This document shows, piece by piece, positions 1 through 64,000 of a stretch of DNA of 64,000 bases. Within the stretch, counting starts at the first letter, position 1, and each line of letters begins with the position of its first letter. A program made the translations under genes and the position numbers. The DNA is taken from contig LSIB01000092.1 of the NCBI GenBank assembly GCA_001556025.1, positions 20,593 to 84,592 on the forward strand, read 5' to 3'. This DNA comes from Rhizobiales bacterium CCH3-A5 (GTDB lineage Bacteria; Pseudomonadota; Alphaproteobacteria; Rhizobiales; Beijerinckiaceae). The notes under the pieces are model-generated. The model ran no database searches and had not been told where the DNA came from. It was given only the letters and a program-made list of their open reading frames with translations.

Positions 1-566
1 TCGGGGTCATCGGTCTGGTCGAGAACATGCCGGACGGCAACGCCCAGCGGCCGGGCGACATCGTCACCTCGCTGTCGGGCCAGACCATCGAGATCATCAA
101 TACCGACGCGGAAGGCCGGCTCGTTTTGGGCGACGTGCTCTGGTACACGCAGGACAGGTTCAAACCAAGCTTCATGGTCAATCTGGCGACGCTGACCGGG
201 GCCATCCTCGTGGCGCTGGCGCAGGAAAACGCAGGCCTGTTCTCCAACAACGACGAACTCGCAGAACGGCTCTTTGCGGCTGGGAAAGCCACGGGCGAGA
301 CCGTCTGGCGCATGCCGCTGGGCAAGGCCTACGACAAGATGATCGATTCGAAATTCGCCGACATGAAGAACACGGCCGGCCGCCATGGCGGTTCGATCAC
401 GGCCGCGCAGTTCCTGCAGCGCCATGTCAACGACTGCCCCTGGGCTCATCTCGACATCGCCGGCACCGCCATGGGCTCGCCGTCGAGCGAGACCAACCGC
501 TCCTGGGGCTCGGGCTGGGGCGTGCGCCTGCTCGACCGGCTGGTGAGCGAGCATTACGAGAGTTGA
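1..566 (+). CDS. pepA: Leucyl aminopeptidase (M17), 3' part
   Basis: This is the C-terminal 187 residues of a cytosolic leucine aminopeptidase; the reading frame is open from base 3 and the start lies before the window. M17 enzymes are hexameric two-metal peptidases that remove N-terminal residues from peptides. The family signature NTDAEGRL is visible at residues 34-41, with the conserved Asp and Glu that hold the metals and the Arg of the active site. The glycine-rich stretch and the [14 protein letters not shown] C-terminus are also typical. The stop is 7 bases before holC, and pepA-holC adjacency is common in Alphaproteobacteria. Truncation is only by the window edge. Confidence 0.95.
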
Positions 567-573
567 TCAGTCC

Positions 574-1026
574 TTGACCGAAATCCTGTTCTTCCACCTG
601 CAGTCGCGCCCGCTCGAGCAGGTTCTGCCGACCATTCTCGAGCGGGCTCTGTCGCGCGGGCAGAAGGTCGTGGTCGAGGTGTCGAGCGAGGATCGACTGA
701 GCGCGCTAGACGACAGGCTCTGGACCTATTCCGACGAGGGCTTTCTGCCGCATGTCACGGCGGCCGAGCCGGACGCCGCCGCCAACCCGGTCGTGCTGAC
801 GACGCAAGCGCACAACCCCAACGCCGCGCAGGTCCGGATCTGCGCCGACGGCGTCCGCATTCCCGACGCATTGCAGGGCTATGAGCGCGTCGTGCTGATA
901 TTCGATGGTGACGATCCCGACGCGCTCAACGCCGCGCGCGCGGATTGGAAGACGGTCAAGGCCTCGGGCCAGAGCGCCAGCTACTGGCAGCAGGACGAGG
1001 CGGGCCGCTGGGAGAAAAAAGCGTGA
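574..1026 (+). CDS. holC: DNA polymerase III chi subunit
   Basis: HolC (chi) links the clamp loader to single-strand binding protein during replication. The 150-residue product has the usual chi length and opens with MTEILFFHLQ, the typical beta-strand start of the family. The start is TTG at 574, 7 bases after pepA; no upstream ATG or GTG in this frame fits the family. Its stop overlaps the GTG of the next gene (GTGA), so the two are probably translationally coupled. Assignment rests on the N-terminal pattern, length and the pepA neighbour. Confidence 0.88.
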   Translation: MTEILFFHLQSRPLEQVLPTILERALSRGQKVVVEVSSEDRLSALDDRLWTYSDEGFLPHVTAAEPDAAANPVVLTTQAHNPNAAQVRICADGVRIPDALQGYERVVLIFDGDDPDALNAARADWKTVKASGQSASYWQQDEAGRWEKKA

Positions 1027-1433
1027 AAATTCCTGCCCTGCTCGCCTGCGCGCTCGCGCTCGGCGGCTGCTCCGTCGATATCGGCGGTTTCTCGTTCATG
1101 TCCGAAACGCGCGACGGCCGCACCACGACGACGACCAGCAGCGCCACCGCGCGGGTCTCGACGCAGGAAGCGCGGCTGACCGCCGAGGGTGAATGCGACG
1201 CCGACGTCTCGCTCGACCCGGCGACGCGTCCGCTGCCGCCGGCGATCGCCGAGGGCATCACCGAATGCGAACTCGTCAGGCTGAAAGGGTCGAGGCCAAC
1301 CGACGTGCTGATCGGCGAGAGCGGCAAGGGCCAGCGGGAGACGCAGGTGCTCTATTCCGAACCCGGTGGGCGCGAGATCTACCTGTTCACCGACAATCGG
1401 CTGGCGAGGATCGTGAAGCCGGGGCAGGGCTGA
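1023..1433 (+). CDS. Small outer-membrane-type lipoprotein, function unknown
   Basis: A 136-residue product starting at GTG 1023, which overlaps the holC stop by four bases. The N-terminus MKIPALLACALALGGC is a lipoprotein signal with lipobox LGGC, so Cys16 would be lipidated. The mature part begins with a Thr/Ser-rich stretch (residues about 35-45) and then a compact domain with two further cysteines (near residues 60 and 82) that could form a disulfide. I do not recognise the domain. Several antisense and out-of-frame readings cover the same bases and are shadows. Confidence 0.75.
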   Translation: MKIPALLACALALGGCSVDIGGFSFMSETRDGRTTTTTSSATARVSTQEARLTAEGECDADVSLDPATRPLPPAIAEGITECELVRLKGSRPTDVLIGESGKGQRETQVLYSEPGGREIYLFTDNRLARIVKPGQG

Positions 1434-1786
1434 GGCGCCCGCCGCGGCGATCTGGCGTGTATTGGCCTGCAGCCAGTTGGCTCATTTGGCGGCAAAGGTC
1501 GTGGTCGGAAGCGTCAATGCAGCGTCAAAACGCTTGCTTTGCGTAGTGTAATGCTTTCGATTTCAGCAATCGCGTCAAAATCATGACAGTCACAATACGT
1601 TTATGAGCCAAGAGGCTATTCTCGCTCGTTTTTTCATCGTTGACAGGCGATTAACCCAACGTTAATCACAGTGCGTTGGCCTTTGAGTAACCGAACAGAT
1701 CGCCTAGAAGTGCAGAGGCGCTTCGCCGGCCAAAAAACTATATCATCGGGAGGAATCGCTCTTCGTATTCGGTGCGGAGCGTTCGG
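1434..1786. other. Regulatory intergenic region upstream of the polysaccharide locus
   Basis: No gene is supported in these 353 bases, which are more AT-rich than the surroundings. The region holds three copies of GCGTCAA on the plus strand (1511-1517, 1522-1528, 1572-1578) and a sigma-70-type promoter with an embedded CtrA-type box (1640-1668), both described separately. The plus-strand orientation fits control of the adaptor/synthase genes that follow. Confidence 0.6.
1640..1668 (+). promoter_or_regulatory. Sigma-70 promoter with CtrA-type box
   Basis: TTGACA at 1640-1645 and TAATCA at 1663-1668 are separated by 17 bases. Lying across the spacer and the -10 is TTAA-N7-TTAA at 1651-1665, a perfect match to the core binding site of the alphaproteobacterial cell-cycle regulator CtrA. 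The predicted start would be near 1675, about 110 bases before the adaptor gene. Occupancy at this position would normally repress this promoter; activation from another promoter cannot be excluded. Confidence 0.55.
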
Positions 1787-3124
1787 ATGCGTGTCAATCC
1801 TGTAAAATTCCTTGGCGTCTTCACCGTTGTTTCTGGCGGATGCTATCTTGCCTTCGTGCCGTATATCTTCCCGAGAAGTATAGAGGCGATCACGAACGCT
1901 CCTGTCGCCGTCGTGCGGGCCTCGATCGACGGCCGTTTCGGCCGGGCCCCGATTTCGGCGGGAGACATGATCAGCCAGGGCAAGGTCGTCGGCGCGATCT
2001 CGAACGCGCGCGCCAACGGCACCTTCCTGATCGAGATGCAGAATGACCGTGCGCTGCTGGCTGCGACCGTATCGGCGGTCGACCGTCAGATCGCGCTGCT
2101 GCGGGAGCGGCGCGAGGAGCTTTCGACGCTCGTGGCGAAATCTCGCGAAAACCTGATCGAGCGTCTGCGCTCCCAGTTGCGGGAACAGCGGATCCGGGTG
2201 GAAGGGTTGAAGGTCGATCACAAGCTGCTCAGGGAAGAAGCCGGGCGTCAGTCGCAACTGGCCGCGCGCCAGGTCACCACGAGCGTCAAGGTCGATACCG
2301 CGAACCAGACGGCGGCCGTCGCACGCCTGAAGATGGAGGCCGAAGGCGAGCGCGCGGTTCATCTCGCCTGGCAGGTTCAGGCTGCCGAAAACGGTCTGAT
2401 CTTCGATCTCGACGGTTCGATCACCAGCGCCCGCCTGCGGATCGACGAGATCGACGAGAAGCTTTACGTCCTGACGAGCGAGCGCCAGTCAAAATACGAG
2501 AAGCTCACAGAGGTTGAAGGCGCCGTACGGCGCGAGGCGCAACGCATCGAGCTCCTGGGCAAAGCCGCGCTGGTCGCGCCGATCTCCGGCCGGGTCTGGC
2601 AGGTGCCGCCGACAGATGACGAGTTCGTCAAGGAGGGTGAACCTCTGCTCGAAATCGTCAACTGCGCCGCCGTCGTGGTGACGGCGACGGTCTCCGAACG
2701 AACCTTCAATCGGCTCGACATCGGACAGCCGGTCGAATTCGTGCCCGAGAATGATGGTCCACGCCAGACCGGCATGATCATCCAGGCCCATGGTCCGGCG
2801 TCGCGTGTGGATGCGAGCCGCTTCGCCATCAGGCCTGCTTCGAGCGAATCCAAGGAATTCCGAATCGTGGCGCATCTCGACGGGACGGGGCACGGCACGG
2901 AGGAAGGCTGCCGCGTCGGGCGCACCGGCAAAATGTTCTTTCAAGCGCGCTACCCCGCGATGATCGACCAGCTCGTCGTCAAGGCGGGCGAATGGTTGCG
3001 TCGGGATTTTGCCGGCCGGGCGGTGGCTGCCATCTTTGGCGCGCGCGGCGGCGGGGAGGCGTCTTCTGCGGCGCCCGCGACGGCGCTGATCCCCAAGACT
3101 CCCATCCCCAAGACCCCGATCTGA
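1787..3124 (+). CDS. HlyD-type periplasmic adaptor, BgsB-like
   Basis: A 445-residue membrane-fusion protein. A single N-terminal membrane segment (about residues 7-27) is followed by a split lipoyl/barrel-sandwich domain, a long Arg/Glu-rich coiled coil (about 95-235) and the second lipoyl half (VAPISGRVWQVPP, about 262-274), then a beta-barrel region. I chose ATG 1787 because GGAG lies 7 bases upstream; GTG 1772 is the alternative. Being directly upstream of a GT2 polysaccharide synthase, it probably helps export the polymer, as proposed for BgsB of Sinorhizobium meliloti or by analogy with Alg44. The C-terminus ends in a duplicated IPKTP motif, and a palindromic element starts immediately after the stop. 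A role in drug efflux is less likely because no RND or ABC partner is present. Confidence 0.8.
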   Translation: MRVNPVKFLGVFTVVSGGCYLAFVPYIFPRSIEAITNAPVAVVRASIDGRFGRAPISAGDMISQGKVVGAISNARANGTFLIEMQNDRALLAATVSAVDRQIALLRERREELSTLVAKSRENLIERLRSQLREQRIRVEGLKVDHKLLREEAGRQSQLAARQVTTSVKVDTANQTAAVARLKMEAEGERAVHLAWQVQAAENGLIFDLDGSITSARLRIDEIDEKLYVLTSERQSKYEKLTEVEGAVRREAQRIELLGKAALVAPISGRVWQVPPTDDEFVKEGEPLLEIVNCAAVVVTATVSERTFNRLDIGQPVEFVPENDGPRQTGMIIQAHGPASRVDASRFAIRPASSESKEFRIVAHLDGTGHGTEEGCRVGRTGKMFFQARYPAMIDQLVVKAGEWLRRDFAGRAVAAIFGARGGGEASSAAPATALIPKTPIPKTPI

Positions 3125-3266
3125 GAGCCTGTCTCGAAACGCGCTGTGGTGAGTCGGCTGGCGTGGTTTTCGAGAACCGGAGCGGAGCGGAGTTCTCGTC
3201 CGTGAGCACCGGACGCGCAAAAAGCTACGTCAGACAACCGCCGCAGTAGAGTTTCGGGACGGGCTC
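3125..3266. repeat. MITE-like palindromic element between adaptor and synthase
   Basis: The 142-base gap is bounded by inverted ends GAGCCTGTCTCGAAAC (3125-3140) and GTTTCGGGACGGGCTC (3251-3266), which match at 14 of 16 positions. Inside are further inverted pieces, for example CGAGAAC...GTTCTCG. The element begins with the first base after the adaptor stop and carries no gene. Sequences of this general form recur in alphaproteobacterial genomes in my recollection; copy number here is unknown. Confidence 0.6.
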
Positions 3267-3299
3267 CGAGGTGCGGCAGGGCACAGGCGGATCATCATC

Positions 3300-5279
3300 A
3301 TGCTGGAGACTTTTGATTTCGGCTCGATCGAAGATATCGGCTCGTTCGGCTGGCTCGGGGTGCTGGCCGCGGCGCTGATCGCGCTGACGCTCATGGTCCC
3401 GCCGACCAATCGGACGGCGCGAGCCCTCGTTGCTGTGCTCGCGCTCGCCTGCGCGCTGCGTTACCAGGCCTGGCGGATCGTCGAGACCTGGCCGATCGGG
3501 CGAGAGCTCAGGCCTGATATCGCCTGGCAATGGAGCTTCGCGCTGGTCGAATGCGCGGCGATGCTCGGCAGCAGCATCATGTGGCTGTTCCAGATGCGGT
3601 TTACGGACCGCTCGCAGCAGGCCTCCGACCTTGCGGCGCGAATGACCGACTATCCCTTGGTCGACGTCTTCGTGCCGACCTACAACGAATCGGAGGAAAT
3701 CCTCGAGCGCACGCTGACCGGCGCGCTGCAGATGGACTACCCGCGCACCCGCATCTGGTTGCTGGACGACAAGCGCCGCCCCGGGATGGCGGCGCTGGCG
3801 GCGAGGCTTGGCGTCGGATACCTGATGAGGGCCGACAATGCCCACGCCAAGGCCGGCAACATGAACAACGGCTTGGCCCATGTCCTGGCGCTGTCGGAGT
3901 CGCCCGACCTGATCGCCATTCTCGACGCCGATTTCGTGCCGGCGCGCGGGTTTCTGTCCCGCACGGTGCCGTTCTTCACCGATCCCGGGATCGGTCTGGT
4001 CCAGACGCCGCAGCACTTTTTCAATCCCGACCCGATGCAGGTCAATCTGATGGCCGAGCGCATCCTGCCCGACGACCAGCGCTTCGCGCAGGGCGTCGAT
4101 CTGCCGGCGCGTGACGCCTGGGGCGTGGCGACCTCCTGTGGCACGTCGTCGGTCGTGCGCGTCGCCTCGCTGCGCGCGATCGGCGGCTTCCCTTATGAAA
4201 GCGTGTGCGAGGATACCCTGACATCGGTCAAGCTCTGGACGCTGGGACAGCGCACCGTGTTTCTCAACGAGCCACTGACGCAGGGTCTGGCGGTCGAAGG
4301 CGTCGCCGAACTCCTGTCCCAGCGTGGGCGCTGGTCGCTCGGCAACATGCAGATCCTGCGTTCGGAATGGGGGTTGTTCAGCCGGCACCGGATGCCGCCG
4401 CTCGGGCGGATGTTCATGGTCTCGATGTTTCTGGGAACTGTTGTCTCGCCCCTGATGCGGGCGATGATCATCGCCTCTCCGGCGATCTATCTCTTCACCG
4501 GTTCGCTCGCGATCCCGACCGACCTTTCGACGCTGTTTGGCTGGCTCGGCCCGTTCCTCGTCGTGCAGTATATCGGCATCGTCTGGATCTCGCGGGGCAC
4601 GAATCTGCCGATCCTGAGCGAGGCCGCGACCACGCTTGAATACTTCGCGACGTTCCGTGCCGGTCTTGTCGGGCTGTTCCGGCCGATGGGCCACAAGTTC
4701 AACGTCACGGCGAAAGGGATCGACCGCACGGCGGTGGTCGTCCACTGGCCCTTCGTGATCGCCTTCGCGATACCCATTGCGCTCTACATCATCGGACTGG
4801 TGCTGAATTTCACCGCACGCCCGCTTTCGATCGCCAACACGGAGAGCCTGATCTTCGTCTCGCTGTGGTGCTACTACAATTCCCTGATGTTGATCCTCGG
4901 CATCTACATGTCGATCGATCTGCCCCGCAAAGACAGGCTCGACGTCTTCCATCTCGGGCTGCCGACGCGGCTGCGCGCCGTGGGACAGGAGTGGGCCTGC
5001 ATCGTCAGGACGCTGTCGCCGACCACGGCCTGCGTGCGTTTCGTCGCCGGCCAGCCGCCGGACGACGCCTGGTTCGATCTGATACTGCCCGGAGGATTGC
5101 TATTGCCTTGCCGGCTCAAGGACCGGGCGCGCGGCAGCGTCAATCTTGCGTTGCATCTCGACGAGAACCAGCATCGCGAAGTCGTGCGTTTCCTATTCGA
5201 CGGCCAGCATTTCAATTCCGTGGAGAGTTGCAGCGTGCCCAGCGCGCTGATGAGCGTGATGGCGCGGACGCTGCGCTGA
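3300..5279 (+). CDS. GT2 polysaccharide synthase with PilZ-like C-terminus, BgsA-like
   Basis: A 659-residue inner-membrane processive glycosyltransferase of the cellulose/curdlan synthase type. Two or three N-terminal membrane segments precede the GT2 core: VPTYNES (125-131), DDK (156-158), DAD (209-211), the catalytic ED (304-305) and QRGRW (341-345), the product-binding motif of processive synthases. Several membrane helices follow (about 360-540). The last ~110 residues resemble a PilZ barrel, but I see no canonical RxxxR or D/NxSxxG pair. With the adaptor gene upstream this matches the bgsB-bgsA layout of S. meliloti, whose BgsA makes a mixed-linkage (1-3)(1-4) beta-glucan and binds c-di-GMP through an atypical C-terminus. 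Cellulose synthase is less likely because bcsB, bcsZ and bcsC are absent. The exact polymer is inference. Confidence 0.85.
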   Translation: MLETFDFGSIEDIGSFGWLGVLAAALIALTLMVPPTNRTARALVAVLALACALRYQAWRIVETWPIGRELRPDIAWQWSFALVECAAMLGSSIMWLFQMRFTDRSQQASDLAARMTDYPLVDVFVPTYNESEEILERTLTGALQMDYPRTRIWLLDDKRRPGMAALAARLGVGYLMRADNAHAKAGNMNNGLAHVLALSESPDLIAILDADFVPARGFLSRTVPFFTDPGIGLVQTPQHFFNPDPMQVNLMAERILPDDQRFAQGVDLPARDAWGVATSCGTSSVVRVASLRAIGGFPYESVCEDTLTSVKLWTLGQRTVFLNEPLTQGLAVEGVAELLSQRGRWSLGNMQILRSEWGLFSRHRMPPLGRMFMVSMFLGTVVSPLMRAMIIASPAIYLFTGSLAIPTDLSTLFGWLGPFLVVQYIGIVWISRGTNLPILSEAATTLEYFATFRAGLVGLFRPMGHKFNVTAKGIDRTAVVVHWPFVIAFAIPIALYIIGLVLNFTARPLSIANTESLIFVSLWCYYNSLMLILGIYMSIDLPRKDRLDVFHLGLPTRLRAVGQEWACIVRTLSPTTACVRFVAGQPPDDAWFDLILPGGLLLPCRLKDRARGSVNLALHLDENQHREVVRFLFDGQHFNSVESCSVPSALMSVMARTLR

Positions 5280-5420
5280 CCGGGGCTACCTTGTCACCAC
5301 TCCAGGCCGACGATTTTGTCATGGCCCGGATGACGCCAGCGGCCGCGCTGGCGCTTGACGTGTTGGGCAGAGCCCGTTTCTTGCCCGCTGCGTCATCGCC
5401 GACAGGATGAGGAACCAGAC

Positions 5421-5897
5421 ATGCGGTTGCCATCGATCACCGGACATGTCGCGGGTCTGCTGCTCGGCGTCGCGCTCGTCGCCGCCACATCGCAGGCGGT
5501 TCGCCCCCAGACGACGCCGGCCGAAGCCGCCAAAAAGGCGCTCGTGCTCGAATTCTGGAGCACCGTCTTCGATGCGCAGGACTGAACCAAGGCGAGGGAC
5601 TACATCGCCGAGGACTATATTCAGCACAATCCCAACGTCGCGGGCGGGCTGAAGGGCTTCAACGACTTCTTCTCTAGGATCTGGCCGCAGCCCGAGGCGC
5701 CCGGCGCGATCGTCAAAACCGACTTCGCCGCCGTGCTGGTCGATGGCGATCTGGTCCAGCTCGTGATCCGGCGGCCGCGTCCGGAGCCCGCCGATGCGAC
5801 CAAGACCTATAACAGCCACTGGTTAGATCTCTTCCGGGTGAGGGATGGCAAGATCGTCGAGCACTGGGACCCGGCGCTCAAGCCGGTCAGCAACTGA
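5421..5897 (+). pseudogene. SnoaL-like secreted protein, interrupted by in-frame TGA
   Basis: The frame from ATG 5421 encodes a signal peptide (residues 1 to about 30) and then a SnoaL/polyketide-cyclase-type NTF2 fold. It is broken by TGA at 5583-5585, after residue 54. The same frame continues without a gap to 5897 with typical family sequence (ARDYIAEDYIQHNP and a C-terminal HWDPA). A Trp codon TGG at this place would restore a 158-residue protein, so one substitution explains the damage. It may be a recent nonsense mutation, a sequencing error or, less likely, readthrough. A Shine-Dalgarno-like AGGATGAGG lies just before the start. Confidence 0.75.
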
Positions 5898-5915
5898 CCG
5901 GCGGCTGGGGCCGCC

Positions 5916-7790
5916 TCAGGCGCTCTCCAACTCCTCGCTCAATCCCAGCCACTCCTCTTCCGCCGCGGCAAGCGCCTCCGCAAGCTCCGCCCGCTGGCGT
6001 GAGAGCAGCAGCGCCTTGTCGGGGTCGCGGGCGAAGGCCGCGCCGTTGCCGAGCACTTCGTCGACCTTGGCGATCAGCCCGGTCAGCTTGGCGATGCGCG
6101 CCTCGGCGAGGTTGAGCTTCTGCCGCAGCGGGCCCTGCGCGACGCGTTTGACGGCGGCGCCCTTGCGCTCGTCGGCCTTCCCGGCCGCCGGGGCTGCCTC
6201 CGCCTGCTTCTCGCGCCGCGCCGCCTTGGCACCGCCGAGCACCAGCGTGCGGTAATCCTCCATATCGCCGTCGAAGTTCTTCACCGTGCCGTCGCCGACG
6301 AGCCACAGCCGGTCGGCGCAGGATTCGATCAGGAAGCGGTCATGGCTGACGAGGATGACCGCGCCGGGATAATCGTTGATCGCGTTGACGAGCGCGGTGC
6401 GGCTGTCGATGTCGAGATGGTTGGTCGGTTCGTCGAGGATCAGCAGGTGAGGGCCGCCGAAGGCGGCGAGCCCGAGCATCAGCCTGGCCTTCTCGCCGCC
6501 CGAGAGATTCTTCACCGGCGTCTCGGCTTTCTGGGCCGGGAAGCCGATCTGGGCCGCTTTCGAGCGCACCTTCGCCTCGGGCGCGTCCGGCATCAGGTCG
6601 CGCAGATGGGCGACCGGCGTGTCCTCCAGGCGAAGCTCGTCGAGCTGGTGCTGGGCGAAATAGGCCGTCTCCAGCTTGGACGATCTGCGCATTTCGCCCG
6701 AGAGCGGCGGCAGGCGTCCGCCGATCAGCTTGCAGAAGGTCGATTTGCCGTTTCCGTTCGAGCCGAGCAAAGCGATGCGGTCGTCCGGGAGCAGCGTCAG
6801 GTTGAGCCGTGACAAGACCTTGCGTTCGCCATAGCCGGCGCTGGCGTCGTTCAGCACGATCATCGGCGGGGCGAGCGGGCGCTCGGGTCCGGGCAGGCTG
6901 AAGGGCTGGACGTCGCGATCGACGATGGTCGCGATCGTCTCCATCTTCTCCAGCCGTTTGACACGCGACTGCGCCTGCCTCGCCTTGGTGGCCTTGGCCT
7001 TGAAGCGGTCGACGAAGGACTGCAGGTGCTTGCGCTCGGCGTCCTGCTTTTCCTTCGCCTTGGCGAGCTGCATCTGCTTCTCGGCGCGCTGCTTCGCGAA
7101 GGAGGTGTAGCCGCCGCGATAGATCGTCAGCTTGCCCTGGTCGAGATGCAGGATGTGATCGACGCAGGTGTCGAGCAGTTCGCGGTCATGGCTCACGACC
7201 AGCACGGTATGCGGATAGCGCTCGAGATAGTCGTAGAGCCAGAGCGTGCCTTCGAGGTCGAGATAGTTGGTCGGCTCGTCGAGCAGCAGCAGATCGGGCT
7301 GGGCGAACAGCACAGCCGCCAGCGCGACGCGCATGCGCCAGCCGCCGGAGAAATCCGAGCAGGGGCGCTGCTGGGCGGCCTCGTCGAAGCCGAGACCGTG
7401 TAGGACCGTCGCGGCGCGCGCGGGGGCGGAGTGGGCGTCGATATCGGCGAGCCGCGTGCCGATCTCGGCGATGCGCAGCGGGTCGGTCGCGGTCTCGGAT
7501 TCGGCCAGCAGGGCGGCGCGCTCGGTGTCGGCGGCGAGCACGACCTCGATCAACGTCTCGGGCCCGCCCGGCGCCTCCTGCGCGACGCCGCCGATGCGCC
7601 GGCCCTTGGGCAGATGGACGCTGCCGCCTTCGGGCGACAGGTCGCCGGTGATGATCCGGAACAAGGTCGTCTTGCCGGTACCGTTGCGGCCGACAAGGCC
7701 GACGCGCGCGCCGTCTGGCAGCGACGCGCCGGCATGGTCCAGCAGCAGGCGCTCGCCGAGCCGGTAGGTGATGTCGTTGAGGGTGAGCAT
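5916..7790 (-). CDS. ABC-F family ATPase (Uup-like)
   Basis: A 624-residue soluble protein with two ABC ATPase domains and no membrane segment. Domain 1 has Walker A GRNGTGKTT (near residue 35), signature FSGGWRMR and Walker B LLLLDEPTNYLDL. Domain 2 has GSNGNGKST, LSGGEKARL and LLILDEPTNHLDI. The linker (about 235-310) is long, basic and helical, like the P-site tRNA interaction motif. The C-terminus (about 545-624) is a charged coiled coil, the Uup-type DNA-binding extension. ABC-F proteins act on ribosomes; Uup is linked to ribosome assembly and transposon excision. The gene is convergent with the broken SnoaL gene, 18 bases away. Antibiotic resistance is not indicated. Confidence 0.92.
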   Translation of the reverse strand: MLTLNDITYRLGERLLLDHAGASLPDGARVGLVGRNGTGKTTLFRIITGDLSPEGGSVHLPKGRRIGGVAQEAPGGPETLIEVVLAADTERAALLAESETATDPLRIAEIGTRLADIDAHSAPARAATVLHGLGFDEAAQQRPCSDFSGGWRMRVALAAVLFAQPDLLLLDEPTNYLDLEGTLWLYDYLERYPHTVLVVSHDRELLDTCVDHILHLDQGKLTIYRGGYTSFAKQRAEKQMQLAKAKEKQDAERKHLQSFVDRFKAKATKARQAQSRVKRLEKMETIATIVDRDVQPFSLPGPERPLAPPMIVLNDASAGYGERKVLSRLNLTLLPDDRIALLGSNGNGKSTFCKLIGGRLPPLSGEMRRSSKLETAYFAQHQLDELRLEDTPVAHLRDLMPDAPEAKVRSKAAQIGFPAQKAETPVKNLSGGEKARLMLGLAAFGGPHLLILDEPTNHLDIDSRTALVNAINDYPGAVILVSHDRFLIESCADRLWLVGDGTVKNFDGDMEDYRTLVLGGAKAARREKQAEAAPAAGKADERKGAAVKRVAQGPLRQKLNLAEARIAKLTGLIAKVDEVLGNGAAFARDPDKALLLSRQRAELAEALAAAEEEWLGLSEELESA

Positions 7791-7943
7791 CGGGGCGGTT
7801 TAGGCGGGGAGACGGGAAGGCGCAATCGGCAAACCGGGACATCGGCCATGTCACAGTCTCGCCATGATGTCGCCATGCCGGGGCCGGAGCTGGGCTTCAC
7901 CCAAGGTAACAGCAGGTGTCATTCGATTCGCCGAGAGCACAGC

Positions 7944-8060
7944 ATGTCGTTTCCCCGCAAGTTCGACAGTCAGCGCCGCCTGTCCTTCGCGGCTTTGGCG
8001 CTCGTCTTCCTGTCAACGATCATCGGTAGCGCAGCGGCGCTCGCCGCGCTGCTGCCCTGA
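7944..8060 (+). CDS. Possible 38-residue membrane microprotein
   Basis: A short frame from ATG 7944 encodes a basic N-terminus (about 12 residues) and then one hydrophobic segment (residues 14-37) ending in LLP. It lies in the gap between the divergent ABC-F gene and the broken chemoreceptor. The Shine-Dalgarno signal (GAGAG, 5 bases upstream of the start) is weak. The basic-then-hydrophobic layout is typical of real single-pass microproteins, but length alone cannot separate it from chance. Function unknown. Confidence 0.4.
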   Translation: MSFPRKFDSQRRLSFAALALVFLSTIIGSAAALAALLP

Positions 8061-8164
8061 TGCACTCTATACGGGCCTTGGCGGGGTTCGCTTTCAAACA
8101 ACGTTAACGCAATCGGGTGTCTCCTGGCGAAATTGGACATGATGTCCCGCCGGAGTTCCACCAC

Positions 8165-10289
8165 TTGTTCAGCCTCAGGATCAGGCTTCCCGCCGCGATG
8201 CTGGCGCTCGCCTGTCTGGCGGCACTGGTCGTCGGCATGTCGGCCTATCGCGCCGTGGCCGAATGGGCTCGGGAATCGGTGCGTGAGCGGCTGAGCGATC
8301 TGGCCGAGAGCCATGCCGGCGCGATCGAGCGGCGCTGGGTGCAGGTCAGGTCGGAGCTCTCGGTGCAGGCGCGGAGCGCCTATGCGGTTTCGGCGGTCGA
8401 CGAGATCGGCAAATGGATGGAGCTCGGCGCCTACGACATGCGCCGGATTCTCGACCACTATCAGGCCGGCGGATCGCCCGAGGAGCGCGAGGCGCGCACG
8501 GGCCGTGACCACCAGCATGGCTACTCCTGGCGTCATGTGCCGATCCACGAAACCTATCGCGCCGCGCTGAAGCAGTTCGGCTACGCCGACATGTATCTGG
8601 TTTCGGCCAAGGGGAGGGTGGTCTACAGCGTCAGGAAGGGTCCGGAGTTCGGCCGGCTCGTCAGCGAGTCGGATCTGGTGGAGACCGGCCTTGGCAAGGT
8701 GGTCGCGGCGGCGCGATCTGTGCCGGCCGGCGAGCAGGCGGTCGTCGATTTCGCGCCTTATGATCCGGCTGGTGGCGAGCCGCGCGCCTTCATGGCGCAG
8801 CGCTTCGCCAATACGGAATCCGGCACGGAGAACGGATTCAGCACGCTCGTCATCGCGCTCGACACCAAAATCATGGACGCTGTCCTGGCGACGAATACGA
8901 GCGGCCTGCGCAATGTCGCAACCTATCTGGTCGGCGCGGACGGTTTCATGCGCTCGAACCCGGCCCGCCGGCTCGTTGGCGACGCGCCGGGCGCCGTGCT
9001 CGATCCCGGCCTGTTGGGGCCGGGAAAGAGCGGCATGCTGACGATGACCAGCCGCGATGGCGCGGATCTTCTCGTCACCGGCCGGCCTGTCAGGGTCGGC
9101 GACTGGACCTGGCTGCTCTGGCTGACCGAACCGGAGAAAACCGCCTTCGCCGTCGTCGTCACGATCCGCAATGCGATGCTTGGCGCGGCGCTTATCGTGA
9201 TCGGGCCGCTTCTCGTTTTCGCGCTTTTGCTGGGGCTCTCCGTGGTTCAGCCGATCAGGGGCCTGTCGCAGGCTCTGGCTGGCGTGGCCGACGGGCGAAC
9301 TGACCTCGACATTCCAGGCGCGCAGCGCAAGGACGAGCTCGGCGCCATCGCGGCCTCGGTCCAGCGCATCCGCGAAAACCTGATCCGCGACGAGGCGGGG
9401 CGTCTGGCGGGCCGTGAGGAAGCCGATCTCGAAGCGAGCCGCCAGCGCAGCGCGCTGCTCCGCGACCTCGCCAGCGATCTCGAACGCTCGATCCTCAGCG
9501 TCACCACCGCCGTTTCATCAGCCGCCGAGGAACTCAGCGTCACGGCGAGCGAACTGTCCAACGGCGCCCTGCAGACGCAGGCGAATGCCGGCACGGTCCA
9601 CGATTCGACCTCGCGCGCCATCGCCAGCATCCGCTCGATCGAAGGGGCGGCGCAGGATCTGCGCAGCGCGATCGACAAGCTCGACAGTGATGTGCAGTCT
9701 TCGGATCGCAGTGCGCGCTCGGCCCGCGACTATGCCGACGAGATGGGGGCGGTGGTCGAGTCCCTCGCATCGGGAGCAGCCCGGGTCTCCGACGTGACCG
9801 GGATGATCTCCGACATCGCCGCGCAGACGAACCTCCTCGCGCTCAACGCCACGATCGAGGCTGCGCGCGCCGGCGAGGCGGGCAGGGGCTGTCGTCGCCT
9901 CCGCGGTCAAGGGCCTGTCGGGCCAGACGGCCCGCGCCATCGAGGACATCTCGCGGCAGATCGGCGGCATGAACCAGGCGACGACGGCGACGGTCGAGGC
10001 CATCGCAGGCATTCGCGGCATGATCGGGGATCTGAGCGACACGGTTCGCCGCACCGCCGAGACGATGCGCCACCAGCAGGACGCGGCTCACGCCATCGTC
10101 ACCGAGGTCGGCACCGCGACGGCCGCCTTCAGCCGCATCGGCGAGGCGACGAGCCTCGTCTCATCCGCCTCGCAGCAGACCTCGGACGCCGCCGGCGCGC
10201 TCTTGCGCGCCTCGTCCGAGCTGACCGGCCTGGCCCATGGGCTGAAGGCGCGCGTCGACGAGTTCATCCTGCAAGTCAGGGCGGCGTGA
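8165..10289 (+). pseudogene. Methyl-accepting chemotaxis protein, frameshifted in the signalling tip
   Basis: A chemoreceptor with an N-terminal membrane helix (residues 2-25), a periplasmic Cache-type sensor (about 30-325), a second helix (about 335-360), HAMP, and a methyl-accepting domain. I chose TTG 8165, with GGAG 9 bases upstream; GTG 8117 is an alternative. The frame breaks at about 9888-9892, inside the most conserved hairpin motif: it reads EAARAGEAGRG in one frame and resumes as AVVASAVKGLSGQ in another. Compared with the family GRGFAVVA, five bases are missing, as expected from deletion between two GCT repeats. The first frame then runs into nonsense to 10330, and the correct frame ends at 10289. 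The protein would lack the CheA/CheW-coupling half and should be inactive. Confidence 0.85.
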
Positions 10290-10329
10290 CCGACTTGCAG
10301 CCACGGCGGGCAGGGTCTAACCCTTCCTG

Positions 10330-10833
10330 ATGAGCCGCACAGCCTTCTATCCCGGGTCGTTCGATCCCGTGACCAATGGCCATCTCGATGTGATCTCGGG
10401 CGCCTGCCGGCTCTGCGACCGGCTGGTCATCGCCATCGGCGTCCACCCGGGAAAAGCGCCGATCTTCACCGCCGAGGAGCGCAGCGATCTGCTGCGCGAG
10501 GTCGCGGGGCCGATCGCGCGTGAAGCGGGCGTCTCCATCGAGGTGGTCAGTTTCGACAAGCTGGCGATCTGGGCGGCGCGCGAGGCCGGGGCGACCCTCT
10601 TCGTCCGCGGCCTGCGCGATGGCTCCGACCTCGACTACGAGATGCAGCTCGCCGGCATGAACCGCACGATGGATGGCGGGATTCAGACCGTCTTCCTGCC
10701 GGCCTCGACCGGGGTGCGGCCGATCACGGCGACCCTGGTGCGCCAGATCGCCGGCATGGGCGGCGACGTTTCCCCGTTCGTGCCGCCGGCCGTGAACATG
10801 CGGCTCAGGCAGAAGTTCGGAAAGACGGGCTGA
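10330..10833 (+). CDS. coaD: Pantetheine-phosphate adenylyltransferase
   Basis: CoaD transfers AMP from ATP to 4'-phosphopantetheine, the fourth step of coenzyme A synthesis, in the cytosol. The 167-residue length is normal. The N-terminus [17 protein letters not shown] carries the nucleotidyltransferase T/HxGH motif (NGHLD), and [12 protein letters not shown] and the [13 protein letters not shown] block near residues 120-138 are the substrate-binding and second catalytic signatures. In many Hyphomicrobiales coaD is followed by ppiA-ppiB-queA; here proS follows and the cyclophilin genes lie 40 kb downstream. Confidence 0.96.
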
Positions 10834-10975
10834 GCGACAACCTGTCCCCGGCCGCTATCGCAGCCTTTGGCTGCCCGATTTGCATTTGCATTTGCATTCC
10901 AGCAATGGCGATGCTGTCTGCGCCATGACCGACTCAGGCGCTTCGTCTCGCGCCATCATTCCACGAGTTCCTCCG

Positions 10976-12322
10976 ATGCGTCTCTCCCGCTACTTCCTGC
11001 CGATCCTGCGCGATGCGCCGCGCGAGGCCGAGATCGTCTCGCACCGGCTGATGCTGCGCGCCGGCATGATCCGCCAGCAATCGGCCGGCATCTATTCGTG
11101 GCTGCCGCTCGGCCTGCGCGTGCTGGAGAAGATCAACCGGATCGTGCGCGAGGAGCAGAACCGCTCCGGCGCGATCGAAATCCTGATGCCGACGATCCAA
11201 TCCGCCGATCTCTGGCGCGAGAGCGGGCGCTACGACGCCTATGGCGAGGAGATGCTGCGCATCACCGACCGCAACAAGCGCGAGATGCTCTATGGCCCGA
11301 CGAACGAGGAGATGGTCACCGACATCTTCCGCACCTATGTCAAATCCTACAAGGACCTGCCGCTGAACCTCTACCATATCCAGTGGAAGTTCCGCGACGA
11401 GCGCCGGCCGCGCTTCGGTGTGATGCGCGGGCGCGAATTCCTGATGAAGGACGCCTATTCCTTCGACATCGACCAGGCGGCCGCGCGCCACGCCTATAAC
11501 CGCATGTTCACGGCCTATCTGCGCACCTTCGCGCGGCTCGGTCTGAAGGCGATCCCGATGCGGGCCGATACCGGGCCGATCGGCGGCGATCTCTCCCACG
11601 AGTTCATCGTGCTGGCCTCGACGGGCGAGAGCCAAGTGTTCTGCCACAAGGACTATCTCGATTTCGAGACTCCGGCGGCCGACACAGATTTCGACAGCGT
11701 CGAGGGGCTGCAGGCGATCATCGACAAATGGACCAGCCTTTATGCCGCCACCGACGAGATGCATGACAAGGCCACTTACGAGGCGATTCCCAGCGAAGCG
11801 CAGGTTTCGGCGCGTGGCATCGAGGTTGGTCACATCTTTTATTTCGGCACCAAATACTCCGACCCGATGGGCGCCACGGTGACCGGGCCGGACGGCCAGC
11901 AGACGCCCGTGCATATGGGCTCCTACGGCATCGGCCCGAGCCGGCTCGTGGCGGCGCTGATCGAGGCCGGGCATGACGATGGCGGCATCGTCTGGCCCGA
12001 CGAGATCGCGCCCTTCGACGTCGCGGTGCTGAACCTGAAGGCCGGCGACGCCGGCACCGACGTCGCCTGCGAAAAGCTCTACGAGGCGCTGCTGGCGAAG
12101 GGCTATGACGCGCTCTACGACGACACCGACGAACGTCCCGGCGGCAAGTTCGCCACCGCCGACCTGATCGGCGTGCCCTGGCAGATCATCGTCGGCCCCA
12201 AGGGCCTCGCCGAGGGCAAGGTCGAGATCAAGCGCCGGACCAGCGGCGAGCGCGAGAGCGTCCCGCTCGAGGCTGCGCTCGAGCGCTTCAAAGGTAAATC
12301 CCGCGAAGGCAACCCGGCGTGA
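10976..12322 (+). CDS. proS: Prolyl-tRNA synthetase, short alphaproteobacterial form
   Basis: The 448-residue class II synthetase charges tRNA-Pro. The start [15 protein letters not shown] at ATG 10976 matches the family N-terminus; the frame is open further upstream but without family features. Motif 1 (around [11 protein letters not shown]), motif 2 ([19 protein letters not shown]) and motif 3 ([10 protein letters not shown]) are present, followed by the anticodon-binding domain (about residues 340-440). At this length it lacks the large inserted editing domain found in E. coli ProS, as is usual in Alphaproteobacteria. Its stop overlaps the GTG of lolC. Confidence 0.95.
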
Positions 12323-13620
12323 ACGTCGCCGTCGAAACGCCGGTCTCGGCCGAGCCCCAGCCGACCGGCACCAGGCCTTTCGCCGGCTTCGAATGGCTGC
12401 TGGCCGGGCGCTATCTGCGCACGCGCCGGCGCGAGGGCTTCGTCTCGGTCATCGCTGGCTTCTCGTTCCTCGGCATTCTGCTCGGCGTCGCCACGCTGAT
12501 CATCGTGATGTCGGTGATGAACGGTTTCCGCAAGGAGTTGCTGGAGAAGATCGTCGGCGTGAACGGGCATATCTTCGCAACCCCGATCGACCGGCCGCTC
12601 GACGATTACATGGCCGTGGCCGAGCGTCTGCGGAAGGTGCAGGGCGTCCGGCAGGCGATCCCGCTGGTCGAGGGGCAGGCGCTCGCCTCCTCGCAGACCG
12701 GCAATGGCGGCGTGCTGGTGCGCGGCATCCTGGAAGCCGACATCAAGGCGATCCCGTTCGTCGGCGGCAATGTCCGGCGTGGCACGCTCGACGGCTTCGA
12801 TGCGGGCGGAGGCGTCGCGATCGGCCAGCGGCTGGCCAATTCGCTCGGGCTCACGGTCGGCGAATCGATCACCATCGTCTCGCCGCGCGGGGCTTCGACG
12901 CCGTTCGGCACCGCGCCGCGGATCAAGGCCTATCCGGTGCAGGCGATCTTCGAGATCGGCATGACCGAGTTCGACGCCTCCTTCGTGTTCATGCCACTTA
13001 CCGAGGCGCAGGCCTATTTCAACCGCGACGGCGACGTGAACGTCATCGAGATCTTCGTCGACAATCCCGACCGCACGCAAGCCGTTCGCGACGCGATCGA
13101 GGCCGATGCGCCGCGACCGCTGGTGCTGTCGGACTGGCGGCAGCGCAACCGCACCTTCTTCAACGCGCTCGAGGTCGAGCGGAACGTGATGTTTCTGATC
13201 CTGACGCTGATCGTGCTGGTCGCGGCGCTCAACATCGTCTCGGGTCTGATCATGCTGGTGAAGGACAAGACAGCCGACATCGCGATCATGCGGACCATGG
13301 GCGCGACGCGGGGCACGGTGCTGCGGGTCTTCCTGATCACGGGGGCGGCGATCGGCGTTTTCGGCACGCTGGCGGGGCTCGCGCTCGGCGTCGTCTTCGC
13401 CAACAACATCCAGTCGATCATGGCGGGGCTGAACTGGCTGCTCGGCGCCAATCTCTGGGACCCGACGGTGCGTTTCCTCAGCAACATCCCGTCGGTGATC
13501 GACTGGCGAGAGGTGGCGAGCGTGGTCGCGATGGCGCTGATCCTGTCGCTGCTGGCGACGCTCTATCCCGCCTGGAAGGCGGCGCGCCTGGACCCTGTCC
13601 AGGCGCTCAGGATGGGTTGA
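12319..13620 (+). CDS. lolC: Lipoprotein-releasing ABC transporter permease
   Basis: A 433-residue LolC/LolE-type permease that extracts lipoproteins from the inner membrane for LolA. It has a cytosolic N-terminus with the conserved [17 protein letters not shown], a first membrane helix (about 45-68), a large periplasmic domain (about 70-285) and three C-terminal helices of the FtsX type (about 290-425). GTG 12319 overlaps the proS stop. lolD follows after 4 bases. Only one permease gene is seen, so the complex is probably a single-permease (LolF-type) arrangement or a homodimer. Confidence 0.93.
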
Positions 13621-13624
13621 GGCG

Positions 13625-14314
13625 ATGGCGCGCGAGACCCCGGCGCTCTTCCTGTCACAGGTCGAGCGCTTCTATCCCCAGGCCGACGCGCCGCTCGAAA
13701 TCCTGCGCAAGGCGGATTTCGCGCTCTGGCCGGGCGAACTCGTCGCGCTCGTCGCACCGAGCGGTACCGGCAAATCGACTCTGCTGCATGTCGCAGGCCT
13801 GCTGGAAAAGCCAGATGCCGGCGAGGTCTTCATCGGCGGCATGGCGACGGCCAAGCTAGACGATGCCGGCCGCACGCGGCTGCGCCGCACCGAGATCGGC
13901 TTCGTCTACCAGTTCCATCATCTGCTGCCGGAATTCACAGCGCTGGAGAACGTCGTGCTGCCGCAGCGCATCCGCGGGCTCGACAAGGGGCTGGCCGAGG
14001 AGCGCGCGGCCGAACTGCTGACGTTCCTGGGGCTCGGCGAGCGGCTGGACCATCTGCCCGGCGAACTCTCGGGGGGCGAGCAGCAGCGCGTCGCCATCGG
14101 CCGGGCGATGGCCAATACGCCGCGCCTGCTGCTGGCCGACGAGCCGACCGGCAATCTCGACCCGGTGACCTCGCTTCACGTTTTCTCGACGCTGGTGGCG
14201 CTCGCGCGGGCCTCGGGGCTGGCGGCGCTGATCGCGACCCACAATCTCGATCTCGCCCGGCGGATGGACCGGCAGGTAACGATCCGCGACGGGTTGGTGG
14301 TACCGCTGGAGTGA
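13625..14314 (+). CDS. lolD: Lipoprotein-releasing ABC transporter ATPase
   Basis: The 229-residue ATP-binding subunit that powers LolC. Walker A is [11 protein letters not shown] (about residues 43-53), followed by the Q-loop region [18 protein letters not shown] that is typical of LolD and MacB, signature [14 protein letters not shown], Walker [13 protein letters not shown] and the switch His in IATHN. It is tightly linked to lolC. There is no membrane segment in this product. Confidence 0.95.
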
Positions 14315-14419
14315 GGCGGTGCGGCTTCTCGAATGGTTGCGGCGTTAACCTTCAGGCCACCTTGCTTACCGCCTGTTAACCGCCATCCATACGTCCCTGT
14401 TGGAACTGACGCATCGGCA

Positions 14420-14447
14420 TTGACGAGAACAAAACATGAATTAAACT
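14420..14447 (+). promoter_or_regulatory. Promoter with LexA-like operator
   Basis: TTGACG (14420-14425) and TAAACT (14442-14447) with 16 bases between form a plausible sigma-70 promoter. Filling the spacer is GAAC-N7-GAAT (14427-14441). Read on the other strand this is ATTC-N7-GTTC, one base from the alphaproteobacterial LexA box GTTC-N7-GTTC. Placement between -35 and -10 is that of a repressor operator. The start would be near 14454, giving a leader of about 23 bases before the microprotein. Confidence 0.5.
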
Positions 14448-14476
14448 GGACATAGACAGAACATATGGAGGTGGTG

Positions 14477-14587
14477 ATGGTTGCGATGCGCAAGGTGGCG
14501 GCGGGTCTGGCGGAGCTGGCCTCGCTCGCTCTGTTCCTCGGCATGATCTGGCTTTGGGCGGCGTTGTTCTCGGCGGCGCAGGTCTGA
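14477..14587 (+). CDS. 36-residue membrane microprotein, candidate SidA-like SOS protein
   Basis: The frame from ATG 14477 has a strong GGAGG at 14467-14471, 5 bases upstream. The product is a short basic N-terminus (VAMRK), then a hydrophobic helix of about 25 residues rich in Leu, Ala and Trp (IWLWAALF). In Caulobacter, SidA is a 29-residue, LexA-controlled inner-membrane protein that stops division through the FtsW/FtsN machinery. Size, topology and the LexA-like operator upstream agree with such a role, but I cannot show sequence homology. It sits 128 bases before dnaE and could share its transcript. A simple leader peptide for dnaE is the main alternative. Confidence 0.6.
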   Translation: MVAMRKVAAGLAELASLALFLGMIWLWAALFSAAQV

Positions 14588-14715
14588 CGCTTCGGTCCGA
14601 GCCATCCACAGCCCGCCCGCAACTGCGGCATCTGGCTGCTGGACGCCGTGTGCGCGGGCATCCCAAATGCTCGCGACGCGGAGCGAACGAGTCGCGCCGC
14701 AGGCGAGGGGCGATG

Positions 14716-17700
14716 ATGGGCCGGGACGACAGCGAGGGGCGCATCCTGTCCGAGATCGGCTTCGTGCATTTGCATGTCCATTCGAGCTATTCGCTTCTCG
14801 AAGGCGCAATGACGATCCCGACCATCGCCAAGATGGCGGCTGGCGATAGCCAGCCTGCGCTGGCCCTGACCGACACCAACAACCTGTTCGGTGCGCTGGA
14901 GTTCTCGGAAAAGCTCGCCGGATCCGGCATTCAGCCGATCGCCGGCGTGCAGCTCTCGGTCGATTTCGGCGACGAGGCCGAGGGCGGACGCAAACCCGCG
15001 CTCAACCAGACCCCGCCTCATCTCGTGCTGCTGGCGATGACCGAGGGCGGCTACGGCAATCTGATGAAACTCGTCACCGAAGCCTGCCTGGCGAGCGGCG
15101 GCTCGGGCCAGCCGCTCTCCACGATCGACAGGGTTGGCGCGCACAGTGATGGGCTGATCGCGCTCTCCGGTGGCCATGGCGGGCCAGTCGATCTCGCGCT
15201 GCGCAACGGGCAGTCGGCGCAGGCGAAAGCGCGGCTTTCCACATTGGCAGAAATCTTCGGCGACCGACTTTATGTCGAGATCCAGCGTCATGGCGAGGAA
15301 GGCGAGGCGGCCATCGAGGCTCAGCTCCTCAAGCTCGCCTATGATGCCGACCTCGCAATCGTCGCGACAAACGAACCCTTTTTCGCCAAGCCCGCCGATT
15401 ACGATGCCCATGACGCGCTGCTGGCAGTGGCGGCCGGGCGGCTGGTCTCCGATGGCGAGCGCCGGCGCGTGACCCCGCAGCATCATTTCGCCAGCCGCGC
15501 CGAAATGAAGCGCCGCTTCGCCGATCTGCCCGAGGCGCTGGCCTCGACCGTTGAGATTGCGATGCGCTGCACCTGGCGGGTGGGCCTGCGCAAGCCGATC
15601 CTGCCGCGCTTCGGCGGCGAGAACGGACTCGACGAGGCGGTCGAACTGGAGCTGCAGGCGAAGGCCGGGCTCGCGGCGCGGCTGGCCAAGCACGGGCCAT
15701 CGCCGGGCTTCGACGTCGCGGCCTATGAGGCGCGGCTCGATTTCGAGCTCTCCGTCATCGCCCGGATGAAATATCCGGGCTATTTCCTGATCGTCGCCGA
15801 CTTCATCAAATGGGCGAAGGACCACGACATCCCGGTCGGGCCAGGCCGCGGCTCTGGCGCGGGCTCGCTCGTCGCCTATGCGCTGACGATCACCGACGTG
15901 GATCCGTTGCGCTTCGGCCTGCTGTTCGAGCGCTTTCTCAACCCCGATCGCGTCTCGATGCCGGACTTTGACATCGACTTCTGCCAGAACCGGCGCGAGG
16001 AGGTGATCGACTACGTTCAGCGCCGCTACGGCAAGGAGCGCGTGGCGCAGATCATCACCTTCGGGACGCTGCTGGCGCGCGGCGTGCTGCGCGATGTCGG
16101 GCGAGTGCTGGAGATGCCCTATGGCCAGGTCGACAAGCTGACCAAGCTCGTGCCGCAGAACCCGGCGAAGCCGATCTCGCTGGTCGATGCGATCAAGGGC
16201 GAGCCCAAGCTGCAGCAGGCGGCGGAGGAGGATCAGGTCGTCGCGCGGCTGCTGGAGATCGGCCAGAAGCTCGAAGGCCTGCACCGTCACGCCTCGACTC
16301 ATGCGGCCGGCGTCGTCATTGGCGACCGGCCGCTGGAGGAACTGGTCGCGCTTTCGGTCGATCCGCGCACGGGGATGCGCGTCACCCAGTTCAACATGAA
16401 ATGGGTCGAGCAGGCGGGTCTGGTGAAATTCGACTTTCTCGGCCTCAAGACACTGACCACGCTGACGACCGCCGTGAAGCTGATCAAGCAGCGCAACATC
16501 GACGTCGATCTGGCGAGCCTGCCCTTTGATGATCCCAAGAGCTACGAGATGCTGGCGCGCGGCGAGGTGGTCGGCGTGTTCCAGGTGGAAAGCGCCGGTA
16601 TGCGGCGCGCACTGGTCGAGATGAAGGCCGACCGAATCGAGGATCTGATCGCGCTGGTTGCGCTCTACCGGCCGGGCCCGATGGACAACATCCCGAGCTA
16701 TTGCCGCCGCAAGCTTGGGCTGGAGGAGCCGACCTATCTCCACCCGAAGATGGAAGCCATCCTGGCCGAGACGCATGGCATCATCGTCTACCAGGAGCAG
16801 GTGATGCAGGTGGCCCAAGCCCTGTCGGGTTATTCGCTCGGCGAGGCGGACCTGTTGCGCCGCGCCATGGGCAAGAAGATCAAGGCGGAGATGGACGCCC
16901 AGCGCGACCGCTTCGTGAACGGCGCGGTCGAGGGCGGCATAAAAAAGGACGTGGCGTCCGAAATCTTCGATCTGTTGGCGAAATTTGCCGATTACGGATT
17001 CAACAAGAGCCATGCGGCGGCCTATGCCGTCGTCGCTTTCCAGACCGCCTATCTCAAGGCCAATTTCCCCGTCGAGTTCATGGCGGCGTCGATGACGCTC
17101 GACATGGGCAACACCGACAAGCTCTCGGAATTCCGCCGCGACGCCGAGCGCATGGGCATCAAAGTGCTCCCCCCCGCAATCAACCGCTCGGGCGTCGAGT
17201 TCGACGTGTCGGAGGGCGCGATCCATTATGCGCTGGCCGCGATCAAGGGCGTCGGCGGCGCGGCGGTCGCCTCCATCGTGGCGGCGCGGCAGGCGGGCGG
17301 GCCGTTCAGGGACCTCGCCGATCTGGCGCGGCGGATCGACACCAAGCTGGTCAACCGGCGCACCATCGAGGCCCTGATCGCGGCCGGCGCGCTCGATGCG
17401 CTGGAGCCGGAACGCGCGCGCGCCATGGCGGCGATCGATGGCATGCTGGCGCTCTCGAACCGAACGCGGGAGGCCGCGCTCGGCGGCCAGTCCGAGCTGT
17501 TTGGCGGCAGCGGCGTGCAGGAAGCTTTCCGCATTCCCCCGGTCGAGCCCTGGTCGGCCGCCGAGCGGCTGCGGCGCGAGCACGAGGCTGTCGGCTTCTT
17601 TCTGTCGGGCCATCCGCTCGACGATTATGCCCATGTGCTGAAGCGCCTGCGCGTGCAGCGTTTTTCCGAATTCGCCCAGACGGTCCGGGCCAACGGCACC

Positions 17701-18195
17701 GGCGTCGCCAAGGTCGCGGTCTCGGTGATCGACAAATCCGAACGGCGGACCAAATCCGGCAACAAGATGGGCATCGTGCAATTGTCCGACCCGAGCGGGC
17801 AGTTCGAGGCGATCCTGTTCTCGGAGGGTTTGCAGCGCCATCGCGACCTGCTGGAGCCGGGCCGGGCTCTCGTGCTGCGACTGTCTGCCGTGCTCGACGG
17901 CGAGGAGGTCCGCCCGCGCATCGAGGATGTCGAGGTGCTGGACGATCTTGCCGCCCGTCAGAAGCAGGACCTCTTGGTCTATCTGCGCGACGACAAGGCG
18001 CTGGCGTCGATCGCCGAGCGGGTGCGCCCGCGCAGCGACGGCATCAGGGCCGAGGGCAAGATCGCGCTGGTGATGATCCTCGACGATGGGGCGCAGGAGG
18101 TCGAGATCGAGTTGCCGGGTCGCTATCCGGTGAACCAACAGATCGCCAACGCGGTGCGCGCCGCGCCCGGCGTGGTCAGCGTGGAACTGCGCTGA
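14716..18195 (+). CDS. dnaE: DNA polymerase III alpha subunit
   Basis: The 1159-residue replicative polymerase (DnaE1 type). The N-terminal PHP domain starts with HLHVHSSYSLLEGA. The catalytic palm shows GPGRGSGAGSLVAY and PDFDIDFC (around residues 415-421), which hold the metal-binding aspartates. The fingers, the HhH region (AAIKGVGGAAVASIV, about 840-855) and an OB-fold near 990-1070 follow in the usual order. GAGGGG at 14705-14710 is 5 bases before ATG 14716; ATG 14713 is also possible. It follows lolD and the microprotein. A 1355-residue antisense frame over the same bases is a high-GC shadow. Confidence 0.96.
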   Translation: MGRDDSEGRILSEIGFVHLHVHSSYSLLEGAMTIPTIAKMAAGDSQPALALTDTNNLFGALEFSEKLAGSGIQPIAGVQLSVDFGDEAEGGRKPALNQTPPHLVLLAMTEGGYGNLMKLVTEACLASGGSGQPLSTIDRVGAHSDGLIALSGGHGGPVDLALRNGQSAQAKARLSTLAEIFGDRLYVEIQRHGEEGEAAIEAQLLKLAYDADLAIVATNEPFFAKPADYDAHDALLAVAAGRLVSDGERRRVTPQHHFASRAEMKRRFADLPEALASTVEIAMRCTWRVGLRKPILPRFGGENGLDEAVELELQAKAGLAARLAKHGPSPGFDVAAYEARLDFELSVIARMKYPGYFLIVADFIKWAKDHDIPVGPGRGSGAGSLVAYALTITDVDPLRFGLLFERFLNPDRVSMPDFDIDFCQNRREEVIDYVQRRYGKERVAQIITFGTLLARGVLRDVGRVLEMPYGQVDKLTKLVPQNPAKPISLVDAIKGEPKLQQAAEEDQVVARLLEIGQKLEGLHRHASTHAAGVVIGDRPLEELVALSVDPRTGMRVTQFNMKWVEQAGLVKFDFLGLKTLTTLTTAVKLIKQRNIDVDLASLPFDDPKSYEMLARGEVVGVFQVESAGMRRALVEMKADRIEDLIALVALYRPGPMDNIPSYCRRKLGLEEPTYLHPKMEAILAETHGIIVYQEQVMQVAQALSGYSLGEADLLRRAMGKKIKAEMDAQRDRFVNGAVEGGIKKDVASEIFDLLAKFADYGFNKSHAAAYAVVAFQTAYLKANFPVEFMAASMTLDMGNTDKLSEFRRDAERMGIKVLPPAINRSGVEFDVSEGAIHYALAAIKGVGGAAVASIVAARQAGGPFRDLADLARRIDTKLVNRRTIEALIAAGALDALEPERARAMAAIDGMLALSNRTREAALGGQSELFGGSGVQEAFRIPPVEPWSAAERLRREHEAVGFFLSGHPLDDYAHVLKRLRVQRFSEFAQTVRANGTGVAKVAVSVIDKSERRTKSGNKMGIVQLSDPSGQFEAILFSEGLQRHRDLLEPGRALVLRLSAVLDGEEVRPRIEDVEVLDDLAARQKQDLLVYLRDDKALASIAERVRPRSDGIRAEGKIALVMILDDGAQEVEIELPGRYPVNQQIANAVRAAPGVVSVELR

Positions 18196-18355
18196 ACACA
18201 GGAAAAAATGACGCGGCAACGGCGCAACCGACCGTTCACGCACTTGTGCGAACCCGTGAGCAATGCTCCTGATGATGCGGGAGCCGCCGCGACGCGGAGC
18301 GTGAGTTCGTCACGCCCGGCGACAGGAGGCGGCGCTCCTCTGCCGGGGGGCCGAC

Positions 18356-19078
18356 GTGAAGCACTACATCGCGCATATTCCGATGAGCCTTGCCGTGCCC
18401 GATGCGATGCATTGGGCGATCAAAGACGTTCTGGAGGGCGAGTACGAGACGGGGTTCGACGGCGTCGGCCTCGACATCCTCGATATCGGGGCGAATGTCG
18501 GCTCCTTCGCGCTCTGGGCCACCGCGCGCTGGCCGGGCAGCGTCGTGACCTCCTACGAGCCGCATCCGGGCACCTTCGCGCTGCTCAGGCAGAACACGCA
18601 TCTGCGCCGCGACATCGTGCCGGTGAACGCGGCGCTGTTTCCCGGCAGCTCGAAGACGGCGAGCTTCGTCAGCCGTTTCGCTGGCGATGGCGAATCGGGG
18701 CTCGCCTCCTATGCGGGGGACACTTTCGTCGCGGGCGCGATGGTCGAGCAGTACGAGGTCGCGGTCGTCGATCCCGCCAGCCTGCCATCGGCCGACGTGG
18801 TCAAGATCGACATCGAGGGCGGAGAAGGCGACGTGCTTGACCAGCTCGACCTGTCGCAGACCTCGCTGGTGCTGCTGGAGTACCAGAACCGCAAGAACCG
18901 CGATCAACTCGCCGCGCGGCTGAAAGGCGACTTCGACCTGATCGACACCCATGAGCACGCATGGGACCCGCTGCTGGAGCAACGCTGCTACCGGCCCGCT
19001 CTCGCCGGCGACGTCTATGGCCGGATGTTCGCGGCGCGAAAAGGCGTGACCCGGATGACGCGTGCGGCGAGAGGGTAG
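18356..19078 (+). CDS. FkbM-family SAM-dependent methyltransferase
   Basis: A 240-residue product. The SAM-binding motif LDILDIGANVGSFALW lies near residues 38-53, followed by SYEPHPGTFALL (motif II acidic residue) and VVKIDIEGGEGDVL (motif IV), the usual FkbM signature. FkbM enzymes methylate hydroxyl groups of natural products or glycans; the substrate cannot be told here. The start is GTG 18356 after a G-rich run; no ATG fits. It stands alone between dnaE and a repeat pair and looks like an accessory gene. Confidence 0.8.
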   Translation: MKHYIAHIPMSLAVPDAMHWAIKDVLEGEYETGFDGVGLDILDIGANVGSFALWATARWPGSVVTSYEPHPGTFALLRQNTHLRRDIVPVNAALFPGSSKTASFVSRFAGDGESGLASYAGDTFVAGAMVEQYEVAVVDPASLPSADVVKIDIEGGEGDVLDQLDLSQTSLVLLEYQNRKNRDQLAARLKGDFDLIDTHEHAWDPLLEQRCYRPALAGDVYGRMFAARKGVTRMTRAARG

Positions 19079-19093
19079 CCAACTCAGCGAGTA

Positions 19094-19262
19094 AAGCGCG
19101 GGGAACCCTCTCCCGGAGGGAGAGGGCAGGGTGAGGGGTCGGCCCTTTTCCGCATGAGACGCGACCTCACCGCTGCGCCGGCTGGCATAGACGCTCGACT
19201 GGTCAGACGTCCGTCACCTCACCCCTGCCCCTCTCCTTACAGGAGAGGGGTTCCCCGCGCTT
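19094..19262. repeat. Facing pair of REP-like units
   Basis: A unit at 19094-19138 contains CCCTCTCCCGGAGGGAGAGG with a tail rich in AGGGTGAGGGG. A reverse-complement unit lies at 19215-19262, with the same order of blocks and outer ends AAGCGCGGGGAACC/GGTTCCCCGCGCTT. Each unit has its own small hairpin and the pair can form one large hairpin. A T run follows the right unit, so the structure may also terminate transcription of the methyltransferase gene. The type is familiar as a dispersed extragenic repeat in proteobacteria. Confidence 0.7.
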
Positions 19263-19307
19263 TTTTCTTCCCGCAAAGTGCTTGGAGCAGCATCACGGAA
19301 GCATGCC

Positions 19308-20036
19308 ATGACCGACCGCTTCACAATTGACCGACGCCAGCTCGTCGCTGGCGCGACCATCCTGACGGCCGCCACCGCTGTCCAGCCTCTCAAAGCCCAG
19401 GAGAAGCCGATGATCGACGCCGCGACCGCGCTCATCGTCGTCGATGTGCAGAACGATTTCTGCCCCGGCGGCAGCCTCGCCGTGGCGAAGGGCGACGAGG
19501 TCGTCGCGGTGATCAACGCGCTGGGCCCGCGCTTTTCCACCATCGTGCTGACGCAGGACTGGCACCCGACGGGCCACTCTTCCTTCGCCACGAGCCATAC
19601 CGGCAAAAAGCCGTTCGAGCTGATCCAGATGGCTTACGGCCCGCAGGTGCTCTGGCCGGATCATTGCATCCAGGGCACGAAGGGGGCGGAGTTCCGCGCC
19701 GACCTCGATCTTCCCACCGCGCAGACCATCATCCGCAAGGGCTACCGGCCGCAGATCGACAGCTACTCCGGATTCCTGGAGGCCGACCGCAAGACCCCGA
19801 CGGGCTTGGGCGGCTACCTCAAGGAGCGCGGCGTGACGCGCGCCGTGGTGGTGGGGCTCGCGACCGATTTCTGCGTCAACTGGACGGCGCAGGACGCGGC
19901 TAAGGCCGGCTTGCAGACGCTGGTCGTCGAGGAGGCCTGCCGCGCCATCGACCTCAACGGCTCGCTCGACAAAGCATGGAGCGACATGGCGGTGTTGGGG
20001 GTGAAGCGGATCAAGGCGGGGGAGTTGCCCGGGTAG
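19308..20036 (+). CDS. pncA: Nicotinamidase with Tat-like signal
   Basis: A 242-residue isochorismatase-fold hydrolase that deamidates nicotinamide to nicotinate. The catalytic Asp is in VVDVQNDFCPGGSLAV, the Lys in IIRKGYRPQIDSYSGF and the Cys in GLATDFCVNWTA. Metal ligands are in QDWHPTGHSSF. Unusually, about 30 residues precede the fold: TIDRRQLVAGATILTAATA, a twin-arginine motif with a hydrophobic stretch and an Ala-rich end, suggesting folded export to the periplasm. An internal start at the later Met (KPMIDAATAL) would give the ordinary cytosolic enzyme, so dual localisation is possible. The 3' end overlaps the convergent DoxX gene by 26 bases. Confidence 0.85.
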   Translation: MTDRFTIDRRQLVAGATILTAATAVQPLKAQEKPMIDAATALIVVDVQNDFCPGGSLAVAKGDEVVAVINALGPRFSTIVLTQDWHPTGHSSFATSHTGKKPFELIQMAYGPQVLWPDHCIQGTKGAEFRADLDLPTAQTIIRKGYRPQIDSYSGFLEADRKTPTGLGGYLKERGVTRAVVVGLATDFCVNWTAQDAAKAGLQTLVVEEACRAIDLNGSLDKAWSDMAVLGVKRIKAGELPG

Positions 20037-20427
20037 GTTTGCGCCGCCACGGCCAGGCGGTGACCCCGCCGGCATACAACGCCCACCAGATCAGCACCGG
20101 CTGCAGCGCGAGCCTTGGCCCGTGATACCACCAGCTTGTCGGAAGCGGCGGTATATCAATGGCTTCCAGCGCGTGCTTGATGTTGGCCGGCCAGACGCAG
20201 AGCGCGTAGAGCGCAAGGCCGATGCCGGCAGCATAGCGCAGGCGCGGGACCAGCAGGCCGAGCGCGCCCGCCAGCTCCGCGACGCCGGTGACGATGACGA
20301 CCTCGCGCGGCGCAGGAACCCAGCCGGGCACGATCGGCAGAAACGCGTCCGGTGCGCGCAGATGTGCGATGCCGGCGGCGAGGTAGAACGCCGCCATCAG
20401 CCAGCGCATGAGCGTCCTGCCGCTCAC
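20011..20427 (-). CDS. DoxX-family membrane protein
   Basis: A 138-residue protein with about four membrane helices (for example WLMAAFYLAAGIAHL, VVIVTGVAELAGALGLLV, AAGIGLALYALCVW). The pattern of early GIAHL and a central GxxELxGxLGLL is that of the DoxX/DUF6790-like group, small membrane proteins of uncertain redox role. GTG 20427 overlaps the stop of the upstream multicopper-oxidase-like gene (GTGA), so co-translation is likely; ATG 20409 is the alternative start. The C-terminal tail is basic and proline-rich. Confidence 0.72.
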   Translation of the reverse strand: MSGRTLMRWLMAAFYLAAGIAHLRAPDAFLPIVPGWVPAPREVVIVTGVAELAGALGLLVPRLRYAAGIGLALYALCVWPANIKHALEAIDIPPLPTSWWYHGPRLALQPVLIWWALYAGGVTAWPWRRKPTRATPPP

Positions 20428-21893
20428 GTCACCTCGAACCAGGTCCACAGGCCGAGGTCGAAACGCTCCAGCACCGAGGACGAGATCAGCCATTTGCCGG
20501 GATTGTCGGCGATAAAGGCGATGTGCAGCTTCCGGTTCTCCGGGATCTGCACCGTGTCGAGGAAATAGGGCTCCCAGCCGTCGTCGAGCGGGTGCAGCAG
20601 CCGGAATGCGTGGCCGTGGACATGGATCGGCTGCAGGAAGGCGGTGCGGTTGTCGATGGCGAGCACGATCGGCGTCCCGCGCCTGACGCTGAACAGTGGT
20701 TTTGCGAGATCGCCCACGCTGCCGTTGAGCGTCCAGGGCCGGGCGAGGTCGAGGCCGGCGAAATCGAGCTTGGCCTCAGAGGTCAGCTTCGCGCCGCCCT
20801 CGATCACGATCTGCGGCCGGCGGGCGTCCTGCAGGCGCACGCCGGCCGGCAGGGCCGGATTGGGTTTCAGCGCGACGGGCTCGGTCGGAGGCTTTTTCGG
20901 TTCCCCCTCCGCGACAAGCCTGACAAGCGGCACGCCAGCGCCGATCAGCGCGGTGACGCCGGCGACCTGACCCGCTTCCGCCGGCATGTCGACGACGAGG
21001 TCGTAGCGCGTGCCCGGCGCAAAGGGCAGTTGCGCGCGGACGGGCTCGAACGTGTCGGTCGGCTGGCCGTCGACCGCGATCACATATGCCTTCACGCCGT
21101 CGAAGCGCAGCCGCATGATCCGGGCGTTGCAGGCGTTCGCGAGGCGCAGGCGCACGCGGCTGCCAGGCCTCACCGCGATGCTGCGCGGCGGGGCCGCGCC
21201 GTTCACGGTGAGCCAGCTGCCGAGCCGGCCCGCCGCCGCATTGGCCTCGCTTCTCGGGGTGAAAGGGCGCATCGCATTGGCGTCGTCGATGAGCCAGTCG
21301 CCGACCAGCAGGGGCAGGTCGAGATCGACGGGCAGCGGCGTCGGCTCTTCGACGACCAGCATCCCGGTAAGGCCGCGTCCCGCAGGTTCGGACGCGCCGC
21401 CAAGGGCCATCGCGCGATAAAGAATCGTGCCGGAATCGGGCGGGGTCAGGTTGTAGTCGAAGCTCTCGCCCGGTCCGACGGGGGGCTGGCTGAAGCCGCC
21501 GACGCCATCCATCGCGGCAGCACCGCCGCGCAGGCCGTGCCAATGCAGAGCAAGCGGCAGCGTCGTCCGGTTCTCTAATCTGACACGCAGCGCCTCGCCC
21601 TGCTTGATTCGCACCACAGGGGCGGGGGTTGCGCCGTTCAGGGTCAGGATGTCGGTCTCGCCAGCCGGCGCTGGCCGCAGGCGCGCCTTGCCGGGAGCCG
21701 CAGTGAGCAGGCGCGCGGGCGGTTCGGCGGCGGGGACAGCAGCGTGTGTGCCGGAGGCCGTCTGGGCATCGGCGTCCCCCGTCAGCACGAGGGCCGCCGC
21801 CGAGCCCATCCCCGCAAGGGTCGCGCGGCGGGTCGGGCGGCGGATCGGGCGCAAGGCGGTGGTGAAGCGTTCGTCGGTCATGCCGGCAGGCAT
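20424..21893 (-). CDS. Tat-exported multicopper-oxidase fold protein lacking copper ligands
   Basis: About 489 residues. The N-terminus has a twin-arginine signal (RRPTRRATLAGMG, then a hydrophobic run and ADA). Three cupredoxin domains follow. The first copper motif LHWHGLR is intact. The second, normally HxH after GT-WY, reads GTILYRAM. The third reads QPIHVHGHAF, so the first His is Gln. The fourth, normally HCHxxxHxxxGM, reads SSSVLERFDLGLW. All type 1 ligands and one trinuclear pair are therefore absent. It is more like FtsP/SufI, a copper-free relative, than a laccase. ATG 21893 or 21881 may be the start. It is probably co-transcribed with the DoxX gene. Confidence 0.82.
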   Translation of the reverse strand: MPAGMTDERFTTALRPIRRPTRRATLAGMGSAAALVLTGDADAQTASGTHAAVPAAEPPARLLTAAPGKARLRPAPAGETDILTLNGATPAPVVRIKQGEALRVRLENRTTLPLALHWHGLRGGAAAMDGVGGFSQPPVGPGESFDYNLTPPDSGTILYRAMALGGASEPAGRGLTGMLVVEEPTPLPVDLDLPLLVGDWLIDDANAMRPFTPRSEANAAAGRLGSWLTVNGAAPPRSIAVRPGSRVRLRLANACNARIMRLRFDGVKAYVIAVDGQPTDTFEPVRAQLPFAPGTRYDLVVDMPAEAGQVAGVTALIGAGVPLVRLVAEGEPKKPPTEPVALKPNPALPAGVRLQDARRPQIVIEGGAKLTSEAKLDFAGLDLARPWTLNGSVGDLAKPLFSVRRGTPIVLAIDNRTAFLQPIHVHGHAFRLLHPLDDGWEPYFLDTVQIPENRKLHIAFIADNPGKWLISSSVLERFDLGLWTWFEVT

Positions 21894-22080
21894 AAGCTCT
21901 GCGCCGCGATCTGGCGAGAGATTGCATGAGACTAGGCGAGGGCGCTCCCGCCCGCCCTCGAGACGCCCGGTTTCGCAAATCCGTCGCATTTTTTTGCTGC
22001 ATGCACCGGCGCAAATGCGTATAGCACCGGCGCCCTATGATGCCGGCGTCTGCGTTTCGCGGGCGCGGCGCGGCGGGTCG

Positions 22081-22165
22081 GCGGGCGTGGCGGAACTGGT
22101 AGACGCACTGGTTTTAGGTACCAGCGGCGAAAGTCGTGGGGGTTCGAGTCCCTCCGCCCGCACCA
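22081..22165 (+). tRNA. tRNA-Leu (anticodon TAG)
   Basis: A class II tRNA of 85 bases including encoded CCA. Acceptor GCGGGCG pairs with CGCCCGC, discriminator A. The anticodon arm CTGGT-TTTAGGT-ACCAG gives anticodon TAG, reading CUA/CUN. The variable arm is long, as expected for Leu, and the T-arm has GGTTCGAGTCC. It lies just upstream of tig. Confidence 0.96.
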
Positions 22166-22304
22166 CAGGCGTGCGATCGCATCACGGCCTGGGCGTGGTG
22201 CGTTAATCGTTCGCCCCAGACCGGAATTTCGCGAGCGCGGCGGCCGTCACAAGGCGTCGTGCTTTGGACATTTGAAGACGAGACCTTTTGGCGGATCGAA
22301 AACG

Positions 22305-23741
22305 ATGAACGTGACCGAAACCCTCTCGCAGGGCCTCAAGCGCGAATTCCAGGTGGTGCTGAACGCCGCCGACCTGAAGACCCGTCTCGATGACGGCCTC
22401 CAGGGTCTGCAGGGCAAGGCGAAGATCAACGGTTTCCGCCCCGGCAAGGTGCCGGTCGCGCATCTGCGCCGGCTCTATGGCCGATCGGTCATGGCCGATG
22501 TGCTGCAGAACGCGGTCAACGAGGCCAACCAGAAGATCGTCACCGATAACGGGCTCAAGCTCGCCTTCGAGCCGCAGATCAAGTTCCCCGAGAACAAGGA
22601 CGAGATCGAGGCCGCGATGGAGGCCAAGGGCGATCTCGCCTTCACCGTCGCTCTTGAGGTTCTGCCGAAGATCGAACTCGCCGATCTCTCCGACGTCTCG
22701 CTGGTCAAGCCCGTCGCCGAGGTGCCGGACGCCGATGTCGACGCCGCGCTGGAGCGCATGGCCGGCCAGAACCGCAGCTTCTCCAGCAAGGGCGAGAAGG
22801 CGAAGTCCGAGAAGGGCGACCGCCTGATGATCTCCTTCGTCGGCACGCTCGACGGCCAGCCCTTCGACGGCGGCACGGGCGAGGGCATCCCGCTCGATCT
22901 CGGCGCGGGCCAGTTCATCCCCGGCTTCGAGGAGCAGCTCGAGGGCGCCAAGGCCGGCGATACGCGCACCGTCAAGGTGACGTTCCCGGAGAACTACGCA
23001 GCCGCGAACCTCGCCGGCAAGCCAGCGCAGTTCGAGGTCACCGTCACCGAGGTGCAGGCGCCCGAGCCGGTCAAGATCGACGACGAACTCGCCAAGGCCT
23101 TCGGGATGGAGTCGCTTGAGTCGCTCAGGGGCGCCATCCGCGAGCAGATCGGCCGCGACTTCGGCGCGCAGTCGCGCCGCAAGCTCAAGAAGAGCCTGCT
23201 CGACGCGCTCGACGCCAAATATACCTTCGAGCTGCCGCCGACCCTGGTCGAGCAGGAGTTCGGCTCGGTCTGGAGCCAGGTCGAGGTCGACATGAAGGAG
23301 GCCAAGAAGAGCTTCGAGGACGAGAACACGACCGAAGAGGCCGCCAAGGCGGAGTACCGCAAGATCGCCGAGCGCCGCGTGCGTCTTGGTCTCGTCCTGG
23401 CCGAGATCGGCGAGCAGGCGAAGGTCCAGATCTCCGATGACGAGGTGACCCAGGCTCTTGTCGAGCGCGCCCGCCAGTTCCCCGGCCAGGAGAAGCAGGT
23501 CTGGGAGTTCTATCGCAAGAACCCGCAGGCTCTGGCCGAAATCCGCGCGCCGATCTTCGAGGAGAAGGTCGTCGATCATCTGCTGGAGCAGGTGAAGGTC
23601 GCCGACGAAAACGTGAGCCGCGAGGCGCTGTACGCCGACGAGGACAGCGACGAGACGGCCGCCGAGGCGAAGCCGAAGAAGGCTGCCGCCAAAAAGGCCA
23701 AGAAGGCGGACGCCGCCGCTGCCGACGACGCCACCGCCTGA
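22305..23741 (+). CDS. tig: Trigger factor
   Basis: A 478-residue ribosome-associated chaperone and prolyl isomerase. The N-terminal ribosome-binding domain shows [18 protein letters not shown], the conserved GFRxGKxP signature (about residues 44-61). A central FKBP-type domain (about 165-250) contains [17 protein letters not shown]. The C-terminal arms follow and the protein ends in a Lys/Ala-rich tail (about 450-478). ATG 22305 is chosen because MNVTETL is the usual family start; an upstream in-frame ATG at 22272 adds residues unlike the family. clpP and clpX follow as in most proteobacteria. Confidence 0.96.
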
Positions 23742-23771
23742 ACGACGCGGCAACCTTAACCCGAACAATCG

Positions 23772-23806
23772 CGCCGCCGGCTTACGGGCCCGGCGGCGTT
23801 TCCCTT
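23772..23806 (+). terminator. Rho-independent terminator after tig
   Basis: A 9-base stem CGCCGCCGG / CCGGCGGCG with a 9-base loop at 23772-23798 is followed by TTTCCCTTTT. It lies 30 bases after the tig stop and before clpP. Confidence 0.7.
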
Positions 23807-23916
23807 TTCAGCGGGCTCCGCCGTGCTTATGTGGATGATCTCCACAAGACCGCCTGATTCTCACCCGCTCTCTCTCGCGTCGCGTTTCCGACGCCGCCAC
23901 CCCAGGGACATCCTCC

Positions 23917-24552
23917 ATGCTTCGCGATCCGATCGAGACCTACAACAATCTCGTCCCGATGGTGGTCGAGCAGTCGAGCCGGGGCGAGCGCGCCTTCGAC
24001 ATCTATTCGCGCCTGCTGCGCGAGCGCATCATCTTCCTGACCGGCCCGGTCGAGGATTACTCCGCCTCGCTGATCGTGGCGCAGCTCCTCTTCCTGGAAG
24101 CCGAGAACCCGAAGAAGGAGATCTCCTTCTACATCAACTCGCCCGGCGGCGTGGTGACGTCCGGCATGTCGATCTACGACACGATGCAATTCATCCGCTG
24201 CCCGGTGACGACGCTCTGCGTCGGCCAGGCCGCGTCGATGGGCTCGCTGCTCCTGACCGCCGGCGCCAAGGACATGCGCTTCGCGCTGCCCAACGCCCGC
24301 ATCATGGTCCACCAGCCCTCGGGCGGCTTCCAGGGACAGGTCACCGACATCCTGATCCACGCCCGCGAGGTCGAGAGCCTGAAGCGCCGGCTGAACGAGA
24401 TCTATGTGAAGCACACCGGCCGCTCCTACGAGGACATCGAGGCGGCGCTGGAGCGCGACAACTTCATGACCGCCGAGGCGGCGCGCGACTTCGGCCTGAT
24501 CGACAAGGTCATCGACAAGCGGCCCGAGGACATGGTTCCGGGAGCCGCCTGA
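23917..24552 (+). CDS. clpP: ATP-dependent Clp protease proteolytic subunit
   Basis: A 211-residue serine peptidase that forms the tetradecameric chamber of ClpXP and ClpAP. The catalytic Ser is in [11 protein letters not shown] (about residue 108), His in [11 protein letters not shown] (about 133) and Asp in [11 protein letters not shown] (about 182-187). The N-terminus [21 protein letters not shown] is the processed loop typical of ClpP. It lies between tig and clpX, 285 bases upstream of clpX; that gap contains a perfect small hairpin (24638-24655) but no gene. Confidence 0.97.
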
Positions 24553-24837
24553 GACGGCGGTCCGGGCTGCGACGTCACCACCCGTTGGCTGTGGGTTGGC
24601 GTCGGCTCCGGGAAGGGCCATATTGCATGACACCCGGCCCCATGTTTGCATGGGGAATCGAGCGAGCGTAGCGACGCCGCCATCAAGTCCGGTTTTGGGT
24701 CAGCTTTGCGATTCGGATGTGCCGGATCGACGCGTTAACCGAATGATCGCGAACTCGGCGGCTATTATGACGGAGAGACGACGCCTGCATCGGCCCTTGT
24801 CCGATGCATATGCCGGCTCCGGGAATGGAGATGGACG

Positions 24838-26106
<1,269 letters not shown>

Positions 26107-26135
26107 GATGCGCTGCGGTACCGACGCATGCGGAG

Positions 26136-26159
26136 CGCGCGCCGATTGGCGCGCGTTTT
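26136..26159 (+). terminator. Rho-independent terminator after clpX
   Basis: An 8-base GC stem (26136-26143 with 26148-26155), loop GATT, followed by TTTT, begins about 30 bases after the clpX stop. Confidence 0.7.
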
Positions 26160-26233
26160 GCGTTCAACGAGCGGTGTTGGAACGATGATCGAGGCTGCGA
26201 CGACAAGGCCTGGGGACGCGCCGTGCGGGCTCG

Positions 26234-26262
26234 CTTGAAAGCGCGGCGTTAAGTCTCCACTT
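26234..26262 (+). promoter_or_regulatory. Heat-shock (RpoH-type) promoter of lon
   Basis: CTTGAAA at 26234-26240 is a perfect sigma-32 -35 box. Fourteen bases later CTCCACTT (26255-26262) matches CCCCATNT at 5 of 7 defined positions. It lies about 140 bases before the lon start, in agreement with the usual heat-shock control of lon. Confidence 0.5.
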
Positions 26263-26404
26263 TAGCTGCACCTGCGAGAATCGCATGCCTGTCGAGGGTG
26301 CGATGCGCGGGGGCGGGCGGGGCGATGGTCGCCCCGCGACGCATACGTCGGAATGCTTGCGCCCATTGCGGGGAGGCGTCCGGCGCAACCACAAAGGACA
26401 CGTC

Positions 26405-28831
<2,427 letters not shown>

Positions 28832-28869
28832 GGCCAATCACCTAACGGCCAGGCGCCTGAACGACATGG

Positions 28870-28899
28870 GCCGCCGATGCGAAAGCGTCGGCGGCTTTT
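28870..28899 (+). terminator. Rho-independent terminator after lon
   Basis: An 11-base stem GCCGCCGATGC / GCGTCGGCGGC (one G-T pair) with a GAAA tetraloop at 28870-28895, then TTTTC. It lies 38 bases after the lon stop. Confidence 0.85.
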
Positions 28900-28965
28900 C
28901 ATTTCGCTGCACCGGAGATCGGGACCACCTGCGGCTTGCCGAGCCGTAGCCCGCAGGGCGAAGGC

Positions 28966-29041
28966 TGGTGGGCGGTGACGGGCTCGAACCGCCGACCCTC
29001 TCCGTGTAAAGGAGACGCTCTACCAACTGAGCTAACCGCCC
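28966..29041 (-). tRNA. tRNA-Val (anticodon TAC)
   Basis: A 76-base tRNA on the minus strand with encoded CCA. Acceptor GGGCGGT pairs with ACCGCCC, discriminator A. The anticodon arm TCTCC-TTTACAC-GGAGA gives TAC, reading GUA. The T-arm contains GGTTCGAGCCC. Confidence 0.95.
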
Positions 29042-29237
29042 GCCCGTCGCTGCCTATCAAATGCCGGCGCGCGAGGCCAGTCCGGTTTCACCATGCGCCT
29101 AGACCGCGTCGCACTCGGGCGTGGCTGTCCCGGCAAAAACCTGTCGGCGCGTCGATTTGCCGGCGCTGCACGCTTGACACTGACCGCCCCGCGCCATAAT
29201 CCCAACCCCGCTGGAGGCCGAGGCCTTCACGCCCTGC

Positions 29238-29314
29238 GCGGGCGTAGCTCAGTTGGTTAGAGTGCCGGCCTGTCACGCCGGAGGTCGCGGGTTCGAGCCC
29301 CGTCGCCCGCGCCA
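29238..29314 (+). tRNA. tRNA-Asp (anticodon GTC)
   Basis: A 77-base tRNA with encoded CCA. Acceptor GCGGGCG pairs with CGCCCGC, discriminator G as expected for Asp. The anticodon loop CTGTCAC gives GTC. It stands 127 bases before a substrate-binding protein gene. Confidence 0.96.
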
Positions 29315-29440
29315 TTTCCTCTTCATCACGATTTCGCTGGTCCGCACGGTTCCGCTCCGCAGGCCTTGCCTTGGCTGCGCGCTCGGCTACCTCTCGGCAG
29401 GAAGGACCGGTCGCATGACCGGCCGCGCTCCGGAGGTCCC

Positions 29441-30205
29441 ATGCGTCGTTCTCTGATTCCAATGCTGTTTCTCGCCGCCCTGGCGGCGCTGTCGCCGGCT
29501 TCCGCCGCCGAGATCAGGGTGCTGACGGCCGGCGCCTTCAAGCCGATCGTGCTGGCGATCACGCCGGAGTTCGAGAAGCAAACCGGCCACAAGCTGATCG
29601 TCGACAATGATACGGCCGGCGCATTGCAGCGCCGCATTCTCGGCGGCGAGGCTTTCGACGTCGCGGTGGTGACGCCGGCCGTGATCCGGGAGCTGGCGGA
29701 CAAGGGCAAGATCGTCGCCGGGACCCCGGTCAACCTCGCGCGCACCGCCGTCGGAGTCGCCGTCAAGGACGGCGCCGCCCAGCCCGACATCAAGACGGTC
29801 GAGAGCTTCAAGGCCGCGCTGCTGGCGGCTGCCAACGTCGCTTACATCGATCCGGCCGCCGGCGGCTCCAGCGGGATCTATTTCTCGAAGCTGCTGGAGA
29901 CGATGGGGATCGCGGATGCGGTGAGGGCAAAGGCGGTGCTGGTGCCGGGCGGGCTCGTGGCGCAGCGGCTCGTCACCGGCGAGGCCGACCTCGCCATCCA
30001 CCAGATCAGCGAGATCCTCGCCGTCAAGGGCGCGACGCTGGTCGGGCCGCTGCCGCGCGAAATCCAGAACTACACCACCTATGCCGGCGGGCTCGGCACG
30101 GGTGCGGCGCAGGCCGAGGCGGGCAAGGCGCTGATCGTCTTCCTCAATGGCGACGTGGCGCGGCGCGTGCTGGCCGAGAAGGGCATGGAGGCCGCCGGCA
30201 ACTGA
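29441..30205 (+). CDS. Periplasmic ModA-like substrate-binding protein, orphan
   Basis: A 254-residue secreted type II binding protein. The signal peptide is MRRSLIPMLFLAALAALSPA with cleavage near ASA-AE (about 22-23). The mature part has the ModA-like layout: EIRVLTAGAFKPIV at the first strand, FDVAVVTPAVI, an IDPAAGGSSGIYF hinge region and a PLPREIQNYTTY segment. GGAGGT lies just before ATG 29441. No permease or ATPase gene is near, so the ligand and partner transporter are unknown. Molybdate is possible, but many such orphan proteins bind other anions or act in sensing. Confidence 0.82.
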   Translation: MRRSLIPMLFLAALAALSPASAAEIRVLTAGAFKPIVLAITPEFEKQTGHKLIVDNDTAGALQRRILGGEAFDVAVVTPAVIRELADKGKIVAGTPVNLARTAVGVAVKDGAAQPDIKTVESFKAALLAAANVAYIDPAAGGSSGIYFSKLLETMGIADAVRAKAVLVPGGLVAQRLVTGEADLAIHQISEILAVKGATLVGPLPREIQNYTTYAGGLGTGAAQAEAGKALIVFLNGDVARRVLAEKGMEAAGN

Positions 30206-30224
30206 GCGCCGGTCCGGCGGCGGC

Positions 30225-30872
30225 TCACCAGGGCCGGCGCGGGCCGGTGTCGATGTGGATCAGCCCGTTCCAGTAGACCTTGTTGCCGCCGACCTCGGGC
30301 AGGGAGCGGGCATAGTCCAGCACGGTGCGCGGGCGCACGCCCGGCACCCGGAAATCCATGGCCTCGCAGCGCTTGTGATAGGAGCCGCGCCGCGCCCGCC
30401 AAGGCGGCCGCCAGGTCGAGGTCACCTTCACCGCGCCGAACCGGTCGACGATCTTGTTCAGGATCGCCTTGAGGCTCGGCGGCAGGCAGACGATCGAGGT
30501 CCCCGGGTCGGTCGAGATGCCGGGCTTTTCGGGCTTCTCGTCGGGGTCGAATTGCGGTTCGGCCCCGGCCTTCTGGCCGGGCGTGAGCTTGGGCCATTCC
30601 GGTCCTTCGTCCTCGTCCGGCTCGACCGCCAGCAGCGTGCCGGCATTGGAGGCCGGCGCGGCCGGCGCGGCAGCGGCCGGCTGCGGTGCGGCGAGCGGGG
30701 CCGGCACGACGATCACCGGCTGGCGCTGGGGCGGGGGCAGGTCGAGGTCGAAGGGTCGCGACGGGGGCAGGGGCGCGCGCATGATCTGACCATCCTGCGG
30801 CCGTGCGGGCGTCGCGGCGGCGAGCAGGCATGCAAGCGCCAGCAGCGGCGCGACGCGGTCCCGGATCCGCAC
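30225..30872 (-). CDS. Secreted M15-like D,D-peptidase domain protein
   Basis: A 215-residue product with a signal peptide (residues 1 to about 25), a Pro/Ala-rich linker (about 30-85) and an acidic stretch (DEDEGPEW). The C-terminal ~100 residues have an M15/YcbK-type pattern: STWRPPWR, SYHKRCEAMDFR (the zinc His and Asp as H-x6-D) and IHIDTG (HxD). Such proteins cut D-Ala-D-Ala type bonds in peptidoglycan or bind wall peptides. It is followed by 3 bases and preceded on the same strand by the HdeA-like gene, so the two may be one operon. Confidence 0.72.
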   Translation of the reverse strand: MRIRDRVAPLLALACLLAAATPARPQDGQIMRAPLPPSRPFDLDLPPPQRQPVIVVPAPLAAPQPAAAAPAAPASNAGTLLAVEPDEDEGPEWPKLTPGQKAGAEPQFDPDEKPEKPGISTDPGTSIVCLPPSLKAILNKIVDRFGAVKVTSTWRPPWRARRGSYHKRCEAMDFRVPGVRPRTVLDYARSLPEVGGNKVYWNGLIHIDTGPRRPW

Positions 30873-30875
30873 GGG

Positions 30876-31196
30876 TCAGGGCGCCGGCGGCGCAATGAAC
30901 ACGGCGCGCGTCTCTGCACCGATGAGGGGGGCCTGGGGTGCCTTGGCGCAGAGTTCGGCCAAGGCCTCGGGCGCGGCGGCGATCTTCTCGATGTCGAGCA
31001 CTGGACGCTGCGCCCCGCCAGCGAAGTAGCCGGCGAGCCAGAGCGAAATCTGGCTGCGGTCATTGCCGTTCATGGCGACGAAATCCGCGCAGGTGGCGCG
31101 CATCAGGTCGATTGGCTCGGCGCGGACATTGCCTGCGGAACAGAGCCCGGCCATCACGCCAGCCAGCACAGCCAACCGTCGCCAACGCAGCTCCAT
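30876..31196 (-). CDS. HdeA-like periplasmic protein
   Basis: A 106-residue product with a signal peptide ending near VRA (about residue 26). The mature domain starts [20 protein letters not shown] and has a second Cys in LAELCAKAP, the two cysteines that form the single disulfide of HdeA/HdeB acid-stress chaperones; the [10 protein letters not shown] segment is also family-like. It is divergent from nuoA and upstream of the M15-like gene. A chaperone role is inference. Confidence 0.7.
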
Positions 31197-31342
31197 GGGA
31201 CGCCTTTCTCGGTGGCTGGCCGGTCTCGGCCCGAAACGATTCGACCACAGTTTGTCGCGCCGCGAGGCGCGCTGCCAGAGCGATGCCCGCGCTATGCGGT
31301 AAAATTCCGGCGACGTCGATCGGGGTTCAACCGGAAAGCGCC

Positions 31343-31382
31343 CGTCATTCCCGCAGGACGGGTCGCTTCTGCGCGAATGACG
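31343..31382. repeat. Short extragenic palindrome upstream of nuoA
   Basis: CGTCATTC (31343-31350) and GAATGACG (31375-31382) are perfect inverted ends around a GC-rich core. It lies in the 299-base gap between the HdeA-like gene and nuoA, which holds no other gene. A second perfect palindrome ATCGACTGGTCGAT is at 31431-31444, close to a weak promoter-like TTGCTT/TCTAAT pair (31406-31432, 15-base spacer). Confidence 0.5.
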
Positions 31383-31495
31383 CCATTGTGCGGCGCGGCA
31401 TACCCTTGCTTCATTCCAAAGCAGGGTCTAATCGACTGGTCGATCAATGCAGACCGGCGCGCAGGCGTCGGGCGGCGGTGCGAGAGGAGACCGTG

Positions 31496-31876
31496 ATGCA
31501 GACACTCCAGGCGCCCTCGCTTCTTGCCGACTATCTGCCGCTGGTGATCTTCATCGGCGTCTCGGCCTTCATCGGGCTCGCCCTGCTCATCGCGCCTTTC
31601 GTGATCGCCTATTCCAATCCCGATCCCGAAAAGCTCTCGGCCTATGAATGCGGCTTCAACGCCTTCGACGACGCCCGCATGAAGTTCGACGTGCGCTTCT
31701 ATCTGGTCGCGATCCTTTTCATCATCTTCGACCTCGAAGTGGCGTTCCTGTTTCCCTGGGCGGTCGCGTTTGGCGGGCTCGGCTGGTATGGTTTCTGGTC
31801 GATGATGATCTTCCTCGGCGTTCTGACCGTCGGCTTCGTCTATGAGTGGCGCAAGGGTGCGCTGGAGTGGGACTGA
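31496..31876 (+). CDS. nuoA: NADH-quinone oxidoreductase subunit A
   Basis: A 126-residue membrane subunit of complex I with three helices. The YECGF segment ([19 protein letters not shown]) and [16 protein letters not shown] are diagnostic. ATG 31496 follows GAGAGGAG with normal spacing. It begins the fourteen-subunit nuo cluster, all on the plus strand. Confidence 0.97.
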
Positions 31877-31941
31877 CCGTCACATCGCTGGCGCATGGCG
31901 CGCGTCACATCCGACGGTTGAGGCATCACAAGGGTAACAGA

Positions 31942-32526
31942 ATGGCAGTCACAGCGATCGATCGCGGCGACCCGCTGGTCGCGCCGGCTCCGAAGGGGCT
32001 GCTTGGCGCCGATGGACAGCCTGTGGGCGCGCGCGATCCCTTCTTCACCCAGGTCAATGCCGAACTCGCCGACAAGGGTTTCCTCGTCACCGCCACCGAC
32101 GACCTGATCAACTGGTCGCGCACCGGCTCGCTGATGTGGATGACCTTCGGGCTCGCCTGCTGCGCCGTCGAGATGATGCAGCTGTCGATGCCGCGCTACG
32201 ATGTCGAGCGCTTCGGTTTTGCTCCCAGAGCCAGTCCACGGCAATCCGACGTGATGATCGTGGCGGGCACGCTGACCAACAAGATGGCTCCGGCGCTGCG
32301 CAAGGTCTACGACCAGATGCCTGAACCGCGCTACGTCATCTCGATGGGCTCCTGCGCCAATGGCGGCGGCTACTACCACTACAGCTACAGCGTCGTGCGC
32401 GGCTGCGACCGCATCGTGCCGATCGACATCTATGTGCCGGGCTGCCCGCCGACGGCCGAGGCGCTGCTCTACGGCGTGCTGCTGCTGCAGAAGAAGATCC
32501 GCCGCACCGGTACGATCGAGAGGTGA
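31942..32526 (+). CDS. nuoB: NADH-quinone oxidoreductase subunit B
   Basis: A 194-residue peripheral subunit that carries iron-sulfur cluster N2, the last electron donor to quinone. The cluster cysteines are in [21 protein letters not shown] and [15 protein letters not shown]. The N-terminus (about 30 residues) is a variable extension. Only 3 bases separate it from an unusual small gene that precedes nuoC. Confidence 0.97.
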
Positions 32527-32529
32527 GGC

Positions 32530-32781
32530 ATGGCTGAACCTGTGGACATGATTGTTCCGATGCTACGCGAGATGCGGGCCGACCTTGTGGCTCGCCTCGA
32601 CCAGCATTCCGTTCGCTTCGATCTCGTCGACAAGCGTCTGACGAAAATCGAGGGGCATATCGAATCTTTTCGACATGCTCTGACTGCGGACACGCTGATG
32701 AGCAAACTTGTCACCGGCGAGTTCGAGGAACGGATCGAAGCCTTAGAGGCCAAGGTCCGCGAATTGGAGGCGCATAAATGA
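32530..32781 (+). CDS. 83-residue coiled-coil protein inserted between nuoB and nuoC
   Basis: The product is almost wholly helical: [20 protein letters not shown], then heptad-like [17 protein letters not shown], and a C-terminal [19 protein letters not shown] coiled coil. There is no signal or membrane segment. It starts 3 bases after nuoB and its stop overlaps the nuoC start (ATGA), so it is translated with the operon. It is not a complex I subunit I recognise. Base use looks less GC-rich than its neighbours, suggesting later insertion. A small trimeric coiled-coil or an assembly factor are guesses only. Confidence 0.75.
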
Positions 32782-33383
32782 GCGATGCGCTTATCGCCCT
32801 CGGCGAAGAGATCAAGGCGGCGCTGCCCGGCGCGGTCACGGATGCGATCGTCGCCTTCGACGAACTGACGCTTCATGCCGAAGCGGCGTCGATCGTCCAG
32901 GTTCTGCGCACGCTCCGTGACGAGCCGCGCTTCCGCTTCGTCAACTTCACCGACATCGCCGGGGCCGATTATCCCGGCCGCGAGAAGCGCTTCGACGTCG
33001 TCTACCACCTGCTCGCGCCGCATCATAACCGGCGCATCCGGGTCAAGGTCCAGACCGACGAGGCGACTCCGGTTCCCTCGGTGATCGAGGTGTTCCCGGC
33101 GGCCAACTGGTACGAGCGCGAGGCCTACGACTTCTACGGCATCCTGTTCTCGGCCCACCCCGACCTGCGCCGTATCCTCACCGATTACGGATTCGAGGGC
33201 TACCCGCTGCGCAAGGATTTTCCGCTGACCGGCTTCGTCGAGGTCCGCTATGACGACGAGCAGAAGCGCGTGGTGTACGAGCCGGTGAAGCTGAACCAGG
33301 AGTTCCGCAATTTCGACTTCCTGAGCCCGTGGGAAGGGACCGATTACGTCCTTCCCGGCGACGAAAAAGCCAAGACGGCCTGA
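32778..33383 (+). CDS. nuoC: NADH-quinone oxidoreductase subunit C
   Basis: The 201-residue 30-kDa subunit of the peripheral arm. [20 protein letters not shown] and [20 protein letters not shown] are the family signatures. It is a separate gene from nuoD, as in Alphaproteobacteria and mitochondria. ATG 32778 overlaps the stop of the small coiled-coil gene. Confidence 0.97.
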
Positions 33384-33395
33384 GCGGAACCGGAC

Positions 33396-34586
33396 ATGAC
33401 CGAGCACAACATCCGCAACTTCTCGATCAATTTCGGCCCGCAGCATCCGGCCGCCCACGGCGTCTTGCGTCTCGTGCTGGAACTCGACGGCGAGGTGGTC
33501 GAGCGCGTCGATCCGCATATCGGCCTGCTGCATCGCGGCACCGAAAAACTGATCGAGGCCAAGACCTATCTGCAGGCGCTGCCCTATTTCGACCGGCTCG
33601 ACTATGTCGCGCCGATGAACCAGGAGCATGCCTATTCGCTCGCGGTCGAGAAGCTGATGGGGGTCACGGTGCCGCGCCGCGGCCAGCTCATCCGCGTGCT
33701 CTATTCCGAGATCGGGCGCATCCTCTCGCATATCCTCAACGTCACCACGCAGGCCATGGATGTCGGCGCGCTGACGCCGCCGCTCTGGGGCTTCGAGGAA
33801 CGTGAGAAGCTGATGATCTTCTACGAGCGGGCCTGCGGGGCGCGTATGCATGCGGCCTATGTCAGGCCTGGCGGCGTTCATCAGGACCTGCCGGTCTCGC
33901 TGATCCACGACATCGCCGAATGGTGCGACCCGTTCCTCAAGGTCTGCGACGACCTTGAGACGCTTTTGACCGACAACCGCATCTTCAAGCAGCGCAATGT
34001 CGACATCGGCGTGGTCGATCTCGAAACCTGCTGGAAATGGGGTTTTTCGGGCGTGATGGTGCGCGGCTCCGGCGCGCCCTGGGATCTGCGCAAGTCGCAG
34101 CCCTATGAGTGCTACGAGGAGATGGAGTTCGACATCCCCGTCGGCAAAAACGGCGACTGCTACGACCGCTACCACATCCGGATGGAGGAGATGCGCCAGT
34201 CGGTGCGCATCATGAAGCAGGCTTGCGAGAAGCTGCTGGCTCCCGATGGCGGCGGGCCGGTCTCCTCGCTCGACGGCAAGATGGTGCCGCCCAAGCGCGG
34301 CGAGATGAAGCGCTCGATGGAAGCGCTGATCCACCATTTCAAGCTCTACACCGAGGGCTACAAGGTGCCCGAGGGCGAGGTCTATGCGGCGGTCGAGGCG
34401 CCCAAGGGCGAGTTCGGCGTCTATCTCGTCTCCGACGGCACCAACAAGCCCTATCGCTGCAAGATCAAGGCGCCGGGCTTCGCCCATCTCCAGGCCATGG
34501 ACTTCATGTGCCGCAAGCACATGCTGGCCGACGTCTCGGCCATTCTCGGTTCTCTCGATATTGTCTTTGGTGAAGTTGACCGCTGA
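33396..34586 (+). CDS. nuoD: NADH-quinone oxidoreductase subunit D
   Basis: The 396-residue 49-kDa subunit that lines the quinone site. [22 protein letters not shown] near the N-terminus (HPAAHG with the quinone-site His) and the [22 protein letters not shown] region near 325 are conserved. The stop overlaps the nuoE start (TGATG). Confidence 0.97.
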
Positions 34587-35815
34587 TGTCCGTCCGTCGT
34601 CTCGCGCCCGATCACGTCCAGCCCGCCTCCTTCGCCTTCGATGCGGCGAACGAGAACTGGGCTGATCAGCAGATAGCCAAATATCCGCAAGGGCGGCAGG
34701 CCTCGGCTGTGATTCCGCTGCTGTGGAAGGCGCAGGAGCAGCATCACGGCTGGCTGCCGCGTGTGGCGATCGAGGCCGTGGCGCGGAAGCTCGACATGGC
34801 GCCGATGCGCGTCATGGAAATCGCGACCTTCTACACGATGTTCAATCTCGCCCCGGTCGGCGAGCATTTCGTCCAGCTCTGCGGCACGACGCCCTGCGCC
34901 CTGCGCGGTGCGGAAGCGATCAAAAAGGTCTGCGAAGAGGTGATCGGCCCGCAATCGACCGTGACCGCTGACGGCAAGCTGTCCTGGCTCGAGGTCGAGT
35001 GCCTCGGGGCGTGCTGCAACGCGCCGATGGCACAGATCAATTTCGACTATTACGAAGACCTGACGCCCGAGAATTTCCGCGCGCTGCTCGACGATCTGCG
35101 CCATGGCAGGCCGACAAAGCCCGGCCCGCAGAACGGCCGCTCCTGCTCGGAGCCGCTCGGTGGCGGCGAGACGCTGAAGGACGCGGCGCTCTATGATGGC
35201 ACCGTGATCGGCGCGGGCGACTGGCAGGCGCGCATCGCCGATCAGCGCAAGGCGGCCGCCGAAGCTGCCGCGGCGAAGGCCGCCGCCGAGGCCGCGGCGA
35301 AAGCCGCCGAGGCGACGCCGGCGTCCGTCGAAGCCAAGCCCGCGACGGCAACGGCCGCCGCCGGTCGGCCAAAGCCCTCCGAGCCCGGCCAGCCCTCGGG
35401 CGCGTCGCAGGATACGCCGGCGGCGAACGGCAAGGTTTCCGCCGCCGCCATCAAGGAATCGGCCAAGCCGGCCGATGCACAGTCCGCGATCCCGACGCCA
35501 GCCGCAAAAGTCGCGACTGCTCCCGTAATTGCCGAGAGCAAACCCGAACTGCTGACCGCTGCCCGCGGCGGCAAGCCTGACGACCTCTCGCTGATCTGGG
35601 GCGTCGGTCCGAAACTTGCGACGATGCTGAACGGGATGGGCGTTTGGCATTTCGACCAGATCGCCGCGTGGAAGGCCGAGGAACTCGCCTGGGTCGATGC
35701 AAGGCTGACCGGCTTCAAGGGCCGCGCCACCCGCGACGACTGGATTTCGCAGGCGAAGAAGCTGAGCACGGGCTGGCGGCCGGATTCGGCCCTCGGCGAC
35801 AAGCCGGTGAAGTGA
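34586..35815 (+). CDS. nuoE: NADH-quinone oxidoreductase subunit E with C-terminal extension
   Basis: A 409-residue version of a subunit that is about 160-200 residues in many bacteria. Residues 1 to about 170 are the thioredoxin-like NuoE with the four [2Fe-2S] cysteines in [12 protein letters not shown] and [10 protein letters not shown]. An Ala/Lys/Pro-rich linker (about 210-310) follows. The last ~85 residues form a helix-hairpin-helix-like domain ([19 protein letters not shown], about 332-350) similar to the domain fused to other proteins in Hyphomicrobiales. Extended NuoE proteins are known in this order; the role of the added domain is not known to me. Confidence 0.95.
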
Positions 35816-35825
35816 GGCGAATACG

Positions 35826-37130
35826 ATGCTCGCAGACCGCGACCGGATTTTCACCAATCTCTATGGCCGGCACGACCTCTCGCTGAAGGGCGCGATGCAG
35901 CGCGGCGCGTGGGATGGCACAAAGTTCCTGCTGGAGCAGGGGCGCGACTGGATCATCGACGAGATGAAGAAGTCGGGCTTGCGCGGGCGTGGAGGCGCGG
36001 GCTTTCCGACCGGGCTGAAATGGTCGTTCATGCCAAAGACCAATGACGGCCGGCCGCATTACCTCGTCGTCAACGCCGACGAATCGGAGCCCGGCACCTG
36101 CAAGGATCGCGAGATCATGCGCAACGACCCGCATACGCTGGTCGAGGGCTGCCTGATCGCCTCCTTCGCGATGGGCGCGCACGCGGCCTATATCTATATC
36201 CGCGGCGAATACATCCGCGAGCGCGAGGCGCTGCAGCGCGCGGTCGACGAGGCCTATGAGGCGAACCTCATCGGCAAGAACAACAAGCACGGCTACCCCT
36301 TCGACCTCTATGTCCATCACGGGGCAGGGGCCTATATCTGCGGCGAGGAGACGGCGCTGCTCGAAAGCCTCGAAGGCAAGAAAGGCATGCCGCGCTTGAA
36401 GCCGCCTTTCCCGGCCAATGTGGGCTTGTATGGCTGCCCGACAACCGTCAACAACGTCGAATCGATCGCCGTCGCGCCGACGATCCTGCGGCGGGGCGCG
36501 GCCTGGTTCTCGGGTCTTGGCAACCCGAATAATGTCGGCACCAAACTGTTCTGCGTCTCGGGGCATGTGAACAAGCCCTGCAATGTCGAAGAGGTGATGG
36601 GCATCCCCTTCCGCGAGCTGATCGACCGCCATTGCGGCGGCGTGCGCGGCGGCTGGGACAATCTGATGGCGGTCATCCCCGGCGGCTCGTCGGTGCGCAT
36701 GGTCCCGGCCGAGCAGATCATCGATACGCCGATGGATTTCGACTCGCTGTCGAAGCTGAAATCGGGTCTGGGCACGGCGGCCGTCATCGTGATGGACAAG
36801 TCGACCGACATCGTCCGCGCAATCGCCCGCATCAGCTATTTCTACAAGCATGAGAGCTGCGGCCAGTGCACGCCCTGCCGCGAGGGCACGGGCTGGATGT
36901 GGCGCGTGATGACGCGCATGGCGGAAGGCCGCGCCCAGAAGCGCGAGATCGACATGCTGCTCGACGTCACCAAGCAGATCGAGGGCCACACCATCTGTGC
37001 GCTGGGCGACGCCGCCGCCTGGCCGATCCAGGGGCTGATTGCGCATTTCCGTCACGAGATCGAGAAGCGCATCGACGACTATTCCGCAAATCCGCATTCC
37101 GAGCCGGTGCGGCTGATGGCGGCGGAGTGA
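35826..37130 (+). CDS. nuoF: NADH-quinone oxidoreductase subunit F
   Basis: The 434-residue subunit that binds NADH and FMN and carries cluster N3. [16 protein letters not shown] (about 54-69) is the NADH site, [19 protein letters not shown] the FMN region, and [12 protein letters not shown] plus a later Cys hold the 4Fe-4S cluster. Length is normal. nuoG follows after 4 bases. Confidence 0.98.
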
Positions 37131-37134
37131 GACC

Positions 37135-39195
37135 ATGACCAAACTCCTCATCGACGGCATCGAGGTCGACGTCCCGGCCGACTACACGGTCCTGCAGGCC
37201 TGCGAGGCTGCTGGCGCCGAGGTGCCGCGCTTCTGCTTCCATGAGCGGCTTTCGATCGCCGGGAATTGCCGGATGTGCCTGGTCGAGGTGAAGGGCGGCC
37301 CGCCCAAGCCGCAGGCCTCCTGCGCCATCGGCGTGCGCGACCTGCGCCCCGGCCCCAATGGCGAGCCGCCGGTGGTCTCGACGAAGTCGCCGATGGTCAA
37401 GAAGGCGCGCGAGGGGGTGATGGAGTTCCTCCTCATCAACCACCCGCTCGATTGCCCGATCTGCGACCAGGGCGGCGAATGCGACCTGCAGGACCAGGCC
37501 ATGGCCTATGGCGTCGACACCTCGCGCTATGCCGAGAACAAGCGCGCGGTCGAGGACAAGTATATCGGCCCGCTGGTCAAGACCTCGATGACGCGCTGCA
37601 TCCAGTGCACGCGCTGCGTCCGCTTCACCACGGAGGTCGCCGGTGGGCAGGATCTCGGCGCGATCGGGCGCGGCGAGGACATGGAGATCACGACCTATCT
37701 CGAACAGGCGATGACCTCCGAGCTGCAGGGCAACGTCGTCGATCTCTGCCCGGTCGGCGCGCTGACCTCGAAGCCCTATCAGAACAAGGCACGGCCCTGG
37801 GAACTGACCAAGACGCAGTCGATCGACGTGATGGACGCGCTCGGCTCGGCGATCCGGGTCGATTCGCGCGGCCGCGAGGTCATGCGTATCCTGCCGCGCC
37901 TCAACGAGGCGGTGAACGAGGAGTGGATCTCCGACAAGACGCGCCACATCGTCGATGGCTTGCGCACGCAGCGGCTCGACCGGCCCTACATCCGCGTCGA
38001 TGGCGCGCTGAAGCCGGCGAGCTGGGCCGAGGCTTTCGCGCTGATCGCCGCCAAGGTGAAGACGACGACGCCTGACAAGATCGGGGCGATCGCCGGCGAT
38101 CTTGCGGCCGTCGAGGAGATGTTCGCGCTCAAGAGCCTGATGGGCTCGCTCGGCAGCGCCAATCTCGACTGCCGTCAGGACGGGGCGAAGCTGCATCCGA
38201 AATTCGGCCGAGCATCCTATGTTCTGAATGCCGGGATCGCCGGCATCGACGAGGCGGACTCACTCCTGATCATCGGCGCGAATCCGCGCCGTGAGGCGCC
38301 GATCCTAAACGCCCGCATCCGCAAGCGCTGGCTGCGCGGCGACTTCAAGGTCAGCGTCATCGGCGAGCAGGCCGACCTGACCTACGCCTATGACTATCTC
38401 GGAGCCGGCCCGGATTCGCTGGCCGAGCTGATCAGGACGGCGACCGCCGGCAAGGCGAAGCCGATGGTGCTGGTCGGGCAGGGCGCTTTGGCTCGGCCGG
38501 ATGGCGAGGCGATCCTGTCGATGGCGGGCAAGGCTGCGCAGCTACTGGGAGCCGGAGACGGCTGGAACGGCTTTGGCGTGCTGCATACGGCGGCCGCCCG
38601 CGTCGGCGGGCTCGATCTCGGCTTCGTTCCCGGCGATGGCGGCATGGACGTCGCCGGTATGCTTCAGCCCGGCGCACTCGACCTGCTGTTTCTGCTTGGG
38701 GCCGACGAGATCGAGGTTCCGGCCGGAGCCCTCGTGGTCTATCAGGGCACGCATGGCGACAGGGGCGCGCATCGCGCCGACGTCATCCTGCCGGGCGCGG
38801 CCTATACCGAGAAGTCGGGCACTTATGTGAATACGGAAGGGCGCGTGCAGATGACCGACCGCGCCACCTTTCCGCCCGGCGATGCCCGCGAGGACTGGGC
38901 GATCCTGCGGGCGCTGTCGGCGGCGTTGGGCAAGACGTTGCCCTTCGACTCGCTCAGCCTTCTGCGCAAGGCGCTCGATGCCGAGCACCCGCATTTGGCG
39001 GCGCTCGACATCGCGCCTGTCAACGATGCGGCTGGCTTGGCCTCGCTCGCCAATCTCGGCGGCAAGGCGGAGAAAGCTGGCTTCGTCTCGCCGGTCGCCG
39101 ATTTCTACCAGACCAATCCGATCGCGCGCGCGTCTGCCGTGATGGCCGAATGCTCGGCGCTGGCCTCGGGCCGCATGCGGCAGGCGGCGGAGTGA
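37135..39195 (+). CDS. nuoG: NADH-quinone oxidoreductase subunit G
   Basis: The 686-residue 75-kDa subunit. The N-terminal ferredoxin domain has C-x10-C-x2-C ([19 protein letters not shown]), then [18 protein letters not shown] and [10 protein letters not shown]...CPVGAL for the 4Fe-4S clusters. The rest is the molybdopterin-oxidoreductase-like fold without cofactor, shortened as in mitochondrial types. Confidence 0.98.
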
Positions 39196-39200
39196 CAGCG

Positions 39201-40220
39201 ATGAACTGGGATCTCGTCCTCGACCTCCTGATCATGCTGGGCAAGAGCTTCCTGCTCATCGCCTGCCTGCTCGTCTTCATTGCCTACATCCTGCTGGCAG
39301 ACCGCAAGATCTGGGCGGCGGTGCAGCTTCGGCGCGGGCCCAATGTGGTCGGGCCGTTCGGCCTGTTCCAGAGTTTCGCCGACCTGCTGAAATTCGCCTT
39401 CAAGGAGCCGATCATTCCGTCGGGCGCCAACAAGGGCGTGTTCCTGCTGGCCCCGCTGGTGACCTGCCTGCTGGCGCTCTCGGCCTGGGCGGTGATCCCG
39501 GTGGCCGAGGGCTGGGCGATCGCCGACATCAATGTCGGCATCCTCTATGTGCTGGCGATCTCGTCGCTCGGCATCTACGGTGTGATCATGGCCGGCTGGG
39601 CCTCGAACTCGAAATACCCGTTCATGGGCGCGCTGCGCTCGGCGGCGCAGATGGTCTCCTACGAGGTCTCGATCGGCTTCGTCATCATCACGGTGCTGCT
39701 CTGCGTCGGCTCGCTCAACCTCTCGGCGATCGTCGAGGCGCAGAACTCGCGCGCGGGCCTCTTCGGCTGGTACTGGCTGCCGCTGTTTCCGATGTTCGTG
39801 ATCTTCTTCATCTCGGCTTTGGCCGAGACGAACCGGCCGCCCTTCGACCTGCCGGAGGCGGAATCGGAGCTCGTCGCCGGCTACATGGTCGAATACTCCT
39901 CGACGCCTTATCTGCTTTTCATGCTCGGCGAATACGTGGCGATCATGACCATGTGCGCGCTGATGACGATCCTGTTTCTGGGTGGCTGGCTGCCGCCATT
40001 CCCGATCGCGCCCTTCACCTGGCTACCGGGCGTTTTCTGGTTCGCCCTCAAGGTCTGCGCCGTCTTCTTCATGTTTGCGATGGTGAAGGCCTTCGTGCCG
40101 CGCTACCGCTACGACCAGTTGATGCGGCTGGGCTGGAAGGTGTTCCTGCCGCTGTCGCTGGCCTCGGTCGTGGTCGTCGCTCTGGTGTTGCAGATCACGG
40201 GCTGGGGGCCGGTGCGCTGA
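39201..40220 (+). CDS. nuoH: NADH-quinone oxidoreductase subunit H
   Basis: The 339-residue membrane subunit that joins the peripheral arm and helps form the quinone cavity. [23 protein letters not shown] and [21 protein letters not shown] are the signatures. ATG 39201 has GGAG 8 bases upstream; GTG 39192 is an alternative. The stop overlaps the start of an extra small gene (TGATG). Confidence 0.97.
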
Positions 40221-40459
40221 TGTCGGCCTATGCCGGCCTGATCGGAGCCGTCGCCGGCCTCGCTCTGGGCCTGCTGGAATACAGGCTGATCTCCGGCGTC
40301 GTCGTTTCGGCGCTGCGGCGGACGAACAGTTCGGCGACGGAGGCCGAGCACGCGGATTACGAGCGCCGCATCCGCATCCTGCGGGCGGTGCTGCTGGTGA
40401 TGACGGTCGGCGCGATGCCGGTGGTGGGTTACTTCGTTGGCCGGGCGCTGCTCGGCTGA
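40220..40459 (+). CDS. 79-residue two-helix membrane protein between nuoH and nuoI
   Basis: The ATG is formed with the nuoH stop (TGATG), so translation is coupled. The product has a hydrophobic segment at residues 5-30 (AYAGLIGAVAGLALGLLEY), a charged middle (EAEHADYERRIRIL) and a second helix (about 54-77, VLLVMTVGAMPVVGYFVGRALLG). It is not one of the fourteen standard Nuo subunits and I do not recognise it. Position suggests an accessory or assembly component of complex I; nothing in the sequence gives a catalytic role. Confidence 0.75.
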   Translation: MSAYAGLIGAVAGLALGLLEYRLISGVVVSALRRTNSSATEAEHADYERRIRILRAVLLVMTVGAMPVVGYFVGRALLG

Positions 40460-40486
40460 ACTTGAACCGAAGAGGACGAGGAAGCG

Positions 40487-40975
40487 ATGACACTCGCGCA
40501 AGCCGCAAAAGGCCTGCTCCTCAAGGAGTTCGTCTCGGCGTTCGCCCTGTCGATGCGCTATTTGTTCAAGCCGAAGGCGACGCTGAACTACCCCTTCGAG
40601 AAGGGGGCGCTCAGCCCGCGCTTCCGGGGCGAGCACGCGCTGCGCCGCTATCCCAATGGCGAAGAACGCTGCATCGCCTGCAAGCTCTGCGAGGCGATCT
40701 GCCCGGCGCAGGCGATCACCATCGAGGCCGGGCCGCGCCGCAACGACGGCACGCGCCGCACGACGCGATACGACATCGATATGACGAAGTGCATCTATTG
40801 CGGCTTCTGCCAGGAGGCCTGCCCGGTCGACGCCATCGTCGAGGGGCCGAATTTCGAGTTCGCGACCGAGACGCGCGAGGAACTGTTCTACGACAAGGAC
40901 CGGCTGCTCGCGAACGGGGCGCGCTGGGAACGCGAGATTGCGCGCAACATCGCGATGGATGCGCCGTATCGGTGA
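40487..40975 (+). CDS. nuoI: NADH-quinone oxidoreductase subunit I
   Basis: The 162-residue subunit with two 4Fe-4S clusters (N6a, N6b) in a ferredoxin fold: [12 protein letters not shown] (about 62-73) and [12 protein letters not shown] (about 101-112). An N-terminal amphipathic stretch ([11 protein letters not shown]) touches the membrane arm. It is followed by a 127-base gap before nuoJ with GC-rich inverted pieces but no gene. Confidence 0.97.
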
Positions 40976-41102
40976 TATGGCAAGCCCGTCGCGCGGTTGT
41001 CGCGCCTGACGGGCCTCACTATAGACGCTCCAAACTGCGGCCGGCCCGAGAGTCGCCGCCGTTCAACAAGGGCCGCCCGGCAGGGCGGAAAGGCTGGCCA
41101 GG

Positions 41103-41726
41103 ATGAACGCCGCAGCGGCTTTCTTCTATCTCTTCGCGGGCGTCACGGTCGCCTCCGCCTTCATGGTGGTGACGGCGCGCAACCCCGTTCATTCCGTGCT
41201 TTTCCTGATCCTGGCCTTCGTCAACGCGGCGGGCCTGTTCCTGCTGCTTGGGGCCGAGTTCCTGGCGATGCTGCTGATCGTGGTCTATGTCGGTGCAGTC
41301 GCCGTCTTGTTCCTGTTCGTCGTCATGATGCTCGACGTCGATTTCGCCGAGTTCCGACAGGGCTTCCAGAACTATCTGCCGGTCGGCGCGCTGATCGGGC
41401 TGATCTTCGCCGTCGAACTTCTCCTCGTCGTCGGGGCCTGGGCGATCGATCCCCAAATCGTGCGCGCGCCGGTCTCGGCCATTCCCGCCACGATCAGCAA
41501 CACCGAGGCGATCGGGCGTGTGCTCTACACGCAGTACATCTACTACTTCCAGGCGGCCGGGCTCGTGCTGCTGGTGGCGATGATCGGCGCGATCGTACTG
41601 ACGCTGCGCGACCGGCCCGGCGTCAAGCGCCAGGACATCCCGACGCAGAACGCGCGCACCAAGCCCGCCGCGATGGACGTCAAGCAGGTGCCCTCGCGCG
41701 CCGGCGTGCCCGAGGAGATGGCGTGA
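41103..41726 (+). CDS. nuoJ: NADH-quinone oxidoreductase subunit J
   Basis: The 207-residue membrane subunit with five helices. [20 protein letters not shown] and the [20 protein letters not shown] segment with its pi-bulge Tyr/Gly are typical. The C-terminal 40 residues are a polar cytosolic tail. The stop overlaps the nuoK start (TGATG). Confidence 0.96.
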
Positions 41727-42031
41727 TGATCGGTCTCGGACATTACCTCGCGGTCGCCGCGATCCTGTTCACGCTCGGCGTGCTCGGCATCTTCCTCAAC
41801 CGCAAGAACGTCATCGTCATCCTGATGTCGGTCGAACTCATCCTGCTCGCGGTCAACATCAATTTCGTCGCGTTCTCGTCGTTCCTGAACGACATCGTCG
41901 GGCAGATCTTCGCGCTGCTGGTGCTGACCGTCGCCGCCGCCGAGGCCGCCATCGGGCTCGCTATCCTCGTCGTCTACTTCCGCAACCGCGGCACAATCGC
42001 GGTGGAAGACATCAACATGATGAAGGGCTGA
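41726..42031 (+). CDS. nuoK: NADH-quinone oxidoreductase subunit K
   Basis: The 101-residue three-helix subunit of the proton path. [19 protein letters not shown] carries the conserved membrane Glu of the E-channel, and a second Glu is in [16 protein letters not shown] 41726 is shared with the nuoJ stop. Confidence 0.97.
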
Positions 42032-42042
42032 GCGGGCCGGCC

Positions 42043-44061
42043 ATGTATCACCTGATCGTCTTTCTCCCGCTCTTCGGCTTCCTGATCGCCGGCCTGTTTG
42101 GCCGGCTGATCGGCGCTCGCGGCTCGGAGATCGTCACCACCTCGCTGCTGATGGTTTCGGCCGTCCTGTCCTGGATCGCGTTCGTCAATGTCGGCTTCGG
42201 CTCGGGTACCACGCGCGTGCAGGTCGCGACCTGGATGGCGTCGGGCGATCTGCGCGTCGACTGGGCTTTCCGCATCGACACGCTGACGGTCGTCATGCTG
42301 GTCGTGGTCAACACCGTGTCGTCGCTCGTTCACCTCTACTCGATCGGCTACATGCACGAGGACGAGCACCGTCCGCGCTTCTTCGCCTATCTCTCGCTCT
42401 TCACCTTCGCCATGCTGATGCTGGTGACGGCCGACAACCTCGTCCAGATGTTCTTCGGCTGGGAGGGCGTCGGCCTCGCCTCCTATCTGCTGATCGGCTT
42501 CTGGTACAAGAAGCCCTCGGCCAATGCGGCGGCGATGAAGGCCTTCATCGTCAACCGCGTCGGCGATTTCGGCTTCGCGCTCGGCATCTTCCTTGTCTTC
42601 GTCCTGTTCGGCTCGGTGACGTTCGACGCCATCTTCCCGCGCGTCGGCGAACTGACGACGCAGACCTTCCGCTTCATCGGCTATGAGTGGAACGCGCTGA
42701 CGCTGGCGGCGCTCCTGCTGTTCATGGGTGCGATGGGCAAGTCGGCGCAGTTCCTGCTGCACACCTGGCTGCCGGACGCGATGGAAGGCCCCACTCCCGT
42801 TTCGGCGCTGATCCATGCCGCGACCATGGTTACCGCCGGCGTCTTCATGGTGGCGCGGCTCTCGCCGATCTTCGAATATGCGCCCAATGCCGCGCTCGTC
42901 GTCATCGTCATCGGCGCGACGACGGCCTTCTTCGCCGCCACCGTCGGCCTGGTCCAGAACGACATCAAGCGTGTCATCGCCTATTCGACCTGCTCGCAAC
43001 TCGGCTATATGTTCGTCGCGCTCGGCGTCGGGGCTTACTCCGCCGGCATCTTCCACCTGTTCACCCACGCCTTCTTCAAGGCGCTGCTGTTTTTGGGCGC
43101 CGGCTCGGTCATCCACGCGATGCATCACGAGCAGGACATGCGCAATATGGGGGGCTTGCGGAAGCACATCCCGCTGACGGCGGCTGCCATGACCATTGGC
43201 ACGCTGGCGCTGACCGGCTTCCCGCTCTTCGCCGGCTACTTCTCCAAGGACGCCATCATCGAAAGCGCCTATGCGGCTCATAAGGGCTTCGCCAGCGAAT
43301 ACGCTTTCGTTCTGCTGGTGGTCGCCGCCTGCATGACCTCGTTCTACTCGTGGCGGCTGTACTTCATGACCTTCGAGGGCAAGCCGCGCTGGGGGGCGGG
43401 GGCTCATGGTCACGGAGACCACGGCCACGCGCAGGGCCATGACGGTCACGCCCATGCGTCCCATGCTCACGACGACCATGGCCACGGCCACGATCACACC
43501 CCGCATGAGAGCCCGCTCGTCATGCTGATCCCGCTCGCCGTGCTCTCGCTTGGCGCGCTCTTTGCGGGTCTGGCCTTCAAGGGCGCCTTTATCGGCGCGG
43601 GCTATGAGGGCTTCTGGAAGACCTCGCTTTTCACGGGCAAGGACAACCACATCCTCCATGCCATGCACGAGGTGCCCAAATGGGTGGTCTGGTCGCCTTT
43701 CGTGGCGATGCTGATCGGCTTCGGGCTGGCCTGGTACATGTACATCCGGCGGCCCGATGTGCCCGGCAAGCTCGCTGCGGCCAACCCTGTGCTCTACAGG
43801 TTCCTGCTCAACAAATGGTACATCGACGAGATTTACGACTTCCTGTTCGTGAAACCGTCGATGTGGTTGGGCAAGTTCTTCTGGAAGAAGGGCGACGGGC
43901 TCGTCATCGACGGCATGGGGCCGGACGGAATTTCGGCCCGCGTCGTCGACGTCACCAACCGCGTCGTCCGGCTGCAGACGGGCTATCTCTATCACTATGC
44001 CTTCACGATGCTGATCGGCGTCGCCGGGCTGGTGACCTGGTATCTGCTGGTTCGCGGGTGA
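42043..44061 (+). CDS. nuoL: NADH-quinone oxidoreductase subunit L with His-rich loop
   Basis: The 672-residue antiporter-like subunit at the tip of the membrane arm. [44 protein letters not shown] and the conserved Lys/Glu pairs identify it. Residues about 452-490 are an insertion with fourteen His in some 35 residues ([19 protein letters not shown] and onward), placed in a loop before a late membrane helix. Such a loop could bind zinc, nickel or copper, but this is inference. The C-terminal amphipathic helix and last membrane anchor are present. Confidence 0.96.
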
Positions 44062-44062
44062 G

Positions 44063-45577
44063 ATGATGTTCGGCTTCGGAATCCTCACCGGACTGCTTGT
44101 CCTGCCACTGGTTGGCGCGGCCTTCATCCTGGCACAGCGCGGCGACGACGCGTCGGTCGACTCCAACGCGCGCTATGCGGCGCTCGCCGCGACGGTTGCG
44201 ACCTTCGTGCTCGCCTGCGTCGCCTGGGCGCGGTTCGACCCCGCCAATCCCGGTTTCCAGCTCGTCGAGACGCACGCCTGGGTCTCGGACGTCATCAAGT
44301 TCAAGCTCGGCGTCGACGGCTTCTCATTCCCCTTCATCGTGCTGACCGCCTTCCTGATGCCGTTCTGCATCCTTGCGTCCTGGACCTCGATCACGAAGCG
44401 GGTGCGCGAATACATGATCGCGTTCCTGATCCTCGAGACGCTGATGATCGGCGTGTTCGCGGCGCTCGACCTCGTGCTGTTCTACCTCTTCTTCGAGGCC
44501 GGCCTGATCCCGATGTTCCTGATCATCGGCATCTGGGGCGGCAAGCGCCGGGTCTACGCCTCGTACAAGTTCTTCCTCTACACGCTGCTCGGCTCGGTGC
44601 TGATGCTGCTCGCCATCATGGCGATGTACTGGAACGCCGGCACCACCGACATCCCGACGCTGCTGGCGCACAAATTCCCGTCCGGCATGCAGACCTGGCT
44701 CTGGCTCGCCTTCTTCGCCTCCTTCGCGGTGAAGATGCCGATGTGGCCGGTCCACACCTGGCTGCCGGACGCCCATGTCGAAGCGCCCACCGCCGGCTCG
44801 GTCATCCTCGCCGCTATCTTGCTGAAGATGGGTGGCTACGGCTTCATCCGGTTCTCGATCCCGATGTTCCCCGAGGCGTCGCAATACTTCGCGCCCTTCG
44901 TCTTCGCGCTCTCCGTCGTCGCCATCGTCTACACCTCGCTGGTCGCGCTGATGCAGGAGGACATCAAGAAGCTGATCGCCTACTCCTCCGTCGCCCATAT
45001 GGGCTTCGTCACCATGGGCCTGTTCACCCTGACCCCGCAGGGCATTCAGGGCGCGATGTTCCAGATGATGAGCCACGGCCTCGTCTCCGGCGCACTCTTT
45101 CTCTGCGTCGGCGTGGTGTATGACCGCATGCACACCCGCGAGATCGCCGCCTATGGCGGGCTGGTCAACCGCATGCCGGTCTACGCGGTGATCTTCATGG
45201 TCTTCACCATGGCCAATGTCGGGCTGCCGGGCACGGCGGGCTTCGTCGGCGAGTTCCTGACGCTGATGGGCGCGTTCAAGGCCAACCCCTGGGTCGCCTT
45301 CATCGCGACGTCGGGCGTCATCCTGTCGGCGGCCTATGCGCTGTGGCTCTATCGCCGAGTCATGTTCGGCGAACTTGTGAAGCCGGAACTCAAGGATATC
45401 ACCGACCTCAACCGCCGCGAGATGGCGACGCTGGTCCCGCTCGTCCTGCTGACGATCTGGTACGGCGTGCGCCCCGGGACAATCCTCGACGCGTTCGCCG
45501 CGCCGACGGAAGCCCTCATCAAGAACTATCAGGCCGCCATCACCGCCGCGAAAACGGCGATGCTGGTGGCTCAGTAA
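44063..45577 (+). CDS. nuoM: NADH-quinone oxidoreductase subunit M
   Basis: A 504-residue antiporter-like proton-pumping subunit with about fourteen helices. [22 protein letters not shown] (with the essential Glu), [22 protein letters not shown] and [13 protein letters not shown] are conserved. ATG 44063 or 44066 begins 1 or 4 bases after nuoL. Confidence 0.97.
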
Positions 45578-45589
45578 GGTCGTCGAACC

Positions 45590-47017
45590 ATGACGCTTCA
45601 CGCCCTCGGCCCGGCTCTGCCCGAGATCATCCTGGCGCTCGGCGCCATCGCCATGGTGCTGTTCGGCGCGATCCGGGGCGAACGTTCGACGCGGCTGCTG
45701 GAAGGAGCGGCGATCGCGCTGTTTGCTCTGGCTCTTGTGCTGGTGCTGTCGGGAACCGGCAAGGCCGTGACCTTCAATGGCGGCTTCGTCGCCGACGGCT
45801 TCGCGCGCTTCATGAAGGTGCTGACGCTGCTGGGCGCGGCCGCCGCGATCCTGCTCTCGTCGGACTCACTTCGCCGCGACGGCTCGATGCGCTTCGAATT
45901 CCCGATCCTGATCGTGCTGGCGACCATCGGCATGATGATGATGACCTCGGCCGGCGACCTGATCAGCCTCTATGTCGGGCTCGAACTGCAGTCGCTGGCG
46001 CTCTACGTTGTCGCCGCCTTCGACCGCGACAACCAGAGATCGACCGAGGCCGGGCTGAAATACTTCGTCCTCGGCGCGCTCTCGTCCGGAATGCTGCTTT
46101 ACGGCGCGTCGCTGGTCTACGGCTTTACCGGCACCGTGAACTATGCCGGCATCGCGGCCGCCGTGCAGGGTGGCAAGCCGGGACTGGGCCTGATCTTCGG
46201 CATCGTCTTCGTGGCGGCCGGCCTCGCGTTCAAGATCTCGGCCGTGCCGTTCCACATGTGGACGCCTGACGTCTATGAGGGCGCGCCGACCCCGGTCGCC
46301 GCCTTCTTCGCCGCCGCGCCGAAGATGGCGGCGATGGCGATGACCGTGCGGGTCTTCGTCGGCGCGTTTCCCGGCGCGCTGCATGAATGGCAGCAGATCG
46401 TGGTCTTCATCGCGATCGCCTCGATGGCGCTCGGCGCCTTCGCCGCGATCGGCCAGACCAACATCAAGCGGCTGCTGGCCTATTCCTCGATCGCCAATAT
46501 GGGCTACGCGCTTGTGGGGCTCGCGGCCGGCACGGCCGGCGGCGTGCAGGGCGTCATGGTCTACATGGCGATCTATCTCGCCACGACGCTGGGTGCTTTC
46601 GCCTGCGTGCTGATGATGCGCCGCGACGGCAAGCCGGTCGAGGACATCGCAGAGCTCGCCGGCCTGTCGCGGACCAATCCCTGGATGGCCTTCGCGCTGG
46701 CGATGATGATGTTCTCGCTCGCTGGTATCCCGCCTTTGGCCGGCTTCTGGGCGAAGTTCTACGTCTTCCTCGCCGCGATCGACGCCAAGCTCTATACGCT
46801 CGCGGTCGTGGGCGTCGTGACCAGCGTGGTCGGAGCCTATTACTATCTGCGGCTGGTCAAGATTATCTATTTCGACGAGGCCAAACCCGCCTTCGAAAAG
46901 GGCGATCTCGGCGTGCGCGCAGTGCTGCTCGTCTCGGCCGCCTTCGTGCTCGCGCTGTCGCTCGCGCCGGCACCGCTGTTCAACTCGGCGGCGGCGGCGG
47001 CGAAGTCGCTGTTTTGA
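45590..47017 (+). CDS. nuoN: NADH-quinone oxidoreductase subunit N
   Basis: The 475-residue third antiporter-like subunit, last gene of the nuo operon. [41 protein letters not shown] and [17 protein letters not shown] are family signatures. A palindromic repeat lies between its stop and birA. Confidence 0.97.
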
Positions 47018-47025
47018 TGCGCTGC

Positions 47026-47118
47026 CGTCATGGACGGGCTTATCCCGACCATCCATGTCTTCGGTCGTCGAGCTCTGTGCCCAAGACGTGGATGCTCGCC
47101 ACAAGGGCGAGCATGACG
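47026..47118. repeat. Palindromic repeat after nuoN
   Basis: The left arm (47026-47061) begins CGTCATGGACGGGCTTAT and the right arm (47082-47118) ends GGGCGAGCATGACG; outer ends CGTCAT/ATGACG are perfect and inner blocks (CCATCCATGTCTT / AAGACGTGGATG) match well. It is a dispersed extragenic palindrome of a kind I recall as frequent in Bradyrhizobium/Bosea-type genomes. No gene is in it. Confidence 0.65.
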
Positions 47119-47188
47119 CACCGGAACCGCGCCATCTCCCCCGACATTGAACGCGCTGTCTCGTCACGCACGAAACCGGCACTGCTTC

Positions 47189-47947
47189 ATGCTCTCTGAA
47201 TCAGCCCGCGCCGCCGGCTACAGGCTGATCGTCCGCGACGCGGTCGGTTCGACCATGGAGGAGGCGCGCCGGGCGCTCCACGATAGCGACCCCGGCAAGC
47301 TTTGGATCGTTGCGCGCGAGCAGACCGCGGGGCGTGGCCGTCACGGCCGGGTCTGGGGTTCGCCGCCCGGCAACCTCTACGCCAGCCTGCTGCTGACTAA
47401 TCCTTGCGAGCCGGCGCTCGCGCCGCAACTCGGCTTCGTTGCGGGGCTGGCGCTGCATGACGCGGCTTCGCAATTGCTTGGGTCGACTGCGGCTGGCCTC
47501 AAACTCAAATGGCCGAACGACCTGCTCGTCGGCCGCGCCAAGACTGCAGGCCTCCTGCTGGAGGGCGAGAGCCGGGCAGGGCGGCTCGACCTGATCATCG
47601 GCTTCGGCGTCAACATCGCCTCCTGTCCGAAGGACACGCCCTATCCGGCGACCGCGCTCGCCGCGTCTGGGCCGGGCGTGACTGTCCAGGCGCTGCTGGC
47701 GGCCCTGAGCGAGGTGTGGATCGGGCGCTTCGAGACATGGTCGCGGCCCGGCGGCTTCGGACCGACGCGTACGGCCTGGCTGGAGCGAGCCGCGTTCTTG
47801 GGCGAGACCATCACGATACGGCTCGGAGAAGGGCCGCTTAGCGGCGTCTTCGCGGGTCTCGATGCTTCGGGTCGGCTCGAACTCGATACCGCCGACGGCC
47901 GTCGCATCATCGATGCGGGCGATCTCTATTTTGCCGCTCCCGCCTGA
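47189..47947 (+). CDS. birA: Biotin-[acetyl-CoA-carboxylase] ligase
   Basis: A 252-residue biotin protein ligase that activates biotin with ATP and attaches it to carboxylase carrier proteins. VGSTMEEARR, REQTAGRGRHGRVWGSPPGNLYASLLL (the GRGRxGR-type ATP/biotin loop) and LKLKWPNDLLV are diagnostic. No N-terminal helix-turn-helix is present, so it is the non-regulatory class I form. ATG 47189 is preferred; ATG 47147 would add 14 residues. Confidence 0.92.
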   Translation: MLSESARAAGYRLIVRDAVGSTMEEARRALHDSDPGKLWIVAREQTAGRGRHGRVWGSPPGNLYASLLLTNPCEPALAPQLGFVAGLALHDAASQLLGSTAAGLKLKWPNDLLVGRAKTAGLLLEGESRAGRLDLIIGFGVNIASCPKDTPYPATALAASGPGVTVQALLAALSEVWIGRFETWSRPGGFGPTRTAWLERAAFLGETITIRLGEGPLSGVFAGLDASGRLELDTADGRRIIDAGDLYFAAPA

Positions 47948-48042
47948 ACGACCGTAGTGCTGGAGGCGCGCCGCGCAGCGTGGTAGGGCTCCCGCCAGAG
48001 CCTTGCGCCATCGCGTTTTCTTAGTTTCAGTCAGGATATTTC

Positions 48043-49713
48043 GTGACCCGCTCCCCGGACCAACTCGTCTTCGTTCCCCTTGGCGGCCTCGGCGAGATCG
48101 GGATGAACGCCGCGCTCTACGGTTTTGGGCCGGAGGGCCGGCGCAAATGGATTCTGGTCGATTGCGGGCTCTCCTTCGCCGGGCCCGAAGCACCGGGCGT
48201 CGACATCATCCTGCCGGACCTGAACTACATCATCGCCGAGCGCGCCAACCTGCTCGGCATCGTCATCACCCACGCCCATGAGGACCATATTGGCGCGCTC
48301 GCCGCGCTGTGGCCTAGCCTGCGCGCCCCGGTCTACTGTACGCGCTTCGCCGCCGGCCTGCTGGCGACGCGGCGGCTCTCGGAGCCCGGCGCGCCAAAAG
48401 TGCCGATGAATGTGATCAATCAGGGCGGGCGCTTCACGCTTGGCCCATTCGACATCGAATTCGTGCCGGTCGCGCATTCGATCCCGGAATCGAACGCGCT
48501 CGCCATCCGCACACCGGCCGGGCTCGTCGTCCATACCGGCGACTGGAAGATCGACGCGACGCCGCAGGTCGGGCTGCCGACCGACGAGAAGCGCCTGCGC
48601 GAACTCGGCGACGAGGGCGTGATGGCGCTGATCTGCGATTCGACTAACGTCATGCGCGACGGCACGAGCCCGAGCGAGGCCGATGTCGCGGCCAAGATCA
48701 AGGAACTGGTGCATTCCGCACCGGGCCGCGTCGCGGTCACGACCTTCGCATCGAACGTCGCGCGCCTGAAGGCGGTGGCGGAAGCGGCCCTGGCCGATGG
48801 CCGCGAGGTCGTCGTGGTCGGCCGCGCCATGGACCGCGTCATCGATGTCGCGCGCGAATGCGGCTATCTCGACGGCATCCCCGCCTTCCGCTCGGCCGAC
48901 ACCTATGGCTACCTGCCGCGCGACAAGGTCGTGGCGCTGCTGACCGGCAGCCAGGGCGAGCCGCGCGCCGCGCTCTCGCGCATCGCCTCCGACGACCATC
49001 CCGAGATCGCGCTGTCGCCCGGCGACCGGGTGATCTTCTCGTCGCGCACGATCCCGGGTAACGAGAAGGCCGTGGGCGCGATCCAGAACGCGCTCGCCCG
49101 CGACAACATTGAGATCATCACCGACCGCACCCATCTCGTTCATGTCTCGGGCCATCCGCGGCGCGAGGAGATGGCGAGGCTCTATGGCTGGCTGAAGCCC
49201 AGGATCGTGATCCCGGCCCATGGCGAGGATCTGCACCTCTCCGAGCACGCGACGTTTGCAAGGGGGCTCGGCGTCAAGACGGTGGTGCGCGCCGGCAATG
49301 GCGACGTTGTCGCGATCGGCCCCGATGGGGCGAGCAAAATCGACGAGGTCAACCACGGCCGGCTCTATCAGGACGGCACGCTCCTGGTGAACGCGCTGGA
49401 GAAGACCATCTCCGAGCGCCGCAAGCTTTCCTTTGCCGGCATGATTTCGGTCGCGGTCGCGATCGACGAGAAGGGCGGGCTTGCCGGCGACCCCGAGATC
49501 GCCGTGCTCGGCCTGCCGCCGCGCACGCGCGACGGCACGGATTTCGACGAATACGTCGCGGACGCCGTCTCGGAACTGCTCGACAATATCCCCAAGGCGC
49601 GCCGGCGCGACCCCGAGGCCCTGCGCAATGCGCTGGAGCGCGGTCTGCGCAGCGCCGTCAACGAGGAGTGGGGCAAGAAGCCGCTGGTGCATGCGCTGGT
49701 GATCGAGGTCTAG
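48043..49713 (+). CDS. rnj: Ribonuclease J
   Basis: A 556-residue metallo-beta-lactamase/beta-CASP nuclease with 5'-3' exonuclease and endonuclease activity in rRNA processing and mRNA turnover. LGGLGEIGMNAALYG opens the fold; THAHEDHIGA (about 76-85) is the HxHxDH zinc motif, CDSTNVMRDGTSPSE and SGHPRREEMARL are beta-CASP motifs. GTG 48043 is the start. It lies between birA and mce as in other Hyphomicrobiales. Confidence 0.95.
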   Translation: MTRSPDQLVFVPLGGLGEIGMNAALYGFGPEGRRKWILVDCGLSFAGPEAPGVDIILPDLNYIIAERANLLGIVITHAHEDHIGALAALWPSLRAPVYCTRFAAGLLATRRLSEPGAPKVPMNVINQGGRFTLGPFDIEFVPVAHSIPESNALAIRTPAGLVVHTGDWKIDATPQVGLPTDEKRLRELGDEGVMALICDSTNVMRDGTSPSEADVAAKIKELVHSAPGRVAVTTFASNVARLKAVAEAALADGREVVVVGRAMDRVIDVARECGYLDGIPAFRSADTYGYLPRDKVVALLTGSQGEPRAALSRIASDDHPEIALSPGDRVIFSSRTIPGNEKAVGAIQNALARDNIEIITDRTHLVHVSGHPRREEMARLYGWLKPRIVIPAHGEDLHLSEHATFARGLGVKTVVRAGNGDVVAIGPDGASKIDEVNHGRLYQDGTLLVNALEKTISERRKLSFAGMISVAVAIDEKGGLAGDPEIAVLGLPPRTRDGTDFDEYVADAVSELLDNIPKARRRDPEALRNALERGLRSAVNEEWGKKPLVHALVIEV

Positions 49714-49741
49714 GATAGCGCGTCTTGCAGGGGATTTCAGA

Positions 49742-50146
49742 ATGATCGGACGCCTCAACCACGTCGCCATCGCCGTGAAGGATCTCGCCGCCTCGACCGC
49801 GCTCTATCGCGACACGCTCGGCGCGCGCGTCTCTCAGGCGCTGCCGCAGCCCGAGCACGGCGTCACCGTCGTCTTCGTCGAACTGCCCAACACCAAGATC
49901 GAGCTGCTCGAGCCGATGGGCGCGGATTCGCCTGTCGCCAAGTTCCTGGAGCGTAATCCCGACGGCGGCATCCACCACATCTGCTACGAGGTCGAAGACA
50001 TCCTCGCCGCACGCGACAGGCTGAAGGCCGATGGCGCGCGGGTGCTCGGTTCGGGCGAGCCGCGCATCGGTGCGCATGGCAAGCCGGTACTGTTCCTGCA
50101 CCCGAAGGATTTCTGCGGGACGCTGGTCGAACTCGAACAGGCGTGA
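49742..50146 (+). CDS. mce: Methylmalonyl-CoA epimerase
   Basis: A 134-residue glyoxalase-fold enzyme that interconverts (2R)- and (2S)-methylmalonyl-CoA in propionate metabolism. LNHVAIAVKDL, VVFVELPNTKIELLEPMG, GGIHHICYEVEDI and GTLVELEQ give the metal ligands (His, Gln/His, Glu) in order. The stop overlaps the next GTG. Confidence 0.93.
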   Translation: MIGRLNHVAIAVKDLAASTALYRDTLGARVSQALPQPEHGVTVVFVELPNTKIELLEPMGADSPVAKFLERNPDGGIHHICYEVEDILAARDRLKADGARVLGSGEPRIGAHGKPVLFLHPKDFCGTLVELEQA

Positions 50147-50565
50147 TTCCAGTGACCGCCGACCCGATCGACTTCTTCGGCCAGCCGCCGGCCGGCTCGC
50201 CACGCCCCTTCAGCGAGGCGACGCGGGCTGGCGGGCTGGTGTTCGTCTCCGGCCATTCGGCTCCGCATGATCCCGAGCGCGGCGTCCATCGCGGGCAGAC
50301 CCCGGCCGACGAGGTTCGCAACGCGCTGGCGAAACTCGCGGCGATTCTCGCGGAGGCCGGCAGCTCGCTCGACCGCGTCGTTCAGATGACCATGCTCATC
50401 ACTGACCCGGCCGATTACGCGGCCTGCAACGCCGAGTATGTGAAGCATTTCCCCCGTGGCCTGCCGGCGCGGCATACAGCGCGCTTCGGCGTGCCGACGG
50501 AGGCGCGCGTGGCCTTTGCCTGCATCGCGCTCGCGGGCGGTGCCGACGAAGGACGCGGATCGTGA
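50143..50565 (+). CDS. RidA/YjgF-family protein
   Basis: A 140-residue Rid protein; the founding member hydrolyses reactive enamine/imine intermediates. PFSEATRAGGLVFVSGHSAPHD, VRNALAKLAAILAEAGSSLDRVVQMTML and PARHTARFGVPT follow the family order. The position usually held by the catalytic Arg reads ART...R in the PARHTAR segment, so enzymatic activity is uncertain. GTG 50143 overlaps the mce stop, and its own stop overlaps the next GTG. Confidence 0.85.
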   Translation: MIPVTADPIDFFGQPPAGSPRPFSEATRAGGLVFVSGHSAPHDPERGVHRGQTPADEVRNALAKLAAILAEAGSSLDRVVQMTMLITDPADYAACNAEYVKHFPRGLPARHTARFGVPTEARVAFACIALAGGADEGRGS

Positions 50566-50792
50566 CGCTCGCGGGCGGGCTCGCCGTCTATTTCGTGATC
50601 TGGTGGACGGTGCTCTTCGCCGTGCTGCCCTTCGGTGTGCGCAGCCAGGCGGAAACTGGAGAGGTGACGCAAGGGACCGATCCGGGCGCGCCGGCCGCAC
50701 CGCGCATGCTCAAGGTGGCGCTGATCACGTCGGTGATCGCAGGCGTCATCTTCGCGCTGGTCTGGTATATCTGGGCAACGTTCGATCTGTAG
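50562..50792 (+). CDS. DUF1467 membrane protein
   Basis: A 76-residue protein with two membrane helices (GGLAVYFVIWWTVLFAVLPFG and VALITSVIAGVIFALVWYIW) and a short polar loop between. WWTVLFAVLPFGVRSQ is the hallmark of DUF1467, found next to mce or proS in Hyphomicrobiales. Function unknown. It ends the operon before a strong terminator. Confidence 0.9.
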   Translation: MTLAGGLAVYFVIWWTVLFAVLPFGVRSQAETGEVTQGTDPGAPAAPRMLKVALITSVIAGVIFALVWYIWATFDL

Positions 50793-51188
50793 CCGCGTCA
50801 CCAGTCTCGATCACGAACGCTGCAAAACAAAAGGGCAAGGCCGGAGCCTCGCCCTTGAAAGTCTGTTTTTACCGCAGTATCGGCGCGCATCGGATGTGCA
50901 CGTCTCATATACTAGGCGGGCGTTTGTTCCTCCCGAGACCTGGTCCGCGGCGCTCAAAGTCGAACCGAGCGTGCCCAGCGCCATTTGATTAGCGGATTGT
51001 GACAGGCCTGTCACCACTTTAGGCAACCAAAGCCTGATGTTTTTGCAAATTTATTCTCCACTGCACTTGTGCGGTGCAACATTGTTCCGGTTGCGCCATG
51101 GGAGCGCCTTGTTCACGCCCAAGGATGCCGCTACCAAAACAGCCATCGAGACCTGCCGAATCCGCCGGCAGGCAGGAGACACCGTTCC
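50793..51188. other. Intergenic region between the DUF1467 gene and ppiA
   Basis: No gene is supported in these 396 bases. It contains the terminator at 50831-50870, a perfect 16-base palindrome GTGACAGGCCTGTCAC at 50999-51014 and an AT-rich stretch with GCACTTGTGC about 60 bases further. It is also one of the two proposed synteny breakpoints. Confidence 0.6.
50831..50870 (+). terminator. Rho-independent terminator after the DUF1467 gene
   Basis: An 11-base stem AAGGGCAAGGC / GCCTCGCCCTT (one mismatch) with CGGA loop at 50831-50856, then GAAAGTCTGTTTTT. It ends the mce-RidA-DUF1467 operon. Confidence 0.75.
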
Positions 51189-51731
51189 ATGCTGCGCTCA
51201 TCCATCGCCATCCTTGCCCTTGTAGGCGCGCTCGGCGCGGCCCAGGCTCAGGCCCCCGATCCGAAGAACACGCTGATCCTCGAGACCAAGGACGGTCCGG
51301 TGACCATCCGCCTGCGGCCCGATCTCGCGCCCAAGCATGTCGCACAGATCAAGGCCCTGACGCAGAAGGGTTTTTACGACGGCATCGTGTTCCACCGCGT
51401 GATCGACGGCTTCATGGCGCAGACGGGCGATCCGACCGGCACCGGCACCGGCAAGTCAGATTTGCCGAACCTGCCGGCCGAATTCACGCCGACGCCCTAC
51501 AAGGTCGGCTCGGTCGGCATGGCGCGGTCGAGTTCGCCCGATTCGGCCAATTCGCAGTTCTTCATCTGCTATGAGGGCTGCGGCCCGCTGACCGGCCAGT
51601 ACACGCTGTTCGGCGAGGTCGTCTCCGGCATGGAGGCGGTTCGCAAGATCAAGAAGGGTGCGCCCGGCTCGGGCCAGGTCACCGGCCCCGACAAGATCGT
51701 GAAGATGCGCCTGCAGTCGGACGCCAGGTAA
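51189..51731 (+). CDS. ppiA: Periplasmic cyclophilin-type peptidyl-prolyl isomerase
   Basis: A 180-residue cyclophilin with a signal peptide (MLRSSIAILALVGALGAAQA, cleavage near AQA-QA). GFYDGIVFHRVIDGFMAQTGD holds the catalytic Arg (FHRV), and SSSPDSANSQFFICYEG the Gln/Phe. The remaining short form is typical of bacterial cyclophilins. It begins a cluster with a TolA-C-like gene and a cytosolic paralogue. Confidence 0.93.
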   Translation: MLRSSIAILALVGALGAAQAQAPDPKNTLILETKDGPVTIRLRPDLAPKHVAQIKALTQKGFYDGIVFHRVIDGFMAQTGDPTGTGTGKSDLPNLPAEFTPTPYKVGSVGMARSSSPDSANSQFFICYEGCGPLTGQYTLFGEVVSGMEAVRKIKKGAPGSGQVTGPDKIVKMRLQSDAR

Positions 51732-51742
51732 GCCGCCACGCC

Positions 51743-52369
51743 ATGGCCGGCCGGCGCCTCGCGGCAGCATTGCTCGTCGGGATAGTCCTGACGGGCGCTG
51801 CCGGTGCGCAGGACACGCAAGGGCTTGGCCTGCCGCCGGCGTCGGGCTCACAGAACCCGGTGCTGCCGCCGCCATCGGGCTCGCAGAACCCGGTTCTGCC
51901 GCCGCCTTCCGGCCAGCGCTATATGCCCGGCGTCGGCGGGCGCTTCGGCGACAGCCCGTCGCGGCCGGTCCTGCCGCGCCCTGTCCCCGGCGTCGATCCG
52001 GGGCTGAGCGGCTCTGTCTCGCCGACCAGCCGCAGCCTCGCCGGCGAGGTCGATCGCATCGACGAGATCGCGCCTGCGATCCGCCGCTGCTGGGTCCCGC
52101 CCGCCATGGACGGACCCAATGCCGGCGCGATGGCGACGGTGCGGTTCAGCCTGCGGCGCGACGGCAGCATCTTCGGCCAGCCGCGCGTCACATGGGGCGC
52201 CGGCCGGGCCGATCCAGCCCTGCAGCAGCGTTTCACCGCCTCCGTGCTCGACGCAGTGCGCGATTGCGCGCCTCTGAGGTTGTCGTCGCGCTTCGGAGCG
52301 GCTATCGCGGGGCGACCCTTCACCATCCGCTTCCACGGCCGCGCGCCGTCCAATGAAAGGCCGACCTGA
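51743..52369 (+). CDS. Secreted protein with TolA/TonB-C-like domain, function unknown
   Basis: A 208-residue product. A signal peptide (about residues 1-22) is followed by a Pro/Ser-rich region with a tandem repeat SGSQNPVLPPP (two full copies and a partial third). The C-terminal ~95 residues read AIRRCWVPPAMDG, TVRFSLRRDGSIFGQPRV, DAVRDCAPLRL, the layout of the TolA/TonB C-terminal domain with two Cys. There is no membrane anchor other than the signal. It sits between two cyclophilin genes; the stop overlaps the start of the second (TGATG). Confidence 0.7.
   Translation: MAGRRLAAALLVGIVLTGAAGAQDTQGLGLPPASGSQNPVLPPPSGSQNPVLPPPSGQRYMPGVGGRFGDSPSRPVLPRPVPGVDPGLSGSVSPTSRSLAGEVDRIDEIAPAIRRCWVPPAMDGPNAGAMATVRFSLRRDGSIFGQPRVTWGAGRADPALQQRFTASVLDAVRDCAPLRLSSRFGAAIAGRPFTIRFHGRAPSNERPT
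51842..51907 (+). repeat. In-frame 33-base tandem repeat
   Basis: Two adjacent 33-base copies (51842-51874 and 51875-51907) with a partial third code for the repeated SGSQNPVLPPP motif. The copies differ at few bases, so the duplication is fairly recent or copy number may vary. Confidence 0.85.
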
Positions 52370-52839
52370 TGTCGCTCGATCCGGAAAACACCCTCGTCAT
52401 GGAAACCACCAAGGGCAAGGTGGTCATCAAGCTGCGTCCGGACCTCGCGCCGGCCCATGCCGAACGGCTGAAGGTGCTATCGCGCCAAGGCTTCTATGAC
52501 GGCATCGTCTTCCATCGCGTCATCGACGGCTTCATGGCGCAGGTCGGCTGCCCGCATGGCACCGGCACCGGCGGCTCCGACCTGCCCGACCTCAAGGCCG
52601 AGTTCAACAACGAGCCGCATGTGCGCGGCATCTGCTCGATGGCCCGCTCGCAGAACCCCAACTCGGCCAACAGCCAGTTCTTCATCGTCTTCGAGGACGC
52701 CAGCTTTCTCAACAAGCAGTACACGGTCTGGGGCCAGGTGGTCGAAGGCATGGAGAACGTCGACAAGATCAAGCGCGGCGAGCCGGTGCGCGATCCCGAT
52801 TCGATCATCTCGATGAAGGTGATGGCCGACGTCGCCTGA
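52369..52839 (+). CDS. ppiB: Cytosolic cyclophilin-type peptidyl-prolyl isomerase
   Basis: A 156-residue cyclophilin without signal peptide, paralogous to the periplasmic one upstream. GFYDGIVFHRVIDGFMAQVG and NPNSANSQFFIVFEDASFL carry the active-site residues. ATG 52369 is shared with the previous stop. queA follows after 9 bases. Confidence 0.95.
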   Translation: MSLDPENTLVMETTKGKVVIKLRPDLAPAHAERLKVLSRQGFYDGIVFHRVIDGFMAQVGCPHGTGTGGSDLPDLKAEFNNEPHVRGICSMARSQNPNSANSQFFIVFEDASFLNKQYTVWGQVVEGMENVDKIKRGEPVRDPDSIISMKVMADVA

Positions 52840-52848
52840 GCCGGAACG

Positions 52849-53943
52849 GTGAATGTCGATCTCTTCGATTTCGACCTTCCCGAAGATCGCATCGCACTGA
52901 GGCCCGCGAGCCCGCGCGATGCGGCGCGTCTGCTCGTCGTGAGGCCGGACGCGACAATGCCCTTCGAGGATCGCGGCGTGCGCGACCTTGCCGCGTTGCT
53001 GCGGCCCGGCGACGCGCTGGTCTTCAACGACACGCGCGTTGTTCCCTCGCGCCTGCGCGGTCGCCGTGTCCGTGCGGAGACCTCGGCGGCGATCGAGATC
53101 ATGCTGCACAAGAGGGAGGCGGCCGATCGCTGGCTCGCCTTCGCTCGGCCGGCCAAGAAGCTCGGCCTCGGCGACACGGTGCTCTTCGGCGACAAGGCCG
53201 CATCGCATCCTTGCGAACTCGGCCGGCTCGAAGCCGTCATCGTCGCGAAGGGCGAGGGCGGCGAGGTCGAGCTGCGTTTCGCGCTGTCGGGACCGGCGCT
53301 TGACGAGGCCATCGCCAGCCTCGGCGAACTGCCGCTGCCACCCTACATCGCCGGCAAACGACCGACCGATGCGGCCGACGCGGTCGACTATCAGACGGTT
53401 TATGCGCGGGAAGACGGTGCGGTGGCCGCGCCGACGGCGGGCCTGCATTTCACGCCTGAACTCGTCGCGGCGCTGGAGGCGCGTGGCGTCTCGCGCCATT
53501 TCGTGACGCTGCATGTCGGGGCGGGCACGTTCCTGCCTGTCAAGGCTGCCGACACCGGCGAGCACCGCATGCATGCCGAGACTGGAACCGTGTCGGCGGC
53601 GACGGCCGATGCGTTGAACGCGGTCCGGGCCCGGGGCGGGCGCATCGTCGCGGTCGGGACGACCTCGCTTCGGCTGCTCGAGAGCGCGACCGGCGATGAT
53701 GGCGTGATCGCGCCGTTTTCGGGCGACACCGCGATCTTCATCACGCCCGGCTATCGCTTCCGCGCCGTCGACCTGCTGATGACCAATTTCCATCTGCCGC
53801 GCTCCACCCTGTTCATGCTGGTCTCGGCCTTCAGCGGCCTCGACATCATGAAGCGGGCCTATGCCCATGCGATCGCAGGAGATTATCGCTTCTACTCCTA
53901 TGGCGATTCCAGCCTCCTGGCCCGCGCCGGACAGGCAGGCTGA
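52849..53943 (+). CDS. queA: S-adenosylmethionine:tRNA ribosyltransferase-isomerase
   Basis: The 364-residue enzyme moves the ribosyl part of SAM to preQ1 in tRNA to make epoxyqueuosine. [51 protein letters not shown] and [19 protein letters not shown] are conserved. GTG 52849 is the start that gives the usual N-terminus. tgt, often next, is not found here. Confidence 0.96.
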
Positions 53944-54112
53944 GGCCTGACGTCCACGTCGCATCAGCGTCATCCGTGCATGCGACCAGCCCCCGATCGG
54001 GCTTGCGCCACCGATTCAGTCGTCGTTCAGCATGATGGGCGACATTGGCATGGCTGGCAGGCTTTCCGTCCTGGCTCTTCATGCGCTAGGCTTGCCGCAA
54101 GGGGAGAGTATC

Positions 54113-54313
54113 GTGGCGTTGCGCTCGTCGGTTCCGGGAATCAGGGTTGCGGGTCTCGAGCGCACGGCGCGTCTGGCCGGCGAAGCCTTCGGGCATGAGG
54201 AACTTGGCCGTCTCGACCAGCTTCGCCTGGCGCAGACGCCTTCGACGCGCTGGGTCTGGGCCGTAATCGCGCTGCTTTCCGTCGTCGGCCTGAGCCTTCT
54301 CGCCCTGCGTTGA
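54113..54313 (+). CDS. 66-residue tail-anchored protein, function unknown
   Basis: GTG 54113 is preceded by GGGGAGAG at 54101-54108, a strong ribosome site. The product has a soluble N-terminal ~45 residues with a charged helix (EELGRLDQLRLAQ) and a C-terminal membrane helix (WVWAVIALLSVVGLSLLAL), so the tail anchors it. An ATG start at 54032 would add 27 residues but has poorer context. No family recognised. Confidence 0.55.
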   Translation: MALRSSVPGIRVAGLERTARLAGEAFGHEELGRLDQLRLAQTPSTRWVWAVIALLSVVGLSLLALR

Positions 54314-54380
54314 CGCCACTGGTCCGTTCCGACGAAAAATCAACCTTTGCAGCCTAGCCTCCCATTCGGAGGAGAGGCCC

Positions 54381-55616
54381 ATGCGTTGCGTCATCATCAG
54401 CGATTTCGGCTCCGTCAACGGCGGAGCCGCCAAGGTCGCCATCGAGAGCGCGCGCGGCCTGGCCGAGGCGGGCGTCGATATCGTCTTCGCCTGCGCAATC
54501 GGCCCGATTTCCGACCGCTTGAGCCATCCGCGCATCGAGATCGCGATGTTTCCCGGCGAGGAGATCTGGAAGGTCGGCAGCAGGCTCGCCGCCGCCCGCC
54601 AGGGCATCTGGAACGCGCCGGCCCATGCCTTCCTGATCGATCTGCTGGCGCGCCAGCCCCAGTCCGAGACGCTCGTGCATCTGCATCAATGGACCAAGGC
54701 GTTCAGCCCGGCGGCGCTGGCGGCGGCCGGCGGGAGCGGCCTGCCCGTCGCGGTGACGATGCACGATTATTTTTCGTTTTGCCCCACAGGCGGCTATTTC
54801 GATTTCAGGGCCGGCGCGCCGTGCCGCCAGAAACCGATGTCGGCCGGGTGCGCCGGATCGAACTGTGACCGCGCCTCCTACATTCACAAGCTTGTCCGCG
54901 TGGCGCGGCAATGGCGCTCGGACGAGGCGATGCGTGCCCTGCGCGCGCCGCTCTTCGTCCATGTCAGCGACTTTGCGCGCGACTTCGCCGCGCCGTTTCT
55001 GCCGAACCAGGCGCGCCATGTCGTGGTCGAGAACATGATGGAGGCGCAGCAGCAGCCGCAGGCCGATGTCGCGGCCAACCACCATGCGCTGTTTCTTGGG
55101 CGCTTCACGCAGGAAAAGGCCCCCGACATTCTGGCAGCGGCGGCCCGCGCGGTCGGGATGCCGATTCGCTTCGTTGGCGAGGGCCCGCTTGCCGGCCGGA
55201 TCGCCGAGGTCAATCCGCGTGCCGAGATCCGCGCCTGGGTCGCGGCCGAGCATGTCTTCGACGAGATCGCACGGGCCCGCTGCCTGGTGCTGCCCTCGCT
55301 GTGGTACGAGCCGGGTCCTCTCGTCATCGCTGAGGCGAGAGCTGTCGGCGTTCCGGTGGTGCTGGCGCGCACCACGGGGCCGGCGAGCTGGATCGCCGAC
55401 GGGGAGGACGGAATCCTCGTCGATGGCGGCGATGCAGCCGGGCTGTCGGCCGCGCTGACGCGGCTGAAGGACGATGGCGTGGCTGCCGCGATGGGCGCCG
55501 CCGCCTATCGCCGCTACTGGGCCGATCCGCTGACGACGCAGCGCCATGTCGCACGGACCGTCGAGGCCTATCGGGGTCTGCTCGCCGGTGGCCGGCAGCG
55601 TTCCACCATGGCTTGA
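54381..55616 (+). CDS. GT4-family glycosyltransferase
   Basis: A 411-residue GT-B glycosyltransferase. The N-terminal domain begins CVIISDFGSVNGGAAKVA with the glycine-rich acceptor loop; the C-terminal nucleotide-sugar domain has ALFLGRFTQEKAPDIL, FVGEGPLAG and the EPGPLVIAEARAVGVPVV motif with E-x7-E. A short Cys-bearing insertion (CPTGGYFDF, PCRQKPMSAGC) is in the first half. No polysaccharide cluster surrounds it, so acceptor and product are unknown. It is convergent with glnA. Confidence 0.85.
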   Translation: MRCVIISDFGSVNGGAAKVAIESARGLAEAGVDIVFACAIGPISDRLSHPRIEIAMFPGEEIWKVGSRLAAARQGIWNAPAHAFLIDLLARQPQSETLVHLHQWTKAFSPAALAAAGGSGLPVAVTMHDYFSFCPTGGYFDFRAGAPCRQKPMSAGCAGSNCDRASYIHKLVRVARQWRSDEAMRALRAPLFVHVSDFARDFAAPFLPNQARHVVVENMMEAQQQPQADVAANHHALFLGRFTQEKAPDILAAAARAVGMPIRFVGEGPLAGRIAEVNPRAEIRAWVAAEHVFDEIARARCLVLPSLWYEPGPLVIAEARAVGVPVVLARTTGPASWIADGEDGILVDGGDAAGLSAALTRLKDDGVAAAMGAAAYRRYWADPLTTQRHVARTVEAYRGLLAGGRQRSTMA

Positions 55617-55632
55617 GACGCGTCGCGGCATG

Positions 55633-55660
55633 AAAAAACCGGGGCGTGACCGCCCCGGTT
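55633..55660 (-). terminator. Rho-independent terminator of glnBA
   Basis: On the minus strand a perfect 10-base stem AACCGGGGCG / CGCCCCGGTT with a four-base loop (55637-55660) is followed by a T run (A run at 55633-55638 on the plus strand). It may also stop the convergent glycosyltransferase transcript. Confidence 0.85.
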
Positions 55661-55715
55661 GGAAGGTGGACCGCGAACCATTCGCGGTCGGGAGGAAGCT
55701 CAGTAGGAGTAGGGC

Positions 55716-57125
55716 TCAGTAGGAATAGTACATCGCGAACTCGACCGGATGCGGCGTCATCTCGAAGCGCGCCACGTCCTGCATCTTGAGTTCGATATAG
55801 CTCTCGATGAAGTCGTCGTTGAAGACGCCGCCGGCCTTGAGATAGGCGTTGTCCTTCTTCAGCGACTCCAGCGCCTCGCGCAGCGAGCCGCAGACGGTCG
55901 GGATCTTCTTCAGCTCGCGCGGCGGCAGGTCGTAGAGATCCTTGTCCATGGCCGGGCCCGGATCGATCTTGTTCACGATGCCGTCGATGCCGGCCATAAG
56001 CATTGCCGCGAAGGCGAGATAGGGGTTCGCCATCGGATCGGGGAAGCGGACCTCGACGCGCTTGGCCTTGGGCGAGGTCGTCCACGGAATGCGGCAGGAG
56101 GCCGAGCGGTTGCGCGCCGAATAGGCGAGCAGAACCGGGGCCTCATAGCCGGGAACGAGGCGCTTGTAGGAGTTCGTCGACGGGTTGGTGAACGCGTTCA
56201 GCGACTTGGCGTGCTTGATGATGCCGCCGATGTACCAGAGGCACTCCTGCGAGAGGTCGGCGTATTTGTTCCCGGCCATGATCGGCTTGCCGCCCTTCCA
56301 GATCGACTGGTGGACGTGCATGCCCGAGCCGTTGTCGCCATAGATCGGCTTGGGCATGAAGGTCGCGGTCTTGCCGTAGCTCTGCGCGACGTTGTGGATC
56401 GCATACTTATAGACCTGCATGGTGTCGGCCATGTGGGTCAGCGTGTCGAACTTCAGGCCGAGCTCGTGCTGGGCCGAGGCGACCTCGTGGTGGTGCTTCT
56501 CGACCTTGGCGCCCATCGCCGCCATGGCCGCCAGCATCTCGCCGCGCATGTCCTGGGCGGAATCCTGCGGCGGAACGGGGAAGTAGCCGCCCTTGGTGGC
56601 GATGCGGTGGCCGAGGTTGCCGCCCTCATACTCGGTCATGCCGTTGATCGGCAACTCGACGTTGTCGAGCTTGAAGCCGGTGTTGTAGGGGTCGGCGGCG
56701 ATCTTGACGTCGTCGAAGACGAAGAATTCGGCCTCGGGGCCAACATAGACCGTGTCGCCGATGCCGGTCGACTTGAGATACGCCTCGGCCTTCTTGGCCA
56801 TGCCGCGCGGATCGCGACCATAGGGCTCGCCGGTCGCCGGCTCGAGCACGTCGCAGGTGATGACCATGGTCGCAGCCGAGAAGAACGGGTCCATGCAGGC
56901 CGTCGTCGGGTCCGGCATCAGCAGCATATCGGACTCGTTGATCGCCTTCCAACCGGCAATCGAGGAACCGTCGAACATGGTGCCCTCGGCGAAGATGTCC
57001 TCGTCGATCATCGTGACGTCGAAGGTCACGTGCTGCCACTTGCCGCGCGGGTCGGTGAAGCGGAAGTCCACATATTTGACGTCGTTGTCCTTGATCGCCT
57101 TCAGGACATCCTTGGCGCTCTTCAT
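55716..57125 (-). CDS. glnA: Glutamine synthetase type I
   Basis: The 469-residue dodecameric enzyme makes glutamine from glutamate, ammonia and [47 protein letters not shown] and [18 protein letters not shown] are the GSI signatures. [11 protein letters not shown] contains the adenylylation Tyr (about residue 398), so the enzyme is under GlnE control. It follows glnB by 96 bases. An 11-base motif, GCTCAGTAGGA, is duplicated across and just after the stop codon (55698-55708 and 55714-55724). Confidence 0.98.
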
Positions 57126-57221
57126 CTCAGCATTCCTCTCGCAAGCAGTTTCTCAATTTCACTCGATCCGCGGGGGTATCAAAACCGCCGGGACACGCAT
57201 CTTTCGGGCTGGGAAAACGCC

Positions 57222-57659
<438 letters not shown>

Positions 57660-57702
57660 TCAATCCGCCGGATCTGCATCCGCTCTCTGCTCTTAGCATC
57701 GG

Positions 57703-57718
57703 TGCAAGCGCCTCGCCA
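57703..57718 (-). promoter_or_regulatory. Sigma-54 promoter of glnBA
   Basis: Read on the minus strand the sequence is TGGCGAGGCGCTTGCA, matching the RpoN consensus TGGCAC-N5-TTGCW with exact GG-GC spacing and two mismatches in less critical positions. The start would fall near 57692, about 130 bases before glnB. Nitrogen control by NtrC is the known mode for glnBA in rhizobia. An imperfect inverted repeat AAGGGCA...TGCCCTT lies upstream (about 57749-57787). Confidence 0.7.
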
Positions 57719-57803
57719 TGCGGAAGAAAGCCGCCCACAGCCCGATGAAAGGGCAATAAACAGCATATAAACTATGCATATGCCCTTTTTGTAATCAATT
57801 GTC

Positions 57804-59375
57804 GTGTCGTCACTCGTGCTTGCCCGCCGCCTTCGCCTCTCCGATGATGAGCGCGTGCAAAGTCATGACCATGATCGATCGGCGCTGCTCAGCGTTGCGG
57901 AGATGGCCGCCGCCGACCGCGCTGCGATCGCCGACGGAGCCAAGGGCGCAGCGCTGATGGAGCGTGCCGGCCGGGCCGTCGCTGACGCAGTGAGTCGGCG
58001 GCTGCGGCCAGGCGAGTCCGTGCTGGTGATCTGCGGTCCCGGACATAATGGCGGCGACGGCTTTGTCGCAGCGCGGCTGCTGCGCGAGCGGGGTTTGCGC
58101 GTGACGCTGGCGCTGGACGGCGCCCTCGACGCCATCCGCGGCGATGCGATCGCGGCCGCTGCACGCTGGCCCGGTCCCGTCGAAGCGCTTCGATCGGTAG
58201 AGCCCGGCGAGCATGCGCTGGTCGTCGATGCCTTGTATGGGGCCGGGCTGAGCCGGCCGCTATCTGGGGAGGCCGCGCTGCTGGTCGCCCGCGTCAATGC
58301 CGCCGGACGGCCAATCGTGGCGGTCGACGTTCCCAGCGGTCTTTCCGGCGACAGCGGGCAGGTCGCCGGGCCTGCGATCGTGGCCGCCGAGACGGTGACC
58401 TTCTTCCGGCTGAAGCCGGGCCATCTGCTCTTCCCTGGACGCGCGCTGTGCGGCGTCGTCACGCTCGCCGATATCGGGATCGCGCCCGAGATCGTGTTCG
58501 GTCCGGGCGGCGTCAGGCCGAGGATGTTTCGCAACGATCCCGCCCTTTGGCGGGGCAGTTTTCCGGCGCATGCCGCCGATACCCATAAATTCCGGCGCGG
58601 CGCGGTTCTGGTCGTCGCCGGGGGCCTCGATGGAGTCGGCGCGCCCCGGCTGTCGGCGCGCGCCGCGCTCAGGATCGGGGCGGGGCTCGTCACCATCGCC
58701 TGCCGGCCCGAGGCGCTGGCGGCCCATGCCGCGCAGGGTCCGAACGCCTTGATGCAGCGCAGCTATGCCGATGATGCGGGGCTCGCCGCGCTGCTTGCCG
58801 AGCGTCGTCCGGCGGCGATCGTCGCCGGACCGGCGCTTGGCCTGGATTCAGCCGGCCGCGCCGCGACGATGGCTGTGCTTCGAGCGCCCATTCCGGCCGT
58901 GCTCGACGCCGACGCGCTGACGCTGCTGGCGGGACGGGTCGGTCAACTGGCGCGCTTGGCCGCGCGGCGAGGCGCGCCTTGCGTTTTGACCCCGCATGAA
59001 GGCGAGTTCCAGCGCCTGTTCGGCGATATGCCGCCGCCCGGCCTGGCCTCGAAGCTCGACCGCGCCCGGCAGGCGGCAAGGCTATCGGGCTGCGTCGTCG
59101 TGCTGAAGGGCGCCGACACCGTCATCGCGGAGCCGCACGGCATCGCCGCGATCAACACGACCGGCTCGGCCGCTTTGGCGACGGCCGGGTCCGGCGATGT
59201 GCTGGCCGGTCTGATCGCCGGGCTGCTGGCCCAGGGCATGCCAGCTTTCGAAGCCGCCTGTGCCGCCGTGCATTTGCATGGGCTTGCCGGCGATGCGCTC
59301 GGCATGGGGCTGATCGCCGACGACCTTCCGGAGGCTATTCCCGCCATCGTAGCCGGGATGGCGGCGGACGCTTGA
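57804..59375 (+). CDS. nnr: Bifunctional NAD(P)H-hydrate epimerase / dehydratase
   Basis: A 523-residue fusion that repairs hydrated NAD(P)H. The N-terminal YjeF/NnrE epimerase domain (about 30-225) has GPGHNGGDGFVAARLL and VDALYGAGL; the C-terminal NnrD dehydratase domain (about 245-515) has AGPALGLD, LTPHEGEF and the ATP-site motif ATAGSGDVLAGLIAG. The start is GTG 57804 or GTG 57855; the shorter one removes a polar N-terminus without family sequence. It is divergent from glnB. Confidence 0.94.
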   Translation: MSSLVLARRLRLSDDERVQSHDHDRSALLSVAEMAAADRAAIADGAKGAALMERAGRAVADAVSRRLRPGESVLVICGPGHNGGDGFVAARLLRERGLRVTLALDGALDAIRGDAIAAAARWPGPVEALRSVEPGEHALVVDALYGAGLSRPLSGEAALLVARVNAAGRPIVAVDVPSGLSGDSGQVAGPAIVAAETVTFFRLKPGHLLFPGRALCGVVTLADIGIAPEIVFGPGGVRPRMFRNDPALWRGSFPAHAADTHKFRRGAVLVVAGGLDGVGAPRLSARAALRIGAGLVTIACRPEALAAHAAQGPNALMQRSYADDAGLAALLAERRPAAIVAGPALGLDSAGRAATMAVLRAPIPAVLDADALTLLAGRVGQLARLAARRGAPCVLTPHEGEFQRLFGDMPPPGLASKLDRARQAARLSGCVVVLKGADTVIAEPHGIAAINTTGSAALATAGSGDVLAGLIAGLLAQGMPAFEAACAAVHLHGLAGDALGMGLIADDLPEAIPAIVAGMAADA

Positions 59376-59387
59376 CCGTATGGCACG

Positions 59388-59416
59388 AAAAAGCCCGCCC
59401 TCCGAAGAGGGCGGGC
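59388..59416 (-). terminator. Rho-independent terminator of the PRC-barrel gene
   Basis: On the minus strand a perfect 10-base stem (59393-59402 with 59407-59416, GCCCGCCCTC/GAGGGCGGGC) with a four-base loop is followed by TTTTT. It ends the minus-strand gene at 59448 and may stop the convergent nnr transcript. Confidence 0.85.
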
Positions 59417-59447
59417 ACAGGCGCCGAATTCGATCGGCTGTCTCGAC

Positions 59448-59987
59448 TCAGCTTCCGGTAAAGGTGACGGCGGGAGCCGAGGTGAGCTGCTCCTTGGTCA
59501 TCGTGACCGTGCCATGGTCCGGATACATGTTGGGCGCTTTCGGAGCGCTCGCAGCCGGAGCCGTGGCCGTCGACGAGGAGCCGCCGGCAGGCGGGGAAGC
59601 CGGGGCGGCGGACGCCATCGGCTGGTCGCTCCATGTGATCTGGCCGAACGGGATCGCCACATCCTTGGCGCCGATCCCGAGGAAGCCGCCGACGCCGACC
59701 GTCACGGTCTCGATAGCGCCCGACTTGTCGAAGACGACCTCAGTGACATCGCCGATCTTCTTCTGGTCGGGACCGTAGATGTCGACGCCCATCAGCTTGG
59801 ACGCACGCCACTTGCCGGGCATGGCGAGATTCTGGGCCGGCTCCTTGGCCGCGACGGGCGCATTGGTCGCCGAGGGGGCGGTCGTCGCCGCAGGAGCGGA
59901 CGGCGTGGGCGCCGAAGTCTGGGCGATGGCGGTGGCGGCAAGCAGGGAAAATCCGATCGTGGAGATCGCAAGATTGCGCTTGAGCAT
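59448..59987 (-). CDS. Secreted PRC-barrel domain protein
   Basis: A 179-residue product with a signal peptide (MLKRNLAISTIGFSLLAATA, cleavage near AIA-QT), an Ala/Pro/Thr-rich linker, and a PRC-barrel (ASKLMGVDIYGPDQKKIGDV, then VGGFLGIGAKDVAIPF, about residues 61-120). The tail is again Ala/Pro/Ser-rich. AGGAGGAC is just before ATG 59987. Periplasmic PRC-barrel proteins are frequent stress genes in Hyphomicrobiales; exact function unknown. Confidence 0.85.
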   Translation of the reverse strand: MLKRNLAISTIGFSLLAATAIAQTSAPTPSAPAATTAPSATNAPVAAKEPAQNLAMPGKWRASKLMGVDIYGPDQKKIGDVTEVVFDKSGAIETVTVGVGGFLGIGAKDVAIPFGQITWSDQPMASAAPASPPAGGSSSTATAPAASAPKAPNMYPDHGTVTMTKEQLTSAPAVTFTGS

Positions 59988-60030
59988 GGTGTCCTCCTGA
60001 TGAGATCCGCATGGTGCGGTATGAGAGGAC

Positions 60031-60055
60031 AACGCGGTCGAAGCCGTTTGGTTCG
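60031..60055 (-). promoter_or_regulatory. Possible EcfG (general stress) promoter
   Basis: Reading the minus strand, CGAAC (60051-60055) and CGTT (60031-60034) are 16 bases apart. This is one mismatch from the GGAAC...CGTT pattern of the alphaproteobacterial general-stress sigma factor EcfG. It lies 44 bases before the PRC-barrel start. Confidence 0.4.
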
Positions 60056-60180
60056 CCAAGCGGACACCCAAAAAATCGCCGCGGTGCATGCGAATCGGAC
60101 GTTTTGGGTCGCTGCGCGGCAGCCGGCCAGGTCTCCGTTACGGATTTCTTAGGATTTCAGGCGCTTTTTGCGACTGGGGG

Positions 60181-60492
60181 ATGACGGATGACGGAGCGGC
60201 CATGCGCCGAGGTCTTGCGCTGAAACCCTGCATCGCGATCGTTCTGGGGCTGGGTCTGGCAGGCATGGGCGCTGCTCCGGCGCTGGCCTTTTGGGAGCGT
60301 TCGCAATGGTCGCGTTGTTCGGATGCGCCCACAGTCGCGGAATGGAACAGCCTCCGCTGCCCTGCGATCGATCCCTATCATGACGCCGGCGGCTATTCCG
60401 GACATGGCGACCTGGGAGGCGGCGTTCGGGGCGGCCTCTCTCCCCAAGACAAAAGGCGGCGCGGTGGGCTCGTGGTTCAGCGGCTCGGATAG
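60181..60492 (+). CDS. Small secreted protein, function unknown
   Basis: A 103-residue product with a hydrophobic signal (about residues 14-36, ending ALA-FW). The mature part has two Cys (WSRCSDAPTVAEWNSLRCPAI) and a Gly/basic C-terminus. ATG 60181 or 60202 may be used. No family recognised; the frame is plausible because signal, cleavage site and Cys pair are coherent. Confidence 0.5.
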   Translation: MTDDGAAMRRGLALKPCIAIVLGLGLAGMGAAPALAFWERSQWSRCSDAPTVAEWNSLRCPAIDPYHDAGGYSGHGDLGGGVRGGLSPQDKRRRGGLVVQRLG

Positions 60493-60532
60493 AACACTGG
60501 GGTGCCTGCGCCAGACCACGCCGCGACGGCGC

Positions 60533-60607
60533 TGGTGAGCGGGGAGGGGATCGAACCCTCGACCACATGATTAAAAGTCACGTGCTCTACCACTGAGCTA
60601 CCCGCCC
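60533..60607 (-). tRNA. tRNA-Lys (anticodon TTT)
   Basis: A 75-base tRNA on the minus strand with encoded CCA. Acceptor GGGCGGG pairs with CCCGCTC (one G-U at 2:71), discriminator A. The anticodon loop CTTTTAA gives TTT. The T-arm has GGTTCGATCCC. Confidence 0.95.
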
Positions 60608-60768
60608 TCACTGGGGCGCTCACATAGGCAGGCAGGCGGGCGCGGTCAACCGCTCCGCGGCGGTTTCCGGTCCGGGACGCGGCATGCGACATCGTGGACG
60701 GGGGCAATCGCGCCGGTGCGGGGCCATTCGTTAACACCGTGGAAACCAAGACGCGCCACCATGACAAC

Positions 60769-61080
60769 ATGGTTATCCGTCGCGGCATCCGCTCGATCGT
60801 CATCACGCTGGCGCTCTACCTCGTCTCGGGCGCGGCGGTGTCGTATTTCTTGTTCCATGCCCAGCATGGCGCGCGCGGGCTGGAGGCGCGCGACGAACTC
60901 AAGGATGCGCTGGCGATACAGGCGGCCGAGCTTGCCGGTCTGACCGCCGAACGCAAGCTCTGGGAGCAGCGCCTGACGCTGGTGCGCGACGAATCCGTCG
61001 ATCGCGATCTGCTCGAGGAACAGGCCCGCACCACGCTCGGCCGCATCCACCGCAACGACGTCATCCTGATGGGACGCTGA
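60769..61080 (+). CDS. ftsB: Septum formation initiator, FtsB/DivIC type
   Basis: A 103-residue division protein with one N-terminal membrane helix (about 9-29, IVITLALYLVSGAAVSYFLF) and a periplasmic coiled coil (about 35-85: ARDELKDALAIQAAELAGLTAE). It bridges FtsQ and FtsL in the divisome. The later RDLLEEQARTTLGRIHRNDVI is the family end motif. ATG 60769 (MVIRR) is chosen. It lies just before pdhA, as in other Hyphomicrobiales. Confidence 0.88.
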   Translation: MVIRRGIRSIVITLALYLVSGAAVSYFLFHAQHGARGLEARDELKDALAIQAAELAGLTAERKLWEQRLTLVRDESVDRDLLEEQARTTLGRIHRNDVILMGR

Positions 61081-61257
61081 ATGGGCCGCCACGCGCCGGC
61101 AAATCGTCCCATTCGCGTCGATTAACGCGAATCGAGTTAATTGTAAGAATACCAGATTTATCAGCATCTTGTTCGATGCTGCATTGCGAGATGGCTTACT
61201 CGCCAAGGGTTTGGCGATCCTCTACAACCAAAGGCGATGTTCTCTGGAGGACCGCCG

Positions 61258-62358
61258 ATGGCCGTAGCCGCGCGCAAGACGAAAGCTTCCGCCCCAAACA
61301 AGGCCCCGGCGGCCAAGTCGACGGCGAAGTCCGCCGCCAAACCGGCGACGAAGGCCGCCGGCAAGACACTGAGCAACATGCCGGTGTTCAGCAAGGAGGA
61401 GGAGCTTCACGCCTATCACGAAATGCTGCTGATCCGCCGTTTCGAGGAAAAAGCCGGCCAGATGTACGGCATGGGCCTGATCGGCGGCTTCTGCCACCTC
61501 TATATCGGCCAGGAGGCCGTCGTCATCGGCATGCAGATGGCCTCGAAAGATGGCGACCAGGTCATCACCGGCTATCGCGACCACGGCCATATGCTCGCTT
61601 GCGGCATGGAATCGCGCGGCGTGATGGCAGAACTGACCGGCCGGCGCGGCGGCTATTCGCGCGGCAAGGGCGGCTCGATGCACATGTTCTCCCGCGAGAA
61701 GAATTTTTATGGCGGCCACGGCATCGTCGGCGCGCAGGTCTCGCTCGGCGCAGGCCTCGGCTTCGCCAACTGGTATCGCGAGGACGGCCGGGTCTCGATG
61801 GCCTATTTCGGCGACGGCGCGGCCAACCAGGGCCAGGTCTATGAGAGCTTCAACATGGCGCAGCTCTGGAAGCTGCCGGTCGTGTTCATCATCGAGAACA
61901 ACCGCTACGCCATGGGCACCTCGGTGAACCGCGCCTCGGCACAGACCGATTTCTCGAAACGCGGCATCTCCTTCGGCATTCCCGGCGAGCAGGTCGACGG
62001 CATGGACGTGCGCGCCGTGCGCGATGCCGCCGACCGTGCGATCGAGCATGCCCGTTCGGGCAAGGGGCCGTACATCCTCGAGATGCAGACCTACCGCTAT
62101 CGCGGCCACTCCATGTCCGATCCGGCGAAGTATCGCTCCAAGGACGAGGTCCAGCGGATGCGCGAGGAACATGATCCGATCGAGCAGGTGAGGGGCCGCC
62201 TGACCCGCGACTTCAAGGTCGGAGAGGACGAACTCAAGGCGATCGACGCCAAAGTCCGCGAGATCGTCAACGACGCGGCCGAGTTCGCGACGCATGACCC
62301 CGAGCCGGACGTCTCGGAACTGTTCACCGACATCCTGCTGGAGCCGGCGCAGGGCTGA
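61258..62358 (+). CDS. pdhA: Pyruvate dehydrogenase E1 component, alpha subunit
   Basis: A 366-residue thiamine-diphosphate subunit. After an Ala/Lys-rich N-terminal extension (about 1-40) comes the E1-alpha fold: EMLLIRRFEEKAGQMYGMG, the TPP motif GDGAANQGQVYESFNMA to NN, and YRYRGHSMSDPAKYRSKDE, the phospho-loop region. TGGAGG (61245-61250) is 7 bases before ATG 61258, deciding this start over 61237. pdhB follows after 57 bases. Upstream lie inverted repeats ATTAAC/GTTAAT (61121-61141) and AGCATC/GATGCT (61163-61180). Confidence 0.96.
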   Translation: MAVAARKTKASAPNKAPAAKSTAKSAAKPATKAAGKTLSNMPVFSKEEELHAYHEMLLIRRFEEKAGQMYGMGLIGGFCHLYIGQEAVVIGMQMASKDGDQVITGYRDHGHMLACGMESRGVMAELTGRRGGYSRGKGGSMHMFSREKNFYGGHGIVGAQVSLGAGLGFANWYREDGRVSMAYFGDGAANQGQVYESFNMAQLWKLPVVFIIENNRYAMGTSVNRASAQTDFSKRGISFGIPGEQVDGMDVRAVRDAADRAIEHARSGKGPYILEMQTYRYRGHSMSDPAKYRSKDEVQRMREEHDPIEQVRGRLTRDFKVGEDELKAIDAKVREIVNDAAEFATHDPEPDVSELFTDILLEPAQG

Positions 62359-62415
62359 GGCCCCGCCTGCTTCGCCGGTCATCCCTTTCCCGCGTTTCCA
62401 GATCCGGGTGCGTTC

Positions 62416-63837
<1,422 letters not shown>

Positions 63838-63851
63838 GAGGGGCGCAAACG

Positions 63852-64000
63852 ATGCCGACCAACATCCTGATGCCCGCGCTCTCTCCGACGATGGAGAAGG
63901 GCAACCTCGCCAAATGGCTGAAGAAGGAAGGCGACGCGATCAAGTCCGGCGACATCATCGCCGAGATCGAGACCGACAAGGCGACCATGGAGGTCGAGGC
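63852..64000 (+). CDS. pdhC: Dihydrolipoamide acetyltransferase (E2), 5' part
   Basis: The first 49 codons of E2 of pyruvate dehydrogenase: a lipoyl domain starting [20 protein letters not shown] with the lipoyl-Lys motif [12 protein letters not shown]. The gene runs off the window. The sequence is very similar to the lipoyl domain of pdhB just upstream. Context (ftsB-pdhA-pdhB) makes pdhC nearly certain. Confidence 0.93.

Follow-up and report, generated by a model that had tools for sequence, protein, structure and literature searches.

A putative LexA-controlled membrane protein encoded upstream of dnaE in a Bosea-like bacterium appears related to the Caulobacter division inhibitor SidA

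The 64,000-nucleotide stretch of DNA analysed here (the window), from a Bosea-like bacterium, carries a 36-residue ORF whose product appears, judged from sequence, to be a relative of the Caulobacter division brake SidA. In the available excerpts of PMC4211646, SidA is described as a 29-amino-acid inner-membrane SOS division inhibitor of Caulobacter that interacts with FtsW, blocks division and acts on FtsW/FtsN. We consider it likely that the window ORF is the local SidA ortholog, which would block late division through FtsW/FtsN; the induction and the target are proposed by analogy with Caulobacter.

The ORF and its promoter

The elements of the locus were located in the window as follows.

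13625..14314, + strand: lolD-like ABC ATPase, upstream neighbour of the ORF
14420..14425, + strand: -35 hexamer TTGACG, read from the sequence and kept in Bosea-type relatives
14427..14441, + strand: LexA box 1, GAAC-N7-GAAT (GAACAAAACATGAAT), one base off consensus, filling the -35/-10 spacer
14442..14447, + strand: -10 hexamer TAAACT, after a 16-nt spacer from TTGACG
14448..14462, + strand: LexA box 2, GGAC-N7-GAAC (GGACATAGACAGAAC), one base off consensus
14467..14471, + strand: ribosome binding site GGAGG, 5 nt before the ATG
14477..14587, + strand: SidA-family ORF, 36 aa, single predicted TM helix (MVAMRKVAAGLAELASLALFLGMIWLWAALFSAAQV)
14713..18195, + strand: dnaE (DNA polymerase III alpha), 125 nt downstream of the ORF, conserved neighbour

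The ORF runs over 36 codons from ATG 14477 to a TGA at 14585-14587; its core is hydrophobic and it is predicted to encode a very short single-pass membrane protein. Starting at another in-frame ATG, 14465, would lengthen the ORF to 40 codons; the 36-codon start is preferred because GGAGG follows ATG 14465 and because the shorter start is kept in relatives. Direct reading of the sequence bore out two proposals of an earlier note on this DNA, a 36-residue ORF with GGAGG at a spacing of 5 and a -35/-10 spacer filled by GAAC-N7-GAAT, one base off a LexA box (14427-14441). The near-consensus box of that note is present, but its count was incomplete, as the second tandem repeat at 14448-14462 had been overlooked. 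Box 2 lies 21 bp downstream of box 1, over the likely start region of the promoter, and TTGACG-16-TAAACT is the sole sigma70-like site between 14200 and 14800, where shuffles average 0.1.

The alphaproteobacterial LexA operator is GTTC-N7-GTTC. In the whole window, one-mismatch LexA boxes are not above chance (33 found, 41.6 expected) and there is no exact box. A lone box is therefore at chance level, and the case for the window boxes rests on conservation.

This conservation was followed in a core sample of 80 loci fetched with the DnaE N-terminus of the window. In the Bosea-type loci among the 80, the segment reads ATTGACGaGAACAAAAcatGAAyTAAnnTGAACaTannnnGAAC...GGAG...ATG, with little variation. 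The two boxes are exactly 21 bp apart in 31 of the 33 closest loci (L001-L033), and TTGACn-16-TAnnnT is found in 28 of 31 (L001-L031); L029 also conforms by eye, unlike L016 and L020. In L001, the closest relative, the second box is exact (GAACATAGACAGAAC), and in several relatives box 1 is an exact GAAC-N7-GAAC. When six Bosea-type genomes were searched, the tandem-box pattern occurred once per genome in four and in none of the other two, with 0 matches for the reversed control. The match in G002 lies directly upstream of the ORF and dnaE, those in G003 and G010 fall by their coordinates within the ranges of dnaE loci L003 and L019, and the only match in the genome of L001 (G001) is 288 nt before the dnaE match. 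Conservation of ORF and box in close relatives had been set as a test by the earlier note; both are kept, and in distant relatives too.

An exact box of the same kind was present at the lexA promoters of 23/23 genomes sampled (fragment L104 left out), which slightly favours reading the window ORF as a SidA ortholog. As a separate observation, these lexA loci (L081-L103) carry the exact GAAC-N7-GAAC plus, mostly, an opposite-orientation GTTC-N7-GTTT about 24-26 nt further, an opposed pair that differs from the tandem arrangement, both boxes in one orientation, ahead of the SidA-like gene.

Chance short ORFs are frequent in GC-rich DNA and the window holds many of them, so this one might be a spurious reading frame behind a LexA-regulated dnaE promoter. 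We regard this as highly improbable, given how the frame has evolved. The window and 30 relatives align gap-free over the 36 codons, with a median dN of 0.21, a median dS of 0.97 and a ratio of 0.20 (454 usable of 465 pairs), and the third codon position varies most (mean entropy 0.56, 0.25 and 1.06 for positions 1-3). Start, length and ribosome site are conserved, nine database proteins of 36-38 aa, unnamed or hypothetical, are 83-97% identical to the window ORF, and the reading frame is kept in the relocated copies described below. By these sequence comparisons, the ORF is under purifying selection as a coding sequence. No Pfam or NCBIfam family was found for the eight members tested, nor any Pfam match for the window ORF at E up to 1.

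Distribution upstream of dnaE and relocated copies

We defined a mechanical rule that asks for a hydrophobic ORF of 24-48 codons preceded, at 8-75 nt, by a LexA-type repeat carrying no more than one mismatch, and further demands a ribosome site and dnaE within 520 nt. This arrangement was found in 69 of the 80 core loci, in 51 of 70 loci of the Caulobacterales, the order to which Marinicauda belongs, and in 15 of 60 class-level loci; the class-level figure is not an unbiased prevalence, because these 60 were hand-picked from about 160 among the matches listed (of 369), ranked by DnaE similarity to the window. The Caulobacterales-order loci comprise the 30 best matches of 120 genomes and 40 hand-chosen ones, half of these selected on genome size and half on rank. 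None of 1050 dinucleotide shuffles and none of 942 other upstream pieces conformed to the rule. With the dnaE limit widened to 600 nt, it was also satisfied by 34 of 70 Hyphomicrobiales loci (Bosea's order), a sample made up of the top 30 among 90 genomes with a match and 40 from further down the ranked list.

Three HMMs, at 15 bits, recognised the ORF before dnaE in 73/80, 56/70, 16/60 and 38/70 of these samples in the same order, that is, in 183 of 280 regions. A box lies within 110 nt for 182 of the 183 recognised ORFs, a figure that is partly circular since the HMMs were trained on box-selected ORFs. A less circular test used an HMM built from core loci only; these training loci were also box-selected, and the 197 other loci on which it was tried were not. 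At 15 bits, 40 of the 197 were positive, all 40 with a box and 38 with an exact one; at 10 bits, 56 of 57 positives had a box. For comparison, small ORFs in loci unscored by the core HMM had a box in 189 of 1042 cases, some of these loci holding missed family members. Three of the 280 regions (L111, L241 and L260, repeat genomes of L079, L002 and L182) were left out of the 197-locus test. The family ORF is absent from 45 of the 60 class-level loci by the mechanical rule and from 97 of the 280 regions by HMM. Members are about 32 aa long, and 135 distinct natural variants were collected.

The gene lolD was tried as a conserved neighbour and rejected. A lolD match (E up to 1e-5; at most 1500 nt upstream, about 900 nt for fetched regions) was lacking in 56 of the 135 mechanical positives, which leaves dnaE as the linked gene, and none was found upstream in the Caulobacter-type loci ("Caulobacter-type", "Hyphomonad" and "Rhodobacter-like" are group labels assigned in this analysis).

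The constancy of this position raises an alternative that the earlier note had also named, namely that the ORF is an SOS leader for dnaE, its translation or its LexA promoter serving mainly to raise dnaE during SOS. The ORF is co-directional with dnaE in the 183 HMM-positive regions, its stop is separated from the dnaE match by only 43-86 nt in ten Caulobacter-type loci (L141-L147, L150, L152 and L155), and no terminator was found between ORF and dnaE in the window. However, in five named Methylobacterium genomes (L037, L040, L041, L042 and L045) and the Methylobacterium-type G424 there is neither a family ORF nor an exact box before dnaE, and each of these six genomes has a 34-aa family member at another place, preceded at exactly 32 nt by GAACAAAACA(A/G)GAAC. 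Since ORF and exact box have relocated together away from dnaE, gene and operator travel as a unit, which argues for a gene of its own and against a dnaE leader. Boxes left at dnaE where the ORF is missing give the same indication: in 10 of the 97 HMM-negative loci an exact box lies no more than 620 nt upstream (background, 9 of 717 downstream pieces), 5 of these 10 boxes are in the other orientation and at most 80 nt from the dnaE match, and one of the 10 loci, L174, holds a sub-threshold family ORF. The protein sequence is, moreover, under selection. We thus disfavour the leader alternative and consider it improbable; dnaE is probably not the main LexA target, and its expression could well be raised secondarily by read-through from the SidA-like gene.

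Two loci, L256 and L262, have an exact LexA repeat before dnaE and no recognised SidA-like ORF; their boxes are possibly true dnaE operators or remnants of decayed genes. The relocated Methylobacterium-type loci are L316 and L328-L332, and an ORF close by on the opposite strand in L330 looks, by eye, MotB/OmpA-like. Of the 24 genomes in which no dnaE-linked copy was detected, only G424 has a clear copy at another site; for the other 23 the best E was 0.057 or worse, or nothing was found. Salinarimonas (L043) has a less convincing candidate away from dnaE (E 0.004), whose longest ORF is preceded at 77 nt by an exact box, and no family copy was found in Enterovirga (L055).

Relationship to SidA

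The likeness to SidA claimed in the earlier note is supported by gene position, as a SidA-named protein is itself the ORF before dnaE in a Caulobacter-type genome. In the ten Caulobacter-type loci listed above, the ORF before dnaE is 29 aa long, and that of L150 is 100% identical over 29 aa to P0010, "cell division inhibitor SidA [Caulobacter sp.]". Like SidA, the window ORF is short, has a single predicted TM helix and follows LexA-type repeats in its promoter; dnaE is directly downstream in Caulobacter-type genomes, as it is, at 125 nt, in the window. The window protein differs from SidA in being 36 aa long, 7 longer, and in having a Trp at a column where Caulobacter-type SidA has none; its promoter differs in having a pair of boxes at a distance of 21 bp, the first of which occupies the -35/-10 spacer.

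Profile comparisons were made in both directions. An HMM built from 82 Hyphomicrobiales sequences gave 17.1-22.8 bits to all but one of 18 distinct Caulobacter-type sequences. The exception (L175) scored 9.0; the other 17 include the 8 SidA-named sequences, none of them below 17.2 bits. With the same HMM, 900 shuffles reached at most 10.6 bits (2 reaching 9.0) and reversed sequences at most 4.3. The reverse search is weak: the Caulobacter-type SidA HMM gives the window 3.0 bits (E 9.6), its own 20 shuffles scoring up to 2.8, and 8 bits or more were reached by 0 of 30 Bosea-type ORFs, 6 of 70 other Hyphomicrobiales ORFs and 6 of 2020 shuffles. In hhalign, the Bosea group aligned with SidA at a probability of 28 and 30% identity over 27 columns, with 1 of 60 permuted-column controls as high; for the other Hyphomicrobiales against SidA, 3 of 60 were as high. 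Intermediate groups bridge the two ends: no control out of 60 was as high for the Caulobacter type against the Marinicauda type or for the Bosea type against the Hyphomonad type, and 2 of 60 were for Bosea against the Marinicauda type. Two Rhodobacter-like sequences compared with Hyphomicrobiales gained no hhalign support, since 34 of 60 permuted controls scored as high. The case for homology to SidA combines the common position and operator with the results of the broad HMM and of the intermediate groups.

Among the 120 matches listed of 177 in a family-profile search, proteins of Caulobacter zeae, segnis and mirabilis are named SidA, as are some unplaced Proteobacteria/Pseudomonadota records, and relatives from Methylorubrum, Methylobacterium and Tepidamorphus are named hypothetical. 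Among all names seen, SidA was given only to Caulobacter/Caulobacteraceae and unplaced proteobacterial records. One 31-aa match of this search, P0045, is named a twin-arginine translocation signal protein, perhaps a misannotation.

Proposed action and comparison with other SOS inhibitors

The family motif begins with an acidic residue near the helix start, which occupies either of two sites, i or i+3. A Phe follows at a distance of ten or seven residues, and a Trp comes seven residues after the Phe (F-x6-W). Bosea types use the second acidic position, the window residues being Glu13, Phe20 and Trp27. Caulobacter-type SidA is without the Trp common to most relatives, and its contacts may therefore differ. 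Core conservation peaks at 105 degrees per residue, with a permutation p of 0.0002 for hand-chosen core columns and 0.04 for all columns; for Hyphomicrobiales alone, the one-face signal has p 0.013 with core columns and is not significant with all columns (0.13). Such a peak is as expected of one helix face that would pack on a membrane partner. AlphaFold2 predicts one helix over residues 2-37 of a 40-residue query (pLDDT 95), an outcome that most such sequences would give.

From these features we propose the following course of events, in which, by analogy with Caulobacter, LexA would bind the window promoter, DNA damage would induce it and FtsW/FtsN would be the target. LexA on one or both tandem repeats would sit over the spacer along with the probable start region and keep the gene off, and RecA-promoted LexA cleavage would free the sigma70-type promoter. 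From the strong ribosome site, the 36-residue protein would then be made and insert in the inner membrane, its N-terminus probably inside in view of the basic N-end. The conserved helix face (acidic residue, Leu/Ser, Phe and Trp) would pack against the FtsW/FtsI/FtsN machinery, and constriction would be stopped until LexA reaccumulates. Models of 2026, not of high confidence, place SidA at FtsW TM7 (PMC13396833, in excerpt).

A protein of this kind might instead be a LexA-controlled membrane toxin of the TisB/DinQ type, causing depolarisation and persistence and not inhibiting division. TisB is similar in size to the window protein. Such SOS-controlled single-TM peptides do exist in E. coli, namely TisB (PMC8145889) and DinQ (PMC3567139), and as described in the excerpts available they resemble the window protein in its putative control and predicted topology; they differ in being toxic peptides, DinQ with antisense RNAs (PMC3567139). 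The homology to SidA and the one-face pattern with its conserved Phe and Trp speak against a toxin of this type, as does the strong ribosome site directly before the start. We therefore hold this reading to be unlikely. An Rfam scan of 14250-14900 gave no RNA family match beyond one sub-threshold hit.

As a division inhibitor of the SidA kind, the window protein can be set beside several known systems, each likened by description or role. According to the excerpts of PMC4211646, DidA of Caulobacter is also a small single-TM inhibitor of late divisome proteins, but it is 71 aa long, SOS-independent and DriD-driven. The Gram-positive YneA, SosA and ChiZ are damage-induced small membrane division inhibitors. 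In models that fall short of high confidence, as excerpted from PMC13396833, they are positioned at FtsW, as is SidA, with SidA across TM7 of FtsW from the others; ChiZ differs further in having a LysM domain. SulA of E. coli shares the role of SOS division inhibitor but acts on FtsZ (PMC4211646, in excerpt). Pfam SulA (PF03846) was found in 0 of 12 Bosea-type genomes, and of the 14 genomes searched the control was positive in E. coli only.

Beyond the window, it is fairly likely that SidA, far from being peculiar to Caulobacter, is the ancestral SOS brake on division in much of the Alphaproteobacteria, a single helix of about 24-47 residues (a range bounded by the search rule) with a conserved binding face and a LexA operator that was kept at dnaE or moved along with the gene. 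In the portions of the literature available, no SOS division inhibitor is named for Bosea, Methylobacterium, Chelatococcus or Xanthobacteraceae, and SidA, where mentioned, is discussed for Caulobacter (PMC4211646, PMC12700426, PMC13384398, PMC6473078, PMC4117421, PMC13396833, PMC9578287, PMC10957082); an earlier notice of the wider spread or of the dnaE neighbourhood is possible. We suggest that such genes were overlooked because of their length of about 32 aa and because no Pfam or NCBIfam model exists for the eight tested. With a concrete gene and operator now pinned in the 183 alphaproteobacterial regions, a missing piece of the alphaproteobacterial SOS response would, on a class-wide view, become directly testable, and the collected variants of this tiny presumed FtsW/FtsN ligand offer a conserved face that is open to mutation.

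Elsewhere in the window, the methyl-accepting chemotaxis-type ORF at 8117-10330 shows an apparent frame change near 9.85-9.97 kb, judged by eye, and its typical C-terminal part runs on in another frame (ORF 9969-10289); this seems to be a sequencing error or a decayed gene.
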